Below are positions 1-64,000 of a stretch of DNA of 64,000 bases, piece after piece. The stretch is from Variovorax sp. (GTDB lineage Bacteria > Pseudomonadota > Gammaproteobacteria > Burkholderiales > Burkholderiaceae_C), in assembly GCA_004210915.1 (NCBI GenBank), contig SEGS01000001.1, positions 62,001 to 126,000 of the forward strand. The letters run 5' to 3'. A program made the position numbers and the translations under genes. The notes under the pieces are model-generated. The model saw only the letters and a program-made list of their open reading frames with translations, searched no databases and was not told the DNA's origin. Numbering within the stretch: the first letter of the stretch is position 1; each line of letters begins with the position of its first letter.

Positions 1-417
1 CGCCCCCTGGCACCGCATTGGGACGAACTCAGTGCCGGACACAAGCGCAAGTGGCTCGCGCTGTCGCGCAACTACAAGGCTATGCCGCCGGACGAGCAAG
101 CCCTGCTCCACAGCCGGATGACCGAGTGGGCGGCGCTCAGCCCCCAGCAGCGCACGCAGGCACGTTTCAATTTCGCAGAAGTCAAACGACTGCCGGCGGA
201 CGAACAGAAGGCCAAATGGGCCGAGTACCAGGCGCTGAGCGATGACGAAAAGCGCCGCCTGGCCGAACGTGCGCCCGCACGCCCTCGGGGCGCCGCCGTC
301 CCTGTGCGTCCCGTCTCCCCGCAGAAATTGGTGCCGGTGCCGGCCACCGCGCCCAAGGGCCAGCACACGCCCCGGCTCGAGCGCGGGCCCGGCGCAGGAA
401 GCAAACCCGCGCCCTGA
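1..417 (+). CDS. DUF3106 family protein, 5' end outside the window
   Basis: The frame is open from base 1 to a TGA at 415-417, giving 138 visible residues, so the start and any signal peptide are missing. It carries the Trp- and Arg-rich repeats typical of DUF3106 proteins (HWDELS, KRKWLALSRNY, RMTEWAALSPQQR), each a short helical unit, followed by a Pro/Ala/Arg-rich tail. Members are small exported proteins of unknown function in betaproteobacteria. The next gene, an RDD membrane protein, starts 12 bases downstream, so the two are probably cotranscribed. The family call rests on the repeat pattern. Confidence 0.75.
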   Translation, partial: RPLAPHWDELSAGHKRKWLALSRNYKAMPPDEQALLHSRMTEWAALSPQQRTQARFNFAEVKRLPADEQKAKWAEYQALSDDEKRRLAERAPARPRGAAVPVRPVSPQKLVPVPATAPKGQHTPRLERGPGAGSKPAP

Positions 418-429
418 GACAATGGGAGG

Positions 430-996
430 ATGCGCTCCCGTTCCCCTGCGAATCTCGCCTCCCCCGGGCCGACAACCTCCGCCCCAGCCCCGTCGATCAC
501 CACCACCCTGACCACGCCCGGTCTCTGGCGGCGGATGGCTTGCTGGCTCTACGAAGGCATGCTGCTCTTTGCGGTCGTCTTCGTCGCTGCCTGGCTGTTC
601 AGTACGCTCGGCCAGATGCGCGACGCCATGGACGCGCGCCGCAATCTGCTCCAGGCGTTCGTCTTCGTCATCTTCGGCGTGTACTTCACCTGGTTTTGGG
701 CCAAAGGCCAGACGTTGGCCATGAAGACGTGGAACATCCGGGTGGTCGACCGCCTCGGTCGCCCGGTGACGCAGGCGCGCGCATTCTGGCGCTATTTGTT
801 GAGTTGGGTATGGTTTCTGCCGCCCCTCGCGGGCATCGCGCCGTTCAAGCTGTCGGGCGGCGAATCCGCGGTGCTGATCATCGGCTGGGTCATCGTCTGG
901 GCCCTGCTGGCGCGCTTTCATCCTGACCGCCAGTTCTGGCATGACGCATGGGCCGGCACCCGCCTGATCACTTCGGCCCCGATGAGCCGCCGATGA
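430..996 (+). CDS. RDD family membrane protein
   Basis: This 188-aa protein has a Pro/Ser/Thr-rich N-terminus. Hydrophobic segments lie at about residues 40-65 (starting WLYEGMLLFAVVF), 75-95 (VFVIFGVYFTWFW) and 115-155. The centre holds the RDD-like stretch KGQTLAMKTWNIRVVDRLG and the tail ends in HDAWAGTRLI, as in other RDD proteins. The function of the family is poorly defined; some members are thought to move ions or small solutes. The stop codon overlaps the dgkA start (ATGA), which implies translational coupling. Confidence 0.8.
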   Translation: MRSRSPANLASPGPTTSAPAPSITTTLTTPGLWRRMACWLYEGMLLFAVVFVAAWLFSTLGQMRDAMDARRNLLQAFVFVIFGVYFTWFWAKGQTLAMKTWNIRVVDRLGRPVTQARAFWRYLLSWVWFLPPLAGIAPFKLSGGESAVLIIGWVIVWALLARFHPDRQFWHDAWAGTRLITSAPMSRR

Positions 997-1394
997 ACCG
1001 CCCGCTGCCCGACCCCGCCGTCAACCCGCAAAAAGCCCGCAAAGGGCTGGAGCGCGTTTTCCATGCGACCTTGATCTCCTTGCAGGGCCTGCGCGCCGGC
1101 TGGGGAGAGCCCGCCTTCCGGCAAGAAGCCATCCTCGCCCTCGTTCTGATTCCAGCCGCCTTCTGGGTCGGCCGGAACTGGGTCGAGGTCGCCCTGCTGG
1201 CCGCCACCGTGGTGCTCGTTCTGATCGTCGAACTGCTCAATACGGCGGTCGAAGCGGCCATCGACCGCATCGGACCCGAATGGCACGACCTCTCCAAGCG
1301 CGCCAAGGACATGGGCAGCGCCGCGGTGCTGCTGTCGCTCCTCCTGTGCAGTGCCACCTGGGCAGCTGCGATCTGGCAACGCCTGACAACCTGA
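993..1394 (+). CDS. dgkA: Diacylglycerol kinase
   Basis: A 133-aa inner-membrane enzyme that phosphorylates diacylglycerol to phosphatidic acid, recycling lipid released during envelope polymer synthesis. The family signature is clear: ELLNTAVEAAIDRIG followed by KRAKDMGSAAVLLSLL, within three hydrophobic helices. The ATG at 993 overlaps the RDD stop; an earlier in-frame start at 948 would lie inside the RDD gene and adds residues that family members lack. Length matches other DgkA proteins of about 120-135 aa. Confidence 0.93.
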   Translation: MNRPLPDPAVNPQKARKGLERVFHATLISLQGLRAGWGEPAFRQEAILALVLIPAAFWVGRNWVEVALLAATVVLVLIVELLNTAVEAAIDRIGPEWHDLSKRAKDMGSAAVLLSLLLCSATWAAAIWQRLTT

Positions 1395-1401
1395 TTTACC
1401 G

Positions 1402-1992
1402 ATGACCGCGAAATTTTCTGTGTGTGTGTACTGCGGCTCGCGTCCGGGCGAGCGCGAAGAGTTCGCCAGCGCGGCGGTCGCCGTCGGCCGGTGGATCGGC
1501 GAGCGCGGCGGCCAATTGGTCTACGGCGGCGGCCGTACCGGCTTGATGGGCACCGTGGCGGAAGCGACGCGCGCCGCCGGTGGCCGCGTGGTCGGCATCA
1601 TCCCCAAGGCGCTGGTCGACAGAGAGCTTGCCAACACGCTGTGCGACGAGCTGCACATAGTCGACACCATGCATGAGCGCAAAGCCATGATGGGCGAACG
1701 CGCCGATGCGTTCATCGCCCTGCCCGGCGGCATCGGTACCTTCGAGGAGCTGTTCGAGATCTGGACCTGGCGCCAGCTCGGCTACCACAACAAGCCGGTC
1801 GGCATCCTCAACGTGGCTGGTTACTACGACACGATGCTCGCCTTCCTGGCGCACGGCGTGCGCGAGGGCTTCATGGGCGAATGGCAGATGGACCTGATCC
1901 GGTCAGGCACCGAGGTTCAGCCCCTGCTCCAGGCGCTGCACGACGAATCGCGCCGCCAGCCGGGCGCGGACAAGCTCGCCGAAGTGGTCTGA
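1402..1992 (+). CDS. LOG family protein (cytokinin riboside 5'-monophosphate phosphoribohydrolase-like)
   Basis: A 196-aa Rossmann-fold protein. It carries the two LOG motifs: GGGRTGLMG at residues 42-50 and PGGIGTFEE at 108-116, with the MHERK segment at 90-94. Family members cleave nucleoside 5'-monophosphates to free base and ribose 5-phosphate, which in plants activates cytokinins. In bacteria the role is usually nucleotide salvage or housekeeping. It starts 7 bases after dgkA and converges on glnB. Substrate preference cannot be read from sequence. Confidence 0.9.
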   Translation: MTAKFSVCVYCGSRPGEREEFASAAVAVGRWIGERGGQLVYGGGRTGLMGTVAEATRAAGGRVVGIIPKALVDRELANTLCDELHIVDTMHERKAMMGERADAFIALPGGIGTFEELFEIWTWRQLGYHNKPVGILNVAGYYDTMLAFLAHGVREGFMGEWQMDLIRSGTEVQPLLQALHDESRRQPGADKLAEVV

Positions 1993-2005
1993 GCGGCGCC
2001 GGACC

Positions 2006-3388
<1,383 letters not shown>

Positions 3389-3436
3389 TCCGGATTCGTT
3401 TTTAAACTGGCGCTCCACCCACGCCGCAAAGCACGC

Positions 3437-4609
3437 TTGACCGACCTCGTCCTTCACATCCACGGCGCGCCATCGGAGATCGATGCCGACGCGTGGAACA
3501 ACCTGCTGGCGAGCCAGCCGACCCCGTCGCCCTTCATGCGGCACGAATACCTGGCCGCCTTGCACGACAGCGCCAGTGCGACGCCCGAGAGCGGCTGGAC
3601 GGCTGCCTTCGTCACGCTGCGGCGCGGCGCGCAGCTGGTGGCGGCCTGCCCGGTCTACGTCAAAACGCACTCCTACGGCGAATACGTCTTCGACTGGGCC
3701 TGGGCCAACGCCTACGAGCAGCATGGCCTGGCCTACTACCCGAAGGCGGTGGTCGCCGTGCCTTTCACGCCGGTGCCGGGCGTCCGCCTGCTGGCGCGCG
3801 ACGCGGAAAGCCGGGCGCTGCTGGTGCAGGGCCTGGTCCAGTGGTGCAAGCAGCAGGCGCTGTCCTCATTGCACCTGCTGTTCGGCGCGGACGAAGACAT
3901 TGCCGCTTGCGAAGACGCGGGGCTGATGCTCCGTCACACGGTCCAGTTCCACTGGCGCAATGCAGGCTGGCCGGACTTCGATGCGTTTCTGGCGAGCCTC
4001 GCGCACGACAAGCGCAAGAAGATCCGCCAGGAGCGCCGCAAGGTCGCCGAGGCCGGCGTGGTCTTTCGCTGGGCCAGGGGCCGCGACATTTCAGCGATCG
4101 ATTGGGATTTTTTCTATCGCTGCTACGCCCGCACCTACCGCGAGCACGGCAATGCGCCCTATCTCACGCGCGATTTCTTCCAGCGCATGGCCGACCAACT
4201 GCCCGATGCCTGGCTTCTTTTCGTCGCCGAGCGCAACGGTCATCCGATCGCCAGCAGCCTCATCGCGCTCTCGGCAAGTGCCGATCCGCACGCGCCGTCA
4301 GCTGCCCCGCTCGTGGCCTATGGCCGGTACTGGGGCGCCCTGGAGCGCGTCGACTGCCTGCATTTCGACGCCTGCTACTACCAGCCGCTGCAGTGGTGCA
4401 TCGATCACGGGGTGCAGCGCTTCGAAGGCGGCGCCCAGGGCGAGCACAAAATGGCGCGCGCATTGATGCCGGTCAAGACCACCAGCGCGCACTGGCTGGC
4501 CCACCCGTCGTTCGCCGACGCCGTCGAACAGTTTTTGGCGCGCGAAGGCGCCGGCATCGACAACTACATGGCGCATCTCGACGAGCGCAGCCCTTTCAAG
4601 GCGGCTTGA
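3437..4609 (+). CDS. GNAT-fold protein of the DUF482 / peptidogalycan biosynthesis family
   Basis: This 390-aa protein starts at TTG 3437. It shows the features of the DUF482 (COG3146) family: SPFMRHEYLAAL near the N-terminus, a central KRKKIRQERRKV basic segment, and CYYQPLQWCIDHG followed by FEGGAQGEHKMARAL toward the C-terminus. The fold is GNAT/FemAB-like and the family has been described as acyl- or peptidyl-transferases of uncertain substrate. No membrane segment or signal peptide is visible, so it is likely cytosolic. It converges on the M48 protease gene with no gap. Confidence 0.8.
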   Translation: MTDLVLHIHGAPSEIDADAWNNLLASQPTPSPFMRHEYLAALHDSASATPESGWTAAFVTLRRGAQLVAACPVYVKTHSYGEYVFDWAWANAYEQHGLAYYPKAVVAVPFTPVPGVRLLARDAESRALLVQGLVQWCKQQALSSLHLLFGADEDIAACEDAGLMLRHTVQFHWRNAGWPDFDAFLASLAHDKRKKIRQERRKVAEAGVVFRWARGRDISAIDWDFFYRCYARTYREHGNAPYLTRDFFQRMADQLPDAWLLFVAERNGHPIASSLIALSASADPHAPSAAPLVAYGRYWGALERVDCLHFDACYYQPLQWCIDHGVQRFEGGAQGEHKMARALMPVKTTSAHWLAHPSFADAVEQFLAREGAGIDNYMAHLDERSPFKAA

Positions 4610-5608
4610 TCAGTCCGTCTGCAACGGCAACGGGCCCATGTCGCGCCCGTAGATGCGGCGGATGCGGCGCTCGACGGTGGGATGGGGGTCCAGCCAGTGC
4701 GCAGCCCGGCCACCCTCGGTGCCTCCGACCAGCAGCATGTGCGTCACGCCCGCGTGCCAGTTCGGCGTGAGGCCGCCGGGCAGTCGCTGCTGAGCCAAGA
4801 CCTTGCGCAAGACACCGCCCAGACCGTCGCGGCTGCGCGTCCACTGCACCGCGCGCGCGTCGGCGAGGAACTCGCGCTGCCTCGACACGGCCGCCTTGAG
4901 CCCTTCGCCCGCAAGCCAGCCGAACCAGCCGACCGCCTCGATCGCGAAGCCGGGAATCGCGGTGATGCGCAGGTGCCCCAACTCGTCGCGCTCGCACATG
5001 CTTTGCCCCAACCCGAACACCATCTCCAGCCCGGCGACCATGCCGGCCAGGTGCATGTTCATGCGCGTGTCGCCCTCGCGGATATGGCTGAGCTCATGCG
5101 CCACGAGGCCCTGCATCTCCTCGCGCGTGAGCAGCTCGAGCGCATCCCGCGTCACGGCCACCACAGCGTCGTCTTCGTCCCACCCCGCGGCGAACGCGTT
5201 GATGGCCGCCGAGCGGGACACCACCATCGCCTGGGGCGGTTGCATCCGCGCCGCAATCGACAGCTCCTGCACGACGTTGCAGAAGCGCTGCTCTTCGGGC
5301 GAGCTGTCGGGTCGCGCCTCTCGCGCACCGGCGCGCCGCGCGAAGTGCTCGCCACCGCCGCCACGCAGATTCGATGACTCGATCCACCAGCCGCCCAACA
5401 CAAAAAAAAGGGTCACGCCGGTGTTGACGTGAAAGAAGTAGGCCGGATATCGCAATGGCCCCGGTTGGTGCCATCCCCAGACGGCCAACCAGGTCAGCGC
5501 CAGGCCGGCATTGACGGCCAGCACCAGGAGCAAGACCGCCAATGCAAACGCAAACAACAGACGCCGCGTGCGTCGCCGCGCATCATCCTGGCGCTCGAAA
5601 AAACGCAT
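4610..5608 (-). CDS. M48 family membrane metalloprotease
   Basis: This 332-aa protein has two N-terminal membrane helices (about residues 17-45 and 55-77). They are followed by a peptidase domain with the zinc motif HELSH at 171-175 and the downstream Glu segment REFLADARAVQ, which supplies the third ligand. The order matches HtpX/Oma1-like M48 enzymes that degrade misfolded membrane or envelope proteins. It lies 24 bases downstream of a lemA gene on the same strand; LemA and M48 proteases are commonly paired. The substrate is unknown. Confidence 0.88.
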   Translation of the reverse strand: MRFFERQDDARRRTRRLLFAFALAVLLLVLAVNAGLALTWLAVWGWHQPGPLRYPAYFFHVNTGVTLFFVLGGWWIESSNLRGGGGEHFARRAGAREARPDSSPEEQRFCNVVQELSIAARMQPPQAMVVSRSAAINAFAAGWDEDDAVVAVTRDALELLTREEMQGLVAHELSHIREGDTRMNMHLAGMVAGLEMVFGLGQSMCERDELGHLRITAIPGFAIEAVGWFGWLAGEGLKAAVSRQREFLADARAVQWTRSRDGLGGVLRKVLAQQRLPGGLTPNWHAGVTHMLLVGGTEGGRAAHWLDPHPTVERRIRRIYGRDMGPLPLQTD

Positions 5609-5632
5609 GCCTTGCGCGCAGCGACTGAACGG

Positions 5633-6226
5633 TCAGAACGCGACGCGCGGCGCTTCGCGTTCCGCTTCGGAGCGCGTGCTTTCCAGCATGGCCGCGGGCG
5701 TGAAGCCGAGCAAGCGGGCCACGATCAGGTCGGGAAACTGCACCGCCTTGTCGTTGAAGTCGAGCACCTGGTCGTTGTAGGCCTGGCGCGCGAAGCTCAC
5801 GCGGTTCTCGGTGCTGGTGAGCTCCTCGCTCAACGACTGCATGGTCTTGTCGGCCTTCAGGTCCGGATAGGCTTCCTGCAAGGCAAACAGCCGGCCGATG
5901 GAGCCGCCGAGTGCCTGCTCGGCAATGGCGAGCGCGCCGATGGCACCCGCGTTCGCGGGCTGCGCCCGTGCCGTGTCTGCGGCTGCCTGCGCTTGTCCGC
6001 GGGCACGGGTCACCGCTTCGAGCGTGCTCGCCTCGTGCGACAGGTATTTGCGCGCGACTTCGACCAGATTTGGCACCAGGTCATAGCGCCGCTTGAGTTG
6101 AACGTCGATCTGGCCGAAGGCGTTGGCGATCCGGTTGCGCGCCTGGACCAACCGGTTGTAGACCGCCACGGCCCACACGACGGCCATCACGACGACGGCC
6201 AGCAGAACCCACTGAGTCACGGACAT
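5633..6226 (-). CDS. lemA: LemA family protein
   Basis: A 197-aa protein with one N-terminal membrane anchor (about residues 6-22) and the LemA signature YNRLVQARNRIANAFGQIDV, then LKRRYDLVPNLVEVARKYL. The rest is a long helical bundle with predicted coiled-coil character. LemA proteins are widespread and their function is not settled; many are encoded beside M48 proteases, as here, and are thought to be partners or substrates. It is the first gene of a two-gene leftward operon. Confidence 0.88.
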   Translation of the reverse strand: MSVTQWVLLAVVVMAVVWAVAVYNRLVQARNRIANAFGQIDVQLKRRYDLVPNLVEVARKYLSHEASTLEAVTRARGQAQAAADTARAQPANAGAIGALAIAEQALGGSIGRLFALQEAYPDLKADKTMQSLSEELTSTENRVSFARQAYNDQVLDFNDKAVQFPDLIVARLLGFTPAAMLESTRSEAEREAPRVAF

Positions 6227-6330
6227 GCGCTTGCTCCTCCCGAGTTAGAGGTTGAATGTTACCGGATGAAACACCGCGCCGTACCGACCAAATAAAGCCA
6301 GCGCGACACGACGTCGCCCTGGCTCTTCCT

Positions 6331-6786
6331 TTACTGGCTACATGTGCCGGGCGTGGCCATGCCGAGCTTGGCAACGGCCTCTTTGCCGTTTGCCTCGGAC
6401 ATCTGCTCGAGGTTGGCGCCGCCGACAAAGGCGCCCATCTTGATGTACTGGCGGACAAAGTAGTTTTTGCCCGATTCGAACATCAGCTTGAGCGTATTGG
6501 CCGAAAACTCGGACTCCGTGGATATCTCATGTTCCTTGCCGCCCGCCACTTCGGTTCGGAAAAACACATCGGGCGCCGATTCGCCGAGGCATTTGCCATC
6601 CACCCAAATGTCCTTCTTCAGTGCCTTGCCTACGAAGCTGTCGCGATAGACATAGAGCCCCGCGCTGCCGGCAGCCGGCGCTCCGAACTGCTTGGCCTTG
6701 GCGGTAGCTTCTGCGCTTTCCATCTTCACAGACGCGCATCCGGTGAACAGGGCCGACATCAGGACGACCAGTGCGATTCTTTTCAT
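6331..6786 (-). CDS. DUF2846-like outer-membrane lipoprotein
   Basis: A 151-aa putative lipoprotein. The start at 6786 is chosen because a strong GGGAGAG ribosome site lies just upstream and because translation then gives a lipoprotein signal peptide ending in the lipobox FTGC (Cys17). The mature part contains GLYVYRDSFVGKAL and DGKCLGESAPDVFF, which resemble DUF2846 domains, and it ends in TPGTCSQ. The role is unknown. It is monocistronic as far as can be seen and reads toward lemA. Confidence 0.72.
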   Translation of the reverse strand: MKRIALVVLMSALFTGCASVKMESAEATAKAKQFGAPAAGSAGLYVYRDSFVGKALKKDIWVDGKCLGESAPDVFFRTEVAGGKEHEISTESEFSANTLKLMFESGKNYFVRQYIKMGAFVGGANLEQMSEANGKEAVAKLGMATPGTCSQ

Positions 6787-6983
6787 TCTTTCTCTCCCTT
6801 GATTTTTCCTGCTATTAACTGACTGAGTCGGGGGCAGCAAACCTCCGGTTTACGAACCACGCAAAGCTCGCCATTCCCTCTGCACCCAGATGTTTCTGGA
6901 TGTAATCGAATGATGGCATAAAACGCGCCTGCCGCGTTGACGCGACCGGCGTTGTTGCGAAGGCGCAACCGCACCAGGTACCT
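6787..6983. other. Intergenic region, nothing recognised
   Basis: This 197-base gap separates the lipoprotein gene start from the end of the alpha/beta hydrolase gene. Apart from the ribosome binding site of the lipoprotein gene I see no RNA gene, repeat or clear terminator in it. Confidence 0.5.
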
Positions 6984-7694
6984 TCAGGCGCGATCTTCCA
7001 GCGTCGCGAGAACCCGGCTCGCCACGCGCTCGAACTCGGAGGGACGGGCGCTCAGCCAGGCATGGAGGTGATGGCCCGCACCTTCAAGCCGAAGGATCTC
7101 CACACGTCGGGCCATTCGCGCACGGGTCGCGTACTCGTGTTCGACCGCCTTGGGGATCACGGCATCTTCGGTGCCCAGCACCAGCAGCAGCCGGCCTTCA
7201 AACTTTTCGAGCGCATCGAACGCAGGAGAACGCGAGAAGGATGTGGTGGCGCGAATGATGGCCTGGAACGAGGGCCCGAAAGGCGCGGTTTGGGCAGCGT
7301 CTTCATACGCGGCCGGGCAATACAGCACCAGCGCAGACGGTGCGAGCGCAGCAATGAGGCTGCACGCGACATGTCCGCCCATGCTGGAGGCGATCAAGGA
7401 CACGGGGCGCGGAAGCTGCAAGCCCTCTGCCACAGCCAGCACCTGCTCGGCACGGTGCTGCAGGCTTGAATCGGCGAGCGATCCGACGCTCTCGCCGTGT
7501 CCATGAAAGTCAAAAGACGCGGAGGAAAAACCTCGCTCCGCCAGCGACGTGAGCAGCGGCTGGAATCCCTGGCGCGTCGAGCGTCCGCCGCCATGCAACG
7601 CGAGTGCACGCGGGGCGCCGCCTGACGCCGCGGACGTGATCGAGCCATGCAGCGCGCCGCTGCGAAACGGGATCTGGAAATTAGAGAGTTCCAT
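6984..7694 (-). CDS. Alpha/beta hydrolase
   Basis: A 236-aa protein with the alpha/beta-hydrolase order. The oxyanion region is LALHGGGRST, the strand-turn is FDFHGHGES, the nucleophile elbow is ASSMGGH (Ser in the SxG position), the acid segment is VLGTEDAVIP and the catalytic His is in EGAGHHLH. It looks like a small cytosolic esterase or thioesterase. The start at 7694 is taken because upstream sequence in this frame is Arg/Gly-rich and not protein-like. It sits 128 bases downstream of ppa on the same strand. The substrate is unknown. Confidence 0.82.
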   Translation of the reverse strand: MELSNFQIPFRSGALHGSITSAASGGAPRALALHGGGRSTRQGFQPLLTSLAERGFSSASFDFHGHGESVGSLADSSLQHRAEQVLAVAEGLQLPRPVSLIASSMGGHVACSLIAALAPSALVLYCPAAYEDAAQTAPFGPSFQAIIRATTSFSRSPAFDALEKFEGRLLLVLGTEDAVIPKAVEHEYATRARMARRVEILRLEGAGHHLHAWLSARPSEFERVASRVLATLEDRA

Positions 7695-7822
7695 CGACGG
7701 GACACCGTGAATTGAAGATCGCGGACCCACAAGCGAATGACGCCCGAATCGGTACCGATGCAGGCGTCTTCTTTCTGGGCCGCCTTGCCCGTTTTGACGG
7801 GCACCGCGGCGTCGGCATTCTT

Positions 7823-8350
7823 TTACTTCTTGTACGCAGCAATCCCGTCGACCACTTCCTTCTTGGCCGCGTCGATGCCCTCCCAGCCGAGCACCTTGAC
7901 CCACTTGCCCTCTTCCAGGTCCTTGTAGTGCTCGAAGAAGTGCGAGATGGCCTTCAGGCGCATTGGGTTCACATCGTCGATGGACTTCCAGTGGCTGTAG
8001 ATCGGCAGGCACTTGTCAGTCGGCACGGCGAGCACCTTGCCGTCAACGCCGGCTTCGTCTTCCATCATCAGAATGCCGAGCGGGCGGCATGGCACGACCA
8101 CCCCGGGCAGCAGCGGGTACGGTGCGATGACCAGTACATCGACCGGGTCGCCATCGCCGCTCAGCGTCTGCGGCACGTAGCCGTAGTTGGCGGGGTAATA
8201 CATGGCGGTGGTCATGAAGCGGTCCACGAACAACGCGCCGGACTCCTTGTCGACTTCGTACTTGATCGGATCGGAGTTCATCGGAATCTCGATCACCACA
8301 TTGAAAGCGTCGGGAACGTTCTTGCCTGGGGAAACTTTGTCGAAGGACAT
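7823..8350 (-). CDS. ppa: Inorganic pyrophosphatase (soluble, family I)
   Basis: A 175-aa cytosolic enzyme that hydrolyses pyrophosphate to two phosphates, pulling nucleic acid and protein synthesis forward. The Mg-binding signature [10 protein letters not shown] is present with Asp66, Asp68 and Asp71, as are [13 protein letters not shown] at the N-terminus and [10 protein letters not shown] before the active site. Length is normal for the family. It is divergent from the membrane-bound pyrophosphatase hppA, so both pyrophosphate-removing enzymes sit around one regulatory gap. Confidence 0.96.
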
Positions 8351-8601
8351 GTCTTTTGTTGTCGTAGTTGAAAAGTGGAAGGCGGATGCGGACTAACCCG
8401 AAGTTTACTTTCCGCACCATGCAGGAGCCGCACGGAATGTGACTTTTGCCTGTAAATTGGCTTCGTTGGCCAATCGGTCCTGCGCTTTGCGCTGCGGACT
8501 TCGAGGAAGCAACGCGACGGAGATCACAGACCCGTAGGCGTTGCAGAGGGTTCGTTTTCTCCGTCTCCACAAGTCACAACGAACGAATGGAGATGCACAG
8601 A

Positions 8602-10671
<2,070 letters not shown>

Positions 10672-10687
10672 TGCGCCTGAGAATCGG

Positions 10688-10711
10688 AGCCGCCGCCGAG
10701 CGGCTTCGGTT
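10688..10711 (+). terminator. Possible terminator hairpin after hppA
   Basis: AGCCGC (10688-10693) pairs with GCGGCT (10700-10705), followed by TCGGTT. The stem is good but the T-tract is poor, so this is a weak candidate between the convergent hppA and the next gene. Confidence 0.35.
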
Positions 10712-10729
10712 CCTGCCGGCGATGCGGTA

Positions 10730-11296
10730 TCAGTTGATGCGCAGGCTGGGCGGCGTGTGCGCGCCCTGCTCCACCCGCAGCGGCACGCCTTGCAGCGTAT
10801 CGAAGTCGGAAGGTGCCTCGGGCGGGCGAACGACCTCCTGCTCGTGCAGCGCGGCCACCCATTGGCCCGCAGCCGAATCGGCAGGCTCGTCGTTCGTGAA
10901 GATCCCGTCGCGCAAATAGAAGGTCTCGCCTTCCGGCCGCTCGGCGTGCAGTTCCACCAGGCGTGCAATGGGGAAGGTGTAGGTCACCATCTTTTCGCGC
11001 GTCTTCCGGTCTTTGCCGCCGCAGTTGAAGAAGCCGTCGGCCGAAATGACGATGCAGGACCCGTCCACCCCGTTATCACCCTCGGCACCGCAGTGCCAGA
11101 CGGCATTGGGCAAGCGCACGCGCACCTTGTCGATCACCAGATCGCGGGTGCGGTTCATGCTGTGAAGCGGTGGGACCAGGGACCGCAACTGCCGGAGACG
11201 GTCTGCGAAGTTGTCGTCGATTGTGAATTCCACATGGTGCGTGGTGGCGCCTGAGCGCTTGACCACCTGCATGGCGACTTTGCGCGGGCGGCTCAC
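10730..11296 (-). CDS. Conserved hypothetical protein, 188 aa
   Basis: I do not recognise this protein. It is soluble-looking and has no signal peptide. It is basic at the N-terminus (MSRPRKVAMQVVKRSG), followed by TTHHVEFTIDDNFADRLRQL. A cysteine/glycine segment (GCC-poor) contains WHCGAEGDNGVDGS and FFNCGGKDRK, suggesting a compact beta domain. The tail is acidic. It converges on hppA and is preceded by an AT-rich stretch that probably holds its promoter. Codon use is like that of its neighbours. Confidence 0.6.
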   Translation of the reverse strand: MSRPRKVAMQVVKRSGATTHHVEFTIDDNFADRLRQLRSLVPPLHSMNRTRDLVIDKVRVRLPNAVWHCGAEGDNGVDGSCIVISADGFFNCGGKDRKTREKMVTYTFPIARLVELHAERPEGETFYLRDGIFTNDEPADSAAGQWVAALHEQEVVRPPEAPSDFDTLQGVPLRVEQGAHTPPSLRIN

Positions 11297-11392
11297 GGGC
11301 GCCTCCCGGATCGCAAATCAATCGACTGGACGAAATTCAACCGTGGCGTTCGAGTTGGCATCATTGGGCAATTCGAATTAGAACTTTCTATT

Positions 11393-11422
11393 GAAAACAA
11401 TGATTTTTAATCAATTGTTTCC
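11393..11422. repeat. AT-rich imperfect inverted repeat
   Basis: Left arm GAAAACAATGATT (11393-11405) and right arm AATCAATTGTTTCC (11409-11422) are inverted copies with one bulged base around TTT. It lies in a 196-base AT-rich gap (11297-11492) upstream of the 188-aa hypothetical gene. Two copies of CAATTCGA (11370-11377 and 11434-11441 approximately) flank it. An operator or transcript hairpin is possible. Confidence 0.4.
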
Positions 11423-11492
11423 AACTGTATGACCAATTCGAGCCGTTTGAAAGCCGATTTACAAATAGGTCAGCCGCGTGACGGCTTTCGAC

Positions 11493-11723
11493 TTACTCGC
11501 TGGCTTCGTCGAGCGCCTTGCAGGAAGGTGCGCACACCGTTTGCGACTTGCCCAGCACTTGACGCGTGCGCAACTGCGCTCGAACGCGATGCTTGCCGCA
11601 CATGAAGCAGGACATCGTGGCCCCGCTGAAAGATGCCGAAGCGCGGAAGGGGGAACCGGGCGCCTTGGATTTGTAGCGCAGACCGTCAGCCAGCACCGCT
11701 GTTTTCACTTCACCTTTGGCCAT
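11493..11723 (-). CDS. Small conserved protein with a Cys-rich (zinc-ribbon-like) motif
   Basis: A 76-aa basic protein. It starts MAKGEVKTAVLADGLRYKS and has four cysteines arranged CFMC...CAPSC, that is C-x2-C then about 25 residues then C-x3-C, which suits a structural zinc site. Similar short proteins seem common in Burkholderiales, from memory, but no function is known to me. It lies 134 bases after the lipid-type operon and may be independent of it. Nucleic acid binding is a guess from charge and zinc pattern only. Confidence 0.65.
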   Translation of the reverse strand: MAKGEVKTAVLADGLRYKSKAPGSPFRASASFSGATMSCFMCGKHRVRAQLRTRQVLGKSQTVCAPSCKALDEASE

Positions 11724-11857
11724 GGACGGATTCCTTTTGCATTAGATGGCTGTCCGCCGGAGCGTGCGTGGGAGCCGTGGATCGATAAACATTCATGCTC
11801 TGCATGATGGGGGCAAACCAGCGCGATGCAAGCGCCGCCCCCCATTCTCCGGCTTAC

Positions 11858-12781
11858 TCAGGCTTCGTAGCCTGACATGGCGGCCGGCGGGGCCTGCACG
11901 TGCGCGTCCTTGAAGCGCAGCAGCAGACTGTGAAGCATCTCGGTCGACAGGCCGTGAATGACCAGTCGATGGCCGGCGCGCAGGGTCGACAGCGGCACCA
12001 GCGGATGCTTGTTGTTGACCAGAATCAGGTGCTCTGGCGCGGCCATGATGGTGGCGGCATAGATGCCGATCGTCTCGTCCAGCTGCAGCGAATTGGCGGC
12101 GCGCCAGAAGTCGTTGTCGGTCAGCATCAGCTGGTAGAGCGGCGTGAAAAGCTCGATGGCGCTCTGCAGGTCCAGGAAGTTGAGCCGCGTGCGCGGCATG
12201 TCCTCGAGCCGCAGGTCGGGCTTGCGGATCATGGAGAAGTCCACTTGCTCGGGTTTGCACAGTGCCAGGCCCTTGTCGCGCAGCGCCTTGTTCAGCCGGA
12301 TCACGAAATTGAAGAGATTCAGGTCGTGCTTGAGGAACAGGTCGTCCTTCAGGGCATCGATGTCGGCGGGCTCGAGCGGCGACGTGCTGACCGGCACGGG
12401 TGAGTTGCGGCCGATGAAAGTCAGCACCTGCGAGCCGAGATGAAAGTGCCGCAGGATGAGCCAGTTGGCCTCCGGCGAAACGAAGCGCTTCAGGCCCCAG
12501 GCCAGGAAGCGGTGCAGCAGCCGCGAGTGCGACCAGTTGCGCGGCACGAAGACCTTGCAGATCTGGAACAGGATGATGAAGGTGCGTGCCAGCGGCCTGA
12601 CGAAAGGCAGCAGGTACTGCCGGGAGGCGGAGCTGGAGTCCGTGAGCCAAGCCGCCTTGACGTCGTCCGGCAGGGGCGTGCTCTGGTCGAGGTACAGCGC
12701 AAGCCACGGGCTCGGATCGCGCTCGTCCCACGGACGGGTCAGGAAGTCGGGCTGAGGGGAGGAAGGCGTCGGGGTGCTCAT
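11858..12781 (-). CDS. Uncharacterised protein of the lipid-type operon, 307 aa
   Basis: I do not recognise this family. The protein is mostly alpha-helical with no signal peptide. A moderately hydrophobic part lies at about residues 55-110 (QYLLPFVRPLARTFIILFQI, then HRFLAWGLKRFV). The second half contains FLDLQSAIELFTPLYQLML and EHLILVNNKHPLVPLSTL. It could associate peripherally with membrane. It starts 12 bases after the ketosynthase-fusion gene stops and is the last gene of that operon, so it is probably a dedicated partner. No catalytic motif can be named. Confidence 0.65.
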   Translation of the reverse strand: MSTPTPSSPQPDFLTRPWDERDPSPWLALYLDQSTPLPDDVKAAWLTDSSSASRQYLLPFVRPLARTFIILFQICKVFVPRNWSHSRLLHRFLAWGLKRFVSPEANWLILRHFHLGSQVLTFIGRNSPVPVSTSPLEPADIDALKDDLFLKHDLNLFNFVIRLNKALRDKGLALCKPEQVDFSMIRKPDLRLEDMPRTRLNFLDLQSAIELFTPLYQLMLTDNDFWRAANSLQLDETIGIYAATIMAAPEHLILVNNKHPLVPLSTLRAGHRLVIHGLSTEMLHSLLLRFKDAHVQAPPAAMSGYEA

Positions 12782-12793
12782 GGCCGGCTATCT

Positions 12794-14719
12794 TCAACGA
12801 TCCTGCATGACATGCTGAAACTGCATCAGGTAGAGCGCCGCCGTGTGGCGGGCCGTTTCGATGATCTGTTGCGGCGCGCGGCCCGTGGGGTCGAGCGACA
12901 TCACCATTTCCACGGCCATCAGCCAGCGGGCCAGGTGATGCTCGTCGTTGTGACCGTGGTACTCGAGGAAACGGAACACGTCCGGCGGCAGCTTCAGGCT
13001 GGCCTTGAGCAGCGGCAGCAGCGCCGGCACGATGCGCTGGCCCGTTCCCTCGATGATGTAGATGGCGCCGAGCAGGCCGATGGGATCGCGCGTCGCGGCC
13101 AATCCGTGCAGATAGGCATTGAGCGCTTCCCCGCCGGGATTGCGACGCAGTGCGCTGATCTCGGCCACCTGGCCGCCAGCTTTCCGGTAATCGTCGAACA
13201 GGATCTGGAAGTCGTTCTGTTCTTCGCCGGCATGCACGTCGATGAGCGCTGCGAGCGCGGCGTAGTCGCCGGTCAGCGAAGCGGCGCCCTCGCGCATCCA
13301 CAGGCTGCCTTCGCGTACCTGCGGCACCCAGTGTTCCATCCAGTTCAGGTAGTCGGGCTGCGTGAAGCGCCGATCGCGGATGCTGCGAACGAGCGGTGTG
13401 CGCCACACCTTCGAGCGGTAGTCGTGCCAGATGGCAGCCAGTTCGGTCAGCAGATCGCGCAACGCCGCCGGTGCATCGGCAGGATCGTGCGGCGGCGCGA
13501 TCGGCTGTTCGGCCGAGACAGCCGCGGCTTGCTCCTGACGGTCGCGCGCCTGCGCAGCCGCAGCGGCGCTGCGTGCGGCTTCACCGCCACCTGCCTCCTC
13601 CACCTCGAGCAGCATGTAAGCGGCCATGAAGCGGCCCGACTCCGGCACGTAGCAAAAGATCTGCTCGCCAGGCTTCACCGCCTTCGTCTGCAGGAACTCG
13701 GCCAGCATCACGAGGATCGACGCCGCCCCGGTGTTGCCGCGCCAGGCGAGGTTGCTCCACCAACGCTCGCGCGGTATCGCGAGTCCGGCCTTGCTCATCA
13801 GATCCTCGACCACCGGGATGAACTTTTCCGACGAGTAGTGGCACAGAAAGTGATCGACGCGCGCCGGGTCGACCCAGTCGTCCTTCACCAACGTGGCGTA
13901 CTCGTGGATGCCGATGTCGAACAGGTGAGGCAGCAAGCGAATGTCCTGCCGCAACGAGAGCGCGCCGGCGGCCTCCGCTTCTTGCCACGAACCGAAATCG
14001 AGGTGGCCCTTCTGCCGGTCTTCGGTCAGGCCGAGCTGCATGCACACCGGGTAGTCGCCCGAGAAGGCGCGCTGGTGCACCCACTTGAGTCGCAGCCGAA
14101 GACCCTTCTGGCCCGCGAGCGCGGCGCCGTTCGACAGCAGCAGCGCGCCAGCGCCATCGGACAGCATCCAGCGCAGGAAGTGCGAGTCGAAGTCCGTCTC
14201 GTAGCCGCGCGCCGCGAAGCGCGAGCGCTTGAACAGGCGCGACGGCAGCTCGCTGGCGACCGCGAGCGCCATTCGGTGCGCGCCGAGTTCGATGGCCTGC
14301 GCCGCCGACTGGATCGCGGACACGCCGGCCGCGCAGATGCCGTGCACCGACAAGGTCTCCATCGGCGGCGCTGCCAGTTCGCCCTGCACCATGTTCGCGA
14401 AGCCGGGCATCAGCGCGTCGCCGCCCGAAGAGCCGGTCGCGAGCATCGAAATGGTTGCCAGGTCGACGCCACCGCGCTGCAGGCAATCGCGGATCGCGCC
14501 AGCGGCGAGCTGTGCGTTGCTGAACACGGTGCGGCCCTCGGCATCGATCGCGTAGTAGCGCTGCAGGATGCCGTTCTCCGCCAGGATGCGGCGCTTGATG
14601 CGCTGCGACATCCGGTTGAGCGGTGCGATGAAATCGTCCATGCGCTCGTTGTCGACGGGCGCGCCGGGCATGAAGAAGCCGGCGCTCTGGAGGGTGACGT
14701 TCTGGAATGAAACTGGCAT
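12794..14719 (-). CDS. Ketoacyl-ACP synthase III-like domain fused to a heme-oxygenase-like diiron domain
   Basis: A 641-aa two-domain protein. Residues 1-375 are a thiolase-fold KAS III domain with the full Cys-His-Asn set: Cys129 in VHGICAAG, His294 in FLCHYSS and Asn329 in WRGNTGAAS. A low-complexity Ala/Gln/Glu linker (about 376-410) leads to a helical domain at 415-641. This domain resembles heme-oxygenase-like (TenA/UndA/CADD-type) iron enzymes: Glu499/Glu500, Glu557 in YIIEGTG, and His588-x3-Asp592-x2-His595. A canonical His after the first Glu is not evident. The protein probably condenses or transfers an acyl chain and oxidises it. It lies in operon with two desaturase-type membrane enzymes. 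Confidence 0.8.
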   Translation of the reverse strand: MPVSFQNVTLQSAGFFMPGAPVDNERMDDFIAPLNRMSQRIKRRILAENGILQRYYAIDAEGRTVFSNAQLAAGAIRDCLQRGGVDLATISMLATGSSGGDALMPGFANMVQGELAAPPMETLSVHGICAAGVSAIQSAAQAIELGAHRMALAVASELPSRLFKRSRFAARGYETDFDSHFLRWMLSDGAGALLLSNGAALAGQKGLRLRLKWVHQRAFSGDYPVCMQLGLTEDRQKGHLDFGSWQEAEAAGALSLRQDIRLLPHLFDIGIHEYATLVKDDWVDPARVDHFLCHYSSEKFIPVVEDLMSKAGLAIPRERWWSNLAWRGNTGAASILVMLAEFLQTKAVKPGEQIFCYVPESGRFMAAYMLLEVEEAGGGEAARSAAAAAQARDRQEQAAAVSAEQPIAPPHDPADAPAALRDLLTELAAIWHDYRSKVWRTPLVRSIRDRRFTQPDYLNWMEHWVPQVREGSLWMREGAASLTGDYAALAALIDVHAGEEQNDFQILFDDYRKAGGQVAEISALRRNPGGEALNAYLHGLAATRDPIGLLGAIYIIEGTGQRIVPALLPLLKASLKLPPDVFRFLEYHGHNDEHHLARWLMAVEMVMSLDPTGRAPQQIIETARHTAALYLMQFQHVMQDR

Positions 14720-14729
14720 GTCGTCGTGT

Positions 14730-15653
14730 TCAGTAGGTAGGCGGCTTCACAGCCATGAGCGAGCGGCTGCGAAAACGGGGCCAGACGGCGCCGAGCAGGT
14801 AGACCCGAACCATGTACGGCACGAGGCCGCGTTCGTTGAGGACGGGATCGACGCGTTCGCGGTAGTGCGTGCGGTGCAGTCGGGTGAGTTCGGACCAATG
14901 GGCATGCGGGTTCTCGTGGTGAGCAGTGTGAAGCCCGATGTTGAACAGCAACGGGTTCACCAGACCCTCGAAATTGCGCGCGTAGTTGAGTTGGCTACCG
15001 TGCGTATCGCCAGACGCTCCCGGGGCGCTGCCATCGGCATGCGCGTGCTGCAGGTAATTGGTCGCCAGCAACCAGTGCAGGCCGTGCAATTGCGGAACGA
15101 TCACGAAGATCAGCGCTTTCTTCCAGTCGATCGCCAGCAGCAAGGCCCAGGAACCGAGCCATACCGCGTACTGCGCCATGCAATAGCCGAAGGCACCGAT
15201 GGCCTTGCGGCGCAATTGCGCAAGCCATTCGAAGAACAGCGGGTACAGCACCCATCCGGCCTGCAGCGGATGCAGCAGATAGCCCAGCAGGTGGTTGGTG
15301 TCGCCGCTGGCGAACCGATAGGTGCGCGCCACGTCCTTCGGCCCATGCCGATGGCGATGGTGGTTGGCCACGTGCGCGGGCCAGAACACGAAGGTCGGGT
15401 GGCCCTGCAGCAGCGTCACATAGAAATCGGTCACGCGATTGGCGATGCGCCCTCGCCACATGCGCAGGTGCGTGTGGTTGTGGTGGATCACGCCGATGCC
15501 CAGCGTGAGGAACAGCATGAGCGCATAGGCTGGCCACCAGAAGCCGTTCACCCACTGCCACGCGGCCAGCGCCGGCAGCGCCACCAGATAAGCCAAGCTT
15601 TGCCAATCGCGCCAGTGGCGTAGCCGCGGCAAGGGCTCAGGCCAGCGGCGCAT
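14730..15653 (-). CDS. Membrane fatty-acid desaturase
   Basis: A 307-aa membrane protein of the fatty-acid desaturase superfamily, which uses a diiron centre to insert a double bond or hydroxyl into an acyl chain. The three histidine boxes are present: HHNHTH, ANHHRHRHG and HTAHHENPH. Hydrophobic pairs flank them. The ATG at 15653 overlaps the end of the upstream hydroxylase gene by 17 bases, which implies coupled translation. The ketosynthase-fusion gene follows after 10 bases. The acyl substrate is unknown and may be CoA-, ACP- or lipid-bound. Confidence 0.85.
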   Translation of the reverse strand: MRRWPEPLPRLRHWRDWQSLAYLVALPALAAWQWVNGFWWPAYALMLFLTLGIGVIHHNHTHLRMWRGRIANRVTDFYVTLLQGHPTFVFWPAHVANHHRHRHGPKDVARTYRFASGDTNHLLGYLLHPLQAGWVLYPLFFEWLAQLRRKAIGAFGYCMAQYAVWLGSWALLLAIDWKKALIFVIVPQLHGLHWLLATNYLQHAHADGSAPGASGDTHGSQLNYARNFEGLVNPLLFNIGLHTAHHENPHAHWSELTRLHRTHYRERVDPVLNERGLVPYMVRVYLLGAVWPRFRSRSLMAVKPPTY

Positions 15654-16440
15654 GGGAGCTGGCGGCCGCAGTGTCCATGCGTTGCTGCCGCGCACGGAAG
15701 GTCGCCAGCTGCACGTCGGCCGCATCGCCCGCCAGGCGTGTACCGAACAGCCGGTCCATGAAGGTGAACTGGAATCCGTAGTTGCCGCTGTGGCAGGCGT
15801 GGTGCAGGTGGTGGCGGCGACTTGCCGCGAACCAGTGGCTGTACGACACGCGCGTGAAGAAGTCGTAGTTGGCGTGACCGATGGCGTTGAAGAACAGGCT
15901 GAACACGGGCACCGATGCCAGCGCCCAGAAACTGAAATCGTGCACCACCATCGGCGGCAGGATCACGTTGCCCAGCATGGCCGCCTCGATGGGATGGAAG
16001 CTGTAGGTCGAGAACGGCGTGCAAACCATCGAGCGATGGTGCGGGCCATGAAAGCGCCGCAACGGCCGTGTGTGCAGCAACCGGTGGTTGATCCAGAAGT
16101 GCACGTCGTTCCAGATCGCCAGCACCACGATCTCGGCTGCGATGCGCCAGCCCGAAGGATCGACGGCAAACTTGGCCCAGCCCAGCTGGAGGAGACCCCA
16201 CGGAAACACCATGCCCAGGCCGAAGATCAGCACCGAGACGCCGGACTGCGTCAGTTCTTCCCGCAACTGCCCTGCCCGTACCGGGCGCGGGTCGAGCACC
16301 CGGCCGATGCCCAATGCCGGCAACAGCTTGCGCGTGACGAACCACATCGCCGCGCCAAAACCAAGGTAAAGGCTGCCGAAGAACAGGAGGCCCCAGGCCA
16401 TCACCTGAGTCGCCGAGAGGGTCTGAAAAGTATGTGCCAC
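15637..16440 (-). CDS. Sterol desaturase / fatty-acid hydroxylase superfamily protein
   Basis: A roughly 267-aa membrane enzyme with the histidine boxes of the fatty-acid hydroxylase superfamily: WNDVHFWINHRLLH, FHGPHHRSM and RRHHLHHACHSGNYG, followed by the usual FMDRLFGT. Four or more hydrophobic segments are visible. The start is unsure: I chose GTG 16440, but TTG 16491 and ATG 16401 are possible and none has a good ribosome site. It heads the leftward lipid-type operon and is divergent from an aldehyde dehydrogenase. Members hydroxylate or desaturate alkyl chains. Confidence 0.82.
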   Translation of the reverse strand: MAHTFQTLSATQVMAWGLLFFGSLYLGFGAAMWFVTRKLLPALGIGRVLDPRPVRAGQLREELTQSGVSVLIFGLGMVFPWGLLQLGWAKFAVDPSGWRIAAEIVVLAIWNDVHFWINHRLLHTRPLRRFHGPHHRSMVCTPFSTYSFHPIEAAMLGNVILPPMVVHDFSFWALASVPVFSLFFNAIGHANYDFFTRVSYSHWFAASRRHHLHHACHSGNYGFQFTFMDRLFGTRLAGDAADVQLATFRARQQRMDTAAASSHAPLA

Positions 16441-16511
16441 GGCGGCAAGTATCCACGCACTGGCGCCGCAGAGCGGCGGGTAGCGCCGCAACAGTTGCGT
16501 GAGAATGCGGC

Positions 16512-17945
16512 ATGCAGCTCAATTTCATCGCCAATGCCGACGTTCCTTCCGCGTCGGGCCGCACCCTCCCCGTCATTGATCCGTCCGACGGCCAGGTCTT
16601 CGACGAAGTGCAGCGCAGCAATGCCGACGACATCGACGCGGCCGTGCGCGCAGCACGCGACTGCTTTGACAACGTCTGGCACAAGGTGAGCGCAGCCGAC
16701 CGTGGCCGCCTGCTCTACAAGCTCTCGCAGAAAGTCGCGGAGCACGCCGACGAGCTGGCGCTGCTCGAGCAGCGCGACTGCGGCAAACCGGTAAAGCAGG
16801 CGCGCGCCGATGCGCTGGCGCTGGTGCGCTACTTCGAGTTCTATGCCGGCGCCTGCGACAAGCTGCACGGCGAGACCATTCCCTACCAGGACGGCTACAG
16901 CGTCTTCACTTGGCGCGAGCCGCACGGCGTCACGGGCCACATCATTCCGTGGAACTACCCGATGCAAATCTTCGGGCGCAGCGTGGGCGGGGCGCTCGCC
17001 GCGGGCAACGCCTGCGTGGTCAAGCCGGCGGAAGATGCCTGCCTGTCATTGATCCGCGTGGCGCAACTGGCGGCCGAGGTCGGCTTCCCGGCCGGTGCGG
17101 TGAACATCGTCACGGGCTACGGCCATGAGGTGGGCGACGCATTGGCGCGGCACGAGGGCATCGACCACATCAGCTTCACGGGCAGCCCGAAGATCGGCAC
17201 GCTGATCCAGCAGGTCGCAGCCGAGCGCCACTGCCCCGTCACGCTCGAACTCGGCGGCAAGAGCCCGCAGATTCTTTTCGCCGATGCCGACATCGGCGCG
17301 GCGATCCCGACGCTGATCAACGCCATCGTGCAGAACGCCGGCCAGACCTGCTCGGCCGGATCGCGCGTGCTGATCGAGCGGGAGATCTACGAACTGGTGC
17401 TCGAGCGTCTGGGCACCGCCTTCGAGGCGCTGCGCGTGGGCCCGGCCGCGATGGACCTGGACGTCGGGCCCCTCATCCGCCAGACGCAACAGCAGCGCGT
17501 GTGGGACTTCCTTTCCGACGCCCAGCACGCCGGCATCCCGATGGTCGCGCAGGGCGTGGTCGTCGAAGAGGCGCCGGAGACCGGCTTCTACCAGGCGCCG
17601 ACGCTGCTGCGTGACGTGCCGGTCGACCATCGCCTGGCGCAAGAAGAGGTGTTTGGCCCGGTGCTGGCCGCCATGTCATTCAGCGACGAAGACGAGGCCG
17701 TCGCGCTCGCCAACGCGACCCAGTTCGGTCTGGTGGCGGGCGTGTGGACGCAGAACGGCGCGCGCCAGTTCCGCATGGCCAAGCGCGTGCGTGCCGGTCA
17801 GGTCTTCATCAACAACTACGGTGCGGGCGGCGGTGTCGAGTTGCCTTTCGGCGGCGTGAAATCCTCGGGCTATGGCCGCGAGAAGGGCTTCGAAGCGCTG
17901 TACGGGTTCACGACCCTGAAGACCGTGGCTGTGCGCCACGGTTGA
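16512..17945 (+). CDS. Aldehyde dehydrogenase family protein
   Basis: A 477-aa NAD(P)+-dependent dehydrogenase. The catalytic residues are present: Asn148 in PWNYP, Lys171 in VVKPAED, Glu246 in LELGGKSP and Cys280 in NAGQTCSAGS. The overall pattern is closest to betaine- or gamma-aminobutyraldehyde-type members, but substrate cannot be inferred safely. It is divergent from the lipid-type operon with only about 20-70 bases between starts, so shared regulation and oxidation of a fatty aldehyde made by that operon are plausible. It could equally be an unrelated catabolic enzyme. Confidence 0.9.
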   Translation: MQLNFIANADVPSASGRTLPVIDPSDGQVFDEVQRSNADDIDAAVRAARDCFDNVWHKVSAADRGRLLYKLSQKVAEHADELALLEQRDCGKPVKQARADALALVRYFEFYAGACDKLHGETIPYQDGYSVFTWREPHGVTGHIIPWNYPMQIFGRSVGGALAAGNACVVKPAEDACLSLIRVAQLAAEVGFPAGAVNIVTGYGHEVGDALARHEGIDHISFTGSPKIGTLIQQVAAERHCPVTLELGGKSPQILFADADIGAAIPTLINAIVQNAGQTCSAGSRVLIEREIYELVLERLGTAFEALRVGPAAMDLDVGPLIRQTQQQRVWDFLSDAQHAGIPMVAQGVVVEEAPETGFYQAPTLLRDVPVDHRLAQEEVFGPVLAAMSFSDEDEAVALANATQFGLVAGVWTQNGARQFRMAKRVRAGQVFINNYGAGGGVELPFGGVKSSGYGREKGFEALYGFTTLKTVAVRHG

Positions 17946-18009
17946 TGCGGGCGCCGGCGTCGCAACGCAGCAGCGGCTTGCGCGACGCCGGCCGCCGGTT
18001 GGAAGGGGT

Positions 18010-18642
18010 TCAGCGCTTGCCGCCGAGCAGGCTGCCGCCAATCTTCAGCAGGTCGCTCATGTCGAGCTGACCGTCGCCGTTCTGGTCCAGCACGGCCCCG
18101 AGCAGACCGCCGCCCATCCCGCCCTGGTTCTGGATGCGGCTCGACTCCTGCCCCAGCATGCTGCCCAGGCCGCCAGCGTCCATGCCGCCGCCCTGCGTGC
18201 GCTTGGCCAGAAAGGCCATCACGATGGGCGCGAGGATCTGGAGCAATTGCCCGGCCTGCCCGGCGCCCAGCCCTGTGGCCTGCCCCAGCCCGGACTCGGC
18301 GCGGTTCTGCGCGCCGCCGAAGATGTGACCAAGAATGCCGCCGGCGTCCAGCTGAGGCGCCGCTGCTGCACCGCCCCCCGTCGCACCGCCCAGCAGCGAA
18401 CCGAGCAGCCCGCCAAGGTCAGGGCCGCCCGCATGATCGCGTTGCAGGGCACCGAACAGATCGGCTGCGCCTTGGGGTTGCTGGGCGTTGCGGCCCATCG
18501 CGCCCATGAGCATCGGTAGCGCCGCGCTGATGGCGTCGCGCGCTTGGTTCGTGTCGGTGCCCAACTGGCCGGCAATCTGCTGCATCGGCGCGCCCTGCAG
18601 TTGATTGAAGAGGTCGTCGACGAGGGAAGCGGAAGCGTTCAT
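18010..18642 (-). CDS. DUF937 domain protein with an EF-hand-like C-terminal loop
   Basis: A 210-aa Gly/Ala/Gln-rich protein of the DUF937 (YidB-like) type. The N-terminal helix is followed by LGTDTNQARDAISAALPMLM and glycine-rich linkers. The helix ILAPIVMAFLAK is followed near the C-terminus by DQNGDGQLDMSD, which fits a 12-residue EF-hand calcium loop (D1, N3, D5, D9, D12). It then ends in LGGSLLGGKR. The function is unknown. It is monocistronic and convergent with the aldehyde dehydrogenase gene. Confidence 0.78.
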   Translation of the reverse strand: MNASASLVDDLFNQLQGAPMQQIAGQLGTDTNQARDAISAALPMLMGAMGRNAQQPQGAADLFGALQRDHAGGPDLGGLLGSLLGGATGGGAAAAPQLDAGGILGHIFGGAQNRAESGLGQATGLGAGQAGQLLQILAPIVMAFLAKRTQGGGMDAGGLGSMLGQESSRIQNQGGMGGGLLGAVLDQNGDGQLDMSDLLKIGGSLLGGKR

Positions 18643-18811
18643 GGCGGTCCTTGCACAGGTGGAGAAGACGGCCCGGAAGGCCGCCGACGATCTTAGCGGC
18701 GCGCTTCTCGCGTGCGCGGTCTGCGGGTGCGCTCAAACGATGAATAAGGCGCACAACCGCATCGCATTCGCGACCGCCCGCTGCCCAGCCCTGCTGGAAC
18801 CCCACCGCCTT

Positions 18812-18833
18812 CAAATAAGAATAGTTATCATTT
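18812..18833 (+). promoter_or_regulatory. Fur-box-like operator and -10 element ahead of the DUF2325 gene
   Basis: CAAATAAGAAT (18812-18822), then AGT, then TATCATTT (18826-18833). The 7-1-7 Fur pattern TAAGAAT-A-GTTATCA (18816-18830) matches 11 of 14 arm positions. TATCAT (18827-18832) could be the -10 element, which would place transcription start at or within a base or two of the ATG at 18838. An almost identical copy lies at 20965-20986 on the other strand. Confidence 0.62.
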
Positions 18834-18837
18834 GCGG

Positions 18838-19386
18838 ATGCTCATCGCTCGGCCGGACTCCCCCACGCTCTTGCAGGAACACGGCGTGCTGCTCCGGCAC
18901 TATGGCGCGGTGCAGGAGCGCTGCGATCGCCTGCTGCAGGGCCAGCGCGAACAGATCGCGCGCCTCGAGGCAGAAACCATTCGCCTGCGCGCGGCGGTGA
19001 TCGCGCGCGACACCGCTCTAGCCTGCGCCCGGGATCACGCCGCCGCGTTGGAACTTGCGGTGGTTCCGCTCGACGTCGATCAGAAGGCGGTGCTGTGCAT
19101 TGGCAAGGACGCTCCGGATGCCCGTGCGACACGGCGCGTGATCGAGAGCGCGGGCGGCCAGTTCATGCAGTGCGATGACACGGCGGCCGAAGACGGAGAC
19201 GCGCTGGAGGCCAGCCTGCGCGCAGCTGACCTCGTGATTTGCCAGACCGGCTGCCTCAGCCACGATGCCTATTGGCGGGTTCAGGATCACTGCACGCGCA
19301 CCGGCAAGCGCTGCCTGCTCATCGATCAGCCGCAACCGCTGCGCTTCATTCGGCGCATGCAGGCGGAGACGACCAACAGGGATTGA
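18838..19386 (+). CDS. DUF2325 domain protein
   Basis: A 182-aa protein with an N-terminal coiled coil (about residues 15-75, QERCDRLLQGQREQIARLEA and onward) and a C-terminal DUF2325 domain. That domain starts KAVLCIGKD and includes GGQFMQCDD, DLVICQTGCLSHDAYW and GKRCLLIDQP. Domain function is unknown. A Fur-box-like promoter sits directly upstream with almost no room for a leader, so the message may be leaderless. It is convergent with the ZIP transporter and part of a block that looks iron-regulated. Confidence 0.8.
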   Translation: MLIARPDSPTLLQEHGVLLRHYGAVQERCDRLLQGQREQIARLEAETIRLRAAVIARDTALACARDHAAALELAVVPLDVDQKAVLCIGKDAPDARATRRVIESAGGQFMQCDDTAAEDGDALEASLRAADLVICQTGCLSHDAYWRVQDHCTRTGKRCLLIDQPQPLRFIRRMQAETTNRD

Positions 19387-19431
19387 CGAAGGCCTGGATG
19401 CCTCGCACAGCCGATCCCGCCGCGCGACGCG

Positions 19432-20346
19432 TCAACCCAAGGCCGTGTCCAGCAGCATCATCAACACGAAACCCACCATCAAGCCGCCAGTGGCCGAAGC
19501 CTCGTGTCCTTTGCGATGTGATTCGGGAATGATCTCGTGGCTGATCACGAACAGCATGGCGCCCGCCGCGAAACCGAGGCCCCAAGGCAGCATCGCTGCC
19601 GAATAGCCCACCACCGCCGCACCAAGCACGGCGCCGACCGGCTCGACCAGCCCGGTCGCCATGCCGAGCAGCACGGCGAACGAACGCTTGTAGCCTGCCG
19701 CCAACAGCGCCACGGCGACGACCAGGCCCTCCGGCACGTCCTGGATGGCGATGCCCATCGCCAGCGCGTTGGCGCGCAAGCCTTCGTTGCCCGCGTACCC
19801 CACGCCGATGGCCAGCCCTTCCGGCAGGTTGTGCAGCGCGATCGCGATCACGAACAACCAAGTGCGTCGCAGCTTCTGCGCGGAATGACCTTCGCGGCCT
19901 TTGATGAAGTGCTCGTGCGGCAACACGCGGTCGAGCATCAGGAGCGCCAGGCCGCCCAGCAGGATGGCGCTGCCGACGATGCCGCCGGCCGCCCACGCCC
20001 CCCCGCCGAAAGTGCCGCTGGCCTTGGCCGCCGCAATGCCCGGGATGACCAGCGAGAACGCGCAGGCAGCGAGCATCACGCCGGCGCCGAAGCCGAACAG
20101 CGTGTCCTGCACGCGGTCCGACAGGCGCTGGGAAAACAGCACCGGCAAGGTACCGAGCGCAGTGGCCAGTGCGGCCAAGGAGCCGCCGATCAGCGCGTTC
20201 TGCACCACGGTGTTGCCGCTCACGTAGTGCCAGAACTGCACGCCGAGCACCAGCAGGCCCGCGCACACAATGGCCAAGCCAAACCACTCGCGCAGCGGGC
20301 GCGGCCGGCGCGGCGCACCTGCGGGTGGATGCTGCACGTCTTCCAT
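19432..20346 (-). CDS. ZIP family divalent metal transporter
   Basis: A 304-aa membrane protein with about eight helices and the ZIP signature in helices IV-V: HNLPEGLAIGVGYAG and IQDVPEGLVVA, plus SHEIIPESHRKGHE. ZIP proteins import zinc, iron or manganese. The start at 20346 has AGGACGAG upstream and lies 13 bases after the superoxide dismutase remnant stops, so it is in that operon. With a Fur box at the head, manganese or iron import under iron limitation is the likely role. An earlier start at 20379 is possible. Confidence 0.85.
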   Translation of the reverse strand: MEDVQHPPAGAPRRPRPLREWFGLAIVCAGLLVLGVQFWHYVSGNTVVQNALIGGSLAALATALGTLPVLFSQRLSDRVQDTLFGFGAGVMLAACAFSLVIPGIAAAKASGTFGGGAWAAGGIVGSAILLGGLALLMLDRVLPHEHFIKGREGHSAQKLRRTWLFVIAIALHNLPEGLAIGVGYAGNEGLRANALAMGIAIQDVPEGLVVAVALLAAGYKRSFAVLLGMATGLVEPVGAVLGAAVVGYSAAMLPWGLGFAAGAMLFVISHEIIPESHRKGHEASATGGLMVGFVLMMLLDTALG

Positions 20347-20359
20347 GTATTGCTCGTCC

Positions 20360-20713
20360 TCAGCCGCGCGCCGCGGCATGTCGACGGGCCACTTTGACCC
20401 AGTCCGCCACGTTGTAGAACGCCGCGATGTACTCGGGCCGCCGGTTTTGGTACTTCAGGTAGTAGGCGTGCTCCCACACGTCCAGCCCGAAGACCGGCGT
20501 GTTACCCGAACCTATGCCGGCCATCAACGGGCTGTCCTGGTTGCCCGAGCTCTCGACGGCGAGCTTGCCGTCCTTCGTCGCGCCCAGCCATGCCCAGCCG
20601 CGGCAGAAGCGCGTGAGAGCGGCCATGGTGAAGGCGTCCTTGAAGGCGTCGAAGCCGCCCAGGTCGGCCTCGATGGCTTTTGCCAGATCGCCCGTCGGCA
20701 ATCCACCTCCCGG
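20360..20713 (-). pseudogene. sodA: Superoxide dismutase (Fe/Mn) remnant, N-terminal half missing
   Basis: About 117 residues match the C-terminal half of Fe/Mn superoxide dismutase: [13 protein letters not shown], the metal-binding [18 protein letters not shown] and FYNVADW. The N-terminal helical domain, which supplies two of the four metal ligands (His26 and His73/81 in other enzymes), is absent. Upstream sequence in this frame is Arg-rich and not protein-like. The other reading frame upstream codes for a different protein. A deletion joining two genes out of frame explains this best. The remnant cannot be an active dismutase as drawn. An assembly error is the alternative. Confidence 0.75.
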
Positions 20714-20904
20714 CGGTGCGCGGCCCAGAGCAGGCCGATCGCGTCTTCGGGATGTTCTTCCTCGCTCTGCAGATCGGCGAGGTTCAGGTGGGTCACGACG
20801 AACGCCGCGATGTAGTCGTCGGCGCTGCCGCAACGCGCAGCATCGATGCACTGCCGCATCAACTGGTGCCACGCGGGCAGCCCGATCACCGGAAATGTGT
20901 TCAC
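20714..20904 (-). pseudogene. 5' part of a small gene joined out of frame to the sodA remnant
   Basis: A GTG start at 20904 has AAGGAG eight bases upstream. It reads about 63 sensible residues ([20 protein letters not shown], then [18 protein letters not shown] and [16 protein letters not shown]) before the sequence runs into the sodA frame. The frame stays open to 20524, but that part is only shifted sodA. In other proteobacteria an uncharacterised gene sits just upstream of sodA in the iron-regulated fumC-orfX-sodA operon; this may be its relative, which is an inference. The Fur-box promoter upstream would drive it. Confidence 0.6.
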
Positions 20905-20964
20905 GCCAACGCTCCTTGGGAGAGCCCTTTGCGTCAAACACGGAAATTGCGTACTCAGGCGTTT

Positions 20965-20986
20965 AAATGATAGTCATTCTTATTTG
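20965..20986 (-). promoter_or_regulatory. Fur-box-like operator and promoter ahead of the sodA-ZIP operon
   Basis: On the minus strand it reads CAAATAAGAAT, GAC, TATCATTT. It differs from the copy at 18812-18833 only in the three central bases. The 7-1-7 Fur arms TGATAGT-C-ATTCTTA match 11 of 14 positions. TATCAT would be the -10 element, with transcription starting near 20960, about 56 bases before the GTG start. It lies 90 bases from moaA on the other strand. Confidence 0.65.
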
Positions 20987-21076
20987 TTGCGTCCAATGAG
21001 GGGTTTTACTGAATGTCTTCTTTCGCGGGTACGAAGCCTCCGGGGAGCGATGCGGTAAATTGGCCGCCCCGCACCC

Positions 21077-22216
21077 ATGAACAACACCAAGGTCATCCCC
21101 CTGACGCCGGTCGGCCGCGCCCCTCGCGCGGCCGCCGTGCCGCTGGTCGACGTGCCCGCCACGGGCCTTCTGCTCGACGCGCTCGGCCGGCCGCTGTCGG
21201 ACCTGCGCATCAGCGTGACCGACCGGTGCAACTTCCGCTGCAGCTATTGCATGCCCAAGGATGTGTTCAACAAGGACTATCCGTACCTGCCGCACAGCGC
21301 GTTGCTGAGCTTCGAGGAGATCACGCGTCTCGCCCGGCTCTTCGCGCTGCACGGCGTGCGCAAGGTCCGCCTGACCGGCGGTGAGCCGCTCTTGCGCAAG
21401 AACCTCGAAGCGCTGATCGAACAGCTCGCCGCCCTGCGCACGCCCGATGGCGCGCCGCTCGACCTCACTCTCACGACCAACGGCTCGCTGCTGGCGCGCA
21501 AGGCTGTGGCGCTCAAGGCCGCCGGATTGCAGCGCGTGACCGTCAGCCTCGACGGGCTCGACGACACGGTGTTCCGCGCGATGAACGATGTCGACTTCCC
21601 GGTGGCCGATGTGCTTGCCGGCATCGACGCCGCGCGCGCTGCGGGCCTTGGGCCGATCAAGGTCAACATGGTCGTCAAGCGCGGCACCAACGAGCAGGAA
21701 ATCCTGCCGATGGCGCGCCATTTCCGCGACCACTACGGCGCGGCCGTGGTGCTGCGCTTCATCGAGTACATGGACGTGGGCGCCACCAACGGCTGGCGCA
21801 TGGACGAAGTGATGCCCTCGGCCGAGGTGATCGAACGCATCTCGGCGGTCTTTCCGCTGGTGCCGCTCGAAGCGTCGGCGCCCGGCGAGACCGCTCAGCG
21901 CTGGGCCTATGCGGATGGCGGTGGCGAGGTGGGCGTGATCAGCAGCGTCACGCAGGCCTTCTGCCACGAGTGCAGCCGGGCGCGCCTGTCGACCGAAGGC
22001 CAGCTCTACCTGTGCCTGTTCGCGCACGGCGGCCACGACTTGAAGCCGCTGCTGCGCGGCGACGCCAGCGATGCGCAGATCCTCTCGAGCATTGGCCACA
22101 TATGGCAAGGGCGGGCCGACCGCTACTCCGAATTGCGGGCGCTGCGCGGACCCGACACCGCCGATGCGAGCGCCGCCACGCAGCGCCGCGTCGAGATGAG
22201 CTACATCGGCGGATGA
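21077..22216 (+). CDS. moaA: GTP 3',8-cyclase (molybdenum cofactor step 1)
   Basis: A 379-aa radical SAM enzyme that converts GTP to 3',8-cyclo-7,8-dihydro-GTP, the first intermediate of molybdopterin. The N-terminal iron-sulfur site is Cys51, Cys55 and Cys58 (CNFRCSYC). The second cluster is Cys296, Cys299 and Cys313. The essential C-terminal Gly-Gly is present (SYIGG). An N-terminal extension of about 35 residues precedes the usual core. It starts a rightward moaA-mobA-moeA operon. Confidence 0.96.
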
Positions 22217-22250
22217 CCATAACCGCCCGTCCTTCGCTGTCCACGACCCC

Positions 22251-22895
22251 ATGACCATGCAGATCCCTACGCAGATTTCCGCCGCCGACATCACCGGCCT
22301 CGTGCTTGCGGGCGGCCGCGGCTCCCGCATGGGCGGCGTCGACAAGGGGCTGCAGAATTTCAACGGCACGCCCCTCGCGATGCACGCCGTGATGCGGCTC
22401 GGCATGCAGGTCGGCGAGGTGCTGATCAACGCCAACCGCAACCTCTCGGCCTACGAGTCTTTCGGCGTGCCGGTGTGGCCCGACGGGCTGGCCGACCATG
22501 CGGGGCCGCTGGCGGGTTTTCTCACCGGGCTCGAGCGCTGCGAAACGCCCTTCTTGCTGACGGTGCCGTGCGATTCACCGCTGTTCCCGCTCGACCTGGC
22601 CGCGCGGCTGGCCGATGCGATGACCGCGCAGGACGCTGAGATTGCGATCGCAAGCGCGCCCGAAGTGCAAGCCGACGGCCAGACCGCGCTGCGGCCGCAG
22701 CCGGTGTTCTGTCTGTTGCGCGCGACGCTGCTCGAAAGCCTGGTCCGCTTCACGCAAGGCGGCGGCCGCAAGATCGACGCGTGGACCGCAGAGCACCGCA
22801 CCGTTCACGTGGCCTTCGATGGGCCGGCTGACCCGCCCGACGCGTTCGCCAACGCCAACACCCTCGCCGAGTTGCACGCGCTGGAACAGCGATGA
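22251..22895 (+). CDS. mobA: Molybdenum cofactor guanylyltransferase
   Basis: A 214-aa nucleotidyltransferase that attaches GMP to molybdopterin, making the guanine dinucleotide form used by DMSO-reductase-type enzymes. The GTP-binding signature [18 protein letters not shown] is at about residues 16-33, with the [14 protein letters not shown] and VPCDSPLFP segments downstream. It overlaps moeA by four bases (ATGA). It lies 34 bases after moaA. Confidence 0.95.
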
Positions 22896-24220
22896 GCCGC
22901 ATCGCCGAGATCGCCGCCGCGCTCGCCGGCTACGACCCCCAGGCGCTGACGGTCGACGGCGTGCAGGCCTTTGTCGCCGAATTGGCGGCATCGGCCGTCG
23001 TGACGCAAACCGAAGAGGTCGCCCTTCGCGATGCACTCGGGCGCGTGCTCGCCCAGGACATCGTCTCGCCCGTGAACGTGCCGCCGCACGACAACTCGGC
23101 GATGGACGGCTTTGCCTTCGATGGCGCGCTGCTCGACGCAGAGGCGCCCACGGATGCCACGGTCCGCCTGCGCATCGTCGGCACCGCGCTGGCTGGTGCC
23201 GCATGGCGCGGCACCACGGCGCCCGGCGATACCGTGAAGATCATGACCGGCGCCGTCATGCCGTCGGGCTTCGACACCGTGGTTCCTCAGGAGTTTTGCG
23301 AGGTCGATGGCGGCCAAGTGCGCTTTCCAATGAAGGCGCTGCGCCGCGGCGACAACCGCCGCTTCGCCGGCGAGGATCTGAAACAGGGCGAGCCTGCGCT
23401 GCACCGCGGCGAGCGTCTGTCACCCGCCGCGCTCGGCCTTATCGCCAGCCTTGGGCAGCCCACGGTGCCCGTCCTGCGGCGCCTGCGCGTCGCCTATTTC
23501 TCGACCGGCGACGAGATCCTGAGCCTGGGCGATGCGCCGCGTGAAGGCGCGGTCTACGACAGCAACCGCTACACGGTGTTCGGCTTGCTCCACCGACTCG
23601 GCTGCGAGGTGATCGACCTCGGGCTCGTGCGCGACGACCCCGACGCGCTCGGCGCCACGCTGCGCCGCGCCGCCAGCGAGGCCGACGCCATCATCACGAG
23701 CGGCGGCGTCAGCGTCGGCGAGGCCGACCACACGCGCGCCGTGATGCAGGCGCTCGGCGACATGGCGTTCTGGCGCATCGCAATGCGCCCGGGCCGGCCG
23801 ATGGCGGTCGGCCTGATTCCGCGCGAGCCGTTGCCGGCCGATGGCGCCACCGCCGGCAACGCCCTCCTCTTCGGCTTGCCGGGCAATCCGGTCGCCGTCA
23901 TGGTGACCTTCCTCGCCTTCGTGCGCCCCGCCCTGCTGCAGATGATGGGCTGCCACGCCCGCGCTGCGGCGCCGCCGCCGTTGCTTCGCGCGCGCAGCGC
24001 CGGCCCGATCCGAAAGAAACCCGGTCGCACCGAGTACCAGCGCGGCTTTGTGCAAGCGATGCCCGGCGCGCTGCCCGAAGTCCGCATCGCGGGCAACCAG
24101 GGCTCGGGCGTGCTCAGTTCGATGGTCGAAGCCAACGGCCTCGTGGTGCTGCATCACGCCCAGGGCAACATCGCGGCGGGCGACGAAGTGGATGTGATGC
24201 TGTTCGACGGCGTGATCTAG
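22892..24220 (+). CDS. moeA: Molybdopterin molybdenumtransferase
   Basis: A 442-aa enzyme that inserts molybdate into adenylylated molybdopterin. Recognisable parts are the N-terminal [11 protein letters not shown], the [17 protein letters not shown] motif, and the MoaB/Mog-like domain with [18 protein letters not shown] and [14 protein letters not shown]. It is followed by the [10 protein letters not shown] and [12 protein letters not shown] segments of the C-terminal part. It is the last gene of the cofactor operon. The following rnhA gene converges on it. Confidence 0.95.
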
Positions 24221-24244
24221 CGCAGAATTCGGCGCGCGCCCCGG

Positions 24245-24694
24245 CTACAGCCGGCCGAGTGCGCGTTCCACGCCCTTGTTGGCCAGCATGTCGGCGCGTT
24301 CGTTCCCGGGGTCGCCCGAGTGGCCCCGGACCCAGCGCCACTCGATGATGTGGCCGCCCTCCTGCACCAACTTGTCAAGCTGCTTCCAGAGCTCGACGTT
24401 CTTTACAGGCTGCCTGGCGGCCGTCATCCAGCCCTTCGCTTTCCAGCCCTTGATCCATTCCGTGATGCCCTGGCGCACATACTGGCTGTCGAGGTAGAGC
24501 ACGACCTTGCAGGGGCGCTTGAGTGCGGCGAGCCCTTCGATCACAGCCTGCAACTCCATCCGGTTGTTGGTGGTTCCCAGTTCACCGCCGAACAGTTCTT
24601 TCTCGGTGGTGCCCGACTTGAGCCAGGCGCCCCATCCTCCGGGCCCCGGGTTGCCCTTGCAGGCGCCGTCGGTGTAGATCGTGACTTCGTTCAA
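24245..24694 (-). CDS. rnhA: Ribonuclease HI
   Basis: A 149-aa enzyme that cuts the RNA strand of RNA-DNA hybrids. The catalytic carboxylates are Asp9 ([14 protein letters not shown]), Glu47 (NNRMELQA), Asp69 (YLDSQYV) and Asp135 (NERADMLA), with His125 in the flexible loop (RGHSGDPG). The start is TTG 24694: it has AAGGAAGG upstream and overlaps the methyltransferase stop as TTGA. The two genes are therefore coupled. Confidence 0.95.
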
Positions 24695-25470
24695 TTGCTT
24701 CCTTCCTTGTTTTCCAGGCGGACGCCGACATTGCCGGCGATCGGCACCGGCGCACTGGTGCGTGATGCGGCGCGTCGCCACTCGGCGCTGAGCAGGCGCA
24801 TGCCGCGCACGCGCTTGACGGCCACCACGAAATAGACCGCGCCGAAGATGGGCCACCAGCGCTCGCCGGCCGCGTCCATCCATCGGAAGCGCTCAAGCCA
24901 TCCTTCGCTGCGTACCGACGGCCGGTACATGCCGAAGCTGCCCGACTCGACCTCGAAGCTCAAGAGCCGCAGCCAGTCGCGCAAGCGCCAGTAGCCGATG
25001 AATTCGCCCGATTCCGGCAGGTAAAGGTCGCCGAAGCCGAAACGCCGGTACAGATGGGCGCGGCGCTGCCGCATGCCCCAGAGGCTGGCCGGGTTGAACC
25101 CGCTGATGACGGCTTTGCCTTCGGGCACCAGCACGCGCTCGACCTCGCGCAGCGTGGCGTGCGGATCGGGGCTCAGTTCCAGCGCATGCGGCAGCACGAC
25201 CAGATCGAGGCTGTTGGCCGCGAACGGCAGCGCAGCGAAATCGGTGATCAGTGCGGCGCGTGGCGCGTCTGCGGAATCGGCCATCGCGAGCCACCGGCGC
25301 GGCATCCGGTTGCTGCGCAGGCCGTCGACTTCCGCCACACCGAGCTGGAGCGCGTGGTAGCCAAAAACGTCGGCCACCGCCTGATCGAACTGGGCCTGCT
25401 CCCACGCCAGCAGGTAGCGGCCGGGCGGGGTCTGGAACCAATCCTGCAAACCTATAATTTGACCGCTCAT
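24691..25470 (-). CDS. Class I SAM-dependent methyltransferase
   Basis: A 259-aa protein of the family often found between gloB and rnhA in proteobacteria. The N-terminal signature is [20 protein letters not shown]. The methyltransferase core has [18 protein letters not shown], then [20 protein letters not shown] and FNPASLWG. The glycine-rich SAM loop is less obvious than usual. The substrate is unknown. Its ATG (25468-25470) overlaps the gloB ATG (25469-25471) on the other strand. Confidence 0.87.
25453..25458 (+). promoter_or_regulatory. Consensus -10 element for gloB, probable near-leaderless message
   Basis: TATAAT lies at 25453-25458, ten bases before the gloB ATG at 25469. Transcription would start about at 25465, giving a leader of only a few bases. 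No good -35 hexamer is evident. The element lies inside the first codons of the divergent methyltransferase gene. Confidence 0.55.
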
Positions 25471-26251
25471 GACCCTTGTTCCGCTGCCCGCCTTCGCCGA
25501 CAACTACATCTGGATGTTGCACGATGGAACGCACGCGATCGTGGTGGACCCGGGCGACGCGCAACCGGTCTTCGATGCACTGGCGCGCGAGGCGCTGCAA
25601 CTGGCCGCGATTCTAGTCACGCACCACCACCCCGATCACACGGGCGGGGTGGCGGCGCTGCATGCCGCCACCGGCGCCACGGTGTTCGGCCCGGCGCGCG
25701 AGCGCATTCCCGAGCCCTTCACGCCGCTTGCGCAAGGCGACGTCGCCGATGCGCTGGGGCTGCGCTTCGAAGTCATCGACATCCCGGGGCATACCGCCGG
25801 CCACATTGCCTTCTTCCTGCCTGCAGGCGCATCGACCGGCGCGCCCCTGCTTTTTTGCGGCGACACGCTGTTCTCCGGCGGCTGCGGCCGGCTGTTCGAA
25901 GGCACCCCTGCACAGATGCTGGCCTCGCTCGATGCGCTGGCCGCGCTGCCCGACGATGCCCGCGTCTGCTGCGGTCACGAATACACACTTGCTAACCTGC
26001 GTTTCGCGCTGGCGGTGGAACCGGACAATGTGGAACTGACTCCTTACATCGCGCAGTGCGAGGCATTGCGCGCGCGCGGGCAGCCCACACTGCCTTCGTC
26101 GCTGGCGACCGAACGCCGCATCAACCCTTTTCTTCGCAGCCGCGAAGCCACTGTCCTTCGAGCGGTGTGCGCGCACGCCGGGCTTCCTGCCGATGCACAG
26201 GAGCCTGACGTGTTTGCCGCGCTGCGCCAATGGAAAAACGACTTTCGATGA
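25469..26251 (+). CDS. gloB: Hydroxyacylglutathione hydrolase (glyoxalase II)
   Basis: A 260-aa metallo-beta-lactamase-fold enzyme that hydrolyses S-lactoylglutathione to lactate and glutathione, completing methylglyoxal detoxification. The metal-binding motif THHHPDHTGG is at 51-60 (His52, His54, Asp56, His57), with GHTAGH, FCGDTLFSGGCGRLFEG and CGHEYTLANLRFA downstream. The N-terminus [15 protein letters not shown] fits the family exactly, which supports this start. The stop overlaps the mltD start (ATGA). Confidence 0.96.
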   Translation: MTLVPLPAFADNYIWMLHDGTHAIVVDPGDAQPVFDALAREALQLAAILVTHHHPDHTGGVAALHAATGATVFGPARERIPEPFTPLAQGDVADALGLRFEVIDIPGHTAGHIAFFLPAGASTGAPLLFCGDTLFSGGCGRLFEGTPAQMLASLDALAALPDDARVCCGHEYTLANLRFALAVEPDNVELTPYIAQCEALRARGQPTLPSSLATERRINPFLRSREATVLRAVCAHAGLPADAQEPDVFAALRQWKNDFR

Positions 26252-27846
26252 AATCAATTCTTGCCGCCTGCCTTGCAGGCACGCTGTTCCTCGCAGGCTG
26301 CGCGAGCACGACCAGCACCCCGTCCGCCGACGGGACATCGCTCGCCTCAAACACCACGCCCGGCGGAACCGCGGGGGCGCCGCCGCGTGGCACCGCCGCG
26401 CCGGTGTACCCGGGCGGCCCGCTGTCGCCGATCACCGCGGGCGATGCGCGCTCGCAGGGTGTGATCCAGACGGCACCGCCGGCCGACATGTGGGACCGCA
26501 TCCGCCGCGGCTTCAAAATGCCCGACCTCGAAGGCGACTTGGTGCGCGACCGCGAGCAGTGGTACGCCACGCGGCCCGACTACATCCAGCGCATGACCGA
26601 GCGCTCGAACAAGTACATCTTCCACATCGTCGAAGAACTCGAGCGGCGCAACATGCCGACCGAGTTGGCACTGCTGCCCTACATCGAAAGCGCGTTCAAT
26701 CCGCAGGCTGTGTCGAGCGCCCGCGCCGCAGGCATGTGGCAGTTCATGCCGGCCACCGGCACCTACTTCGACCTCAAGCAGAACGTGTTCCGCGATGACC
26801 GGCGCGACGTGATCGCCTCCACCCGCGCCGCACTCGATTACCTCCAGAAGCTTCACGGCATGTTTGGCGACTGGCACCTGGCGCTGGCAGCCTACAACTG
26901 GGGCGAAGGCAGCGTCGGCCGGGCGATCGCCAAGAACAAGCGCGCCGGCCTGCCGACGGCGTACACAGACCTCTCCATGCCAGCCGAGACGCGGCTGTAC
27001 GTGCCCAAGCTGCAGGCCGTGAAGAACATCGTGGCGAACCCGCAGGTCTTCAACGCCGAGCTGCCGCTGATCGCCAACCACCCTTACTTCCAGACCGTCA
27101 CGCTGACGCGCGACCTCGACGTGGCCCTGGCCGCCAAGCTCGCCGACGTGCGCATCGAAGACTTCCGCGCCCTCAACCCCGCGGCGCACAAGCCGGTCTT
27201 GCTGGCCGCCGGCACGCCGCAGATCCTGCTGCCTTGGGACAACGCGGCCGTGTTCCAACGCAACTTCGATGCGTACACGCAAGGCCAGTACGCGAGCTGG
27301 ACCGCCTGGACCGTGCCGAACACGATGACCGTGGCCGACGCGGCCCAGCGTTCGGGCATGAGCGAAGCCGACCTGCGCGCCATCAACAACGTGCCGCCGC
27401 GCATGCTGATCAAGGCCGGCTCGACGCTGATCGTGCCGCGCGGTGCACGCGTGCAGGAGGACGTGGTTGCGCTGGTGGCCGACACCGGGCATCTGAGCTT
27501 CCAGCCCGAGATCGTGACCCGCCGTACCACCGTCAAGGCCGGTCGCCGTGACAGCGTCGCCGCCATCGCCAACCGCTACCGGGTCAGCGCGGCCAACGTG
27601 GCGGAGTGGAACGACGTGAAAGTCGGCCATACCTTTGCGCGAGGCGCCAGCGTGGTGATGTTCCTGCCCGTGCGGGCCGCGCGTGCGGCCAGCGTCGGCA
27701 GTGGCGCTCAGCGCAGCAGCGTGGTGAAGGCCAAGCGCGGCGGCGGCGTGGTGCGCGTCAGCGCGGGGAAATCAGCGTCCAAGAGCAAGGCGAGTGCCGT
27801 GACTCGCGCGCCCCGCGGCGGCACACCGGCCAAGAAAAAGCGCTGA
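26248..27846 (+). CDS. mltD: Membrane-bound lytic murein transglycosylase D with LysM domains
   Basis: A 532-aa outer-membrane lipoprotein that cleaves peptidoglycan glycan strands. The lipobox is LAGC with Cys18. The SLT domain (about 115-290) has the catalytic Glu147 in YIESAFNPQA and GMWQFMPATG, with LAAYNWGEGSVGRAI further on. Two LysM-like regions follow, around residues 345-400 (WTVPNTMTVADAAQRSGMSE) and 425-480 (RDSVAAIANRYRVSAANVAEW). The tail is a basic Lys/Arg/Ser region. ATG 26248 overlaps the gloB stop; ATG 26230 is an alternative. Confidence 0.93.
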   Translation: MKSILAACLAGTLFLAGCASTTSTPSADGTSLASNTTPGGTAGAPPRGTAAPVYPGGPLSPITAGDARSQGVIQTAPPADMWDRIRRGFKMPDLEGDLVRDREQWYATRPDYIQRMTERSNKYIFHIVEELERRNMPTELALLPYIESAFNPQAVSSARAAGMWQFMPATGTYFDLKQNVFRDDRRDVIASTRAALDYLQKLHGMFGDWHLALAAYNWGEGSVGRAIAKNKRAGLPTAYTDLSMPAETRLYVPKLQAVKNIVANPQVFNAELPLIANHPYFQTVTLTRDLDVALAAKLADVRIEDFRALNPAAHKPVLLAAGTPQILLPWDNAAVFQRNFDAYTQGQYASWTAWTVPNTMTVADAAQRSGMSEADLRAINNVPPRMLIKAGSTLIVPRGARVQEDVVALVADTGHLSFQPEIVTRRTTVKAGRRDSVAAIANRYRVSAANVAEWNDVKVGHTFARGASVVMFLPVRAARAASVGSGAQRSSVVKAKRGGGVVRVSAGKSASKSKASAVTRAPRGGTPAKKKR

Positions 27847-27862
27847 GCGCGTTCGGCGTCTT

Positions 27863-28702
27863 TCAGAGTCGTTCTGTCTCGCCGCTGCGCGGCTGCCATT
27901 TCATCAGCCGCCGCTCGACCACACCCACGAGCGCATCGAGCAACAGAGCGAATGTCGTTAATACCACGATGCCCGCGAATACGGTGTTGACGTCGAAGGT
28001 TCCTTCGGCCTGCAGGATGAGGTAGCCGACGCCGCGTGCCGACCCCAAGTACTCGCCCACGACCGCGCCGACGAACGCGAGTCCAACCGATGTGTGCAAG
28101 CTTGAGAAAACCCAGCTGGTGGCGCTGGGCAGGTACACCGTGCGCAGCAGTTGCCGCTGGTTGGCGCCCAGCATCTTCGCGTTGGCCAGTACCACCGGGC
28201 TGACTTCACGCACGCCCTGGTAGACGTTGAAGAAAACGATGAAGAACACCAGCGTCACGGCGAGCGCCACCTTGCTCCAGATGCCCAGGCCGAACCACAG
28301 CGCAAAGATCGGCGCCAGGATCACGCGCGGCATCGAGTTCGCGGCCTTGATGAAGGGATCGAGGATCAGGCTCGCGGTGGGCGCCAGTGCCAGCCACAGG
28401 CCGCAGACCAGGCCCATCACCGTGCCGATGCCGAAGGCCAGCACCGTTTCGAGCAAGGTCGTGCCCAGATGGCGGTAGATGTCGGCGTTGCCCTTGAGCC
28501 CTTCGGGAAAGAGCGGATTCGGCGGCACCGCGACCGGCATGAACCAGCTCCAGATGCGCCCGGCCACCTGGATCGGCTCGCCCACGAAAAACGCGAACTG
28601 CTGGTTGCGCGAGGCCAGATGCCAGGCGATCAGGAAGAAGATCAACAGCGCCAGCTGCCAATAGCGCGCGTTCTGTGGATGGGGCCGGAAGGTCATCTTC
28701 AC
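27863..28702 (-). CDS. ABC transporter permease (nitrate/taurine/sulfonate type)
   Basis: A 279-aa inner-membrane permease with about six helices. The cytoplasmic coupling loop is visible as VLANAKMLGANQRQLLRTVYLPSA, next to GLAFVGAVVGEYLGSARGVGYLI. This layout is typical of SsuC/TauC-like BPD permeases. It overlaps the ATPase gene by four bases and is the last gene of the binding protein-ATPase-permease operon. It is convergent with mltD. Confidence 0.9.
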   Translation of the reverse strand: MKMTFRPHPQNARYWQLALLIFFLIAWHLASRNQQFAFFVGEPIQVAGRIWSWFMPVAVPPNPLFPEGLKGNADIYRHLGTTLLETVLAFGIGTVMGLVCGLWLALAPTASLILDPFIKAANSMPRVILAPIFALWFGLGIWSKVALAVTLVFFIVFFNVYQGVREVSPVVLANAKMLGANQRQLLRTVYLPSATSWVFSSLHTSVGLAFVGAVVGEYLGSARGVGYLILQAEGTFDVNTVFAGIVVLTTFALLLDALVGVVERRLMKWQPRSGETERL

Positions 28703-29514
28703 GCCACCTTCTTCAACTGCTGCGCATAGCCCTTGAGCACCTCGTCGCGCAGCACCTGCCAGATCTGCGTGTGCAGCTCGACGAAGCGCGGGTGCGTGCG
28801 GACCTCGGCCACGTCACGGGGACGCGCCAGGTCGATCTCGAATTCACCGATGGGATGTGTCGCCGGCCCGGCCGAGAGCACGATGACGCGGTCGCTCATC
28901 GCGATGGCCTCATCAAGATCGTGCGTGATGAAGAGCACCGCTTTCTTCTTTGCGGCCCACAGATCGAGTACCTCGTTCTCCATGAGCTGGCGCGTCTGCA
29001 CATCGAGCGCGCTGAAAGGCTCGTCCATCAGGATGATGTCGGGGTCGAGCGCCAGCGTCTGCGCCAGTGCCACGCGCTTGCGCATGCCGCCCGACAACTG
29101 GTGCGGATAGCGGTCGCCGAAGCCTGCCAGGCCCACACGCGTCAACCAGGCTTCGCCCTGCGCGCGCGCCTCGGCATCGGGCACGCCGCGGTACTGAAGG
29201 CCCACCATGACATTGCCAATCGCACTGCGCCACGGCATCAGCGCCTCGCTCTGGAACATGTAGCCGGCGCGCGTGTTGACGCCGGTGAGCGGCTGCCCGA
29301 ACACCTTGACACTGCCGGACGAGGGTGCGAGCAAGCCTGCCCCGACGTTGAGCAGGGTCGACTTGCCGCAGCCCGTGGGCCCCACCACCGACACGAACTC
29401 GCCCGCGCCGACCCGCACCGTGGTGTCGGCCACCGCGGTGTAGCGCTGGCCGGGATCGTCCTTCGACACGAAGGTGCAATGGATGGAGAGGAGTTCGAGG
29501 GCGTGATCGGACAT
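28699..29514 (-). CDS. ABC transporter ATP-binding protein (nitrate/taurine/sulfonate type)
   Basis: A 271-aa ATPase that energises the adjacent permease. It has Walker [13 protein letters not shown], the signature LSGGMRKRVALAQ, Walker B DIILMDEPFSALD and the switch His in FITHDLDEAI. I chose the start at 29514 (MSDHALELLS); a start at 29541 would read through the terminator hairpin. The gene is separated from the binding-protein gene by that hairpin. Confidence 0.92.
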   Translation of the reverse strand: MSDHALELLSIHCTFVSKDDPGQRYTAVADTTVRVGAGEFVSVVGPTGCGKSTLLNVGAGLLAPSSGSVKVFGQPLTGVNTRAGYMFQSEALMPWRSAIGNVMVGLQYRGVPDAEARAQGEAWLTRVGLAGFGDRYPHQLSGGMRKRVALAQTLALDPDIILMDEPFSALDVQTRQLMENEVLDLWAAKKKAVLFITHDLDEAIAMSDRVIVLSAGPATHPIGEFEIDLARPRDVAEVRTHPRFVELHTQIWQVLRDEVLKGYAQQLKKVA

Positions 29515-29542
29515 GACGTCAGGCAGCGAGCGACATGCCAAG

Positions 29543-29565
29543 AAAAACCCGGCCGAAGCCGGGTT
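29543..29565 (-). terminator. Intrinsic terminator or attenuator between binding protein and ATPase genes
   Basis: On the minus strand AACCCGGC and GCCGGGTT form a perfect 8-bp stem around a TTCG tetraloop, followed by TTTTT into TCTT. It lies just after the binding-protein stop. It would end most transcripts there and let a fraction read into the ATPase and permease genes. Confidence 0.8.
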
Positions 29566-29579
29566 GCAGCGCGCGCGGC

Positions 29580-30617
29580 TCAGGCTTTGAACCGGTCCTT
29601 GGCACGCCGCGCGAAATCATTGGTGTAGGTTTTCGAGAGATCGATCTTGTCGCGCTTGACTGCGGTGTCGAAGCTCGAAATCGCGGCCAGCGCAGTCCTG
29701 GGACCGTCGGCCGGAATCAGCCCGTCGGTCGCAATCGATTCGCGCACCTTGTCAAAGGACGCAAGGTACAGCGCCCGATCGCCCAGCAGGTAGGTCTCGG
29801 GCACGGTCTTGATGATGTCGCCGGGGCCGGCTGTCTGCAACCATTTGAGGCCGTGCACGATCGCGTTGGCCAGCGCCTGGCAGGTGTTGGGGTGCTTCTG
29901 CACGAACTCGGCGGGCGCATAGAGGCAGGCCGCCGGCATCGGGCCGCCGAATACATCCTGCGTGCCCTTGAGCGTGCGGGTGTCGCTGATGATCTTCACG
30001 TCGCCCTTCTGCTCGAGCATGGTCATCACCGGGTCGGTATTGCTGATCGCATCGATCTGGCCCGAGCGCAACGCCGTGAGCGCACCGGCCGCCACGCCGA
30101 CGCCGATGAAGCTCACGTCGCTCGCCTTCAGCCCGCCGCGCGACAGCACGAGGTTGGCCACCATGTTCGTCGACGAGCCTGGTGCCGACACGCCGATCTT
30201 CCTGCCCTTGAGGTCGGCCGTTGTGTTGTACGTCGGCATGTTTTTGGTCGACACGCCGACGGCGATCTGCGGCGCGCGACCTTCGAGCACGAAGGCCTGA
30301 AAGAACTGGTTCTTCGCTTGCAGGTTGATGGTGTGTTCGTAAGCGCCGGAGCACACGTCGGCCGAACCGCCAACCACGGCTTGCAGCGCCCGCGCACCGC
30401 CTGCGAAATCGGAGATCTCGACGTCGAGCCCTTCGGCCTTGAAGTAGCCCAGCTGTTCGGAAATGGTCAGCGGCAGGTAATAGAAGGCAGCCTTGCCACC
30501 GACAGCGATCGAGATCTTCGTCTTCTCCAGCTTGGGCTGCGCAAACACCTGGGGGATCGCGATCGATGCGGCGGCCAGGGCCGTGGCAGAACTGACGAAG
30601 GTGCGGCGATGAAGCAT
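29580..30617 (-). CDS. ABC transporter substrate-binding protein (NMT1/SsuA type)
   Basis: A 345-aa periplasmic protein with a signal peptide (MLHRRTFVSSATALAAAS, cleavage likely after IPQVFA; the RR could support Tat export). The mature part follows the NMT1/SsuA pattern: YYLPLTISEQLGYFKAEGLD, then GGSADVCSGAYEHTI, then LKGRKIGVSAPGSSTNMVA. Ligands of relatives include sulfonates, nitrate, thiamine precursors and aromatic acids; the one here is unknown. It is the first gene of the importer operon. Confidence 0.9.
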   Translation of the reverse strand: MLHRRTFVSSATALAAASIAIPQVFAQPKLEKTKISIAVGGKAAFYYLPLTISEQLGYFKAEGLDVEISDFAGGARALQAVVGGSADVCSGAYEHTINLQAKNQFFQAFVLEGRAPQIAVGVSTKNMPTYNTTADLKGRKIGVSAPGSSTNMVANLVLSRGGLKASDVSFIGVGVAAGALTALRSGQIDAISNTDPVMTMLEQKGDVKIISDTRTLKGTQDVFGGPMPAACLYAPAEFVQKHPNTCQALANAIVHGLKWLQTAGPGDIIKTVPETYLLGDRALYLASFDKVRESIATDGLIPADGPRTALAAISSFDTAVKRDKIDLSKTYTNDFARRAKDRFKA

Positions 30618-30733
30618 GGAAAGAGGAGCCTCCGACTCGATGGATTCTTATAGATTGAACCCAGCTTAGAGGTGCCCCGGTGCCCCTGCATCGGGAACAT
30701 CCCGTGCGGGTTTCCACGTAACCAATTCGACCG

Positions 30734-31126
30734 CTATCGACCGGCGAAAAGCATCGCGATATTGATGAGCAACGCGAGCGACCAGACAGCACTTCGCGCG
30801 GTCCCCATGCCGCGGATGTAGAGCACCGTATAGACGATGCGCAGCAGCACGTAGCTCGCCGCGAGCGCGTCGAGCACGCCCTGCGCCGCTCCGAGCTGAT
30901 GCGCGATCACCACCGCACCAATGAAGAAAGGCAGACCCTCGAAGCCATTGGCCTGCGCCGCAAGCGCACGTGCGCGCCAGCCGCTTTGCTGGTTGCTCCA
31001 GTCGCGCGGCTGCACGTTGTCGCGCGGTCCGAAGCTGCCGGCTTTGCCCACCCATGCGGCAAAGTACGGCAACAGGGCCGCGATGAGCACGCACCAGTAA
31101 GCCAGGCTCAACGAAAAGATCTGCAT
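30734..31126 (-). CDS. MAPEG family membrane protein
   Basis: A 130-aa protein with four hydrophobic helices and the bacterial MAPEG-like core: RARALAAQANGFEGLPFFIG, then ASYVLLRIVYTVLYIRGMGT. Eukaryotic relatives handle glutathione and eicosanoids; the bacterial group is not characterised. ATG 31126 is chosen because upstream sequence is in the recR tail. It starts 22 bases after recR and may be cotranscribed with dnaX-ybaB-recR. Confidence 0.82.
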   Translation of the reverse strand: MQIFSLSLAYWCVLIAALLPYFAAWVGKAGSFGPRDNVQPRDWSNQQSGWRARALAAQANGFEGLPFFIGAVVIAHQLGAAQGVLDALAASYVLLRIVYTVLYIRGMGTARSAVWSLALLINIAMLFAGR

Positions 31127-31148
31127 GGTGCGTCCTTGTGAAACTGCA

Positions 31149-31739
31149 TCAGCGCCGGTCCACCAGCGCATGGGCAATGGTGCCCAGGTCCACGTATTCG
31201 AGTTCGCTGCCGGCCGGCACACCGCGAGCCAGACGGGTCACGGTCAGGCCTCGCTGCCGCAGCGCTTCGCCGATCACGTGCGCGGTGGCCTCGCCTTCCG
31301 CCGTGAAGTTGGTGGCCAGGATCACTTCGCTCACCACGCCATCGAGTGCGCGGTCAAAGAGTTTCTGCAGCCCGATGTCGGCCGGGCCGATGCCATCGAG
31401 CGGACTGAGCTTGCCCATCAGCACGAAGTAGTAGCCGCGAAACGCGCCGGTGCGTTCGAGTGCGGCCTGGTCGGCCGGTGTCTCGATCACGCAGAGCTTG
31501 GTCCGGTCGCGCCGCGCGTCGAGGCAGACGCTGCAAACCGGTGCTTCGGTGAAGGTGTTGCAGCGGTCGCAATGCCGCACCTGATGCACGGCCTGCTCCA
31601 GCGCGCGCGCCAGCAGCTGCGTGCCTTCGCGGTCGTGCTGCAGCAAATGGAAGGCCATGCGCGAGGCCGACTTGACCCCGACGCCCGGAAGGCGCCGCAG
31701 CGCGTCGACCAGCGCGTCGAGCGAACTCGAATCAGCCAT
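31149..31739 (-). CDS. recR: Recombination mediator RecR
   Basis: A 196-aa protein that acts with RecO and RecF to load RecA onto gapped DNA. It has the N-terminal helix-hairpin-helix ([20 protein letters not shown]), the four-Cys zinc finger [16 protein letters not shown] and a Toprim domain containing [14 protein letters not shown]. It follows ybaB by 15 bases in the conserved dnaX-ybaB-recR operon. Confidence 0.96.
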
Positions 31740-31754
31740 GCAGTGCAGCGAAGA

Positions 31755-32087
31755 TCAGAACGGCATCTTCATGCCAGGCGGCAGCCCCGGCATGCCGGCC
31801 GTGAGCTTGCCCATCTTGGCTTCGCTCGTTTCCTCGGCCTTGCGCACTGCTGCATTGAACGCCGCGGCCACCAGATCTTCGAGCATGTCCTTGTCGTCGG
31901 CCAGCAGGCTCGGGTCGATGGTGATGCGCTTGACGTCGTGCTTGCAGGTCATCACGACCTTGACCAGACCGGCGCCGGATTCACCTTCGACCTCGATGGT
32001 CGCCAGTTCCTCCTGCGCCTTCTTGAGGTTGTCCTGCATGGCTTGCGCCTGCTTCATGAGGCCGGCCAGTTGTCCTTTGTTGAACAT
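31755..32087 (-). CDS. ybaB: YbaB/EbfC family nucleoid-associated protein
   Basis: A 110-aa DNA-binding protein. It starts [20 protein letters not shown] and has the central [21 protein letters not shown] strand region (written here in parts: [21 protein letters not shown]), and the Pro/Gly/Met-rich tail [11 protein letters not shown]. It forms dimers that bind and bridge DNA. Its position between dnaX and recR is conserved in proteobacteria. Confidence 0.95.
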
Positions 32088-32128
32088 CGTTGATCCTGAA
32101 AAAAATGAGTAAGTGAGTGGGGTGGATG

Positions 32129-34027
32129 TTATGCGGGGCGCAAGGTCCCGGGAACGACCTTCGCGTCGAAGTCGCGCATCAGCGCCTGGATTTCTGGATC
32201 GCCGTGGATCGCCTCCTCGGCCGCGCGCTGGCGCAGCTCGGCAGCCACCTTGTTGCGGCGCGCCGGGCTGTCGGCGACGACGCCAACCTCGATCGCGATC
32301 GTCACGCTGTGGCCGAGAGCTGCCAGCGCGACCTGCAGTTTGTCGCGGCTGCCGGGCTGGTTCAGTGTTTCGCGCTCGACGCGCAGCAGCCACTGATCGA
32401 CATCGCGGGCCACCAACTGTGACTGCAGCGCGAGTTCGCGCGCCAGCGCCGTGATGGTCTCTGCCACAACCATCTGCGTGACGGTGGCGTGCCAGAAGTC
32501 GCCGTCCTCGCTGGGCTCGATCGCCGCGGGCGCTGCGCGGTGGTTGTCGCCGCGCGGCACGTCGCGTGCGCCTGCGGGTGGCTGCACCCGGATCGGCACT
32601 GCGACGACATGGGCCGGCGGCGTCGATTCGGGTTGGCCATCGGGGGCCGGGGCTGCTGATGTGGACGGGTCGGACGGCCGGGGCGGCGAACTGACGAGGG
32701 GCAACCGCTGGCCCGGCGGGGCGGACGGTGCCGGCATTGCCCGCTCGGCCTGAAGCGCTGGCGCGCCCGCAGACATGGGCATGGACACAGGGACGGTCGC
32801 AGAAACCGGCGCAGACGCGGGCGGTTTTGCGGGCGGTGCGGCAGGCGATGGCAACGCAGGCCGCCGTGCCTCCACCGTGCCAACGTGGCTATCGCTCAGA
32901 GTTTTTTTTTCAGCCGTGCCCGCGGGCTTGAACGCCAGCAGGCGCAGCAGCACCATCGTCAGCGCCGCGTATTCATCAGGCGCGAGACCAAGTTCGGCGC
33001 GGCCGTGCAGGCAGAGGCTGTAGAGCAACTGGGTTTCGTCCGGCGGCATCAAAGCAGCGAGCCTTGCTGTGTCTGCCGCATCCGGGTCGGCCGCATCGAC
33101 GCTTCCCGTGCGGGAAGGCACGGCCTGCAGCACCGCCATGGCTTGCAGCACGGTGGTCATCTCTTCCAGCGTGGAGGCCGCTGCCATGCCGTCGCGCCGC
33201 AGGGCCTCCGAGGTCTCGACGACTGTCTTGCCGTCGCCTGCAGCCAGCGCGTCGATCAGCCTGAACACATGGCTGCGGTCGACGCTGCCCAGCATCTGGC
33301 GCACGCCGGCCTCTCGCAGTTCCCCGTTGCCGAAAGCGATGGCCTGGTCGGCGAGCGAGAGCGCGTCGCGCATCGATCCGCGCGCCGCACGCGCAAGCAG
33401 GCGCAACGCCTGGACGTCGGAGGGCACCCCTTCGGCCTGCAGCACCGTCGTCAGGTGCTCCAGCACGGTCTCGGGTGCCATCGGGCGCAGGTTGAACTGG
33501 AGGCAGCGCGACAGCACGGTCACGGGCACCTTCTGCGGGTCGGTGGTCGCCAGCACAAACTTCAGGTACTCGGGCGGCTCTTCGAGCGTCTTGAGCATTG
33601 CGTTGAACGCGGTGTTCGTGAGCATGTGCACTTCGTCGATCATGAAGACCTTGAAGCGCCCCTGCACCGGTTTGTAGACCGCCTGCTCCAGCAGCGACTG
33701 CACCTCGTCAACCCCGCGATTCGATGCGGCATCGAGTTCGGTGTAATCGACGAAGCGGCCCGAATCGATGTCCTTGCACGCATCGCACACGCCACACGGC
33801 GTGGCCGTGATGCCGCCCTGCCCATCCACGCCCTGGCAATTGAGCGACTTCGCCAGAATGCGCGACACCGTCGTCTTGCCGACGCCCCGCGTCCCGGTGA
33901 ACAGGTAAGCGTGGTGCAACCGCTGGGTTGTCAGGGCGTTCGACAAGGCCTGCACCACGTGCGCCTGACCCACCATTTCCTCGAAGTTTCGAGGGCGGTA
34001 TTTGCGGGCAAGCACGAGATAGGACAT
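32129..34027 (-). CDS. dnaX: DNA polymerase III tau subunit, with internal A9 run that could yield a gamma form
   Basis: A 632-aa clamp-loader ATPase. Walker A is GTRGVGKTT, the zinc site includes CGVCDAC, Walker B is FMIDEVHML and the sensor region is LSRCLQF. Domain III ends near residue 370, and a Pro/Ala-rich linker leads to the C-terminal domain that binds the polymerase. Codons 373-376 are GAA AAA AAA ACT, a run of nine A. A shift to the -1 frame, or one added A in the transcript, gives N-S-E-R then TAG after residue 379. A +1 shift meets TGA at once. Confidence 0.95.
32889..32911 (-). promoter_or_regulatory. dnaX: Candidate slippage or frameshift site in dnaX
   Basis: G followed by nine A (minus strand, 32911-32902), read as E373-K374-K375-T376. 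The -1 frame reaches TAG at 32891-32889. The site falls just after the domain III/linker border, where gamma is made in other bacteria. Confidence 0.6.
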
Positions 34028-34112
34028 CGAGGCATTCTAAAAGGCCGTCCGACATGCCTCAGTGCGTAGAAGGGGAAAAGCCAGGCGCGCCGATGGCCTC
34101 GATTCGAGGCCT

Positions 34113-34118
34113 TAGAAT
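34113..34118 (+). promoter_or_regulatory. -10 element of the 4.5S RNA gene
   Basis: TAGAAT, followed by CG, lies eight bases before the inferred RNA 5' end. The tRNA-Pro gene has the same TAGAATCG at 60717-60724. No clear -35 hexamer is seen. Confidence 0.5.
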
Positions 34119-34125
34119 CGCACCC

Positions 34126-34220
34126 GACGGGCCTCCCCGCATGGTGAAGTGGCCAACCGGGTCAGATGGGGAACCAAGCAGCCCTAACTGCGTAGCCAGT
34201 GCCGGGGGTAAGGCTCGTCA
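34126..34220 (+). ncRNA. ffs: Signal recognition particle 4.5S RNA
   Basis: The small bacterial SRP RNA, which pairs with Ffh to target membrane proteins. The closing stem GACGGGCC (34126-34133) pairs with GGCTCGTC (34212-34219). The conserved apical part is visible as GGGTCAGATGGGGAACC, then AAGCAGCC, with GCCGGGGGTAAGGC near the 3' end. Downstream CTCTTCTTTTCT is pyrimidine-rich and may aid termination. Position next to dnaX is usual in Burkholderiales. It is divergent from dnaX. Confidence 0.9.
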
Positions 34221-34316
34221 CCTCTTCTTTTCTGTGCCGATGCGCATAGACATCCGATGGCGCAGCAGAGACGACGTCCCTGCGCATCACCTGCAATCAC
34301 CCTCTTCCCGAAGTCG

Positions 34317-34595
34317 CTAAGTGCCGAAGCGCATCGCCAGGCGGGCATGGAGCTTGTCGACCAGCAACAAGGTGTCGTGCTCAAGCGTAGGAACCGAATA
34401 GCAGCCCAGTGGATAGCCTTCGTAGCTGACGTCGACGTCGCGGAATGACTGCCCGAAGGCGGTGGCGGCATCGTGCAGGCACTCGGCCATCGACCGCAGT
34501 CCTTGGCGTGCATAGCACTCAGCACCATTGCCCAGCCGCACGCTGTAGTTGTAATAACGTTCTGCGATCCTTTTGATATCCACGTTCGGATTCAT
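34317..34595 (-). CDS. Hypothetical protein, 92 aa
   Basis: A 92-aa soluble-looking protein that I do not recognise. It contains IAERYYNYSVRLGNGAECYA, then RSMAECLHDAATAFGQSF and TLEHDTLLLVDKLHARLA. No motif or signal peptide is visible. ATG 34595 is chosen for its GGGAGGG ribosome site; a start at 34619 is possible. It converges on the 4.5S RNA gene and lies downstream of the addB-addA-flavoprotein operon. Confidence 0.6.
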   Translation of the reverse strand: MNPNVDIKRIAERYYNYSVRLGNGAECYARQGLRSMAECLHDAATAFGQSFRDVDVSYEGYPLGCYSVPTLEHDTLLLVDKLHARLAMRFGT

Positions 34596-34676
34596 GAGGC
34601 GCCCTCCCTTGCCGGCCATTGTCCGCAACTTGCGAGGCAAGCGCACGTCAACCGGAAGTATTCAGTGCACGCACGC

Positions 34677-35933
34677 TCAGTGCTGCCCCGCCGCCTGATC
34701 GAGGTGACTGAGCACCCCACGCGCGGCAACGGCACCGCTGGCCATGGCCGCAGTCAGCAGGTAGCCGCCCGTCGGCGCCTCCCAGTCGAGCATCTCGCCG
34801 GCGCAGAAGAGGCCCGGCCGCGCTGACGCCATCAGCCGTTCGTCCAGCGCAGCGAAGCGCACGCCGCCCGCGCTGCTGATGGCCTCATCGATCGGCCGTG
34901 GTGCGATCAATCGCAATGGCGCGGCCTTGATCGCCGCAGCCAGCTGCACTGGATCGTGCATCGCGTCGCGCGACAAGGTCTCGTGCAGCACACCGGCCTT
35001 GATGCCGTCGATGCCCAGCCGGCTCTTGAGATGGCTGCTGAGCGAGCGGGCGCCGCGTGGATGCATGACGGCCGCGAGCACCTGTTCGGGCGTGCGATCG
35101 GGCAGCAGGTCGAGCGTCAGCGTGGCGCTGCCCTCGGCGGCAATCTCGTCGCGCAGCAGGGATGAAGCCGCATAGATCAGGCTGCCCTCGATGCCGGTGG
35201 CGGTCGCGACGAACTCGCCCTTGCGCGCGAAGCGTCGACCGCGGGAATCGGTGAAGGCGATCGCGACCGACTTGAAAGGCTGACCCGCAAAGCGACTCGA
35301 AAAGTGCTCGCTCCATGCCATGTCGAAGCCGCAGTTCGCGGGCGCCAAGGGCGCTACATCGATGCCGTCGGCCTGCAGCCAGGGCACCCACGCGCCGTCG
35401 GAACCCAGACGCGACCAGCTGCCACCGCCCAGCGCAAGCACCACGGCATCAGCGGCTTGCGCCTGCTCGCCCGAGGGCGTCGCAAAGCGCAAGCTGTGCG
35501 CCGCCGACGCGCTCTCTGCCCACCCAAGCCAGCGGTGACGCATGTGGAACTGCACGTCGTTGCTGCGCAGTCGGTGCAGCCAGGCCCGCAGCAGCGGCGC
35601 CGCCTTCATGTCCTTCGGGAACACGCGGCCGGAGGTGCCCACGAAGGTCTCGATGCCCAAGTCCTGCGCCCAGTCGCGCAGGGCCTGCGGCCCCAGTTGC
35701 GCCAACCAAGGCTCGACCTGGGCCCGGCGATCGCCGAAGCGGCTCGCGAAGATGTCCGCTGGCTCCGAGTGGGTGAGGTTCAGCCCGCCGCGTCCGGCCA
35801 GCAGGAATTTGCGGCCGACCGAGGGCATCGCGTCGTAGACGTGCACTTGCAGCCCCTGTGCACTCAACACCTCCGCAGCCATCAATCCGGCGGGACCGCC
35901 ACCGATCACCGACACCGTTTTCGTTTCGTTCAT
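34677..35933 (-). CDS. HI0933/TIGR03862-type flavoprotein
   Basis: A 418-aa FAD-binding protein. It has the N-terminal dinucleotide fold GGGPAGLMAAEVLSAQG, then GRKFLLAGRGGLNLTHSE, which is diagnostic for the HI0933 family, and ALGGGSWSRLGSDG. The C-terminal FAD contact is FCAGEMLDWEAPTGGYLL. The enzymatic role of the family is unknown. It overlaps addA by four bases (ATGA) and so is cotranscribed with the recombination nuclease genes. Confidence 0.88.
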   Translation of the reverse strand: MNETKTVSVIGGGPAGLMAAEVLSAQGLQVHVYDAMPSVGRKFLLAGRGGLNLTHSEPADIFASRFGDRRAQVEPWLAQLGPQALRDWAQDLGIETFVGTSGRVFPKDMKAAPLLRAWLHRLRSNDVQFHMRHRWLGWAESASAAHSLRFATPSGEQAQAADAVVLALGGGSWSRLGSDGAWVPWLQADGIDVAPLAPANCGFDMAWSEHFSSRFAGQPFKSVAIAFTDSRGRRFARKGEFVATATGIEGSLIYAASSLLRDEIAAEGSATLTLDLLPDRTPEQVLAAVMHPRGARSLSSHLKSRLGIDGIKAGVLHETLSRDAMHDPVQLAAAIKAAPLRLIAPRPIDEAISSAGGVRFAALDERLMASARPGLFCAGEMLDWEAPTGGYLLTAAMASGAVAARGVLSHLDQAAGQH

Positions 35934-38900
35934 TCAATTTCAATCAAGGCGCCCTGCCCGGTCAGGAACGCGACGCGCACCACGGCACCGGGCGAGGCGA
36001 TCTGCACCGCCGCGCGGTAGCGCTGCATCTGTGCAATCAGGGCCGGGTCGCGCTCTGGGCGCGCCGCGGATTTATGGTCGAGCACCCACCAGTCGCCGCT
36101 CTCGCGGTGCCGCACCAGCCGGTCGATACGCAGGGTCTCGCCTTCATGCACCAGGCTGACCTCGTTGCCATGCCAGTCGATCACCTGCGCGTCCCAGGCC
36201 CAGGCGCCCTCGCCAGCGCGGATGCGTTCGGCCAGTTGCGCCGCCGTCCGTGCCTGTGCGGGATCGAGCATGAACTCGCGTGCGGCAGCGCGTACGTGGG
36301 CAGGCGACAGCGGCGCACCGGGCGTGGCCCACTCCAGCAACCGGTGCATCGCCTGGCCGAAGGCGGCGGCGCGCGCATCGCGCGTGGCATCGGCCATCCG
36401 GGTCGCACCGGGCGATGGCGGCAGCACCGATGCAGGTACTTCGTTGAGTGCAAAGTGGGCGACCGGGCCTGCCGCGGAAGGCGCCGACAGCGGCACATCC
36501 AGCGTGGCGGGCGTGCACAGCGCCTCGAGCCGCGCCCACCAGCTGCCGTCGCTCGGGCGCGCCGGCGTCACCGACGAGAGCACCAGCCTCTCCCGCGCCC
36601 GTGTGGTCGCGACATACAGGCCGTTGAGCTCTTCGCGGTGGCGCGCACGTTGCTCCTCTTCGAGCAAAGGGACCGCGCAGACGGGCGGCGTCTTCTCGCT
36701 TGCCATGAAGACGAAGCGCGTCGGCCGGCGGTCGCTGCCCTTCCATTCGACCAGCACGCCCATCGTTTGCGCGCGCGGCGCGGCGGCATCGCAATCGAGT
36801 AGCAGCACGTTGTCGGCCTCCAGACCCTTGGCGCCGTGCACAGTCAGCAATTGGACGGCATCGGGCGCGCTCACCACGGGCGCGCGCACGCCGCCAGCGC
36901 GCAGCGCCCGCACCAAGCTGTAGGCCGTAGTGAAGCGCGCGCCATCGATCTCCAGCGAGGCGGCCAGCAGACCGCGCAGGTTGGCCAGCACGCCCTGCCG
37001 AAACACCACGGGCGCCGCGGCGCCGAAGCGCGCCAGCACATCGCCTTGCTGAAAGATCGCATCCAGCGCATCGTGCGGCGGCAGCGTTGCCAGCCAGCCC
37101 TGCCAGCGACGCAGCACGGCACCAAGTGGCGCCAGTTCTTCGGGCAGATCGTCGCTCTCGTTCAACAGCGTGAGCCAGGGCACGCCGGGGCGCGCGCGCT
37201 GGCGCAAGGCCAGCTCGACCAGCGCGTCGTCGCCGATGCCGAACAGCGGCGACTTCAAAGCGCGCGCCAGCGAGAGGTCGTGCGCGGGCGATACCAGCGC
37301 ATCGACCAGCGCGACCATGTCCTGCACTTCGGGCGCGTCGTGCAGCTCGTTCTTCTCGGGCTGCTGCGCCGGGATGTGCCGCGCACGCAGCGCGTCCTGC
37401 ATGGCGGTGAGCCGGCTGCGACGCCGCGCCAGCACCATGATCTGGCTCGGCAGCGTGCCATCGGCGATGCGTTGCGCCACCCAGCCGGCGGCCTGCTCGC
37501 ATTCCTTCTGCAGCAACTGCTCTTCGGGCAGCACGCGGGGCGTGACCAGGCTGTCACGCCAGTGCAGCATGCCGTCGTCGGCCGGTGCCGCGTCGGCGCC
37601 GCCACCGGCCGCATCGCGCGGAATCGGCGGCAGCTTGATCCGCTCGCCTTCGTCGCCGCGCTCGGTGGTGTGATCGCGATAGCCGTCGAACTCGCCGGCC
37701 GCCTGGGCGGCGCCCATGGCCGCGTTGACCAGACCGACCACGGCCTTCGCGTTGCGGTGCGTGTGGTCGCAATTGAGTTCTTCACCCTCGAGCGTTTCGC
37801 GCACGAACCTGCGCGCCGCGATGAAGACCTGCGGTTCGGCACGCCGAAACCGATAGATGCTCTGCTTCGGATCGCCGACGATGAACACGCGCGGCGCGCT
37901 GGCGCCCGCACCGGCGTAGGCGCTGAGCCAGCCGTGCAACGTTTGCCATTGCAGCGGATTGGTGTCCTGGAACTCGTCGATCAGCAGGTGTGCGATGCGC
38001 GCATCCAGCCGCTCCTGCACCCAGCCGGCCAGTGCGGTGTCGCCGAGCAGCATCTGGGCGGCCTGCTCCACGTCGTTCATGTCGACCCAACCGTGCGCCC
38101 GCTTGACCTGTGCGAACACGCCGACCAGCAGGTGCGTGAGGCGTGTCATGCGCTGCTGATAAAGCCAGGCCGTGTGCTGCGCCTGGGCCGCGCAGAGCTG
38201 TTGCAGTTCGGCCTCGGCCTCCTGTGCCGCGGGGTACTTCTGCAGGTTCTTGTTCAGGCGGTCTTCGGTGGCGACGAAGAAGGCCTTGCGCAGACGCGCG
38301 AGCGCGGCGGGCAGCGACGCAGCGTCGGGCTCGCCGACGCCGAAGATGTCGATCACCGCCTCGGCGGCCTTCTGCGGCGTCTTGTTGGCTTCGCGGCCCA
38401 GGGCCGCTGCGCGGGCCAGCCACCGTTGCCGGACGGCGTCGCCGAGCAACCCTTCGGTCGGCACGGCGAAACCGTCGAGCGCCGGGTGCAGCGCGCCGAA
38501 TGGCTGCACCGCGGTTTCAGGTTCGGACAGCATGAACTCCACGCGGCGCGTCAGTGCTTCGCCCAGCGCCTTCGCGGTCTGCGAACGACCGTGGGTCTCG
38601 ACCAGTGCGCAGTAGTCGGCCAGCGCCTCTGCGTCGGCGGTCACGGCTTCGAAGAAGGGGCGCCAGGTTCGGGCGCGGGCTTCGGCATCGTCTTCGAGCA
38701 GCTCGTAGTTGGCGGGCAAGCCCAGTTGCTGCATCACCGCCAGCGGCGCGTTGCGCAGCAGGCCTGCGAACCACGCATGGAAGGTGCGGAACTGCACCGG
38801 CCGGCCACTTTCAAGCAGACGGCGGTACAGGCCCTGCAGCCGTGGCGCGGCGGCGGCGGTCTCGGCCGCGCCCATGCCGCGCACTGTGAGTTCGCTCACC

Positions 38901-39187
38901 AGCTGCGCGTGGTCGCGACCGGCGAACTGCGCAAGCCATTGGTCGAGCCTTTCGCGCATCTCACCAGCCGCCTTCTTGGTGAAGGTGATCGCGAGGATCT
39001 CGTGCGCCTCGCAGGCGCCCTCTCCTTCGACGAGCAGCGCGCGCACGATGCGCGACACCAGCATCCAGGTCTTTCCCGCGCCAGCGCAGGCCTCGACCGC
39101 GACCGAACGGCGCGGATCGCAGGCCACCGCATAGAAGGCTTCGCGCGCGACGCGCTGGCCGTTGTGCTCGTAGGCGGCGCCGTTCAT
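35930..39187 (-). CDS. addA: UvrD-family helicase-nuclease, AddA-like
   Basis: A 1085-aa protein with superfamily 1 helicase motifs: Walker A AGAGKT at 35-40, DEFQDTNPLQW (motif II), GDPKQSIYRFRRA (motif III) and LLTVHGAKGLEADNVLLLD (motif V). Motif VI is YVATTRARERL. The C-terminal nuclease domain has LRIDRLVRH and WVLDHKSA, matching the AddA D-x(n)-D-x-K pattern. With AddB it would process double-strand breaks to Chi-controlled 3' tails, in place of RecBCD. It is coupled to addB upstream by ATGA. Confidence 0.9.
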   Translation of the reverse strand: MNGAAYEHNGQRVAREAFYAVACDPRRSVAVEACAGAGKTWMLVSRIVRALLVEGEGACEAHEILAITFTKKAAGEMRERLDQWLAQFAGRDHAQLVSELTVRGMGAAETAAAAPRLQGLYRRLLESGRPVQFRTFHAWFAGLLRNAPLAVMQQLGLPANYELLEDDAEARARTWRPFFEAVTADAEALADYCALVETHGRSQTAKALGEALTRRVEFMLSEPETAVQPFGALHPALDGFAVPTEGLLGDAVRQRWLARAAALGREANKTPQKAAEAVIDIFGVGEPDAASLPAALARLRKAFFVATEDRLNKNLQKYPAAQEAEAELQQLCAAQAQHTAWLYQQRMTRLTHLLVGVFAQVKRAHGWVDMNDVEQAAQMLLGDTALAGWVQERLDARIAHLLIDEFQDTNPLQWQTLHGWLSAYAGAGASAPRVFIVGDPKQSIYRFRRAEPQVFIAARRFVRETLEGEELNCDHTHRNAKAVVGLVNAAMGAAQAAGEFDGYRDHTTERGDEGERIKLPPIPRDAAGGGADAAPADDGMLHWRDSLVTPRVLPEEQLLQKECEQAAGWVAQRIADGTLPSQIMVLARRRSRLTAMQDALRARHIPAQQPEKNELHDAPEVQDMVALVDALVSPAHDLSLARALKSPLFGIGDDALVELALRQRARPGVPWLTLLNESDDLPEELAPLGAVLRRWQGWLATLPPHDALDAIFQQGDVLARFGAAAPVVFRQGVLANLRGLLAASLEIDGARFTTAYSLVRALRAGGVRAPVVSAPDAVQLLTVHGAKGLEADNVLLLDCDAAAPRAQTMGVLVEWKGSDRRPTRFVFMASEKTPPVCAVPLLEEEQRARHREELNGLYVATTRARERLVLSSVTPARPSDGSWWARLEALCTPATLDVPLSAPSAAGPVAHFALNEVPASVLPPSPGATRMADATRDARAAAFGQAMHRLLEWATPGAPLSPAHVRAAAREFMLDPAQARTAAQLAERIRAGEGAWAWDAQVIDWHGNEVSLVHEGETLRIDRLVRHRESGDWWVLDHKSAARPERDPALIAQMQRYRAAVQIASPGAVVRVAFLTGQGALIEIE

Positions 39188-41784
39188 GCGGCCGCTCCCA
39201 CAGCGTCTTCGGGCGTGTCAGGCGCTTCGTCGGTCCAGAAATCCTTGCGGCACAGGCCGCGCGCGGCGCAGTGCTCGCAGACCATGCCTTCGCCCAGCGC
39301 CGGCAGCGGCGCACCGGCGGCGATGCGCTGGAAGTCATCCATCAGGCCGGCGATCAGCGCGTCGCGCGCTTCCACCACCATCGGCTGCTCCACCGTCTGC
39401 GTGCCCGACGATTTTTCGCCGACGTTGACGTACGCCGCGCGCAGTGTGTCATCGGTCATCAGCGCGGCATAGAAGGCCAGCTGCGTGTCTTCGGTCGGGT
39501 CTTTCACGCGCTCCTTGCTGGTCGCGGCCGACTCGGTCTTGTAGTCGATCACGAAGGCGCGGCCGTCGGCAGAGCGATCGATGCGGTCCAGCCGGCCGAC
39601 CAGACGTATCGCGCCGAGCGACTGGTCCTTCCAGGGCTCGGACTCGACGAAGGTGTGGCCTTCGGCCTCGTGTGCGGCGAGCCACGCGAGGTAGCCATCG
39701 CGGGCGGCCGGCCAAGCGGCCGAAAAGGGCAGGAACTCGGCATCTGACAGGCCGGCTTCGCGCGTCGCACGCGCTGCGGCGGCCGCCATCATCGACTGGC
39801 GCTGGGCATCGTCTGCAACGCCTGCGTCATGCAAGGCTTCATGGAAATGACCAAGCACGGCGTGCAACCAGTTGCCGAAGTCGCGCTTGTCGATTTCGGC
39901 GTCGAGCTCGTCGGCGCTGCGCAGGCCCAGCTGGCGCAGGGCGAAAAAGCGGTAGGGGCAACGGCGCAGGTCTTCGTAGATGGTGGTCGAGATGCGATCG
40001 ATCGGCAGCCGGGCGCCGCTCGGCATAGGTCGGCGCGTGGGCTGCAGCGGCACCTGCCTAACGCCGCGCGGATCTGCCGCGGGCTGCAGGACGCCATCGA
40101 GTTGCAGCGCCTGCACTAGCGGACTCGGGCGCACCACCTCGCCGCTCGCATCCGACGCGCGCCAAAGCAGTTCGCACGACGGATTCTGCAGAGCACACGC
40201 CCAGGCAGCGCGCTGCGCGCGCTCGAGTGCGTCGCGCAACGGCAAGCCGAGCGCCGTGCGCTGCGCGCCGCTCCAGGCACCGGGCGGCTCGGGCGACGCC
40301 GGAAGGCGCCGGTCGTCGCACCCGGGGATCACGACCGCGCCGAACGCCCGCCCCAGCAACTGGTGCAAGGGCAGCACGACCACCTGCGGATCGCGCGCGC
40401 CGGCATGCGGCACGAAGCTCGCGGCTTCCAGCACGTCGCGCACCCAGGCGGCGAATTCGCTCGCCGTGTGACGGCCGCCGGCGGCCAGACCGGCGTCGGC
40501 CTCCTGATTGCCAGCGCCATCGAGCCACAAGGCGGCGATGACGTTGGCACCGGCCATGTCGTCCGCCAGCGCATTCCACTGTCCACCGGTCTGCAAGAGA
40601 TCACGCAGCGCGTCCAGCCACTGAGCCAGCGGGCGGGCGCGGGCCATCGGTGAGCGGCGCGCCTCGATCGCTTCGGCGAAGAACACCAGCGCGCCGTCCT
40701 TTTCGTTCGTGCTGCGCGCAATGCTTGCGCACCAAGCCGACCAATCGCGCTGCCCATCGCGGCGCAGACGGGCTTCAAGGGCTTGCACCGCGTGCGCATC
40801 GGCGTCAGGCGTGTTCTTGAGCCAATCGAGCACATGGTCGCTGCTTGCGTCGTGCGCCGTAGCGCGCAGCGCGCCCATCACCGTGGCGGCCGCACGCGTG
40901 GTCGAGAGCTTCCAGCCCGTCTCGTCATGGGGCGTGACACCGCGCGCTGCCAGCTGGGCGCCAATGCGCCGCGTCAGCGCCCGGTCGGTTGCGACCAGTG
41001 CTACGGGGGCGCGGCCTTCGGCGAGGTGCTGGAGCACGCAGGCCGCCGCGCGCATTGCCTCGTCTTCCGGATCTACTGCCACGTGAAAGCGGACTGCCTC
41101 GATCGGCGCGGCTAGCGGCGCCAGCGGCAGATGCAACGCGCGGTCGGCCCATAGACCGCACAGCGCTTGCGTGAGCGGATCGGTCTGGAAGCCTTCGAGC
41201 ACGATCAGGAGATCGGTCTGCTCGCGTGTCGCCGGACTGAGCAATACATCGGTCGCATAGGCCGATGCGGCGGCCCACGCGATCGCGATGCGGATCAGCG
41301 CACTTTCGATGCGGAACCACTCCGAGTTGTTGCCTGCATCGGCGACATGCGCCACGCGCTGGGCCCAGCCATCGCGCGCATCGGGCGACTGGGCCGCCGC
41401 CAGCGGTGCAAGCTGCATCGCGAGTTCGACCACGCGGCCCGCAAGCGCCATTCGTTCTGCGGCCAGGCCGGATTGCGACAACAGCGATTGCGCCGTGACC
41501 AGATCCCGCGCCATGTCGAAGCTGATGTCGTAGCCCGTGGGCAGAAAGCCGCTGATGCTGCGGGCCCAGTTGCGCGTGGTTTCAAAGCGTGGCGAAAAAC
41601 CCGGCGGGCCGCAGCGGCTCCACATCTCGCGTGCCACGCCCATGAGCTGGGCATAGGGGACGAGCACCACCGCGCGCGCCGCATGAACCTGGCGTGCTTT
41701 GAGCGCCTGTGCAACGCGCGCCACGAGGCCATCGACCGGGTGGCACCACAGCGCCTCGACGGGATGGTCTGGATTCGTTTTCAT
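39184..41784 (-). CDS. addB: PD-(D/E)XK nuclease / inactivated helicase, AddB-like
   Basis: An 866-aa protein. The N-terminal part is a helicase-like region without a convincing Walker A, as in AddB. The C-terminal nuclease has GRLDRIDRS and FVIDYKTES, the D...D-x-K catalytic motif. Cys in DLRRCPYRFF with CEHCAARGLC near the C-terminus supply four cysteines for an iron-sulfur cluster, another AddB trait. I chose ATG 41784; starts at 41829 and 41880 exist and none has a strong ribosome site. It is the first gene of the addB-addA operon and divergent from trxA. Confidence 0.87.
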   Translation of the reverse strand: MKTNPDHPVEALWCHPVDGLVARVAQALKARQVHAARAVVLVPYAQLMGVAREMWSRCGPPGFSPRFETTRNWARSISGFLPTGYDISFDMARDLVTAQSLLSQSGLAAERMALAGRVVELAMQLAPLAAAQSPDARDGWAQRVAHVADAGNNSEWFRIESALIRIAIAWAAASAYATDVLLSPATREQTDLLIVLEGFQTDPLTQALCGLWADRALHLPLAPLAAPIEAVRFHVAVDPEDEAMRAAACVLQHLAEGRAPVALVATDRALTRRIGAQLAARGVTPHDETGWKLSTTRAAATVMGALRATAHDASSDHVLDWLKNTPDADAHAVQALEARLRRDGQRDWSAWCASIARSTNEKDGALVFFAEAIEARRSPMARARPLAQWLDALRDLLQTGGQWNALADDMAGANVIAALWLDGAGNQEADAGLAAGGRHTASEFAAWVRDVLEAASFVPHAGARDPQVVVLPLHQLLGRAFGAVVIPGCDDRRLPASPEPPGAWSGAQRTALGLPLRDALERAQRAAWACALQNPSCELLWRASDASGEVVRPSPLVQALQLDGVLQPAADPRGVRQVPLQPTRRPMPSGARLPIDRISTTIYEDLRRCPYRFFALRQLGLRSADELDAEIDKRDFGNWLHAVLGHFHEALHDAGVADDAQRQSMMAAAAARATREAGLSDAEFLPFSAAWPAARDGYLAWLAAHEAEGHTFVESEPWKDQSLGAIRLVGRLDRIDRSADGRAFVIDYKTESAATSKERVKDPTEDTQLAFYAALMTDDTLRAAYVNVGEKSSGTQTVEQPMVVEARDALIAGLMDDFQRIAAGAPLPALGEGMVCEHCAARGLCRKDFWTDEAPDTPEDAVGAAA

Positions 41785-41921
41785 GCGGGTTCGGAGGGTA
41801 GCGCCAGAGCCGCTGGCTATCGGCGCCATAGTGTCCGCGCAAGCCGCGCTGACATTGGTTTCTGTCACAATGACCTGCACTTTAGCTGCACCAGAAACTC
41901 TCTCTCGCTCAAGGATTCCAC

Positions 41922-42254
41922 ATGGCCAGCGACCTGATCAAACACACCACCGATGCCACTTTCGAAGCCGACGTGCTTCAGTCGGGCCAGCCCGTGCTCG
42001 TGGATTACTGGGCCGAATGGTGCGGCCCCTGCAAGATGATTGCGCCCATCCTCGACGAGGTCTCGGCCACGTACGAAGGCAAGTTGCAGATCGCCAAGAT
42101 GAATGTCGATGAAAACCGCGACATCCCTGCCAAGTTCGGCATCCGCGGCATTCCCACCTTGATGTTGTTCAAGGACGGCCAGCTCGCCGCCACCAAGGTG
42201 GGCGCGATGAGCAAGGCGCAACTGACCGCCTTCATCGATCAGCAACTCGCCTGA
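41922..42254 (+). CDS. trxA: Thioredoxin
   Basis: A 110-aa cytosolic thiol-disulfide reductant for ribonucleotide reductase, PAPS reductase and others. The active site is WCGPCK with Cys34 and Cys37, and the conserved cis-Pro is in RGIPTLMLF. Length is typical. It stands just upstream of rho, a common arrangement, with 177 bases between them. Confidence 0.97.
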
Positions 42255-42264
42255 TTTTTCACCG

Positions 42265-42291
42265 ACGGGTTGCGCGCAAGGCGCTGCCCGT
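42265..42291 (+). terminator. Strong hairpin after trxA without T-tract
   Basis: ACGGGTTGCGC pairs with GCGCTGCCCGT around GCAAG, with one mismatch. The following bases CCGGTTTGC are not a T-tract, so it may protect the trxA 3' end or act in the rho leader instead of terminating. Confidence 0.4.
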
Positions 42292-42431
42292 CCGGTTTGC
42301 TGCATAATCACAGCAGACCTCCGGCCCGCTCCCAAGCGCCCGGTTCGAGTCCCCGGTTGGTGTGGCACCTCTCGCTGCACAACAAACCTCCCCCCAGTTT
42401 TTCGTTCGATTACCCCGACAGGGGTCATTCC

Positions 42432-43697
<1,266 letters not shown>

Positions 43698-43718
43698 GCC
43701 CTACGATCGTTGCTTGGA

Positions 43719-43752
43719 GCGCGTCGTCCCTCACGGGGCGACGCGCTTTTTT
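43719..43752 (+). terminator. Intrinsic terminator of rho
   Basis: GCGCGTCG (43719-43726) pairs with CGACGCGC (43739-43746), followed by six T. It lies 21 bases after the rho stop and ends against the convergent oxidoreductase gene. Confidence 0.92.
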
Positions 43753-44819
43753 CATGGCGCCAGCGCGCAGCCTTCGCGGGCGCTGCGAGCGCCCAGGTCG
43801 AGCAGTTCCATGAGGGCGACGGCCTGCTCTGGAGGCACCGGATTCGGGCCGGTGCCATGGATCGCATCGCGCACCGCGGCGTAGTAGTCGCCGTAGTTGC
43901 CCAAACGATTGGCAACAGTGCTGTCTTGCATCCAATCGCCCACCGCCGACACCTTGAGTGCGCCTTCCACCGGGTCGGCGCCCCAGCCATCACCGCCAGG
44001 CCTCTCGCCTGCGCGCAGCGCGTCCTCTTGCACATCGACGCCATGCTTCACATAGCTGCCCTTCGTGCCATGCAGGATGTAGCGCGGCGCGGCATGCGCT
44101 GCGAGCGTCGTCGCATGCAACACCACGCGCAATGGCGCATGCGGGCCACGTTCGTAGCGCAGCAGCGCATGGAAATGGTCTTCAACCTGCGCGCCATCGC
44201 GCAGGATGGCGGTGTCGAGTTGCAGCGTGTCGGGCCGCCCGAACAGTTGAACGGCTTGGTCCAGCAGATGCGCGCCCAGGTCAACCCAGAGACCGGCACC
44301 CGGCACCGCCTGCTCGCGCCAGCGCTCGCGCACCTGGGGCCGGAAACGGTCGAAATGCGATTCGAAGTACACGGGACGGCCGATGCGGCCGCTGCCGAGC
44401 AGCTCTCGCAGGGTCAGGTAATCCGCGTCGTAGCGGCGGTTCTGATAGACCGAGAGGACCTTGCCCTGGCGCGCGGCCAGGTCCGCTAGATCCCGCGCTT
44501 CGGCCGCGTCGAGCGTGAAGGGCTTGTCGACCACCACATGCTTGCCGGCCTCCAGCGCGGCGCGCGCCACCGGATGGTGCTGCGCGTTCGGCGTCGCGAC
44601 GACCACGAGATCGATGTCAGGCCGCGCGACGAGGGCCGCCACATCGGGCACCACGTCGGCGGCCGGCCAGTCGGCCCGCACCTTGTCGGGCTGGGAGCTG
44701 GCGACGGCGGCCAGTTCAAGCCCGGGCACGGCAGACAGCACCGGCGCATGGAAGGTCTGACCCGCAAGGCCATAACCCACAAGGCCCGCGCGGAGGATTG
44801 GCAGCGCCGTAGACGTCAT
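43752..44819 (-). CDS. Gfo/Idh/MocA family oxidoreductase
   Basis: A 355-aa NAD(P)-dependent dehydrogenase. The N-terminal Rossmann fold has GLVGYGLAGQTFHAP, then VVVATPNAQHHPVARAALEAG (split as VVVATPNAQHHP and VARAALEAG) and the catalytic Lys in HVVVDKPFTLD. The C-terminal domain has WVDLGAHLLDQAVQLFG, including the GxHxxD-like active site. Substrates in the family are sugars, inositols and related polyols; the one here is unknown. The long open frame upstream of 44819 is antisense noise. It is divergent from rpmE2. Confidence 0.9.
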   Translation of the reverse strand: MTSTALPILRAGLVGYGLAGQTFHAPVLSAVPGLELAAVASSQPDKVRADWPAADVVPDVAALVARPDIDLVVVATPNAQHHPVARAALEAGKHVVVDKPFTLDAAEARDLADLAARQGKVLSVYQNRRYDADYLTLRELLGSGRIGRPVYFESHFDRFRPQVRERWREQAVPGAGLWVDLGAHLLDQAVQLFGRPDTLQLDTAILRDGAQVEDHFHALLRYERGPHAPLRVVLHATTLAAHAAPRYILHGTKGSYVKHGVDVQEDALRAGERPGGDGWGADPVEGALKVSAVGDWMQDSTVANRLGNYGDYYAAVRDAIHGTGPNPVPPEQAVALMELLDLGARSAREGCALAP

Positions 44820-44832
44820 CGAAGTGCCCTGT

Positions 44833-44862
44833 TTGCTCTCAAAACGGTCAGTATGCGATAAT
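44833..44862 (+). promoter_or_regulatory. Candidate sigma-70 promoter of rpmE2
   Basis: TTGCTC (44833-44838), an 18-base spacer, then GATAAT (44857-44862) preceded by TGC (extended -10). Transcription would start near 44869, leaving a leader of about 100 bases before the L31 start. Confidence 0.55.
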
Positions 44863-44969
44863 CGCGGGCTTCGCGAAAAGTGCCGCCAGAACGCTGGGTT
44901 CCGGTGAGTGGCTCTCGCATCGACCGCGCATTGATTCCAACAGCGCAAAGTAGGAAAGAGGAAACGACC

Positions 44970-45239
44970 ATGGCTAAAGAAGGCATCCACCCCAATTACC
45001 GCGAAGTCCTGTTCCAGGACATGTCGAACGGCTTCAAGTTCGTGACGCGTTCGTGCGCGAACACCAAGGAAATGGGCACGACCGACGACGGCCGCGAACT
45101 GCCCCTGTTCAAGCTCGACACCACGAGCGAATCGCACCCCTTCTACACCGGCACGCAAAAGTCGGTCGACAACATGGGCGGTCGCGTCGAGAAGTTCCGC
45201 AACCGTTTCGGCAAGACCACCGGCGCCGCTTCCAAGTAA
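44970..45239 (+). CDS. rpmE2: 50S ribosomal protein L31, type B (zinc-free form)
   Basis: An 89-aa ribosomal protein. It starts [17 protein letters not shown] and has the type-B features FVTRSCANT and [10 protein letters not shown], ending [11 protein letters not shown]. Only one cysteine is present, so it lacks the CxxC zinc site of type A. In many bacteria type B replaces type A when zinc is scarce, but several betaproteobacteria appear to use it as the only form. AGGAAAGAGG lies upstream of the ATG. A bidirectional-looking terminator follows. Confidence 0.96.
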
Positions 45240-45262
45240 GCTGCGCGCGTCCCGTCGACCCG

Positions 45263-45299
45263 AAAAAAGGGCAGCCCGGTTTACCGTGCTGCCCTTTTT
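45263..45299 (+). terminator. Intrinsic terminator of rpmE2
   Basis: GGGCAGC (45269-45275) pairs with GCTGCCC (45288-45294), with an inner CCGG/CCGT part, an A6 run before and a T5 run after. Confidence 0.92.
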
Positions 45300-45323
45300 C
45301 ATTCCTCTCTCATTGCCTGACCG

Positions 45324-47054
45324 TTGAACCTGCCAACCCCCGCGATCGTTGCCCAGGCCGCCGTGCGCCGGCTGCCGCGCGTTGCCTTGCTGTTGCTGTG
45401 CGCGGCGTACCTGATGCCGGGCCTGGTCGGGCGCGGCCCCTGGAAAAGCGCGGACATTGCCGCCTTCGGCTACATGGCCGAACTGGCGCGCAGCACCGAA
45501 GGCATCGCGCGCTGGTTCGACCCGCTGCTGCTGGCCCTGCGGCCTGAAACGCCGGCGCTGATTCCGTACTGGATCGGCGCGTGGGCGATCCAGCTGGCAC
45601 CGTCCTGGGTCAGCCCTGACCTGGCCGTGCGCATCGTGTTCGCATTGATGTTGTGGGGCGCCTTCACGGCCACCTGGTACGCGGTGTATTACCTCGCGCG
45701 CTCGCCGCGCGCCCAACCGGTGGCGTTCGCCTTCGGTGGCGAGGCGCTGCCGAAGGACTACGCGCGCGCCATCGCCGACGGCGGGCTGCTGGCCCTGATC
45801 GCCAGTTGGGGCCTGGCGCTGCCCGGCCACGAAACCACGCCCGCGCTGGCCCAGTTGTTCTTTGCCTCGAACATGTTCTACGGCGTGGCGGCCTTGCCGT
45901 TCCGGCGGATCGGCGCGACGGTGGCGCTGGCCATCGGCACGGTCGGCATGGCGCTCAGCGGCGGCCCGACGGTGGCACTGCTGCTGGGCGGCATCGCGAC
46001 GCTGCTGATCGTGGCCGAGCGCCGGCGCACCCGCGGCGCCGACGCTGAAGACCTTCCCGGCTACACCGCGGCGAGCGTCTGGACGGTGCTGGCCGTCACC
46101 GTGCTGGCGGGCGCGCTGGCGTTTCAACTCGGGCTGGTGCAATCGCGCATCGCCCTCCCCGGCGATCATGCGGTCGCCGGCTCGGTCGGCGGCGACATCC
46201 GCAGTCTGGCCAAACTGCTGGTGTGGTTCACCTGGCCGACCTGGCCACTCGCCGTCTGGACGCTCTGGCGCTGGCGCCGCCAGCTCTCGGCAAGGCATGT
46301 TTCGCTGCCGCTGTGCTTCGCGCTGGTGCCGCTGGCGGCCACCTTCACCACCGATTACGCAGAGCGTTCGCTGCTGCTCGCCCTGCCAGCGCTGGCCACA
46401 CTCGCGGCGTTCGCGCTGCCCACCTTCCGCCGCAGCGCCTCGGCGCTGATCGACTGGTTCACCCTGCTCTTCTTTACCGGCCTGGCCGTGATCGGCTGGC
46501 TCTACTGGATCGCGATGCAGACCGGCGTGCCCGCGAAGCCCGCCGCCAGCATCGCCCGCCTGGTTCCGGGCTTCACGCCTGAGTTTTCGGTCCTGGGTTT
46601 CGTCCTGGCGGCATTGGCCACCATCGCGTGGATCTGGCTCGTGCGATGGCGCACCGGGCGGCACCGGTCGGCCCTTTGGAAGACGCTGGTCTTGCCAGCC
46701 GGCGGAACGGCGCTCTGCTGGATGTTGCTGATGACATTGTGGCTGCCGCCCGTCGACTACGCGCGCAGCTACGTGCCGCAGGTGCGCGCCATCGCAGAAC
46801 GCGTGGGCCAGCCCGCCTGTATCTCGACGCTATCACTGAGCCGCCCGCACATCGCCGCGTTGCGCCACCACGGTCACTTCGAACTGCGGTCGCTCGAAGG
46901 GGGACCCGCATGCCGCTGGCTGCTGCTGAGCCCGGAGGCCATCGTCACGCTCAATACCAAGATCGATCTGAGCCAGTGGCGCTTCATCGGCACCCTGCGC
47001 CGGCCGACCAGCGCGAGCGACGATCTGCTGCTGTACCAGAAGTTCGTGCCCTGA
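45324..47054 (+). CDS. Large polytopic membrane protein, GT-C glycosyltransferase-like
   Basis: A 576-aa protein with about ten to twelve hydrophobic segments and a C-terminal soluble part. Near the N-terminus GLVGRGPWKSADIAAFGYMA and WFDPLLLALRPETPALIPYW resemble the first loop of ArnT/PMT-type (GT39/GT83) glycosyltransferases, with acidic residues after a helix. The C-terminal domain includes CISTLSLSRPHIAALRHHG. If the resemblance is real it transfers a lipid-linked sugar. TTG 45324 is the likely start. It lies 3 bases from the MATE gene. Confidence 0.65.
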   Translation: MNLPTPAIVAQAAVRRLPRVALLLLCAAYLMPGLVGRGPWKSADIAAFGYMAELARSTEGIARWFDPLLLALRPETPALIPYWIGAWAIQLAPSWVSPDLAVRIVFALMLWGAFTATWYAVYYLARSPRAQPVAFAFGGEALPKDYARAIADGGLLALIASWGLALPGHETTPALAQLFFASNMFYGVAALPFRRIGATVALAIGTVGMALSGGPTVALLLGGIATLLIVAERRRTRGADAEDLPGYTAASVWTVLAVTVLAGALAFQLGLVQSRIALPGDHAVAGSVGGDIRSLAKLLVWFTWPTWPLAVWTLWRWRRQLSARHVSLPLCFALVPLAATFTTDYAERSLLLALPALATLAAFALPTFRRSASALIDWFTLLFFTGLAVIGWLYWIAMQTGVPAKPAASIARLVPGFTPEFSVLGFVLAALATIAWIWLVRWRTGRHRSALWKTLVLPAGGTALCWMLLMTLWLPPVDYARSYVPQVRAIAERVGQPACISTLSLSRPHIAALRHHGHFELRSLEGGPACRWLLLSPEAIVTLNTKIDLSQWRFIGTLRRPTSASDDLLLYQKFVP

Positions 47055-47057
47055 CCC

Positions 47058-48398
47058 GTGGCCAGTGAACGCAGTCTGATCGCTCGCCACGCGGGCACGG
47101 TGCTTGTCGGCCAGCTGGCCGTGATGGCCTTCGGCGTGACGGACACCATCGTGGCCGGCCGCTTTGCAGAGAGCGCACTCGCGGCGCTCTCGGTGGGCGC
47201 GGCGATCTTCATCAGCGTCTACGTCTCGCTGATGGGCGTGATGCAGGCACTGCTGCCGGTGTGGGCCGAATTGCAGGGCGCGGGCCGCAGTTCGGAGGTC
47301 GGCCGCTCGGTGCGCCAGTCGCTGTATCTTTGCCTGATCGCGATGGTGGTCGGCATGGCCGTGCTGCTGTTCCCCGGCGCCCTGCTGCGCTGGACCGACG
47401 TGCCCGAGGCCATGCGCCACGACGTCGAGGCCTACCTGGCGGTGCTGGCCTGGGCGCTGCCGCCGGCCCTGCTCTCCCGGCTTTTCAGCACGCTCAACCA
47501 GAGCCTCGGGCATCCGAAGCTGGTCACATGGCTGCAGATCGCCTCGCTCGGGCTCAAATTGCCGCTCTCGATCTGGTTCACCTTCGGCGGCGGCGGCCTT
47601 CCAGCGCTCGGCCTGGTCGGCTGCGGATGGGCGACGCTGCTGGTCAACTGGACGATGCTGGCCTGTGCCATCTGGCTGCTGCGCAGCCAGCCGCTCTACC
47701 GCCCTTACGGCATCTGGCGGCGCGTCGAGCCACCCGACTTCGCGCAGCTGCGGCGCTTTGCGCGCCTGGGCGTGCCGGGCGGCTTGGCGGTGCTGGTCGA
47801 GGTCACGTCTTTCACGCTGATGGCGCTGTTCATCGCCCGGCTCGGCACCGCGGCCGCGGCCGCGCACCAGATCGCGTCGAACCTCACCGCGGTGGCCTAC
47901 ATGACCCCCCTGGCGCTGGCGATTGCGACGAGTGCCCGCGTGAGCTACTGGCTCGGCGCAGGCGACGCCGCACGCGCAAGGCGCGCCTGCCGCACCGGCT
48001 TCCAGCTCACGCTGGCCGGTGCCCTACTGCTGTCCGGCGCCATGGCCGCGCTGCGCTGGCAACTGGCGGGCGTGTATGCCGACAACCCGGCTGTGATCGC
48101 GCTCGCCGCCACGCTGCTGCTCGCGACGGCGGTCTATCACTTCGCGGACGCGGTGCAGACGCTGTGCGTGTTCGTGTTGCGGTGCTACCGCGTGACCTTG
48201 CTGCCGCTCGCGCTCTACAGCACGCTGCTCTGGGGCGTCGGGCTGGGTGGCAGCTACCTGCTTGCGTACAAGGGCCTGGGGCCATGGCCGGCCATGCAGT
48301 CGCCACTGGCCTTCTGGTTGATGAGTGCGGCGGCCCTTGCGCTGACGGCGCTGCTGCTCCTGGGCCTGTTATGGCGGACCATGGCACGGACCCGCTGA
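47058..48398 (+). CDS. MATE family efflux transporter
   Basis: A 446-aa inner-membrane antiporter with twelve hydrophobic segments. Family features are AVMAFGVTDTIVAGRFAESA and LSVGAAIFISVYVSLMGVMQ in the N-lobe. The C-lobe has FARLGVPGGLAVLVEVTSF and AAAAHQIASNLTAVAYM. MATE pumps export drugs or metabolites using sodium or proton gradients; the substrate is unknown. GTG 47058 follows the membrane protein stop by 3 bases. Confidence 0.9.
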   Translation: MASERSLIARHAGTVLVGQLAVMAFGVTDTIVAGRFAESALAALSVGAAIFISVYVSLMGVMQALLPVWAELQGAGRSSEVGRSVRQSLYLCLIAMVVGMAVLLFPGALLRWTDVPEAMRHDVEAYLAVLAWALPPALLSRLFSTLNQSLGHPKLVTWLQIASLGLKLPLSIWFTFGGGGLPALGLVGCGWATLLVNWTMLACAIWLLRSQPLYRPYGIWRRVEPPDFAQLRRFARLGVPGGLAVLVEVTSFTLMALFIARLGTAAAAAHQIASNLTAVAYMTPLALAIATSARVSYWLGAGDAARARRACRTGFQLTLAGALLLSGAMAALRWQLAGVYADNPAVIALAATLLLATAVYHFADAVQTLCVFVLRCYRVTLLPLALYSTLLWGVGLGGSYLLAYKGLGPWPAMQSPLAFWLMSAAALALTALLLLGLLWRTMARTR

Positions 48399-48439
48399 GG
48401 GGCCACCGCGCCGGCGCGCGATACCCGGCGCGCTGAAGG

Positions 48440-49780
48440 CTACGCGCCGAGCGCCGCCCGGGCCTCGCGTACGCGGCTCAGCGGGAACAGCAGCGCAAAG
48501 CGCGATCCCTTGCCCAGCGTGCTCTCGATGCGCAGTTCGGCGCCATGCCGCTGCGCCACGTGCTTGACGATCGCGAGGCCAAGGCCCGTGCCGCCGGTCT
48601 CGCGCGAACGGCTGCGATCGATGCGATAGAAGCGTTCCGTCAGCCGCGGAATGTGTTCGGCCGCAATGCCCGGGCCGCTGTCGCGCACGGCATATTCCGC
48701 CCGTCCATCGGGCATCAGGCGCCAGCTCGCGGCGACCTCGCCGCCGGGCGGCGTGTAGCGGATCGCGTTGCTCAGCAGGTTCGACATCGCGCTTTGCAAC
48801 TCGGTCGCCGCGCCGGCGATCTCCACGTCCGCCTCCACCAGGAAGGACAACCGGTGGCCTTGCTGCGGCGCGAGCCGCTCCGACAGGCCGCGCGCCTCGT
48901 TCTCGCACTGGACCAGCAACGTGCGCGCGCGGTTCCATTGCAACGCCGACGGCGCGGCGCTGCCTTCAAGCTTCGACAGCGTCAGCAGATCGTTCACCAG
49001 CGTTTCCATTCGCTGCGATTGCTGGCCCATCAATGCCAGATAGCGGACGCGCTCGTCGGCATCGAGCGGCAGGTTCTGCATCGTTTCGACAAACCCGGCG
49101 AGCACGGTCAGCGGCGTGCGGATTTCATGCGACACGTTGGCCACGAAGTCGCGCCGCATGGCCTCGGCCTGCTCGAGCGAGGTGATGTCGCGTGTGAGCA
49201 GCATGCGGCGGTTGCCCGCATAAGGATGGACCTGCACCGACAGGCGCACCGGATGACCGCGCTGGCCCCCGCGCTGTGGCGAGGCATCGATGAGCACGTC
49301 TCGGCTGTAGTTCCACGAAGCGAGGTAAGCCACGAAGGCGGGGTCGCGCACCAGGTTGGCCAGGTGCTGCAGCAGGTCGCGTTCGGCATCGATGCCGAAC
49401 TGCCCGGCCGCCGTCTGGTTGCACCATTCGATGCGCCCTTGCGCATCGAGCAGCACCACGCCGTTGGGCGATGCCTGGATGGCCGCGAGGAACTCCTGCA
49501 GCCGGTCTTCGGCCTGCCGCGTCTGCTGTTCCCGGTTGCGCAGCAGCTTGCGGATGCGCTCGGAGAGTTCGCCCCAGACGCCGGTGCCCCGCGTCGGCAG
49601 GCCGGTGGCGTCGTTGCGCAGCGCCTTGAGCACCTGCTGCGCGCGCCACGCATCCAGCCCCAGCCAGAGCAACCCGCCGAGCCAGGCGCCCATCCACCAG
49701 AAATCCCTGCCCAGCAACACCGACGCGCAGACACCCGCCGCGATGGACGCGATCAGGAAGGTGGCTATGCGAAAAGGCAT
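48440..49780 (-). CDS. phoR: Phosphate regulon sensor histidine kinase
   Basis: A 446-aa membrane kinase. Two N-terminal helices (about 5-23 and 27-44) lack a large periplasmic loop, as in PhoR. A PAS domain covers about 95-205 (ASPNGVVLLDAQGRIEWCN). The phospho-acceptor is His218 in FVANVSHEIRTPL. The ATPase domain has NLLSNAIRYTPPGG (N box), DSGPGIAAEH (G1) and GGTGLGLAIVKH (G2). It is the last gene of the pst-pho operon, 74 bases after phoB. That gap contains GATAAT eight bases before the ATG, a possible internal promoter. Confidence 0.95.
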   Translation of the reverse strand: MPFRIATFLIASIAAGVCASVLLGRDFWWMGAWLGGLLWLGLDAWRAQQVLKALRNDATGLPTRGTGVWGELSERIRKLLRNREQQTRQAEDRLQEFLAAIQASPNGVVLLDAQGRIEWCNQTAAGQFGIDAERDLLQHLANLVRDPAFVAYLASWNYSRDVLIDASPQRGGQRGHPVRLSVQVHPYAGNRRMLLTRDITSLEQAEAMRRDFVANVSHEIRTPLTVLAGFVETMQNLPLDADERVRYLALMGQQSQRMETLVNDLLTLSKLEGSAAPSALQWNRARTLLVQCENEARGLSERLAPQQGHRLSFLVEADVEIAGAATELQSAMSNLLSNAIRYTPPGGEVAASWRLMPDGRAEYAVRDSGPGIAAEHIPRLTERFYRIDRSRSRETGGTGLGLAIVKHVAQRHGAELRIESTLGKGSRFALLFPLSRVREARAALGA

Positions 49781-49854
49781 CGCGGGCGATTATCCGTGGT
49801 GGCTGCCAACCGCTGCCGCGAGGTGAACGCAGCGCGAAAGGGCGACGCGCCCGC

Positions 49855-50547
49855 TCAGACCGTGGCTTGCGCTGTGAGCCGGTAGCCGGCACCGCGCACT
49901 GTCTCGATCATCGGCGCGGCGGCGCCCAGTGACTCGCGCAGGCGCTTCACATGCACATCGACCGTACGCTCCTCGATGTAGACATGGTCACCCCACACCT
50001 TGTCGAGCAGTTGCGAGCGGCTGTGCACGCGCTCGGCGTTCTGCATCAGATAGCCGAGCAACTTGAACTCGGTCGGCCCGACCTTGAGCGCGCTGCCCTG
50101 CCAGGTCACGCGGTGCGTGCCGTGGTCGAGCGCCAGCTCGCCGATCTCCACGCGTTCGGCCACCGCTTCAGGTGCACGGCGCCGCAGCACCGCCCGGATG
50201 CGTGCGAGCATTTCCTGCGTGGAGAAAGGCTTGGTGATGTAGTCGTCGGCACCGGCATCGAGACCGGCCACCTTGTCCGGCTCGTCGCCACGCGCGGTCA
50301 GCATGAGGATCGGGATGGCCTTGGTGCGCGCGTCCTTGCGCCAGTGCCGCGCCAGCTGCAAGCCGCTCTGGCCCGGCAGCATCCAGTCGAGCAGGATGAG
50401 ATCGGGCAGGCCGGCATCGATCTCGCGCTGCGCCGAGACGCCGTCTTCGCACCAGATCGGCTCGAAGCCGTTGTGGCGCAGGTTCACGGCAATCAGCTCG
50501 GCAATCGAGGATTCGTCTTCAACGATGAGGACTCTGGGTTTCTTCAT
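49855..50547 (-). CDS. phoB: Phosphate regulon response regulator
   Basis: A 230-aa OmpR/PhoB-type activator. The receiver domain has the acidic pocket (Glu10, Asp11), the phosphorylation site Asp54 in ILLDWMLPG and Lys106 in YITKPFS. The DNA-binding winged helix is ALKVGPTEFKLLGYLMQ, then HVYIEERTVDVHVKRLRE. When phosphorylated by PhoR it binds Pho boxes such as those at 55159-55177 and 59597-59615. It lies between phoU and phoR. Confidence 0.96.
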   Translation of the reverse strand: MKKPRVLIVEDESSIAELIAVNLRHNGFEPIWCEDGVSAQREIDAGLPDLILLDWMLPGQSGLQLARHWRKDARTKAIPILMLTARGDEPDKVAGLDAGADDYITKPFSTQEMLARIRAVLRRRAPEAVAERVEIGELALDHGTHRVTWQGSALKVGPTEFKLLGYLMQNAERVHSRSQLLDKVWGDHVYIEERTVDVHVKRLRESLGAAAPMIETVRGAGYRLTAQATV

Positions 50548-50555
50548 TCGCTCGC

Positions 50556-51257
50556 TTACTGCAGGGCCGATTCGATTTCTTCCATCGAAGTGTGCCGCAC
50601 ATCGGCGCCCTTGACGATGTAGATGATGAACTCGGCAATGTTCTTCGCGTGGTCGCCGATCCGCTCGATGGCCTTGGCCAGGAACAGCAGGTCGAGGCTC
50701 GCCGAGATCGTGCGCGGGTCTTCCATCATGTAGGTGACCAGCTTCCGCACGAAGCCGTCGAACTCCTTGTCGATCAGGTCGTCGTCCTTGAGGATCGACA
50801 GCGCCGCAGCGGTGTCGAGCCGTGCGAAGGCGTCGAGCGCCTTGCGCAACAGGCTCGATGCCATGTCCGCCGCGACGCGGATCTCGGTCGACGGCAGCGT
50901 GCGCGACGAACCGCTCTCGATAATCGACTTGACCATGCGGGCGATCTTGTTGGCCTCGTCGCCCACACGCTCCAGGTTGGCGGTGGTCTTGCTGATGGCG
51001 ATCAGCAAGCGCAGGTCGCGCGCGGTCGGCTGGCGGCGCGCGATGATGGACGAGAGTTCGCGGTCGATCTCGATCTCCATCGCATTGACGCTGTGCTCCG
51101 TCTCCATCACGCGGTCAGCCGCTTCGGGATCGAATTGCGCCAGCGCGTACACCGCCTGGTGGATCTGCGACTCGACCATGCCCCCGAGCTCCATCACGAG
51201 CGAGGAAACGCTGTTGAGTTCGCTGTCGAACTGACTGGAAAGATGTTTGTCGCTCAT
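50556..51257 (-). CDS. phoU: Phosphate signalling protein PhoU
   Basis: A 233-aa helical protein with two three-helix repeats. Each carries an E/DxxxD-type metal motif: VGDEANKIARMV and IGDHAKNIAEFII. It links the Pst transporter to PhoR and represses the regulon when phosphate is plentiful. ATG 51257 is used; the frame extends upstream, but that part is antisense of pstB. The phoB gene starts 8 bases after its stop. Confidence 0.95.
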   Translation of the reverse strand: MSDKHLSSQFDSELNSVSSLVMELGGMVESQIHQAVYALAQFDPEAADRVMETEHSVNAMEIEIDRELSSIIARRQPTARDLRLLIAISKTTANLERVGDEANKIARMVKSIIESGSSRTLPSTEIRVAADMASSLLRKALDAFARLDTAAALSILKDDDLIDKEFDGFVRKLVTYMMEDPRTISASLDLLFLAKAIERIGDHAKNIAEFIIYIVKGADVRHTSMEEIESALQ

Positions 51258-51274
51258 TTCGTTTGTCTCCACGG

Positions 51275-52057
51275 TCAGCCGAAACGGCCGGTGATGTAGT
51301 CCTCGGTTTCCTTGCGCTGCGGCTTGAAGAACATCTGTTCGGTCGCGCCGAACTCGATCAGGTCGCCCAGGTACATGTAGGCCGTGTAGTCGCTGCAACG
51401 GGCGGCCTGCTGCATGTTGTGCGTGACGATCACCACGGTGTACTCGCTCTTGAGCTCGGCGATCAGTTCCTCGATTTTTGCGGTCGAGATCGGATCGAGC
51501 GCAGAGCACGGCTCGTCGAGCAACAGCACTTCGGGCTTGATCGCGATGCCGCGCGCGATGCACAGGCGCTGCTGCTGGCCGCCCGAAAGGCCCGAGCCGC
51601 TTTGCTGCAGCTTGTCGCGCACTTCGGTCCAGAGCGCGGCTTTCTTCAGTGCCCACTCGACGCGGTCGTCCATGTCGCTGGCGCTGAGGTTCTCGAACAG
51701 CTTCACACCGAAAGCGATGTTGTCGTAGATCGACATCGGGAACGGCGTCGGCTTCTGGAAGACCATGCCGATCTTGGCGCGGATCAATGCGACGTCCTGC
51801 TTGCTGGTCAGCAGGTTCTCGCCGTCCAGTGCGATGGTGCCTTCGGCGCGCTGCTCGGGGTAAAGCTCGAACATCCGGTTGAAGGTGCGCAGCAGCGTCG
51901 ACTTGCCGCAGCCCGACGGGCCGATGAACGCGGTGACCTTGTTCTCGGGGATCTCGAGGTTGATGCCCTTGAGGGCGTGGAATTTACCGTAGTAGAAGTT
52001 CAGGTCCTTGACCGAGAGCTTCGAGCGGCTGGGTTGGGCAGCGAGTGTGGTGGGCAT
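51275..52057 (-). CDS. pstB: Phosphate ABC transporter ATP-binding protein
   Basis: A 260-aa ATPase of the high-affinity phosphate importer. Walker A is GPSGCGKST at 46-54, the signature is [20 protein letters not shown], Walker B is [13 protein letters not shown] and the switch His is in IVTHNMQQA. The N-terminal [14 protein letters not shown] and the C-terminal EDYITGRFG are PstB hallmarks. It sits between pstA and phoU. Confidence 0.97.
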
Positions 52058-52075
52058 GGTGACGCCGATCTGTAA

Positions 52076-52960
52076 TTAGTGTTTGGAGCGCGTGAGGACC
52101 CGCGCCAGGATGTTGAGGGCCAGCACGGCGACGGTGATCAGGAACACGCCCGCCCACGCCAGCTTCTGCCAGTTTTCGTAGGGGCTCATGGCGAACTTGA
52201 AGATCGTCACGGGCAAGCTGGCCATCGGCTGGCTCACGTCCGAAGTCCAGAACTGGTTATTGAGCGCGGTGAAGAGCAGCGGCGCCGTTTCGCCGGCGAT
52301 CCGCGCCACCGCCAGCAGCACACCAGTGACCACACCGGCACGCGCGGCCTTGAGCGTGATGCTCAGGATCACCTTCCACTTCGGCGTGCCGAGCGCATAG
52401 GCGGCCTCGCGCAGGCCCGGTGGAATCAGCTGCAGCATGTTCTCGGTCGTGCGGATGACGACCGGGATCACGATCAGCGCCAGCGCGAGCGCACCTGCCA
52501 GGCCCGAGAAGCTCTTGAAGTACGCAACCACCACGGCGTAGACGAACAGGCCGATCACGATCGACGGCGCCGACAGCAAGATGTCGTTGACGAAGCGCGT
52601 CACGCTCGAGAGCCAACCCTTCGGGTCGTACTCGGCCAGGTAGATGCCGGCCATGATGCCGATCGGCGTGCCGACGAAGGTCGCCATCAGCACCATCACG
52701 AAGGAACCGAAGATGGCGTTCGCGATGCCGCCGACCTCGTTCGGCGGCGGGGTCATCTCGGTCAGCGTGGCCAATGCCAGGCCGCCGACACCCAGGCGCA
52801 GTGTTTCCCAGAGGATCCACACGAGCCAGAAGACGCCGAAAGCCATGGCGGCAAGCGACAGGGTCAGCGCGATGTAGTTGACGCGCTTGCGGCTCGCGAA
52901 GCGGCCGGCGCGCATTTCCTGCAGCGCCTTGGCGGCCAGGAGGTGTTCAGCGGTGGTCAT
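52076..52960 (-). CDS. pstA: Phosphate ABC transporter permease PstA
   Basis: A 294-aa inner-membrane permease with six helices. The coupling loop is [21 protein letters not shown] and the family phrases [22 protein letters not shown] and [15 protein letters not shown] are present. The start overlaps the pstC stop by four bases. Frame extension upstream of 52960 is antisense noise. Confidence 0.96.
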
Positions 52961-54039
52961 GCGTTCTTGCCTTCGCTTTTCTTCATTTGCGCCAGCAGCA
53001 CCTTCGAGAGCGACAGCACCACGAAGGTGATGAAGAACAGCACGAGGCCCAGGTACATGAGCGATGCCTGGTGCAGGCCGGCGCCGGCTTCGGCGAATTC
53101 GTTGGCGAGCACCGAGGTGATGCTGTTGGCCGCCTCGAACATAGATAGCGAGCTCAGCTGGTTGGTGTTGCCGATCACGAAGGTGACCGCCATCGTCTCG
53201 CCCAGCGCGCGGCCGAGGCCGAGCATGATGCCGCCGACGACACCTGCCTTGGTGTACGGCAGCACCACCTTGGAGACGACCTCCCAGGTGGTGGAGCCGA
53301 GACCGTAGGCCGATTCCTTGAGCAAAGGCGGAGTCACTTCGAACACGTCGCGCATCACCGAGGCGATGAACGGAATGATCATGATCGCCAGGATGATCCC
53401 GGCCGACAGGATGCCGATGCCGACGGGTGGCCCGGACACCAGCGCGCCCAGGTAAGGCACGCCGTCGAAGGCCCGCTGAAGCGGCTGCTGCACGTAGGTC
53501 GACAGGATCGGGCCGAACACCAGAAGGCCCCACATGCCGTAGACGATCGACGGCACGGCGGCGAGCAATTCGATGGCGGTGCCCAGCGGGCGCTTGAGCC
53601 AGCTGGGTGACATTTCGGTGAGGAACAGTGCGATGCCGAAGCTCACGGGCACGGCGATCACCAGCGCGATGAACGAAGTGGCCAGCGTGCCGTAGATCAT
53701 CACCAGGCCGCCGTACTCGTCTTTCACGGGGTCCCAGGCGCTGCTGGTGAGGAAGCCGAGGCCGAATTTCTGGATGGCGGGCCAGGCGCCAGCCAGGAGC
53801 GACAACAGGATGCCGATCAGCAGCGCCAGCGTGAGCAGTGCGGCGCCCTTGGCGGCCAGGCCGAACAGGCGGTCGGTGGCGGCGCCGGTGCGCGGACGCT
53901 TGGCCGGCGGCGGGTTGACGGAGGCTCGATCACGCCCGGCCGCGAGGTCGAGCGTGGCGGCAGAAGCTGGGAAGGTGGATGACACAGGTCGCTCCAAGGC
54001 AGGTGAAACTGGCGCGTCGGGCGGCTGAAGGCTGCTCAT
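52957..54039 (-). CDS. pstC: Phosphate ABC transporter permease PstC
   Basis: A 360-aa inner-membrane permease. The N-terminus is longer than usual (about 50 residues, Pro/Ala/Arg-rich). The PstC marks are [45 protein letters not shown] and [20 protein letters not shown]. It follows pstS by 17 bases. Confidence 0.96.
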
Positions 54040-54056
54040 GCGACGCGCCGTGTGTC

Positions 54057-55094
54057 TTACTTCAGCGCGACGGGCTTGCCCGATGCGTCCTTGATCTCGC
54101 CCCAGGCCTTGACGATCGAGGTCTTCACGACGTCGGGCATCGGCACGTAGTCGAGGTCACTCGAGGTCTTGTCGCCGTTCTTGTAGGCCCAATCGAAGAA
54201 CTTCAGCGTGGCGGTTGCGTTGGCCGGCTTGTCCTGCGCCTTGTGCATCAGGATGAAGGTGGCGCCGGTGATCGGCCATGCGTCCTTGCCGGGCTGGTTG
54301 GTCAGGATTTGATAGAAGCTCTTGCTCCATTCCGCACCGGCAGCGGCCGCCTTGAAGGCCGTGTCGTCCGGTGCCACGAAGGCGCCTTCCGCGTTCTGCA
54401 GCATCGCGAAGTTCATCTTGTTCTGCTTCACGTAGGCGTACTCGACGTAGCCGATGGAGTTGGGCAGGCGGTTCACGAAAGCGGCCACGCCTTCATTTCC
54501 CTTGCCACCCGCGCCGGTCGGCCAGTTGACGGCCGTGCCTTCGCCGACCTTGCTCTTCCAGTCGGCGTTGACCTTCGACAGATAGTTGGTGAACAGGAAG
54601 CTGGTGCCCGAACCGTCGGCGCGGCGCACCGGCGCGATCGTCGCGTCCGGCAGGTTCAGCGAACCGTTGAGCGCCTTGATCGCCGGGTCGTTCCACTTCG
54701 TGATCGTGCCCAGGTAGATGTCGCCCAGCACCTTGCCGCTGAGCTTGAGCTCGCCCGGCTTGATGCCGCTGATGTTGACCACGGGCACCACGCCGCCGAT
54801 CACGGTCGGGAACTGCATCAGGCCCTTGGCCTGCAGTTCTTCGTCCTTGAGCGGCGCATCGGAGGCACCGAAGTCGACGGTCTTGGCTTCGATCTGCTTG
54901 AGGCCTGCGCCCGAGCCGACCGACTGGTAGTTGATCTTGACGCCGGTGGACTTGTTGTAGTCGCTGGCCCACTTGGCGTACAGGGGCGCCGGGAAGCTGG
55001 CGCCAGCGCCGGTGATGTCTTGCGCGAAGGCGGGGAAATGGGCGAGAGCGGCAACGGCAAAGCCGGCAGCAGCAATTTTGAACGTCGTTTTCAT
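54057..55094 (-). CDS. pstS: Phosphate-binding periplasmic protein
   Basis: A 345-aa binding protein with a signal peptide cleaved after PAFA (residue 24). Phosphate contacts are in [17 protein letters not shown], then DFGASDAPL and [12 protein letters not shown]. The typical [20 protein letters not shown] segment is seen in the middle (as [15 protein letters not shown]). It is the first and most expressed gene of the pst-pho operon, with a Pho box and -10 element upstream. Confidence 0.97.
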
Positions 55095-55143
55095 CAAGCT
55101 TCCTTTGTGAAGTACTGGAGCACCCGTTTCGGGCTTGGAACGG

Positions 55144-55177
55144 ACTCTAAAAAGCTTGTGTGACATCGATGTGACAG
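55144..55177 (-). promoter_or_regulatory. Pho box and -10 element of the pst-pho operon
   Basis: Minus strand CTGTCACATCGATGTCACA (55177-55159) is two TGTCACA repeats with the 11-bp period of PhoB sites, 13 of 14 bases matching CTGTCAY twice. TAGAGT (55149-55144) follows after nine bases, where a PhoB-dependent -10 belongs. No -35 is needed. Confidence 0.9.
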
Positions 55178-55248
55178 CTCGACCGTGGAGCGGACCACCC
55201 CGGAAAGAACCCTGAAAGCGCTTTGCGCGTAACGGCGATACGTGACAA

Positions 55249-55267
55249 CGTCACATCTTCGTCATGC
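55249..55267 (+). promoter_or_regulatory. Pho-box-like repeat upstream of ppx
   Basis: GTCACAT (from 55250) and GTCATGC (from 55261) form a direct repeat with 11-bp period on the plus strand, 66 bases before the ppx start. It matches the consensus at about 10 of 14 positions, so it is weaker than the pstS and ppk sites. Confidence 0.5.
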
Positions 55268-55332
55268 GTCGGCCGTAGCCTCCTGCCCCTCCCCGCCGGA
55301 CACGCAAGGTGGGCCGCTTACCATCGGAGACT

Positions 55333-56847
55333 ATGCAAAACGGAACCCGCCTCGCTGCGGTCGATCTCGGCTCGAACAGCTTCCGCCTCGAGATCGGCCA
55401 GGTCGACCATGGCCAGATTCACCGCACCGAATACCTCAAGGAAACGGTGCGCCAGGGCAATGGCCTCGACAGCGCCCGCAATCTCACCCCGGAGGCCATG
55501 CAGCGCGGCTGGGACGCCCTCGCCCGTTTCGGCGAGCGCCTGGCCGGCTTCAAGCGCTCGCAGGTGCGTGCGGTCGCGACGCAGACGCTGCGCGAAGCGC
55601 GCAACCGCGAAGAATTCCTGTTGCGCGCGCGCACCATCCTGGGCTTCGGCATCGACGTGATTCCCGGCCGGGAAGAGGCGCGCCTCATCTACCAAGGCGT
55701 GGCCCACACCCTGCCGCACACCGATGCCTCCAACCGTGAACGCCGGCTGGTCATCGACATCGGCGGTCGCTCGACCGAAATGATCCTGGGCTGCGCGCTG
55801 CAAGCCGATGTGGTCGAGTCCTACCGCGTGGGCAGCGTGGCCTGGTCGATGAAGCACTTCTCCGACGGCCAGTTCACGCCGGCCGCGTTCCGCGCGGCCG
55901 AGATCGCTGCGAAGGCCGTGCTTGACGACGCGCTGGCCAGCTACACGCCCGACCGCTGGGACGTGGCCTACGGCGCCTCCGGCACGATCGGCGCCGTGGG
56001 CGACGTGCTCGCGGCTGCTGGGCATGCGCCGGGCCTGGTCACCCGCGACGGTCTCGACTGGCTTCAGGAGCGCCTGCTCAAGGCGGGAAGCGCGGACAAG
56101 CTGCGCATTGAAGGCATGCGCGAAGACCGCAAGCCGGTGATTGGCGGCGGCCTGAGCGTGCTGCTCGCGGTGTTCGACCTGCTCGGCATTCGCGAAATGA
56201 AGGTGGCGCAAGGCGCCCTGCGCCACGGCGTGCTGTATGAATTGCTCGAACGCGACGACAGCGTGGCCGACCTGCGGGTGGCCACGGTGGCCCGGCTGGC
56301 CGCGCGCTTCGTGGTCGATGCCGCGCAGGCGCGCCGTGTGGGCGAAACCGCGGCAGGCCTGTTCGTGCAGCTCGAACCCGGCGCACGGGGTGGCGGTACC
56401 ACCAGCCATGCCGGCCGCGCACTGCGCAAGCTGGGCTGGGCGGCGCAGCTGCATGAAATGGGCACGCAAATCTCGCACAGCGATTACCACAAGCACGGCG
56501 CCTACATCCTCGACAACTGCGATGCGCCCGGGTTCGCGCTGAACGAAATGCACGCGCTCGGCCAGCTGTTGCTGGGGCAACGCGGCAAGCTGCGCAAGCT
56601 GGAAGGCTCGCTCGACGACGAAACCTTCGTACGCCAGTTACTCGCGCTGCGGCTGGCGGTGATCCTGTGTCACGCCCGGCGCGATGCCGACCCGAAGGCG
56701 CTGCGCCTGGAGGCCCATGGCCGCGGTTTCACGATCACCTGCCGTGCCGACTGGGCGGAGGCCTATCCGCAATCGGCGCATCTGCTGCGCGAGGAAGTGT
56801 TGGCCTGGCAGAAGACGGATTGGCAGGTCGCGCTCAACGGTTGCTGA
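55333..56847 (+). CDS. ppx: Exopolyphosphatase
   Basis: A 504-aa enzyme of the Ppx/GppA family that releases phosphate from polyphosphate ends. Actin-like motifs are AAVDLGSNSFRLEIG near the N-terminus and LVIDIGGRSTEMILG around residue 145, with GASGTIGAVGDVL. A C-terminal HD-like region has SHSDYHKHGAYIL. It is divergent from pstS and convergent with sixA; a Pho-box-like repeat lies upstream. Confidence 0.94.
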   Translation: MQNGTRLAAVDLGSNSFRLEIGQVDHGQIHRTEYLKETVRQGNGLDSARNLTPEAMQRGWDALARFGERLAGFKRSQVRAVATQTLREARNREEFLLRARTILGFGIDVIPGREEARLIYQGVAHTLPHTDASNRERRLVIDIGGRSTEMILGCALQADVVESYRVGSVAWSMKHFSDGQFTPAAFRAAEIAAKAVLDDALASYTPDRWDVAYGASGTIGAVGDVLAAAGHAPGLVTRDGLDWLQERLLKAGSADKLRIEGMREDRKPVIGGGLSVLLAVFDLLGIREMKVAQGALRHGVLYELLERDDSVADLRVATVARLAARFVVDAAQARRVGETAAGLFVQLEPGARGGGTTSHAGRALRKLGWAAQLHEMGTQISHSDYHKHGAYILDNCDAPGFALNEMHALGQLLLGQRGKLRKLEGSLDDETFVRQLLALRLAVILCHARRDADPKALRLEAHGRGFTITCRADWAEAYPQSAHLLREEVLAWQKTDWQVALNGC

Positions 56848-56889
56848 GGTTGGCCGTGCGGGCGCTGCGCCCGGTTTCCCGATGACGAT

Positions 56890-57357
56890 CTACAGCAGCT
56901 CGGGCGACTGCACGGTGACCACCACGGTCTGCACGTCGCCATCGCGCTCACGGGTGCGGATCCACCACAAGGCGCCCTTCCGCACCGGGCAACTGTCGCC
57001 CGGCAGGCCCAGCAGCAACGAGATCGCCTGCCCGAGCGAGGGCTGATGCCCGATCAGCAACACCACGGACTTGCCGTTGGGCCAGCCCGCAGCGGCCAGC
57101 AACGCATCGGCCGTGGTGTCGGGCGCCAGTTCGACGCGCAGCTTGTACTTGCGGCCCAGCGCCAGCGCGGTTTGCTCGCAGCGGCGCGCCGGGCTGCAGA
57201 CGATGCGGGTGCCTTCAGGTAACTGACGATCGAGCCAGCCGGCCATGCGCTTGGCCTGCTTTTCTCCCCGCGAGGTCAGCGAGCGCTGCATGTCGTCGCA
57301 GCCTTCGGTCCAGTCTTCGGCTTCGGCGTGGCGCCAGAACAGCAGATCCATGGTCAT
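56890..57357 (-). CDS. sixA: Phosphohistidine phosphatase SixA-like
   Basis: A 155-aa histidine phosphatase. The catalytic RHA motif is in FWRHAEAED with Arg9 and His10, the second Arg is in SPARRCEQTA and the second His in LLIGHQPSLGQ. SixA acts on phosphohistidine in phosphorelay or PTS proteins. It lies 31 bases after ppk on the same strand. ATG 57351 is an alternative start. Confidence 0.88.
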   Translation of the reverse strand: MTMDLLFWRHAEAEDWTEGCDDMQRSLTSRGEKQAKRMAGWLDRQLPEGTRIVCSPARRCEQTALALGRKYKLRVELAPDTTADALLAAAGWPNGKSVVLLIGHQPSLGQAISLLLGLPGDSCPVRKGALWWIRTRERDGDVQTVVVTVQSPELL

Positions 57358-57388
57358 TTCTTCGGTCCCGGATTCGGTGTCGATTCGG

Positions 57389-59527
57389 TCAGTTGCGTGC
57401 CGCCGCGCGACGGCGGCCGCGCGAGGCATAGCGGCCCATCAGTGCCGCCTGGGCGCCATGCGCCTCGATCGCCCGCGAGGCGCCGGCTTCGCCCGGATGG
57501 GTGTCGCGGTCGACGCGCACATAGGCGCCATCGCCCCGCAGGTCCCAGGCGTCGCAGCCGTCGTGCAGGTAGTCGACCAGGCATTCGTCGATCAGGCGCT
57601 GGCGCAGCACCGGGTCGGTCACGGGCCAGGCCAGCTCAATGCGCCGCATCATGTTGCGGTTCATCCAGTCGGCGCTCGACAAGTACAGGGACTCGTCCTC
57701 GCCCTGCCGGAAATAGAAGACGCGCGAGTGTTCGAGGAAGCGGCCGATCACCGAGCGCACGCGGATGTTGTCGGTCAGCCCCGGCACCTGCGCCGGCAGG
57801 GTGCAGGCGCCGCGCACGATCAGGTCGATCTTCACGCCTTTCTGGCCGGCATCGACCAGCGCCGCCACCAGGCCCTCGTCGGTCAGCGCGTTCATCTTCG
57901 CGACGATGCGCGTCGGCTGGCCTTCACTCGCGGCAAGGCCGAGGGCCTGGATCTGCGCCACCAGGTTCTTGTGCAGGTCGAAGGGCGCCAGCCACATGCG
58001 GTGGAGCTTGGGCAAGCGGCTCTGGCTGGCCAGGTGCACGAAAACCGCTTCCATGTCCGCAGTGAGGAGCGGGTCGGCAGTGAGGTGGCTGATGTCGGTG
58101 TACAGCTTCGCGGTGCGCGGGTTGTAGTTGCCGGTCGACAGGTGGCCGTAACGGCGCATCTGCTTGCCCTCGCGCCGCGTCACCAGCAGCATCTTCGCGT
58201 GGGTCTTGAGGCCGACCACGCCGTAGACGACCTGCGCGCCGATCGACTCCAGCATCTCGGCCCAATTGATGTTGGCCTCCTCATCGAAGCGGGCCTTGAG
58301 TTCGACGACCACGGTCACTTCCTTGCCGCGGCGCACCGCCTCGCGCAACAGGTCCATGAGTTCGGAATCGGCGCCCGTGCGGTAGATGGTCTGCTTGATT
58401 GCCAGCACCTGCGGGTCGTGAACGGCTTCCCGCAGGAAAGCGAGCACGCCTTCGAAGCTCTCGAAGGGCTGATGGATCAGCGCATCGCCGCGCTGCAGCC
58501 GGTCGAAGAAGGATTGCCCCGGCGACAGCGTGATCGGGTAGGACGCGTGGTACGGCGGAAAACGCAGCTGCGGCTCGTCGAGCAGGTCGATCAGTTGCGT
58601 CAGCCGCGCCAGGTTGACGGGGCCGTGCACGCGGTACAGCGCGTCCTCGGGCAGATCGAATTGCGTCAGAAGAAAGGAGGCCAGCGATTCGGCGCAGCTG
58701 GCCGACACCTCGAGGCGAACCGCCTGACCGAAGTGACGATGCTCGAGCCCCTGCCGCAGCGCAGTGCGCAGGTTCTTGACGTCTTCCTCATCGACCGCGA
58801 GATCGGAATGGCGGGTCACGCGGAACTGCGAGAAGTCACCCACCTCGCGGCCGGCGAACATGGTCGCCAGGTGCGCGCGCACGATGCTCGACAGCGCGAC
58901 GAAGAGCGTCTTGCCGCCCGAGACCTTGGTAGGCATCCTAATCAGGCGCGGCAACACGCGAGGCACCTTCACGATCTGGATCGGGTTTTCGCGCCCGAAC
59001 GCATCCTTGCCGCCCAGCCGCACGATGAAGTTGAGCGACTTGTTGGCCACCTGCGGGAAAGGGTGCGCGGGGTCGAGCCCGACCGGGATCAACAACGGCC
59101 GCACCTCGCGCTCGAAATACTCGCTGACCCACTTGCGCTGTGCCGCGTTGCGCTCGCCGTGCGAAATGATGTGGATGCCGTGCTGAGCGAAGGTCGGCAT
59201 CAGCTCGTCGTTGTAGAGCGCGTACTGGCGCGCCACCAACGTGTGGGCGGCCTCGGCCAGCAGGCGGAAGGACTCGACCGTGTAGTTGCCCTTCTGCTCG
59301 TCGGCGTCGCTCGCGATCAGGTGGGGCGCGGCGCGGACTTCGAAGAATTCGTCGAGGTTGGCGGACACGATGCACAGATAGCGCAGGCGCTCGATCAGCG
59401 GCACCTCGCGCCGGTAGGCCCAGTCGAGCACACGCTCGTTGAACGCAAGGATGCTGTGGTCGCGATCGAGCAGCGTGAGCGGCTTCGCCGCCGGCGCGAC
59501 CGCGCGGTCGGAGGAGGCAGATGACAT
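57389..59527 (-). CDS. ppk1: Polyphosphate kinase
   Basis: A 712-aa enzyme that polymerises the gamma-phosphate of ATP into polyphosphate. PPK1 features are the N-terminal LTLLDRDHSILAFNERVLDW, the phosphorylated His in RRYGHLSTGNYN and the second active-site segment RVFYFRQGEDESLYLSS, followed by SADWMNRNMMRRIE. ATG 59527 is used; 59554 is possible. Its upstream region has the best Pho box in the window, and ppx lies nearby, so synthesis and breakdown of polyphosphate are both in the Pho island. Confidence 0.96.
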   Translation of the reverse strand: MSSASSDRAVAPAAKPLTLLDRDHSILAFNERVLDWAYRREVPLIERLRYLCIVSANLDEFFEVRAAPHLIASDADEQKGNYTVESFRLLAEAAHTLVARQYALYNDELMPTFAQHGIHIISHGERNAAQRKWVSEYFEREVRPLLIPVGLDPAHPFPQVANKSLNFIVRLGGKDAFGRENPIQIVKVPRVLPRLIRMPTKVSGGKTLFVALSSIVRAHLATMFAGREVGDFSQFRVTRHSDLAVDEEDVKNLRTALRQGLEHRHFGQAVRLEVSASCAESLASFLLTQFDLPEDALYRVHGPVNLARLTQLIDLLDEPQLRFPPYHASYPITLSPGQSFFDRLQRGDALIHQPFESFEGVLAFLREAVHDPQVLAIKQTIYRTGADSELMDLLREAVRRGKEVTVVVELKARFDEEANINWAEMLESIGAQVVYGVVGLKTHAKMLLVTRREGKQMRRYGHLSTGNYNPRTAKLYTDISHLTADPLLTADMEAVFVHLASQSRLPKLHRMWLAPFDLHKNLVAQIQALGLAASEGQPTRIVAKMNALTDEGLVAALVDAGQKGVKIDLIVRGACTLPAQVPGLTDNIRVRSVIGRFLEHSRVFYFRQGEDESLYLSSADWMNRNMMRRIELAWPVTDPVLRQRLIDECLVDYLHDGCDAWDLRGDGAYVRVDRDTHPGEAGASRAIEAHGAQAALMGRYASRGRRRAAARN

Positions 59528-59570
59528 GGGGACTGATTCTGGGACAAGCGACACGACGTTGCTCGCAAGC

Positions 59571-59624
59571 GTAAAAATGACAGTTTCAGTCAGGCCTGTG
59601 ACAGTTCGGTGACAGACCCATGAC
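59571..59624 (-). promoter_or_regulatory. Tandem PhoB half-site array upstream of ppk
   Basis: The core CTGTCACCGAACTGTCACA (59615-59597, minus strand) is a 14-of-14 match to two CTGTCAY repeats. Flanking copies extend it: GTCATGGGTCT before, then GTCACAGGCCT, GACTGAAACT and GTCATTTTTAC after. That is five GTCA-like units at 10-11 base steps. Confidence 0.82.
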
Positions 59625-59653
59625 GCGCCGCGATATGGGCAAGTCGCCTCGAG

Positions 59654-60493
59654 TCAGCTTCCGAGGAAGTGCTTGCGGTAGCGCGGCGGCAGGTCGGCGA
59701 TGCGCATCAACATCGGCAGGTCGGCGCTGTTGAAGTCCGGGTCCCACGCGGGCGCGCCGAGCACTTTGGCGCCCAGCCGCAGGTAGCCTTTGATGAGCGC
59801 TGGCGGCTCGACGTTGAGCCCACCGTCGAGCCGCTCCACTGGCAACGCGAGGCGCGGCTGCACCTGGTACTGGATCGGCGCCATGTGCGTGGCCGACAAC
59901 TGGCGCCAGATGCTGGCCGCCGCATCGCCGCTGGGCGTGCCGTTGTGCGTCATCGGGATGCTGGCGCAGCCGATCATGGTGTCCAGGCGATTGCGGTGCA
60001 TGAAGCCGGCCAGCGCACCCCAAAGCGCCAGGATCACCCCACCCTGCCGGTGATCGACATGCACGCAACTGCGGCCGAGTTCGACCATGCGCGCCCGCAG
60101 CTCACGCAGCCGCGTCAGATCGAACTCGGTATCGCTGTAGGTGCTGCCCACGCGCCGGGCCTGCGCCGGCGTGAGCACCCGGTAGGTGCCGACGACCTGG
60201 GCGCTGGCCTCGTCGCGCACCAGCAGGTGTTCGCAGAAGTCATCGAACAGGTCGATGTCGTGGCCGGCCACCGGCGTGTTGAGGCAAGCGCCCATCTCGC
60301 AGGCGAACACGTCGTAACGCAAGCGCTGCGCGGCCCGCACTTCATCCTGATGTCGCGCCCAGCGCACCGAAAGCCCCGGCGCAGCACTGACCGTGCGCGC
60401 CGGCGTGGGCGCCGCCGGCACCGCGGGGGGCCAGAAGGTCGTGCGCAAGCTCAACCCGGCGAGCGGAAATGTGGGATTGGGCAGTTCGTTCAT
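59654..60493 (-). CDS. olsB: OlsB-like GNAT acyltransferase (ornithine lipid synthesis)
   Basis: A 279-aa GNAT-fold protein of the hemolysin/OlsB type. The diagnostic parts are RLRYDVFACEMGACL, then DIDLFDDFCEHLLVRD, then VGTYRVLTP and ELGRSCVHVDHRQGGVILAL. It ends PAWDPDFNSADLPMLMRIADLPPRYRKHFL. OlsB makes lyso-ornithine lipid from ornithine and 3-hydroxyacyl-ACP; no OlsA is adjacent. Phosphate-starved bacteria use this lipid in place of phospholipids, which fits its place beside ppk and the Pho-box-like repeat upstream. Confidence 0.82.
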   Translation of the reverse strand: MNELPNPTFPLAGLSLRTTFWPPAVPAAPTPARTVSAAPGLSVRWARHQDEVRAAQRLRYDVFACEMGACLNTPVAGHDIDLFDDFCEHLLVRDEASAQVVGTYRVLTPAQARRVGSTYSDTEFDLTRLRELRARMVELGRSCVHVDHRQGGVILALWGALAGFMHRNRLDTMIGCASIPMTHNGTPSGDAAASIWRQLSATHMAPIQYQVQPRLALPVERLDGGLNVEPPALIKGYLRLGAKVLGAPAWDPDFNSADLPMLMRIADLPPRYRKHFLGS

Positions 60494-60577
60494 GGCGACC
60501 TTTGCGTTGCTTCACACCTGCGGCGAAGCAGCGTTGAAGGCTGCAGCCGTTCGATGGAGCGAGTCTCGGCAGCGGGG

Positions 60578-60595
60578 ATGAAAGACGCGTGTCAG
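60578..60595 (-). promoter_or_regulatory. Pho-box-like repeat upstream of the olsB-like gene
   Basis: Minus strand CTGACACGCGTCTTTCAT has two CTGTCAY-like units with 11-bp period, 12 of 14 bases matching. It lies 85 bases upstream of the ATG in a 240-base gap before tRNA-Pro. Confidence 0.55.
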
Positions 60596-60716
60596 GGCCA
60601 TGGCATTCGTGTGAATTGCCAAGGTTGGGTAGGCGCTACGGAGCGAGAAATGCGAAATATCTGGCCGGAAAAGATGCGATAACCGCGACGCCAGCGGAAA
60701 GCGCGGATATCCGGGC

Positions 60717-60722
60717 TAGAAT
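60717..60722 (+). promoter_or_regulatory. -10 element of the tRNA-Pro/tRNA-Arg unit
   Basis: TAGAAT, followed by CG, lies 11 bases before the mature tRNA 5' end. The sequence TAGAATCG is shared with the 4.5S RNA promoter at 34113. No clear -35. Confidence 0.5.
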
Positions 60723-60733
60723 CGAAAGCTTGT

Positions 60734-60810
<77 letters not shown>

Positions 60811-60864
60811 TCATTTCTGTCGAATCGGCCATCGCACCATGCCGGTTCATTGCCTGAAGCATTT

Positions 60865-60941
60865 CTGTCCGTAGCTCAGTTGGATAGAGCACCTGCCTTC
60901 TAAGCAGGTTGTCGGGGGTTCGATCCCCTCCGGACAGGCCA
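60865..60941 (+). tRNA. tRNA-Arg (anticodon TCT)
   Basis: A 77-base cloverleaf. The acceptor CTGTCCG/CGGACAG is followed by GCCA. The D-arm is GCTCAGTTGGATAGAGC, the anticodon stem CCTGC/GCAGG holds CTTCTAA (anticodon TCT), and the T-arm contains GGTTCGATCC. CCA is encoded. An intrinsic terminator follows at 60959. Confidence 0.97.
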
Positions 60942-60958
60942 GCCAACCGTCACCCCCA

Positions 60959-60981
60959 GCCCGCGCTTTGCGGGCTTTTTT
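60959..60981 (+). terminator. Intrinsic terminator after the tRNA pair
   Basis: GCCCGC (60959-60964) pairs with GCGGGC (60970-60975) around GCTTT, followed by six T. Confidence 0.93.
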
Positions 60982-60993
60982 GTTTCTGCCGCT

Positions 60994-61818
60994 CTATGCG
61001 TCCTGAAAGTGCGGCGCGCGCTTCTCAATGTTGGCGCGCACCGCTTCGGCTTGGTTGGCGCTGCCGATCAGCGCATGTTGCTCGACCGATTCATCCATCA
61101 ACAACTCTGCGGGTGTCCGCGTGGGCCAGCCGTTGAACAGGCGTTTGCCGGCGCGGATGGCATCGGGGGATTTCGCGGCAATGTCGTGCGCCATCTGCAG
61201 CGCATCGGCCAGCGGGTCAGTCGAAAGACGCGTGGCGAAGCCGATGCGCAGTGCCTCTTCGCCCGAGAAGATGCGGCCGGTGTAGGTGAGCTCGCGCACC
61301 ACGTCGCTGCGGGCCAACTCGCGCATCAGCACGATGCCGCCCATGTCGGGCACAAGGCCCCACTTGATCTCCATCACCGACAGCTTCGTGTCCGGCGCGA
61401 CCACGCGGATATCGGCGCCCAGCGCCACCTGCAGGCCGCCGCCGAAGGCCACGCCGTGCACCGCCGCGATCACCGGCACCGGCACGTCGCGCCACACCAT
61501 GGCCACCTGCTGCGCCGCGTTGGCCAGACCATGGGTGCGCGTGCGCAGGTCGACGCCCGCGCCGCCGGCTCCGAGCACGTCGCCGCCTGCATCGCCTTGC
61601 ATGCGCTGGAACGACGCCATGTCCAGACCCGCGCAGAAAGCCTTGCCTTGCCCAGCGATAACCACGGCACGCACAGTCGAGTCTTGGCGAAGGCGCTCAC
61701 CGGCATCGACGAGCGCATCGAACATCGCGGGGTCGAGCGCATTCATCTTGTCGGCACGCGCCAGGTGAAGTTCGACCACACCGTCAGGGTGGCGGGTCCA
61801 TTCGATACGGTCTGTCAT
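60994..61818 (-). CDS. Crotonase / enoyl-CoA hydratase family protein
   Basis: A 274-aa enzyme of the crotonase superfamily, acting on acyl-CoA thioesters. The oxyanion-hole segments are KAFCAGLDMASF and AAVHGVAFGGGLQVALGADI, followed by TKLSVMEIKWGLVPDMGG. The Glu in MEIKWG and Asp in VPDMGG sit where catalytic acids occur, which suggests a hydratase or isomerase. The exact substrate is not known. It is convergent with the tRNA pair and divergent from the PhoX gene. Confidence 0.88.
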   Translation of the reverse strand: MTDRIEWTRHPDGVVELHLARADKMNALDPAMFDALVDAGERLRQDSTVRAVVIAGQGKAFCAGLDMASFQRMQGDAGGDVLGAGGAGVDLRTRTHGLANAAQQVAMVWRDVPVPVIAAVHGVAFGGGLQVALGADIRVVAPDTKLSVMEIKWGLVPDMGGIVLMRELARSDVVRELTYTGRIFSGEEALRIGFATRLSTDPLADALQMAHDIAAKSPDAIRAGKRLFNGWPTRTPAELLMDESVEQHALIGSANQAEAVRANIEKRAPHFQDA

Positions 61819-61902
61819 GAGGGTCTCCTTGGATGTCCGCGCCAGTATCCCGTGCCGGCGGCTGGGCGATGATCGGCGGTGTCGCCAACCCAACACCTCG
61901 CC

Positions 61903-63783
61903 ATGCCCCTGGATCGCCGCCATTTCCTGCACACCGGCGCTGCTGCTGTGGTCGCTTTGATCGGCAACGACCTGACGCAAGCCACACCGGCGCGCAACGA
62001 GGTGCGCGCTGGACCGCACGATGGGCTGCCCGGATTTCGCGCGGTGCCGGCCACGCTGCATGACGGGATCACGGTGCCGGACGGCTACGAGGCGAAGGTG
62101 CTCTATCCGTGGGGCACCCCGACCGGCATCGCGGGCGCCATGCCCGAGGGCCCACCCGGCGCCGGGCAAAGCGCGGCGGACCAAGCCGTGCAGGCGGGCA
62201 TGCACCACGACGGCATGCATTTCTTTCCGCTCGATGCAGCGGGCACGCGCGGCCTGCTCGTGATGAACCACGAGTACACCGACGACCGCCTGCTACATGG
62301 CCAGGAAAACCAGGGCGAGCCTGCTGAAAGGGTGCGGAAGACGCTGCACGCGATGGGCGTGTCGGTCATCGAAGTGCGGCGCACCGCCACCGGCTGGACG
62401 CAGGTGCTGCCCTCGCGCTACGCGCGGCGCATTCATGGCGACACGCCGATACGCATCGCCGGGCCGGCCGCCGGCACCGCGGCCATGCGGACGACAGCCA
62501 ACCCGTCAGGCGACACGGTGCTGGGCACCTTCGCCAACTGCGCGATGGGCGTCACGCCCTGGGGCACCTACCTCACCTGCGAAGAGAATTTCCACGGCTA
62601 CTTCGGCGGCCCCACCGCCGCCGCTGCACAGGCAACACCCGCCCAGCGGCGCTATCGGACGGTGCCGGGCGCGCAGTGGAACAGCCACTGGCGCCACAAC
62701 GAACGCTTCGACCTGACGCGCCATCCCAACGAGCCGCATCGCTTCGGCTGGGTGGTGGAGATCGATCCTTTCGACCCCGACTCCGTGCCCGTCAAGCGCA
62801 CGGCGCTCGGCCGCAAGGCGCAGGAAAGCGCGACCTGCACGCTCACCAGAGATGGCCGCGTGGCCGTCTACATGGGCGACGACGCGGCCTTCGAGTACGT
62901 CTACAAATTCGTCAGCACCGATCGCGTGAAGCCCGGCACCGATGCCGCGGCGCGCGCTGCCAACCGGCACCTGCTCGACGACGGCACGCTGTACGTTGCG
63001 CGCTACGACGCCGGCGGTCGCGGCGCGTGGATCGCGCTGACGCACGGGCGCGCCGGTCTCGACGCCGCAGCGGGTTTCGAAGACGCCGCGGCCGTGCTCA
63101 TCCACGCGCGGCTGGCCGCCGACGTCGTCGGCGCGACGGCGATGGACCGGCCCGAATGGATCGCCGTCCACCCGCAGAACGGCGAGGTGTACCTGGCCCT
63201 GAGCAACAACAACCAGCGGGGCGCGCCCGGCCAGCCGCCCGCCGACGCTGCCAACCCGCGCGCGCTCAACCTGTACGGCGGAATCCTGCGCTGGCGAGAG
63301 GACGGCGGCGACGCGGCGAGCACCGGCTTCGCGTGGGATCACTTCGTGCTCGCGGGCGACACCGCCCTGCCCGCGAGCGGTGCCCGCTATCCGCATGCCG
63401 ACGCCGACCTGTTCGGCAGCCCCGATGGCCTGCACTTCGACAGCGCCGGCCTGCTCTGGATCCAGACCGACATGAGCGGCCCGACCATCGGCAAGCCGCC
63501 CTTCGCCGCGCTCGGCAACAACCAACTGCTGTGCGCCAACCCGGCCACCGGACAGATCAAGCGCTTTCTCGTCGGGCCGACCGGCTGCGAAGTCACTGGC
63601 TGCGTGCTGACGCCCGACCGGCGCGCGCTGTTCGTCAACATCCAGCATCCGGGCGAGCGACGCGACGACCGTACCGGCCTGCCGAGCAGCACGTGGCCCG
63701 ACGGCGGCCCGCCGGGCCGTACGCCGCCGCGCTCGGCGACCGTCGTCGTGCGCCGCACCGACGGCGGTATCGTCGGCACCTGA
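61903..63783 (+). CDS. phoX: PhoX family phosphatase (DUF839)
   Basis: A 626-aa exported protein with a Tat-like signal (LDRRHFLHTGAAAVVALIG). PhoX/DUF839 features are MHHDGMHFFPLD, LLVMNHEYTDD, TPWGTYLTCEENFHGYFG with the iron-ligand Cys226, WVVEIDPFDPDSVPVKRTAL, YMGDDAAFEYVYKFV and the C-terminal FVNIQHPGE. PhoX is a Ca/Fe alkaline phosphatase that frees phosphate from organic esters. The usual KHE after VKRTALGR is AQE here. No Pho box is visible upstream. GTG 61879 is an alternative start. Confidence 0.85.
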   Translation: MPLDRRHFLHTGAAAVVALIGNDLTQATPARNEVRAGPHDGLPGFRAVPATLHDGITVPDGYEAKVLYPWGTPTGIAGAMPEGPPGAGQSAADQAVQAGMHHDGMHFFPLDAAGTRGLLVMNHEYTDDRLLHGQENQGEPAERVRKTLHAMGVSVIEVRRTATGWTQVLPSRYARRIHGDTPIRIAGPAAGTAAMRTTANPSGDTVLGTFANCAMGVTPWGTYLTCEENFHGYFGGPTAAAAQATPAQRRYRTVPGAQWNSHWRHNERFDLTRHPNEPHRFGWVVEIDPFDPDSVPVKRTALGRKAQESATCTLTRDGRVAVYMGDDAAFEYVYKFVSTDRVKPGTDAAARAANRHLLDDGTLYVARYDAGGRGAWIALTHGRAGLDAAAGFEDAAAVLIHARLAADVVGATAMDRPEWIAVHPQNGEVYLALSNNNQRGAPGQPPADAANPRALNLYGGILRWREDGGDAASTGFAWDHFVLAGDTALPASGARYPHADADLFGSPDGLHFDSAGLLWIQTDMSGPTIGKPPFAALGNNQLLCANPATGQIKRFLVGPTGCEVTGCVLTPDRRALFVNIQHPGERRDDRTGLPSSTWPDGGPPGRTPPRSATVVVRRTDGGIVGT

Positions 63784-63801
63784 AAAAAGAAGGGAGACCT
63801 C

Positions 63802-64000
63802 ATGAGCATTCGCATCGTTCGCCTCGGCACGCCCCGCGCCCCGGGCGAGGGCCTGCGCATCGGCACCGTGCGCCGCCCGCCACGCGGCGTGCCGAAGGCG
63901 GAGTTCGCCTCGCAGGACTGGTACGACGTCTGGTACCCGAACCTCGCGCCAACCGCCGAAACCATGAAGCTCGGCCAGGCCGTCGAGACCGAGGCGCAAT
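63802..64000 (+). CDS. DUF488 domain protein, 3' end outside the window
   Basis: Only the first 66 residues are present. AAGGGAGACC lies before the ATG. The segment IRIVRLGTPRAPGEGLRIGT, then RRPPRGVPKAEF and DWYDVWYPNLAP, matches the start of one DUF488 subgroup. The function is unknown. It follows the PhoX gene by 18 bases and is probably cotranscribed. Confidence 0.8.
   Translation, partial: MSIRIVRLGTPRAPGEGLRIGTVRRPPRGVPKAEFASQDWYDVWYPNLAPTAETMKLGQAVETEAQ

Follow-up and report, generated by a model that had tools for sequence, protein, structure and literature searches.

The window, i.e., the whole 64,000-nucleotide stretch of DNA from a Variovorax genome analyzed here, carries four leftward (minus-strand) genes spanning positions 16440 to 11858 which, judging from their distribution across sequenced relatives, are a conserved and co-inherited unit that is kept even where it is physically split. 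In order, these genes encode a membrane fatty-acid-hydroxylase superfamily protein (FAH), a membrane fatty acid desaturase family protein (FADS), a ketosynthase fused to a haem-oxygenase-like dimetal oxidase (KS-HDO), and a protein of the family DUF6999. With middling confidence, we propose that they form a dedicated accessory O2-dependent operon that makes a lipid or small molecule of acyl origin, in which the KS joins, the HDO oxidizes, the membrane enzymes tailor, and DUF6999 assists; the product and chemistry are predicted from sequence.

A compact operon around a ketosynthase–oxidase fusion

The first gene, FAH (15637–16440, minus strand), encodes 267 aa from a GTG start and matches PF04116 (FA_hydroxylase, E-value 2.2e-21 to 2.6e-21, the former with the GTG start), with histidine boxes HRLLH, HGPHH, and HHLHH. 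This start was picked by comparison with a relative, and the longest open reading frame begins with TTG at 16491. FADS (14730–15653, minus strand; 307 aa) matches PF00487 (FA_desaturase, E-value 1.3e-21 to 1.8e-21), displays the boxes HHNH, HVANHH, and HTAHH, and has an alternative longer open reading frame beginning at 15725. The 641-aa KS-HDO fusion protein (12794–14719, minus strand), for which relatives of full length were found, combines a StlD/DarB-like KS domain (residues 6–373; 13601–14704) and an HDO domain (residues 412–639; 12803–13486), and its Pfam matches to ACP_syn_III_C (8.2e-8) and Haem_oxygenas_2 (7.9e-9) are both over gathering thresholds. The last gene (11858–12781, minus strand) encodes the 307-aa DUF6999 protein (PF22523), the constant partner of the fusion.

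FAH and FADS overlap by 17 bases and the next gaps are 10 and 12 bases, so that the tight leftward four-gene set described in an earlier, sequence-only reading of this DNA was borne out. The same reading had placed the start of a divergent aldehyde dehydrogenase (ALDH; Aldedh, E-value 1.6e-154) about 20–70 bases away, and we measured 20 or 71 bases from its plus-strand start at 16512, depending on the FAH start; likewise, Pfam and NCBIfam matches agree that no acyl carrier protein (ACP), thioesterase, or exporter is among the four genes. Two of its labels stood only in part: the "KAS III-diiron fusion" is a fusion, but the nearest branch of its KS is StlD/DarB and its "diiron" half is haem-oxygenase-like, while the "unknown 307-aa protein" has this length but falls in a named, if uncharacterized, family. 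No promoter-like sites were found, and terminator-like sites numbered 3 vs 3.2 in shuffles.

The four genes are inherited together

A named scan using an alignment of 11 fusions as query (E-value up to 1e-3) identified 240 stretches encoding relatives, fusion not being certain in all of them, and the best 80 of these 240 all match across both the KS and HDO domains. All four genes were found in 77 of these 80 (tblastn, 1e-8), a count of tblastn hits that therefore includes broken copies such as L089, and 76 of the 77 complete loci hold them on one strand with <150 bases between neighboring hits, indicating that the grouping is not due to chance. The three exceptions are a 3.3-kb contig (L070), a site without FAH (L125), and a split set (L124). 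The latter belongs to Variovorax sp. MHTC-1, in which one contig carries FADS and KS-HDO while abutting FAH and DUF6999 genes occupy the usual site (L172), i.e., all four genes are retained despite a split into two pairs. Joint conservation in relatives, which the sequence-only reading had put forward as a check, was thus upheld even by a dispersed set. Behind the relocated FADS-KS-HDO pair of MHTC-1 (L124:7074-11167) lies another membrane protein of PF00487, 380 aa long, which is possibly a further tailoring enzyme.

Among 17 further loci, chosen for the fusion or DUF6999, 12 hold all four genes, and the others are without FAH (L050), FADS (L057 and L058), or both (L052 and L053). Within the genus, DUF6999 was detected in 38 of 61 sampled genomes, in one case (G917) as a fragment where a contig ends. 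KS-HDO and DUF6999 were both present in 15 of 25 genus genomes (KS-HDO being cut in G010) and both absent in the other 10. All five DUF6999-less Variovorax genomes fetched lacked the four-gene block at the syntenic site, where the gene order was ALDH-peroxiredoxin-PLD-(unknown gene)-HPPase-PPase. Plasmid scans yielded one matching record only, from Pseudoalteromonas.

The ALDH and PLD-like genes as residents of the site

The ALDH gene, which the sequence-only reading had suggested could handle an aldehyde in the pathway, was rejected as a pathway gene. It is conserved at >85% identity within 30 of the 80 named loci, all Variovorax by title, and 28 of these have at least one gene (peroxiredoxin, PLD, or another known neighbor) between ALDH and FAH; of the remaining two, L066 has nothing in between and L125 is without FAH. 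Moreover, an orthologue with 86–92% identity exists in 15 of 15 DUF6999-less genus genomes searched (out of 23 such genomes), which makes ALDH a resident neighbor rather than an operon member.

In 29 of the 34 named loci that have one, a PLD/cardiolipin-synthase-like gene sits immediately upstream of FAH and shares its strand (hits within 60 bases, mostly 10–14). It was dropped as a fifth member and treated as resident, since it occupies the same site in all five DUF6999-less genomes. The window has no PLD gene beside the operon, the closest match in its genome being 46% identical, and both peroxiredoxin and PLD are absent from positions 10672–11857 and 16441–16511, though they flank the operon or the empty site in many Variovorax loci. 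These neighbors bear on an alternative in which the product of the operon stays in the membrane as a modified lipid instead of being secreted. Two membrane acyl-modifying families in the operon, the PLD-like gene upstream of FAH, and a 1133-aa Aas-like protein (MFS, acyltransferase, and AMP-binding domains) after DUF6999 in L053 (L053:4697-8098) would all suit it. However, PLD is a resident, no hit to the Aas-like protein came from the related loci L148 and L150, those in L106 and L128 are weak (28–29%) and on the opposite strand, and the most widespread neighbor family besides the four genes is found in 7 of 25 chosen loci. We consider a membrane-lipid role improbable on this balance.

A three-gene core outside Burkholderiales

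At five loci beyond this order, KS, HDO, and DUF6999 occur unfused, as individual genes next to one another. Three of these (L053, L148, and L150) come from another class than the window and are taken for Alphaproteobacteria, and the other two (L052 and Pseudoalteromonas L173) are Gammaproteobacteria. With the three genes adjoining but unfused there, the fusion probably arose later than this core. Trees built from 25 KS rows and 23 HDO rows would allow a single fusion event (support 67/99 and 65/90, long branches flagged), while the separate KS genes form no single group in the KS tree; one fusion event fits both trees, yet is weakly supported. L052, L053, L148, and L150 have neither FAH nor FADS beside the core, and L050, L057, L058, and L125 yielded just one of the two, so it may be that the membrane enzymes leave the KS-HDO product untouched.

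Two of these loci have a His-rich membrane protein of 185–188 aa ahead of the KS (L052:11441-12007 and L173:8439-8996). It displays conserved His/Glu/Asp motifs (DWCCHR, HE..AH.DV, and EMHAH), its L052 copy matched no Pfam family, and it may be an unrecognized membrane metal enzyme.

The KS domain resembles StlD/DarB

Based on sequence comparison, the KS resembles the StlD/DarB family, yet by cut-off is not a member: it reached 322 bits against NCBIfam NF005293 (E-value 4.3e-96; cut-off 450) and 253 bits against NF053539 (cut-off 550). Ring formation may thus not carry over from this family. The separate triad KSs of L148, L052, and L150 scored 322–398 and 284–362 bits against the same two models. 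StlD (5gk0) was nevertheless matched at an E-value of 6.3e-59, far more strongly than FabH2 (3.4e-8) or OleA (5vxd; 3.5e-4), and a Foldseek search with the fusion placed StlD in ranks 1–6 (5gk2, E-value 1.6e-29), with OleA and FabH structures ranking after it. The triad Cys129, His294, and Asn329 aligns with that of StlD and is present in 95 of 95 alignment rows, comprising 91 fusions plus 4 separate pairs that had been joined, with duplicates kept and some genomes in both collections.

The genome of the window also encodes an additional, stand-alone KS that belongs to the StlD/DarB family (L045, G000:C1:11134-12255), at 576 bits against the cut-off of 450. Across the 25-genome set, such a separate DarB-like KS occurs in 10 of 15 KS-HDO-bearing genomes vs 1 of 10 others (Fisher p 0.012, uncorrected for relatedness); as five KS-HDO-bearing genomes do without it, the fusion has no need of that KS.

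The HDO domain has a substituted metal ligand

The HDO domain matches PF14518 (E-value 7.9e-9; 36 bits vs gathering 28.9) and PDB 3dde (8.8e-6), and is helical in the predicted model; the top 50 structures listed in the fold search of the fusion were all KS structures. Canonical HDOs share the metal motif E-H-E-H-(D/E)-H (PMC11363339 and the review PMC13108848, both in part), from which the motif here, E500-D503-E557-H588-D592-H595, deviates at one position. Specifically, E500, E557, H588, D592, and H595 are invariant across the 95 rows, leaving five of six positions canonical, while all 95 rows have an aspartate, D503, in place of the canonical second-position histidine, a histidine that PDB 3dde and all five stand-alone HDO relatives compared have at this position. 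With this ligand replaced, cofactor and reactivity may differ from those of canonical HDOs. A conserved H496, four residues ahead of E500, is a candidate that may serve as a substitute ligand. The parts of the PMC11363339 survey covered here report a canonical motif for ~85% of 150 HDO groups and no strong prediction for ~9%, and do not name the group of the fusion.

Stand-alone HDOs with the canonical histidine lie close behind large open reading frames in relatives (L020:1558-2160, L021:1504-2082, and L024:1495-2058). By eye, these large frames look like AMP ligases, and the stand-alone HDOs may be part of a different HDO pathway.

The HDO UndA turns fatty acids into 1-alkenes by decarboxylation (PMC13108848, in part), and the fusion could be read along the same lines: its KS would make a simple beta-ketoacyl product, as FabH or OleA do, and its HDO would remove the carboxyl group to leave an alkene, methyl ketone, or similar compound, on which the membrane enzymes modify the chain. 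The rank of OleA and FabH structures next after StlD would be in line with this, as would the second PF00487 protein behind the relocated pair in L124. The sequence of the KS, however, is far nearer StlD than either of these enzymes, the four genes include no thioesterase or hydrolase, and the HDO has an aspartate where the canonical ligand is histidine; we judge such a decarboxylating route unlikely. An HDO half acting as a metal or oxygen-stress protein, not a biosynthetic oxidase, is very improbable: this is one option proposed for DtpC, a predicted HDO whose protection of dried cells is mechanistically unexplained (PMC13232832, in part), and the divergent metal site would agree with it, but fusion to an intact-triad KS, and a neighboring KS at all triad loci examined, would be hard to explain.

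DUF6999, a predicted helical protein that accompanies KS and HDO

DUF6999 is assigned to PF22523 (E-value 5.4e-131; 436 bits vs gathering 27). It was found in 9 of 398 sampled Pseudomonadota genomes, that of the window counted, and KS and HDO adjoin it in 9 of 9. In samples centered on two bearing genomes, the centers counted, it turned up in 2 of 147 and in 1 of 148 genomes at the level of orders and in 2 of 61 for one genus, and the named control Caulobacter vibrioides carries it as well. The predicted model is all-helical (mean pLDDT 81.1, pTM 0.81), and H112, H152, D153, H276, and E281 are invariant in 14 aligned rows, a conservation pattern that could reflect an active site or a metal site.

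Fold, profile, and PDB sequence searches, together with a viral fold library, detected no relative of known structure, fold, or sequence. We also rejected DUF6999 as a hidden HDO: BesC, UndA, PolF, and HrmI appeared in a weak fold list, all with E-values above 1, the profile comparison gave a probability of 0.2%, no PDB entry matched by sequence, and nothing in the viral fold library came below 0.001.

Proposed pathway

In the dedicated operon that we favor, the KS would join two acyl thioesters from primary metabolism in StlD/DarB-like fashion, yielding a beta-keto or cyclohexanedione-type intermediate. The fusion would hand this intermediate straight to the HDO, which may oxidize it through oxidative decarboxylation, desaturation, or aromatization. 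In the nomenclature tabulated in PMC3949708 (in part), DarA is the DAR-aromatase and DarB the DAR-cyclase, and we suggest that the HDO stands where resorcinol pathways have DarA as a separate aromatase. FADS and FAH would modify the chain before or after the KS and HDO steps, and DUF6999 would assist by handling an intermediate or through a further catalytic step.

A more specific version, which we offer tentatively and regard as rather doubtful, is that KS, HDO, and DUF6999 provide an alternative finish to StlD/DarB-type condensation, in which an in-cis HDO, its metal site made carboxylate-rich by the His-to-Asp exchange, replaces DarA and new oxidized dialkyl ring or enone lipids result, DUF6999 being a new helical enzyme or chaperone. 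If true, this would add a new class of such lipids across Burkholderiales, other Pseudomonadota having rarer forms. More broadly, the operon represents an orphan pathway with testable chemical logic in many Burkholderiales, its HDO subgroup, with one metal ligand exchanged, offers a way to study how O2 chemistry depends on the ligand set, and the loci give DUF6999 its first genomic context.

Comparison with known systems

The sequence-only reading knew of no named pathway with this set of genes, and we likewise found no characterized cluster matching the whole set in the part of the open-access literature covered. A search of that literature found no paper on DUF6999, nor, in titles and the starts of abstracts, one on a KS fused to an HDO.

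The Acinetobacter protein DtpC is a predicted HDO as well, but sits in a two-gene operon with a katE catalase gene (PMC13232832, in part). OleA, of the long-chain olefin pathway, shares the thiolase-type fold with the KS and is matched by Foldseek; unlike in that pathway, no OleB, OleC, or OleD match is among the four genes, and OleA is much further in sequence than StlD. The HDO half is comparable to UndA, BesC, SznF, CADD, and AetD in matching PF14518 above gathering and in five of six motif positions, but differs from them in the aspartate that replaces the histidine of the first pair in all 95 rows and in the attached KS. Compared to StlD/DarB of dialkylresorcinol, cyclohexanedione, and stilbene biosynthesis, the whole KS aligns and shares the Cys-His-Asn triad and the HYSSE and GNTG motifs, whereas it scores under the family cut-offs, is fused to an HDO, and comes with no DarA aromatase or ACP family match among the four genes. 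Taken together, we see the system as a variation on known enzyme kinds, in an uncharacterized pathway.
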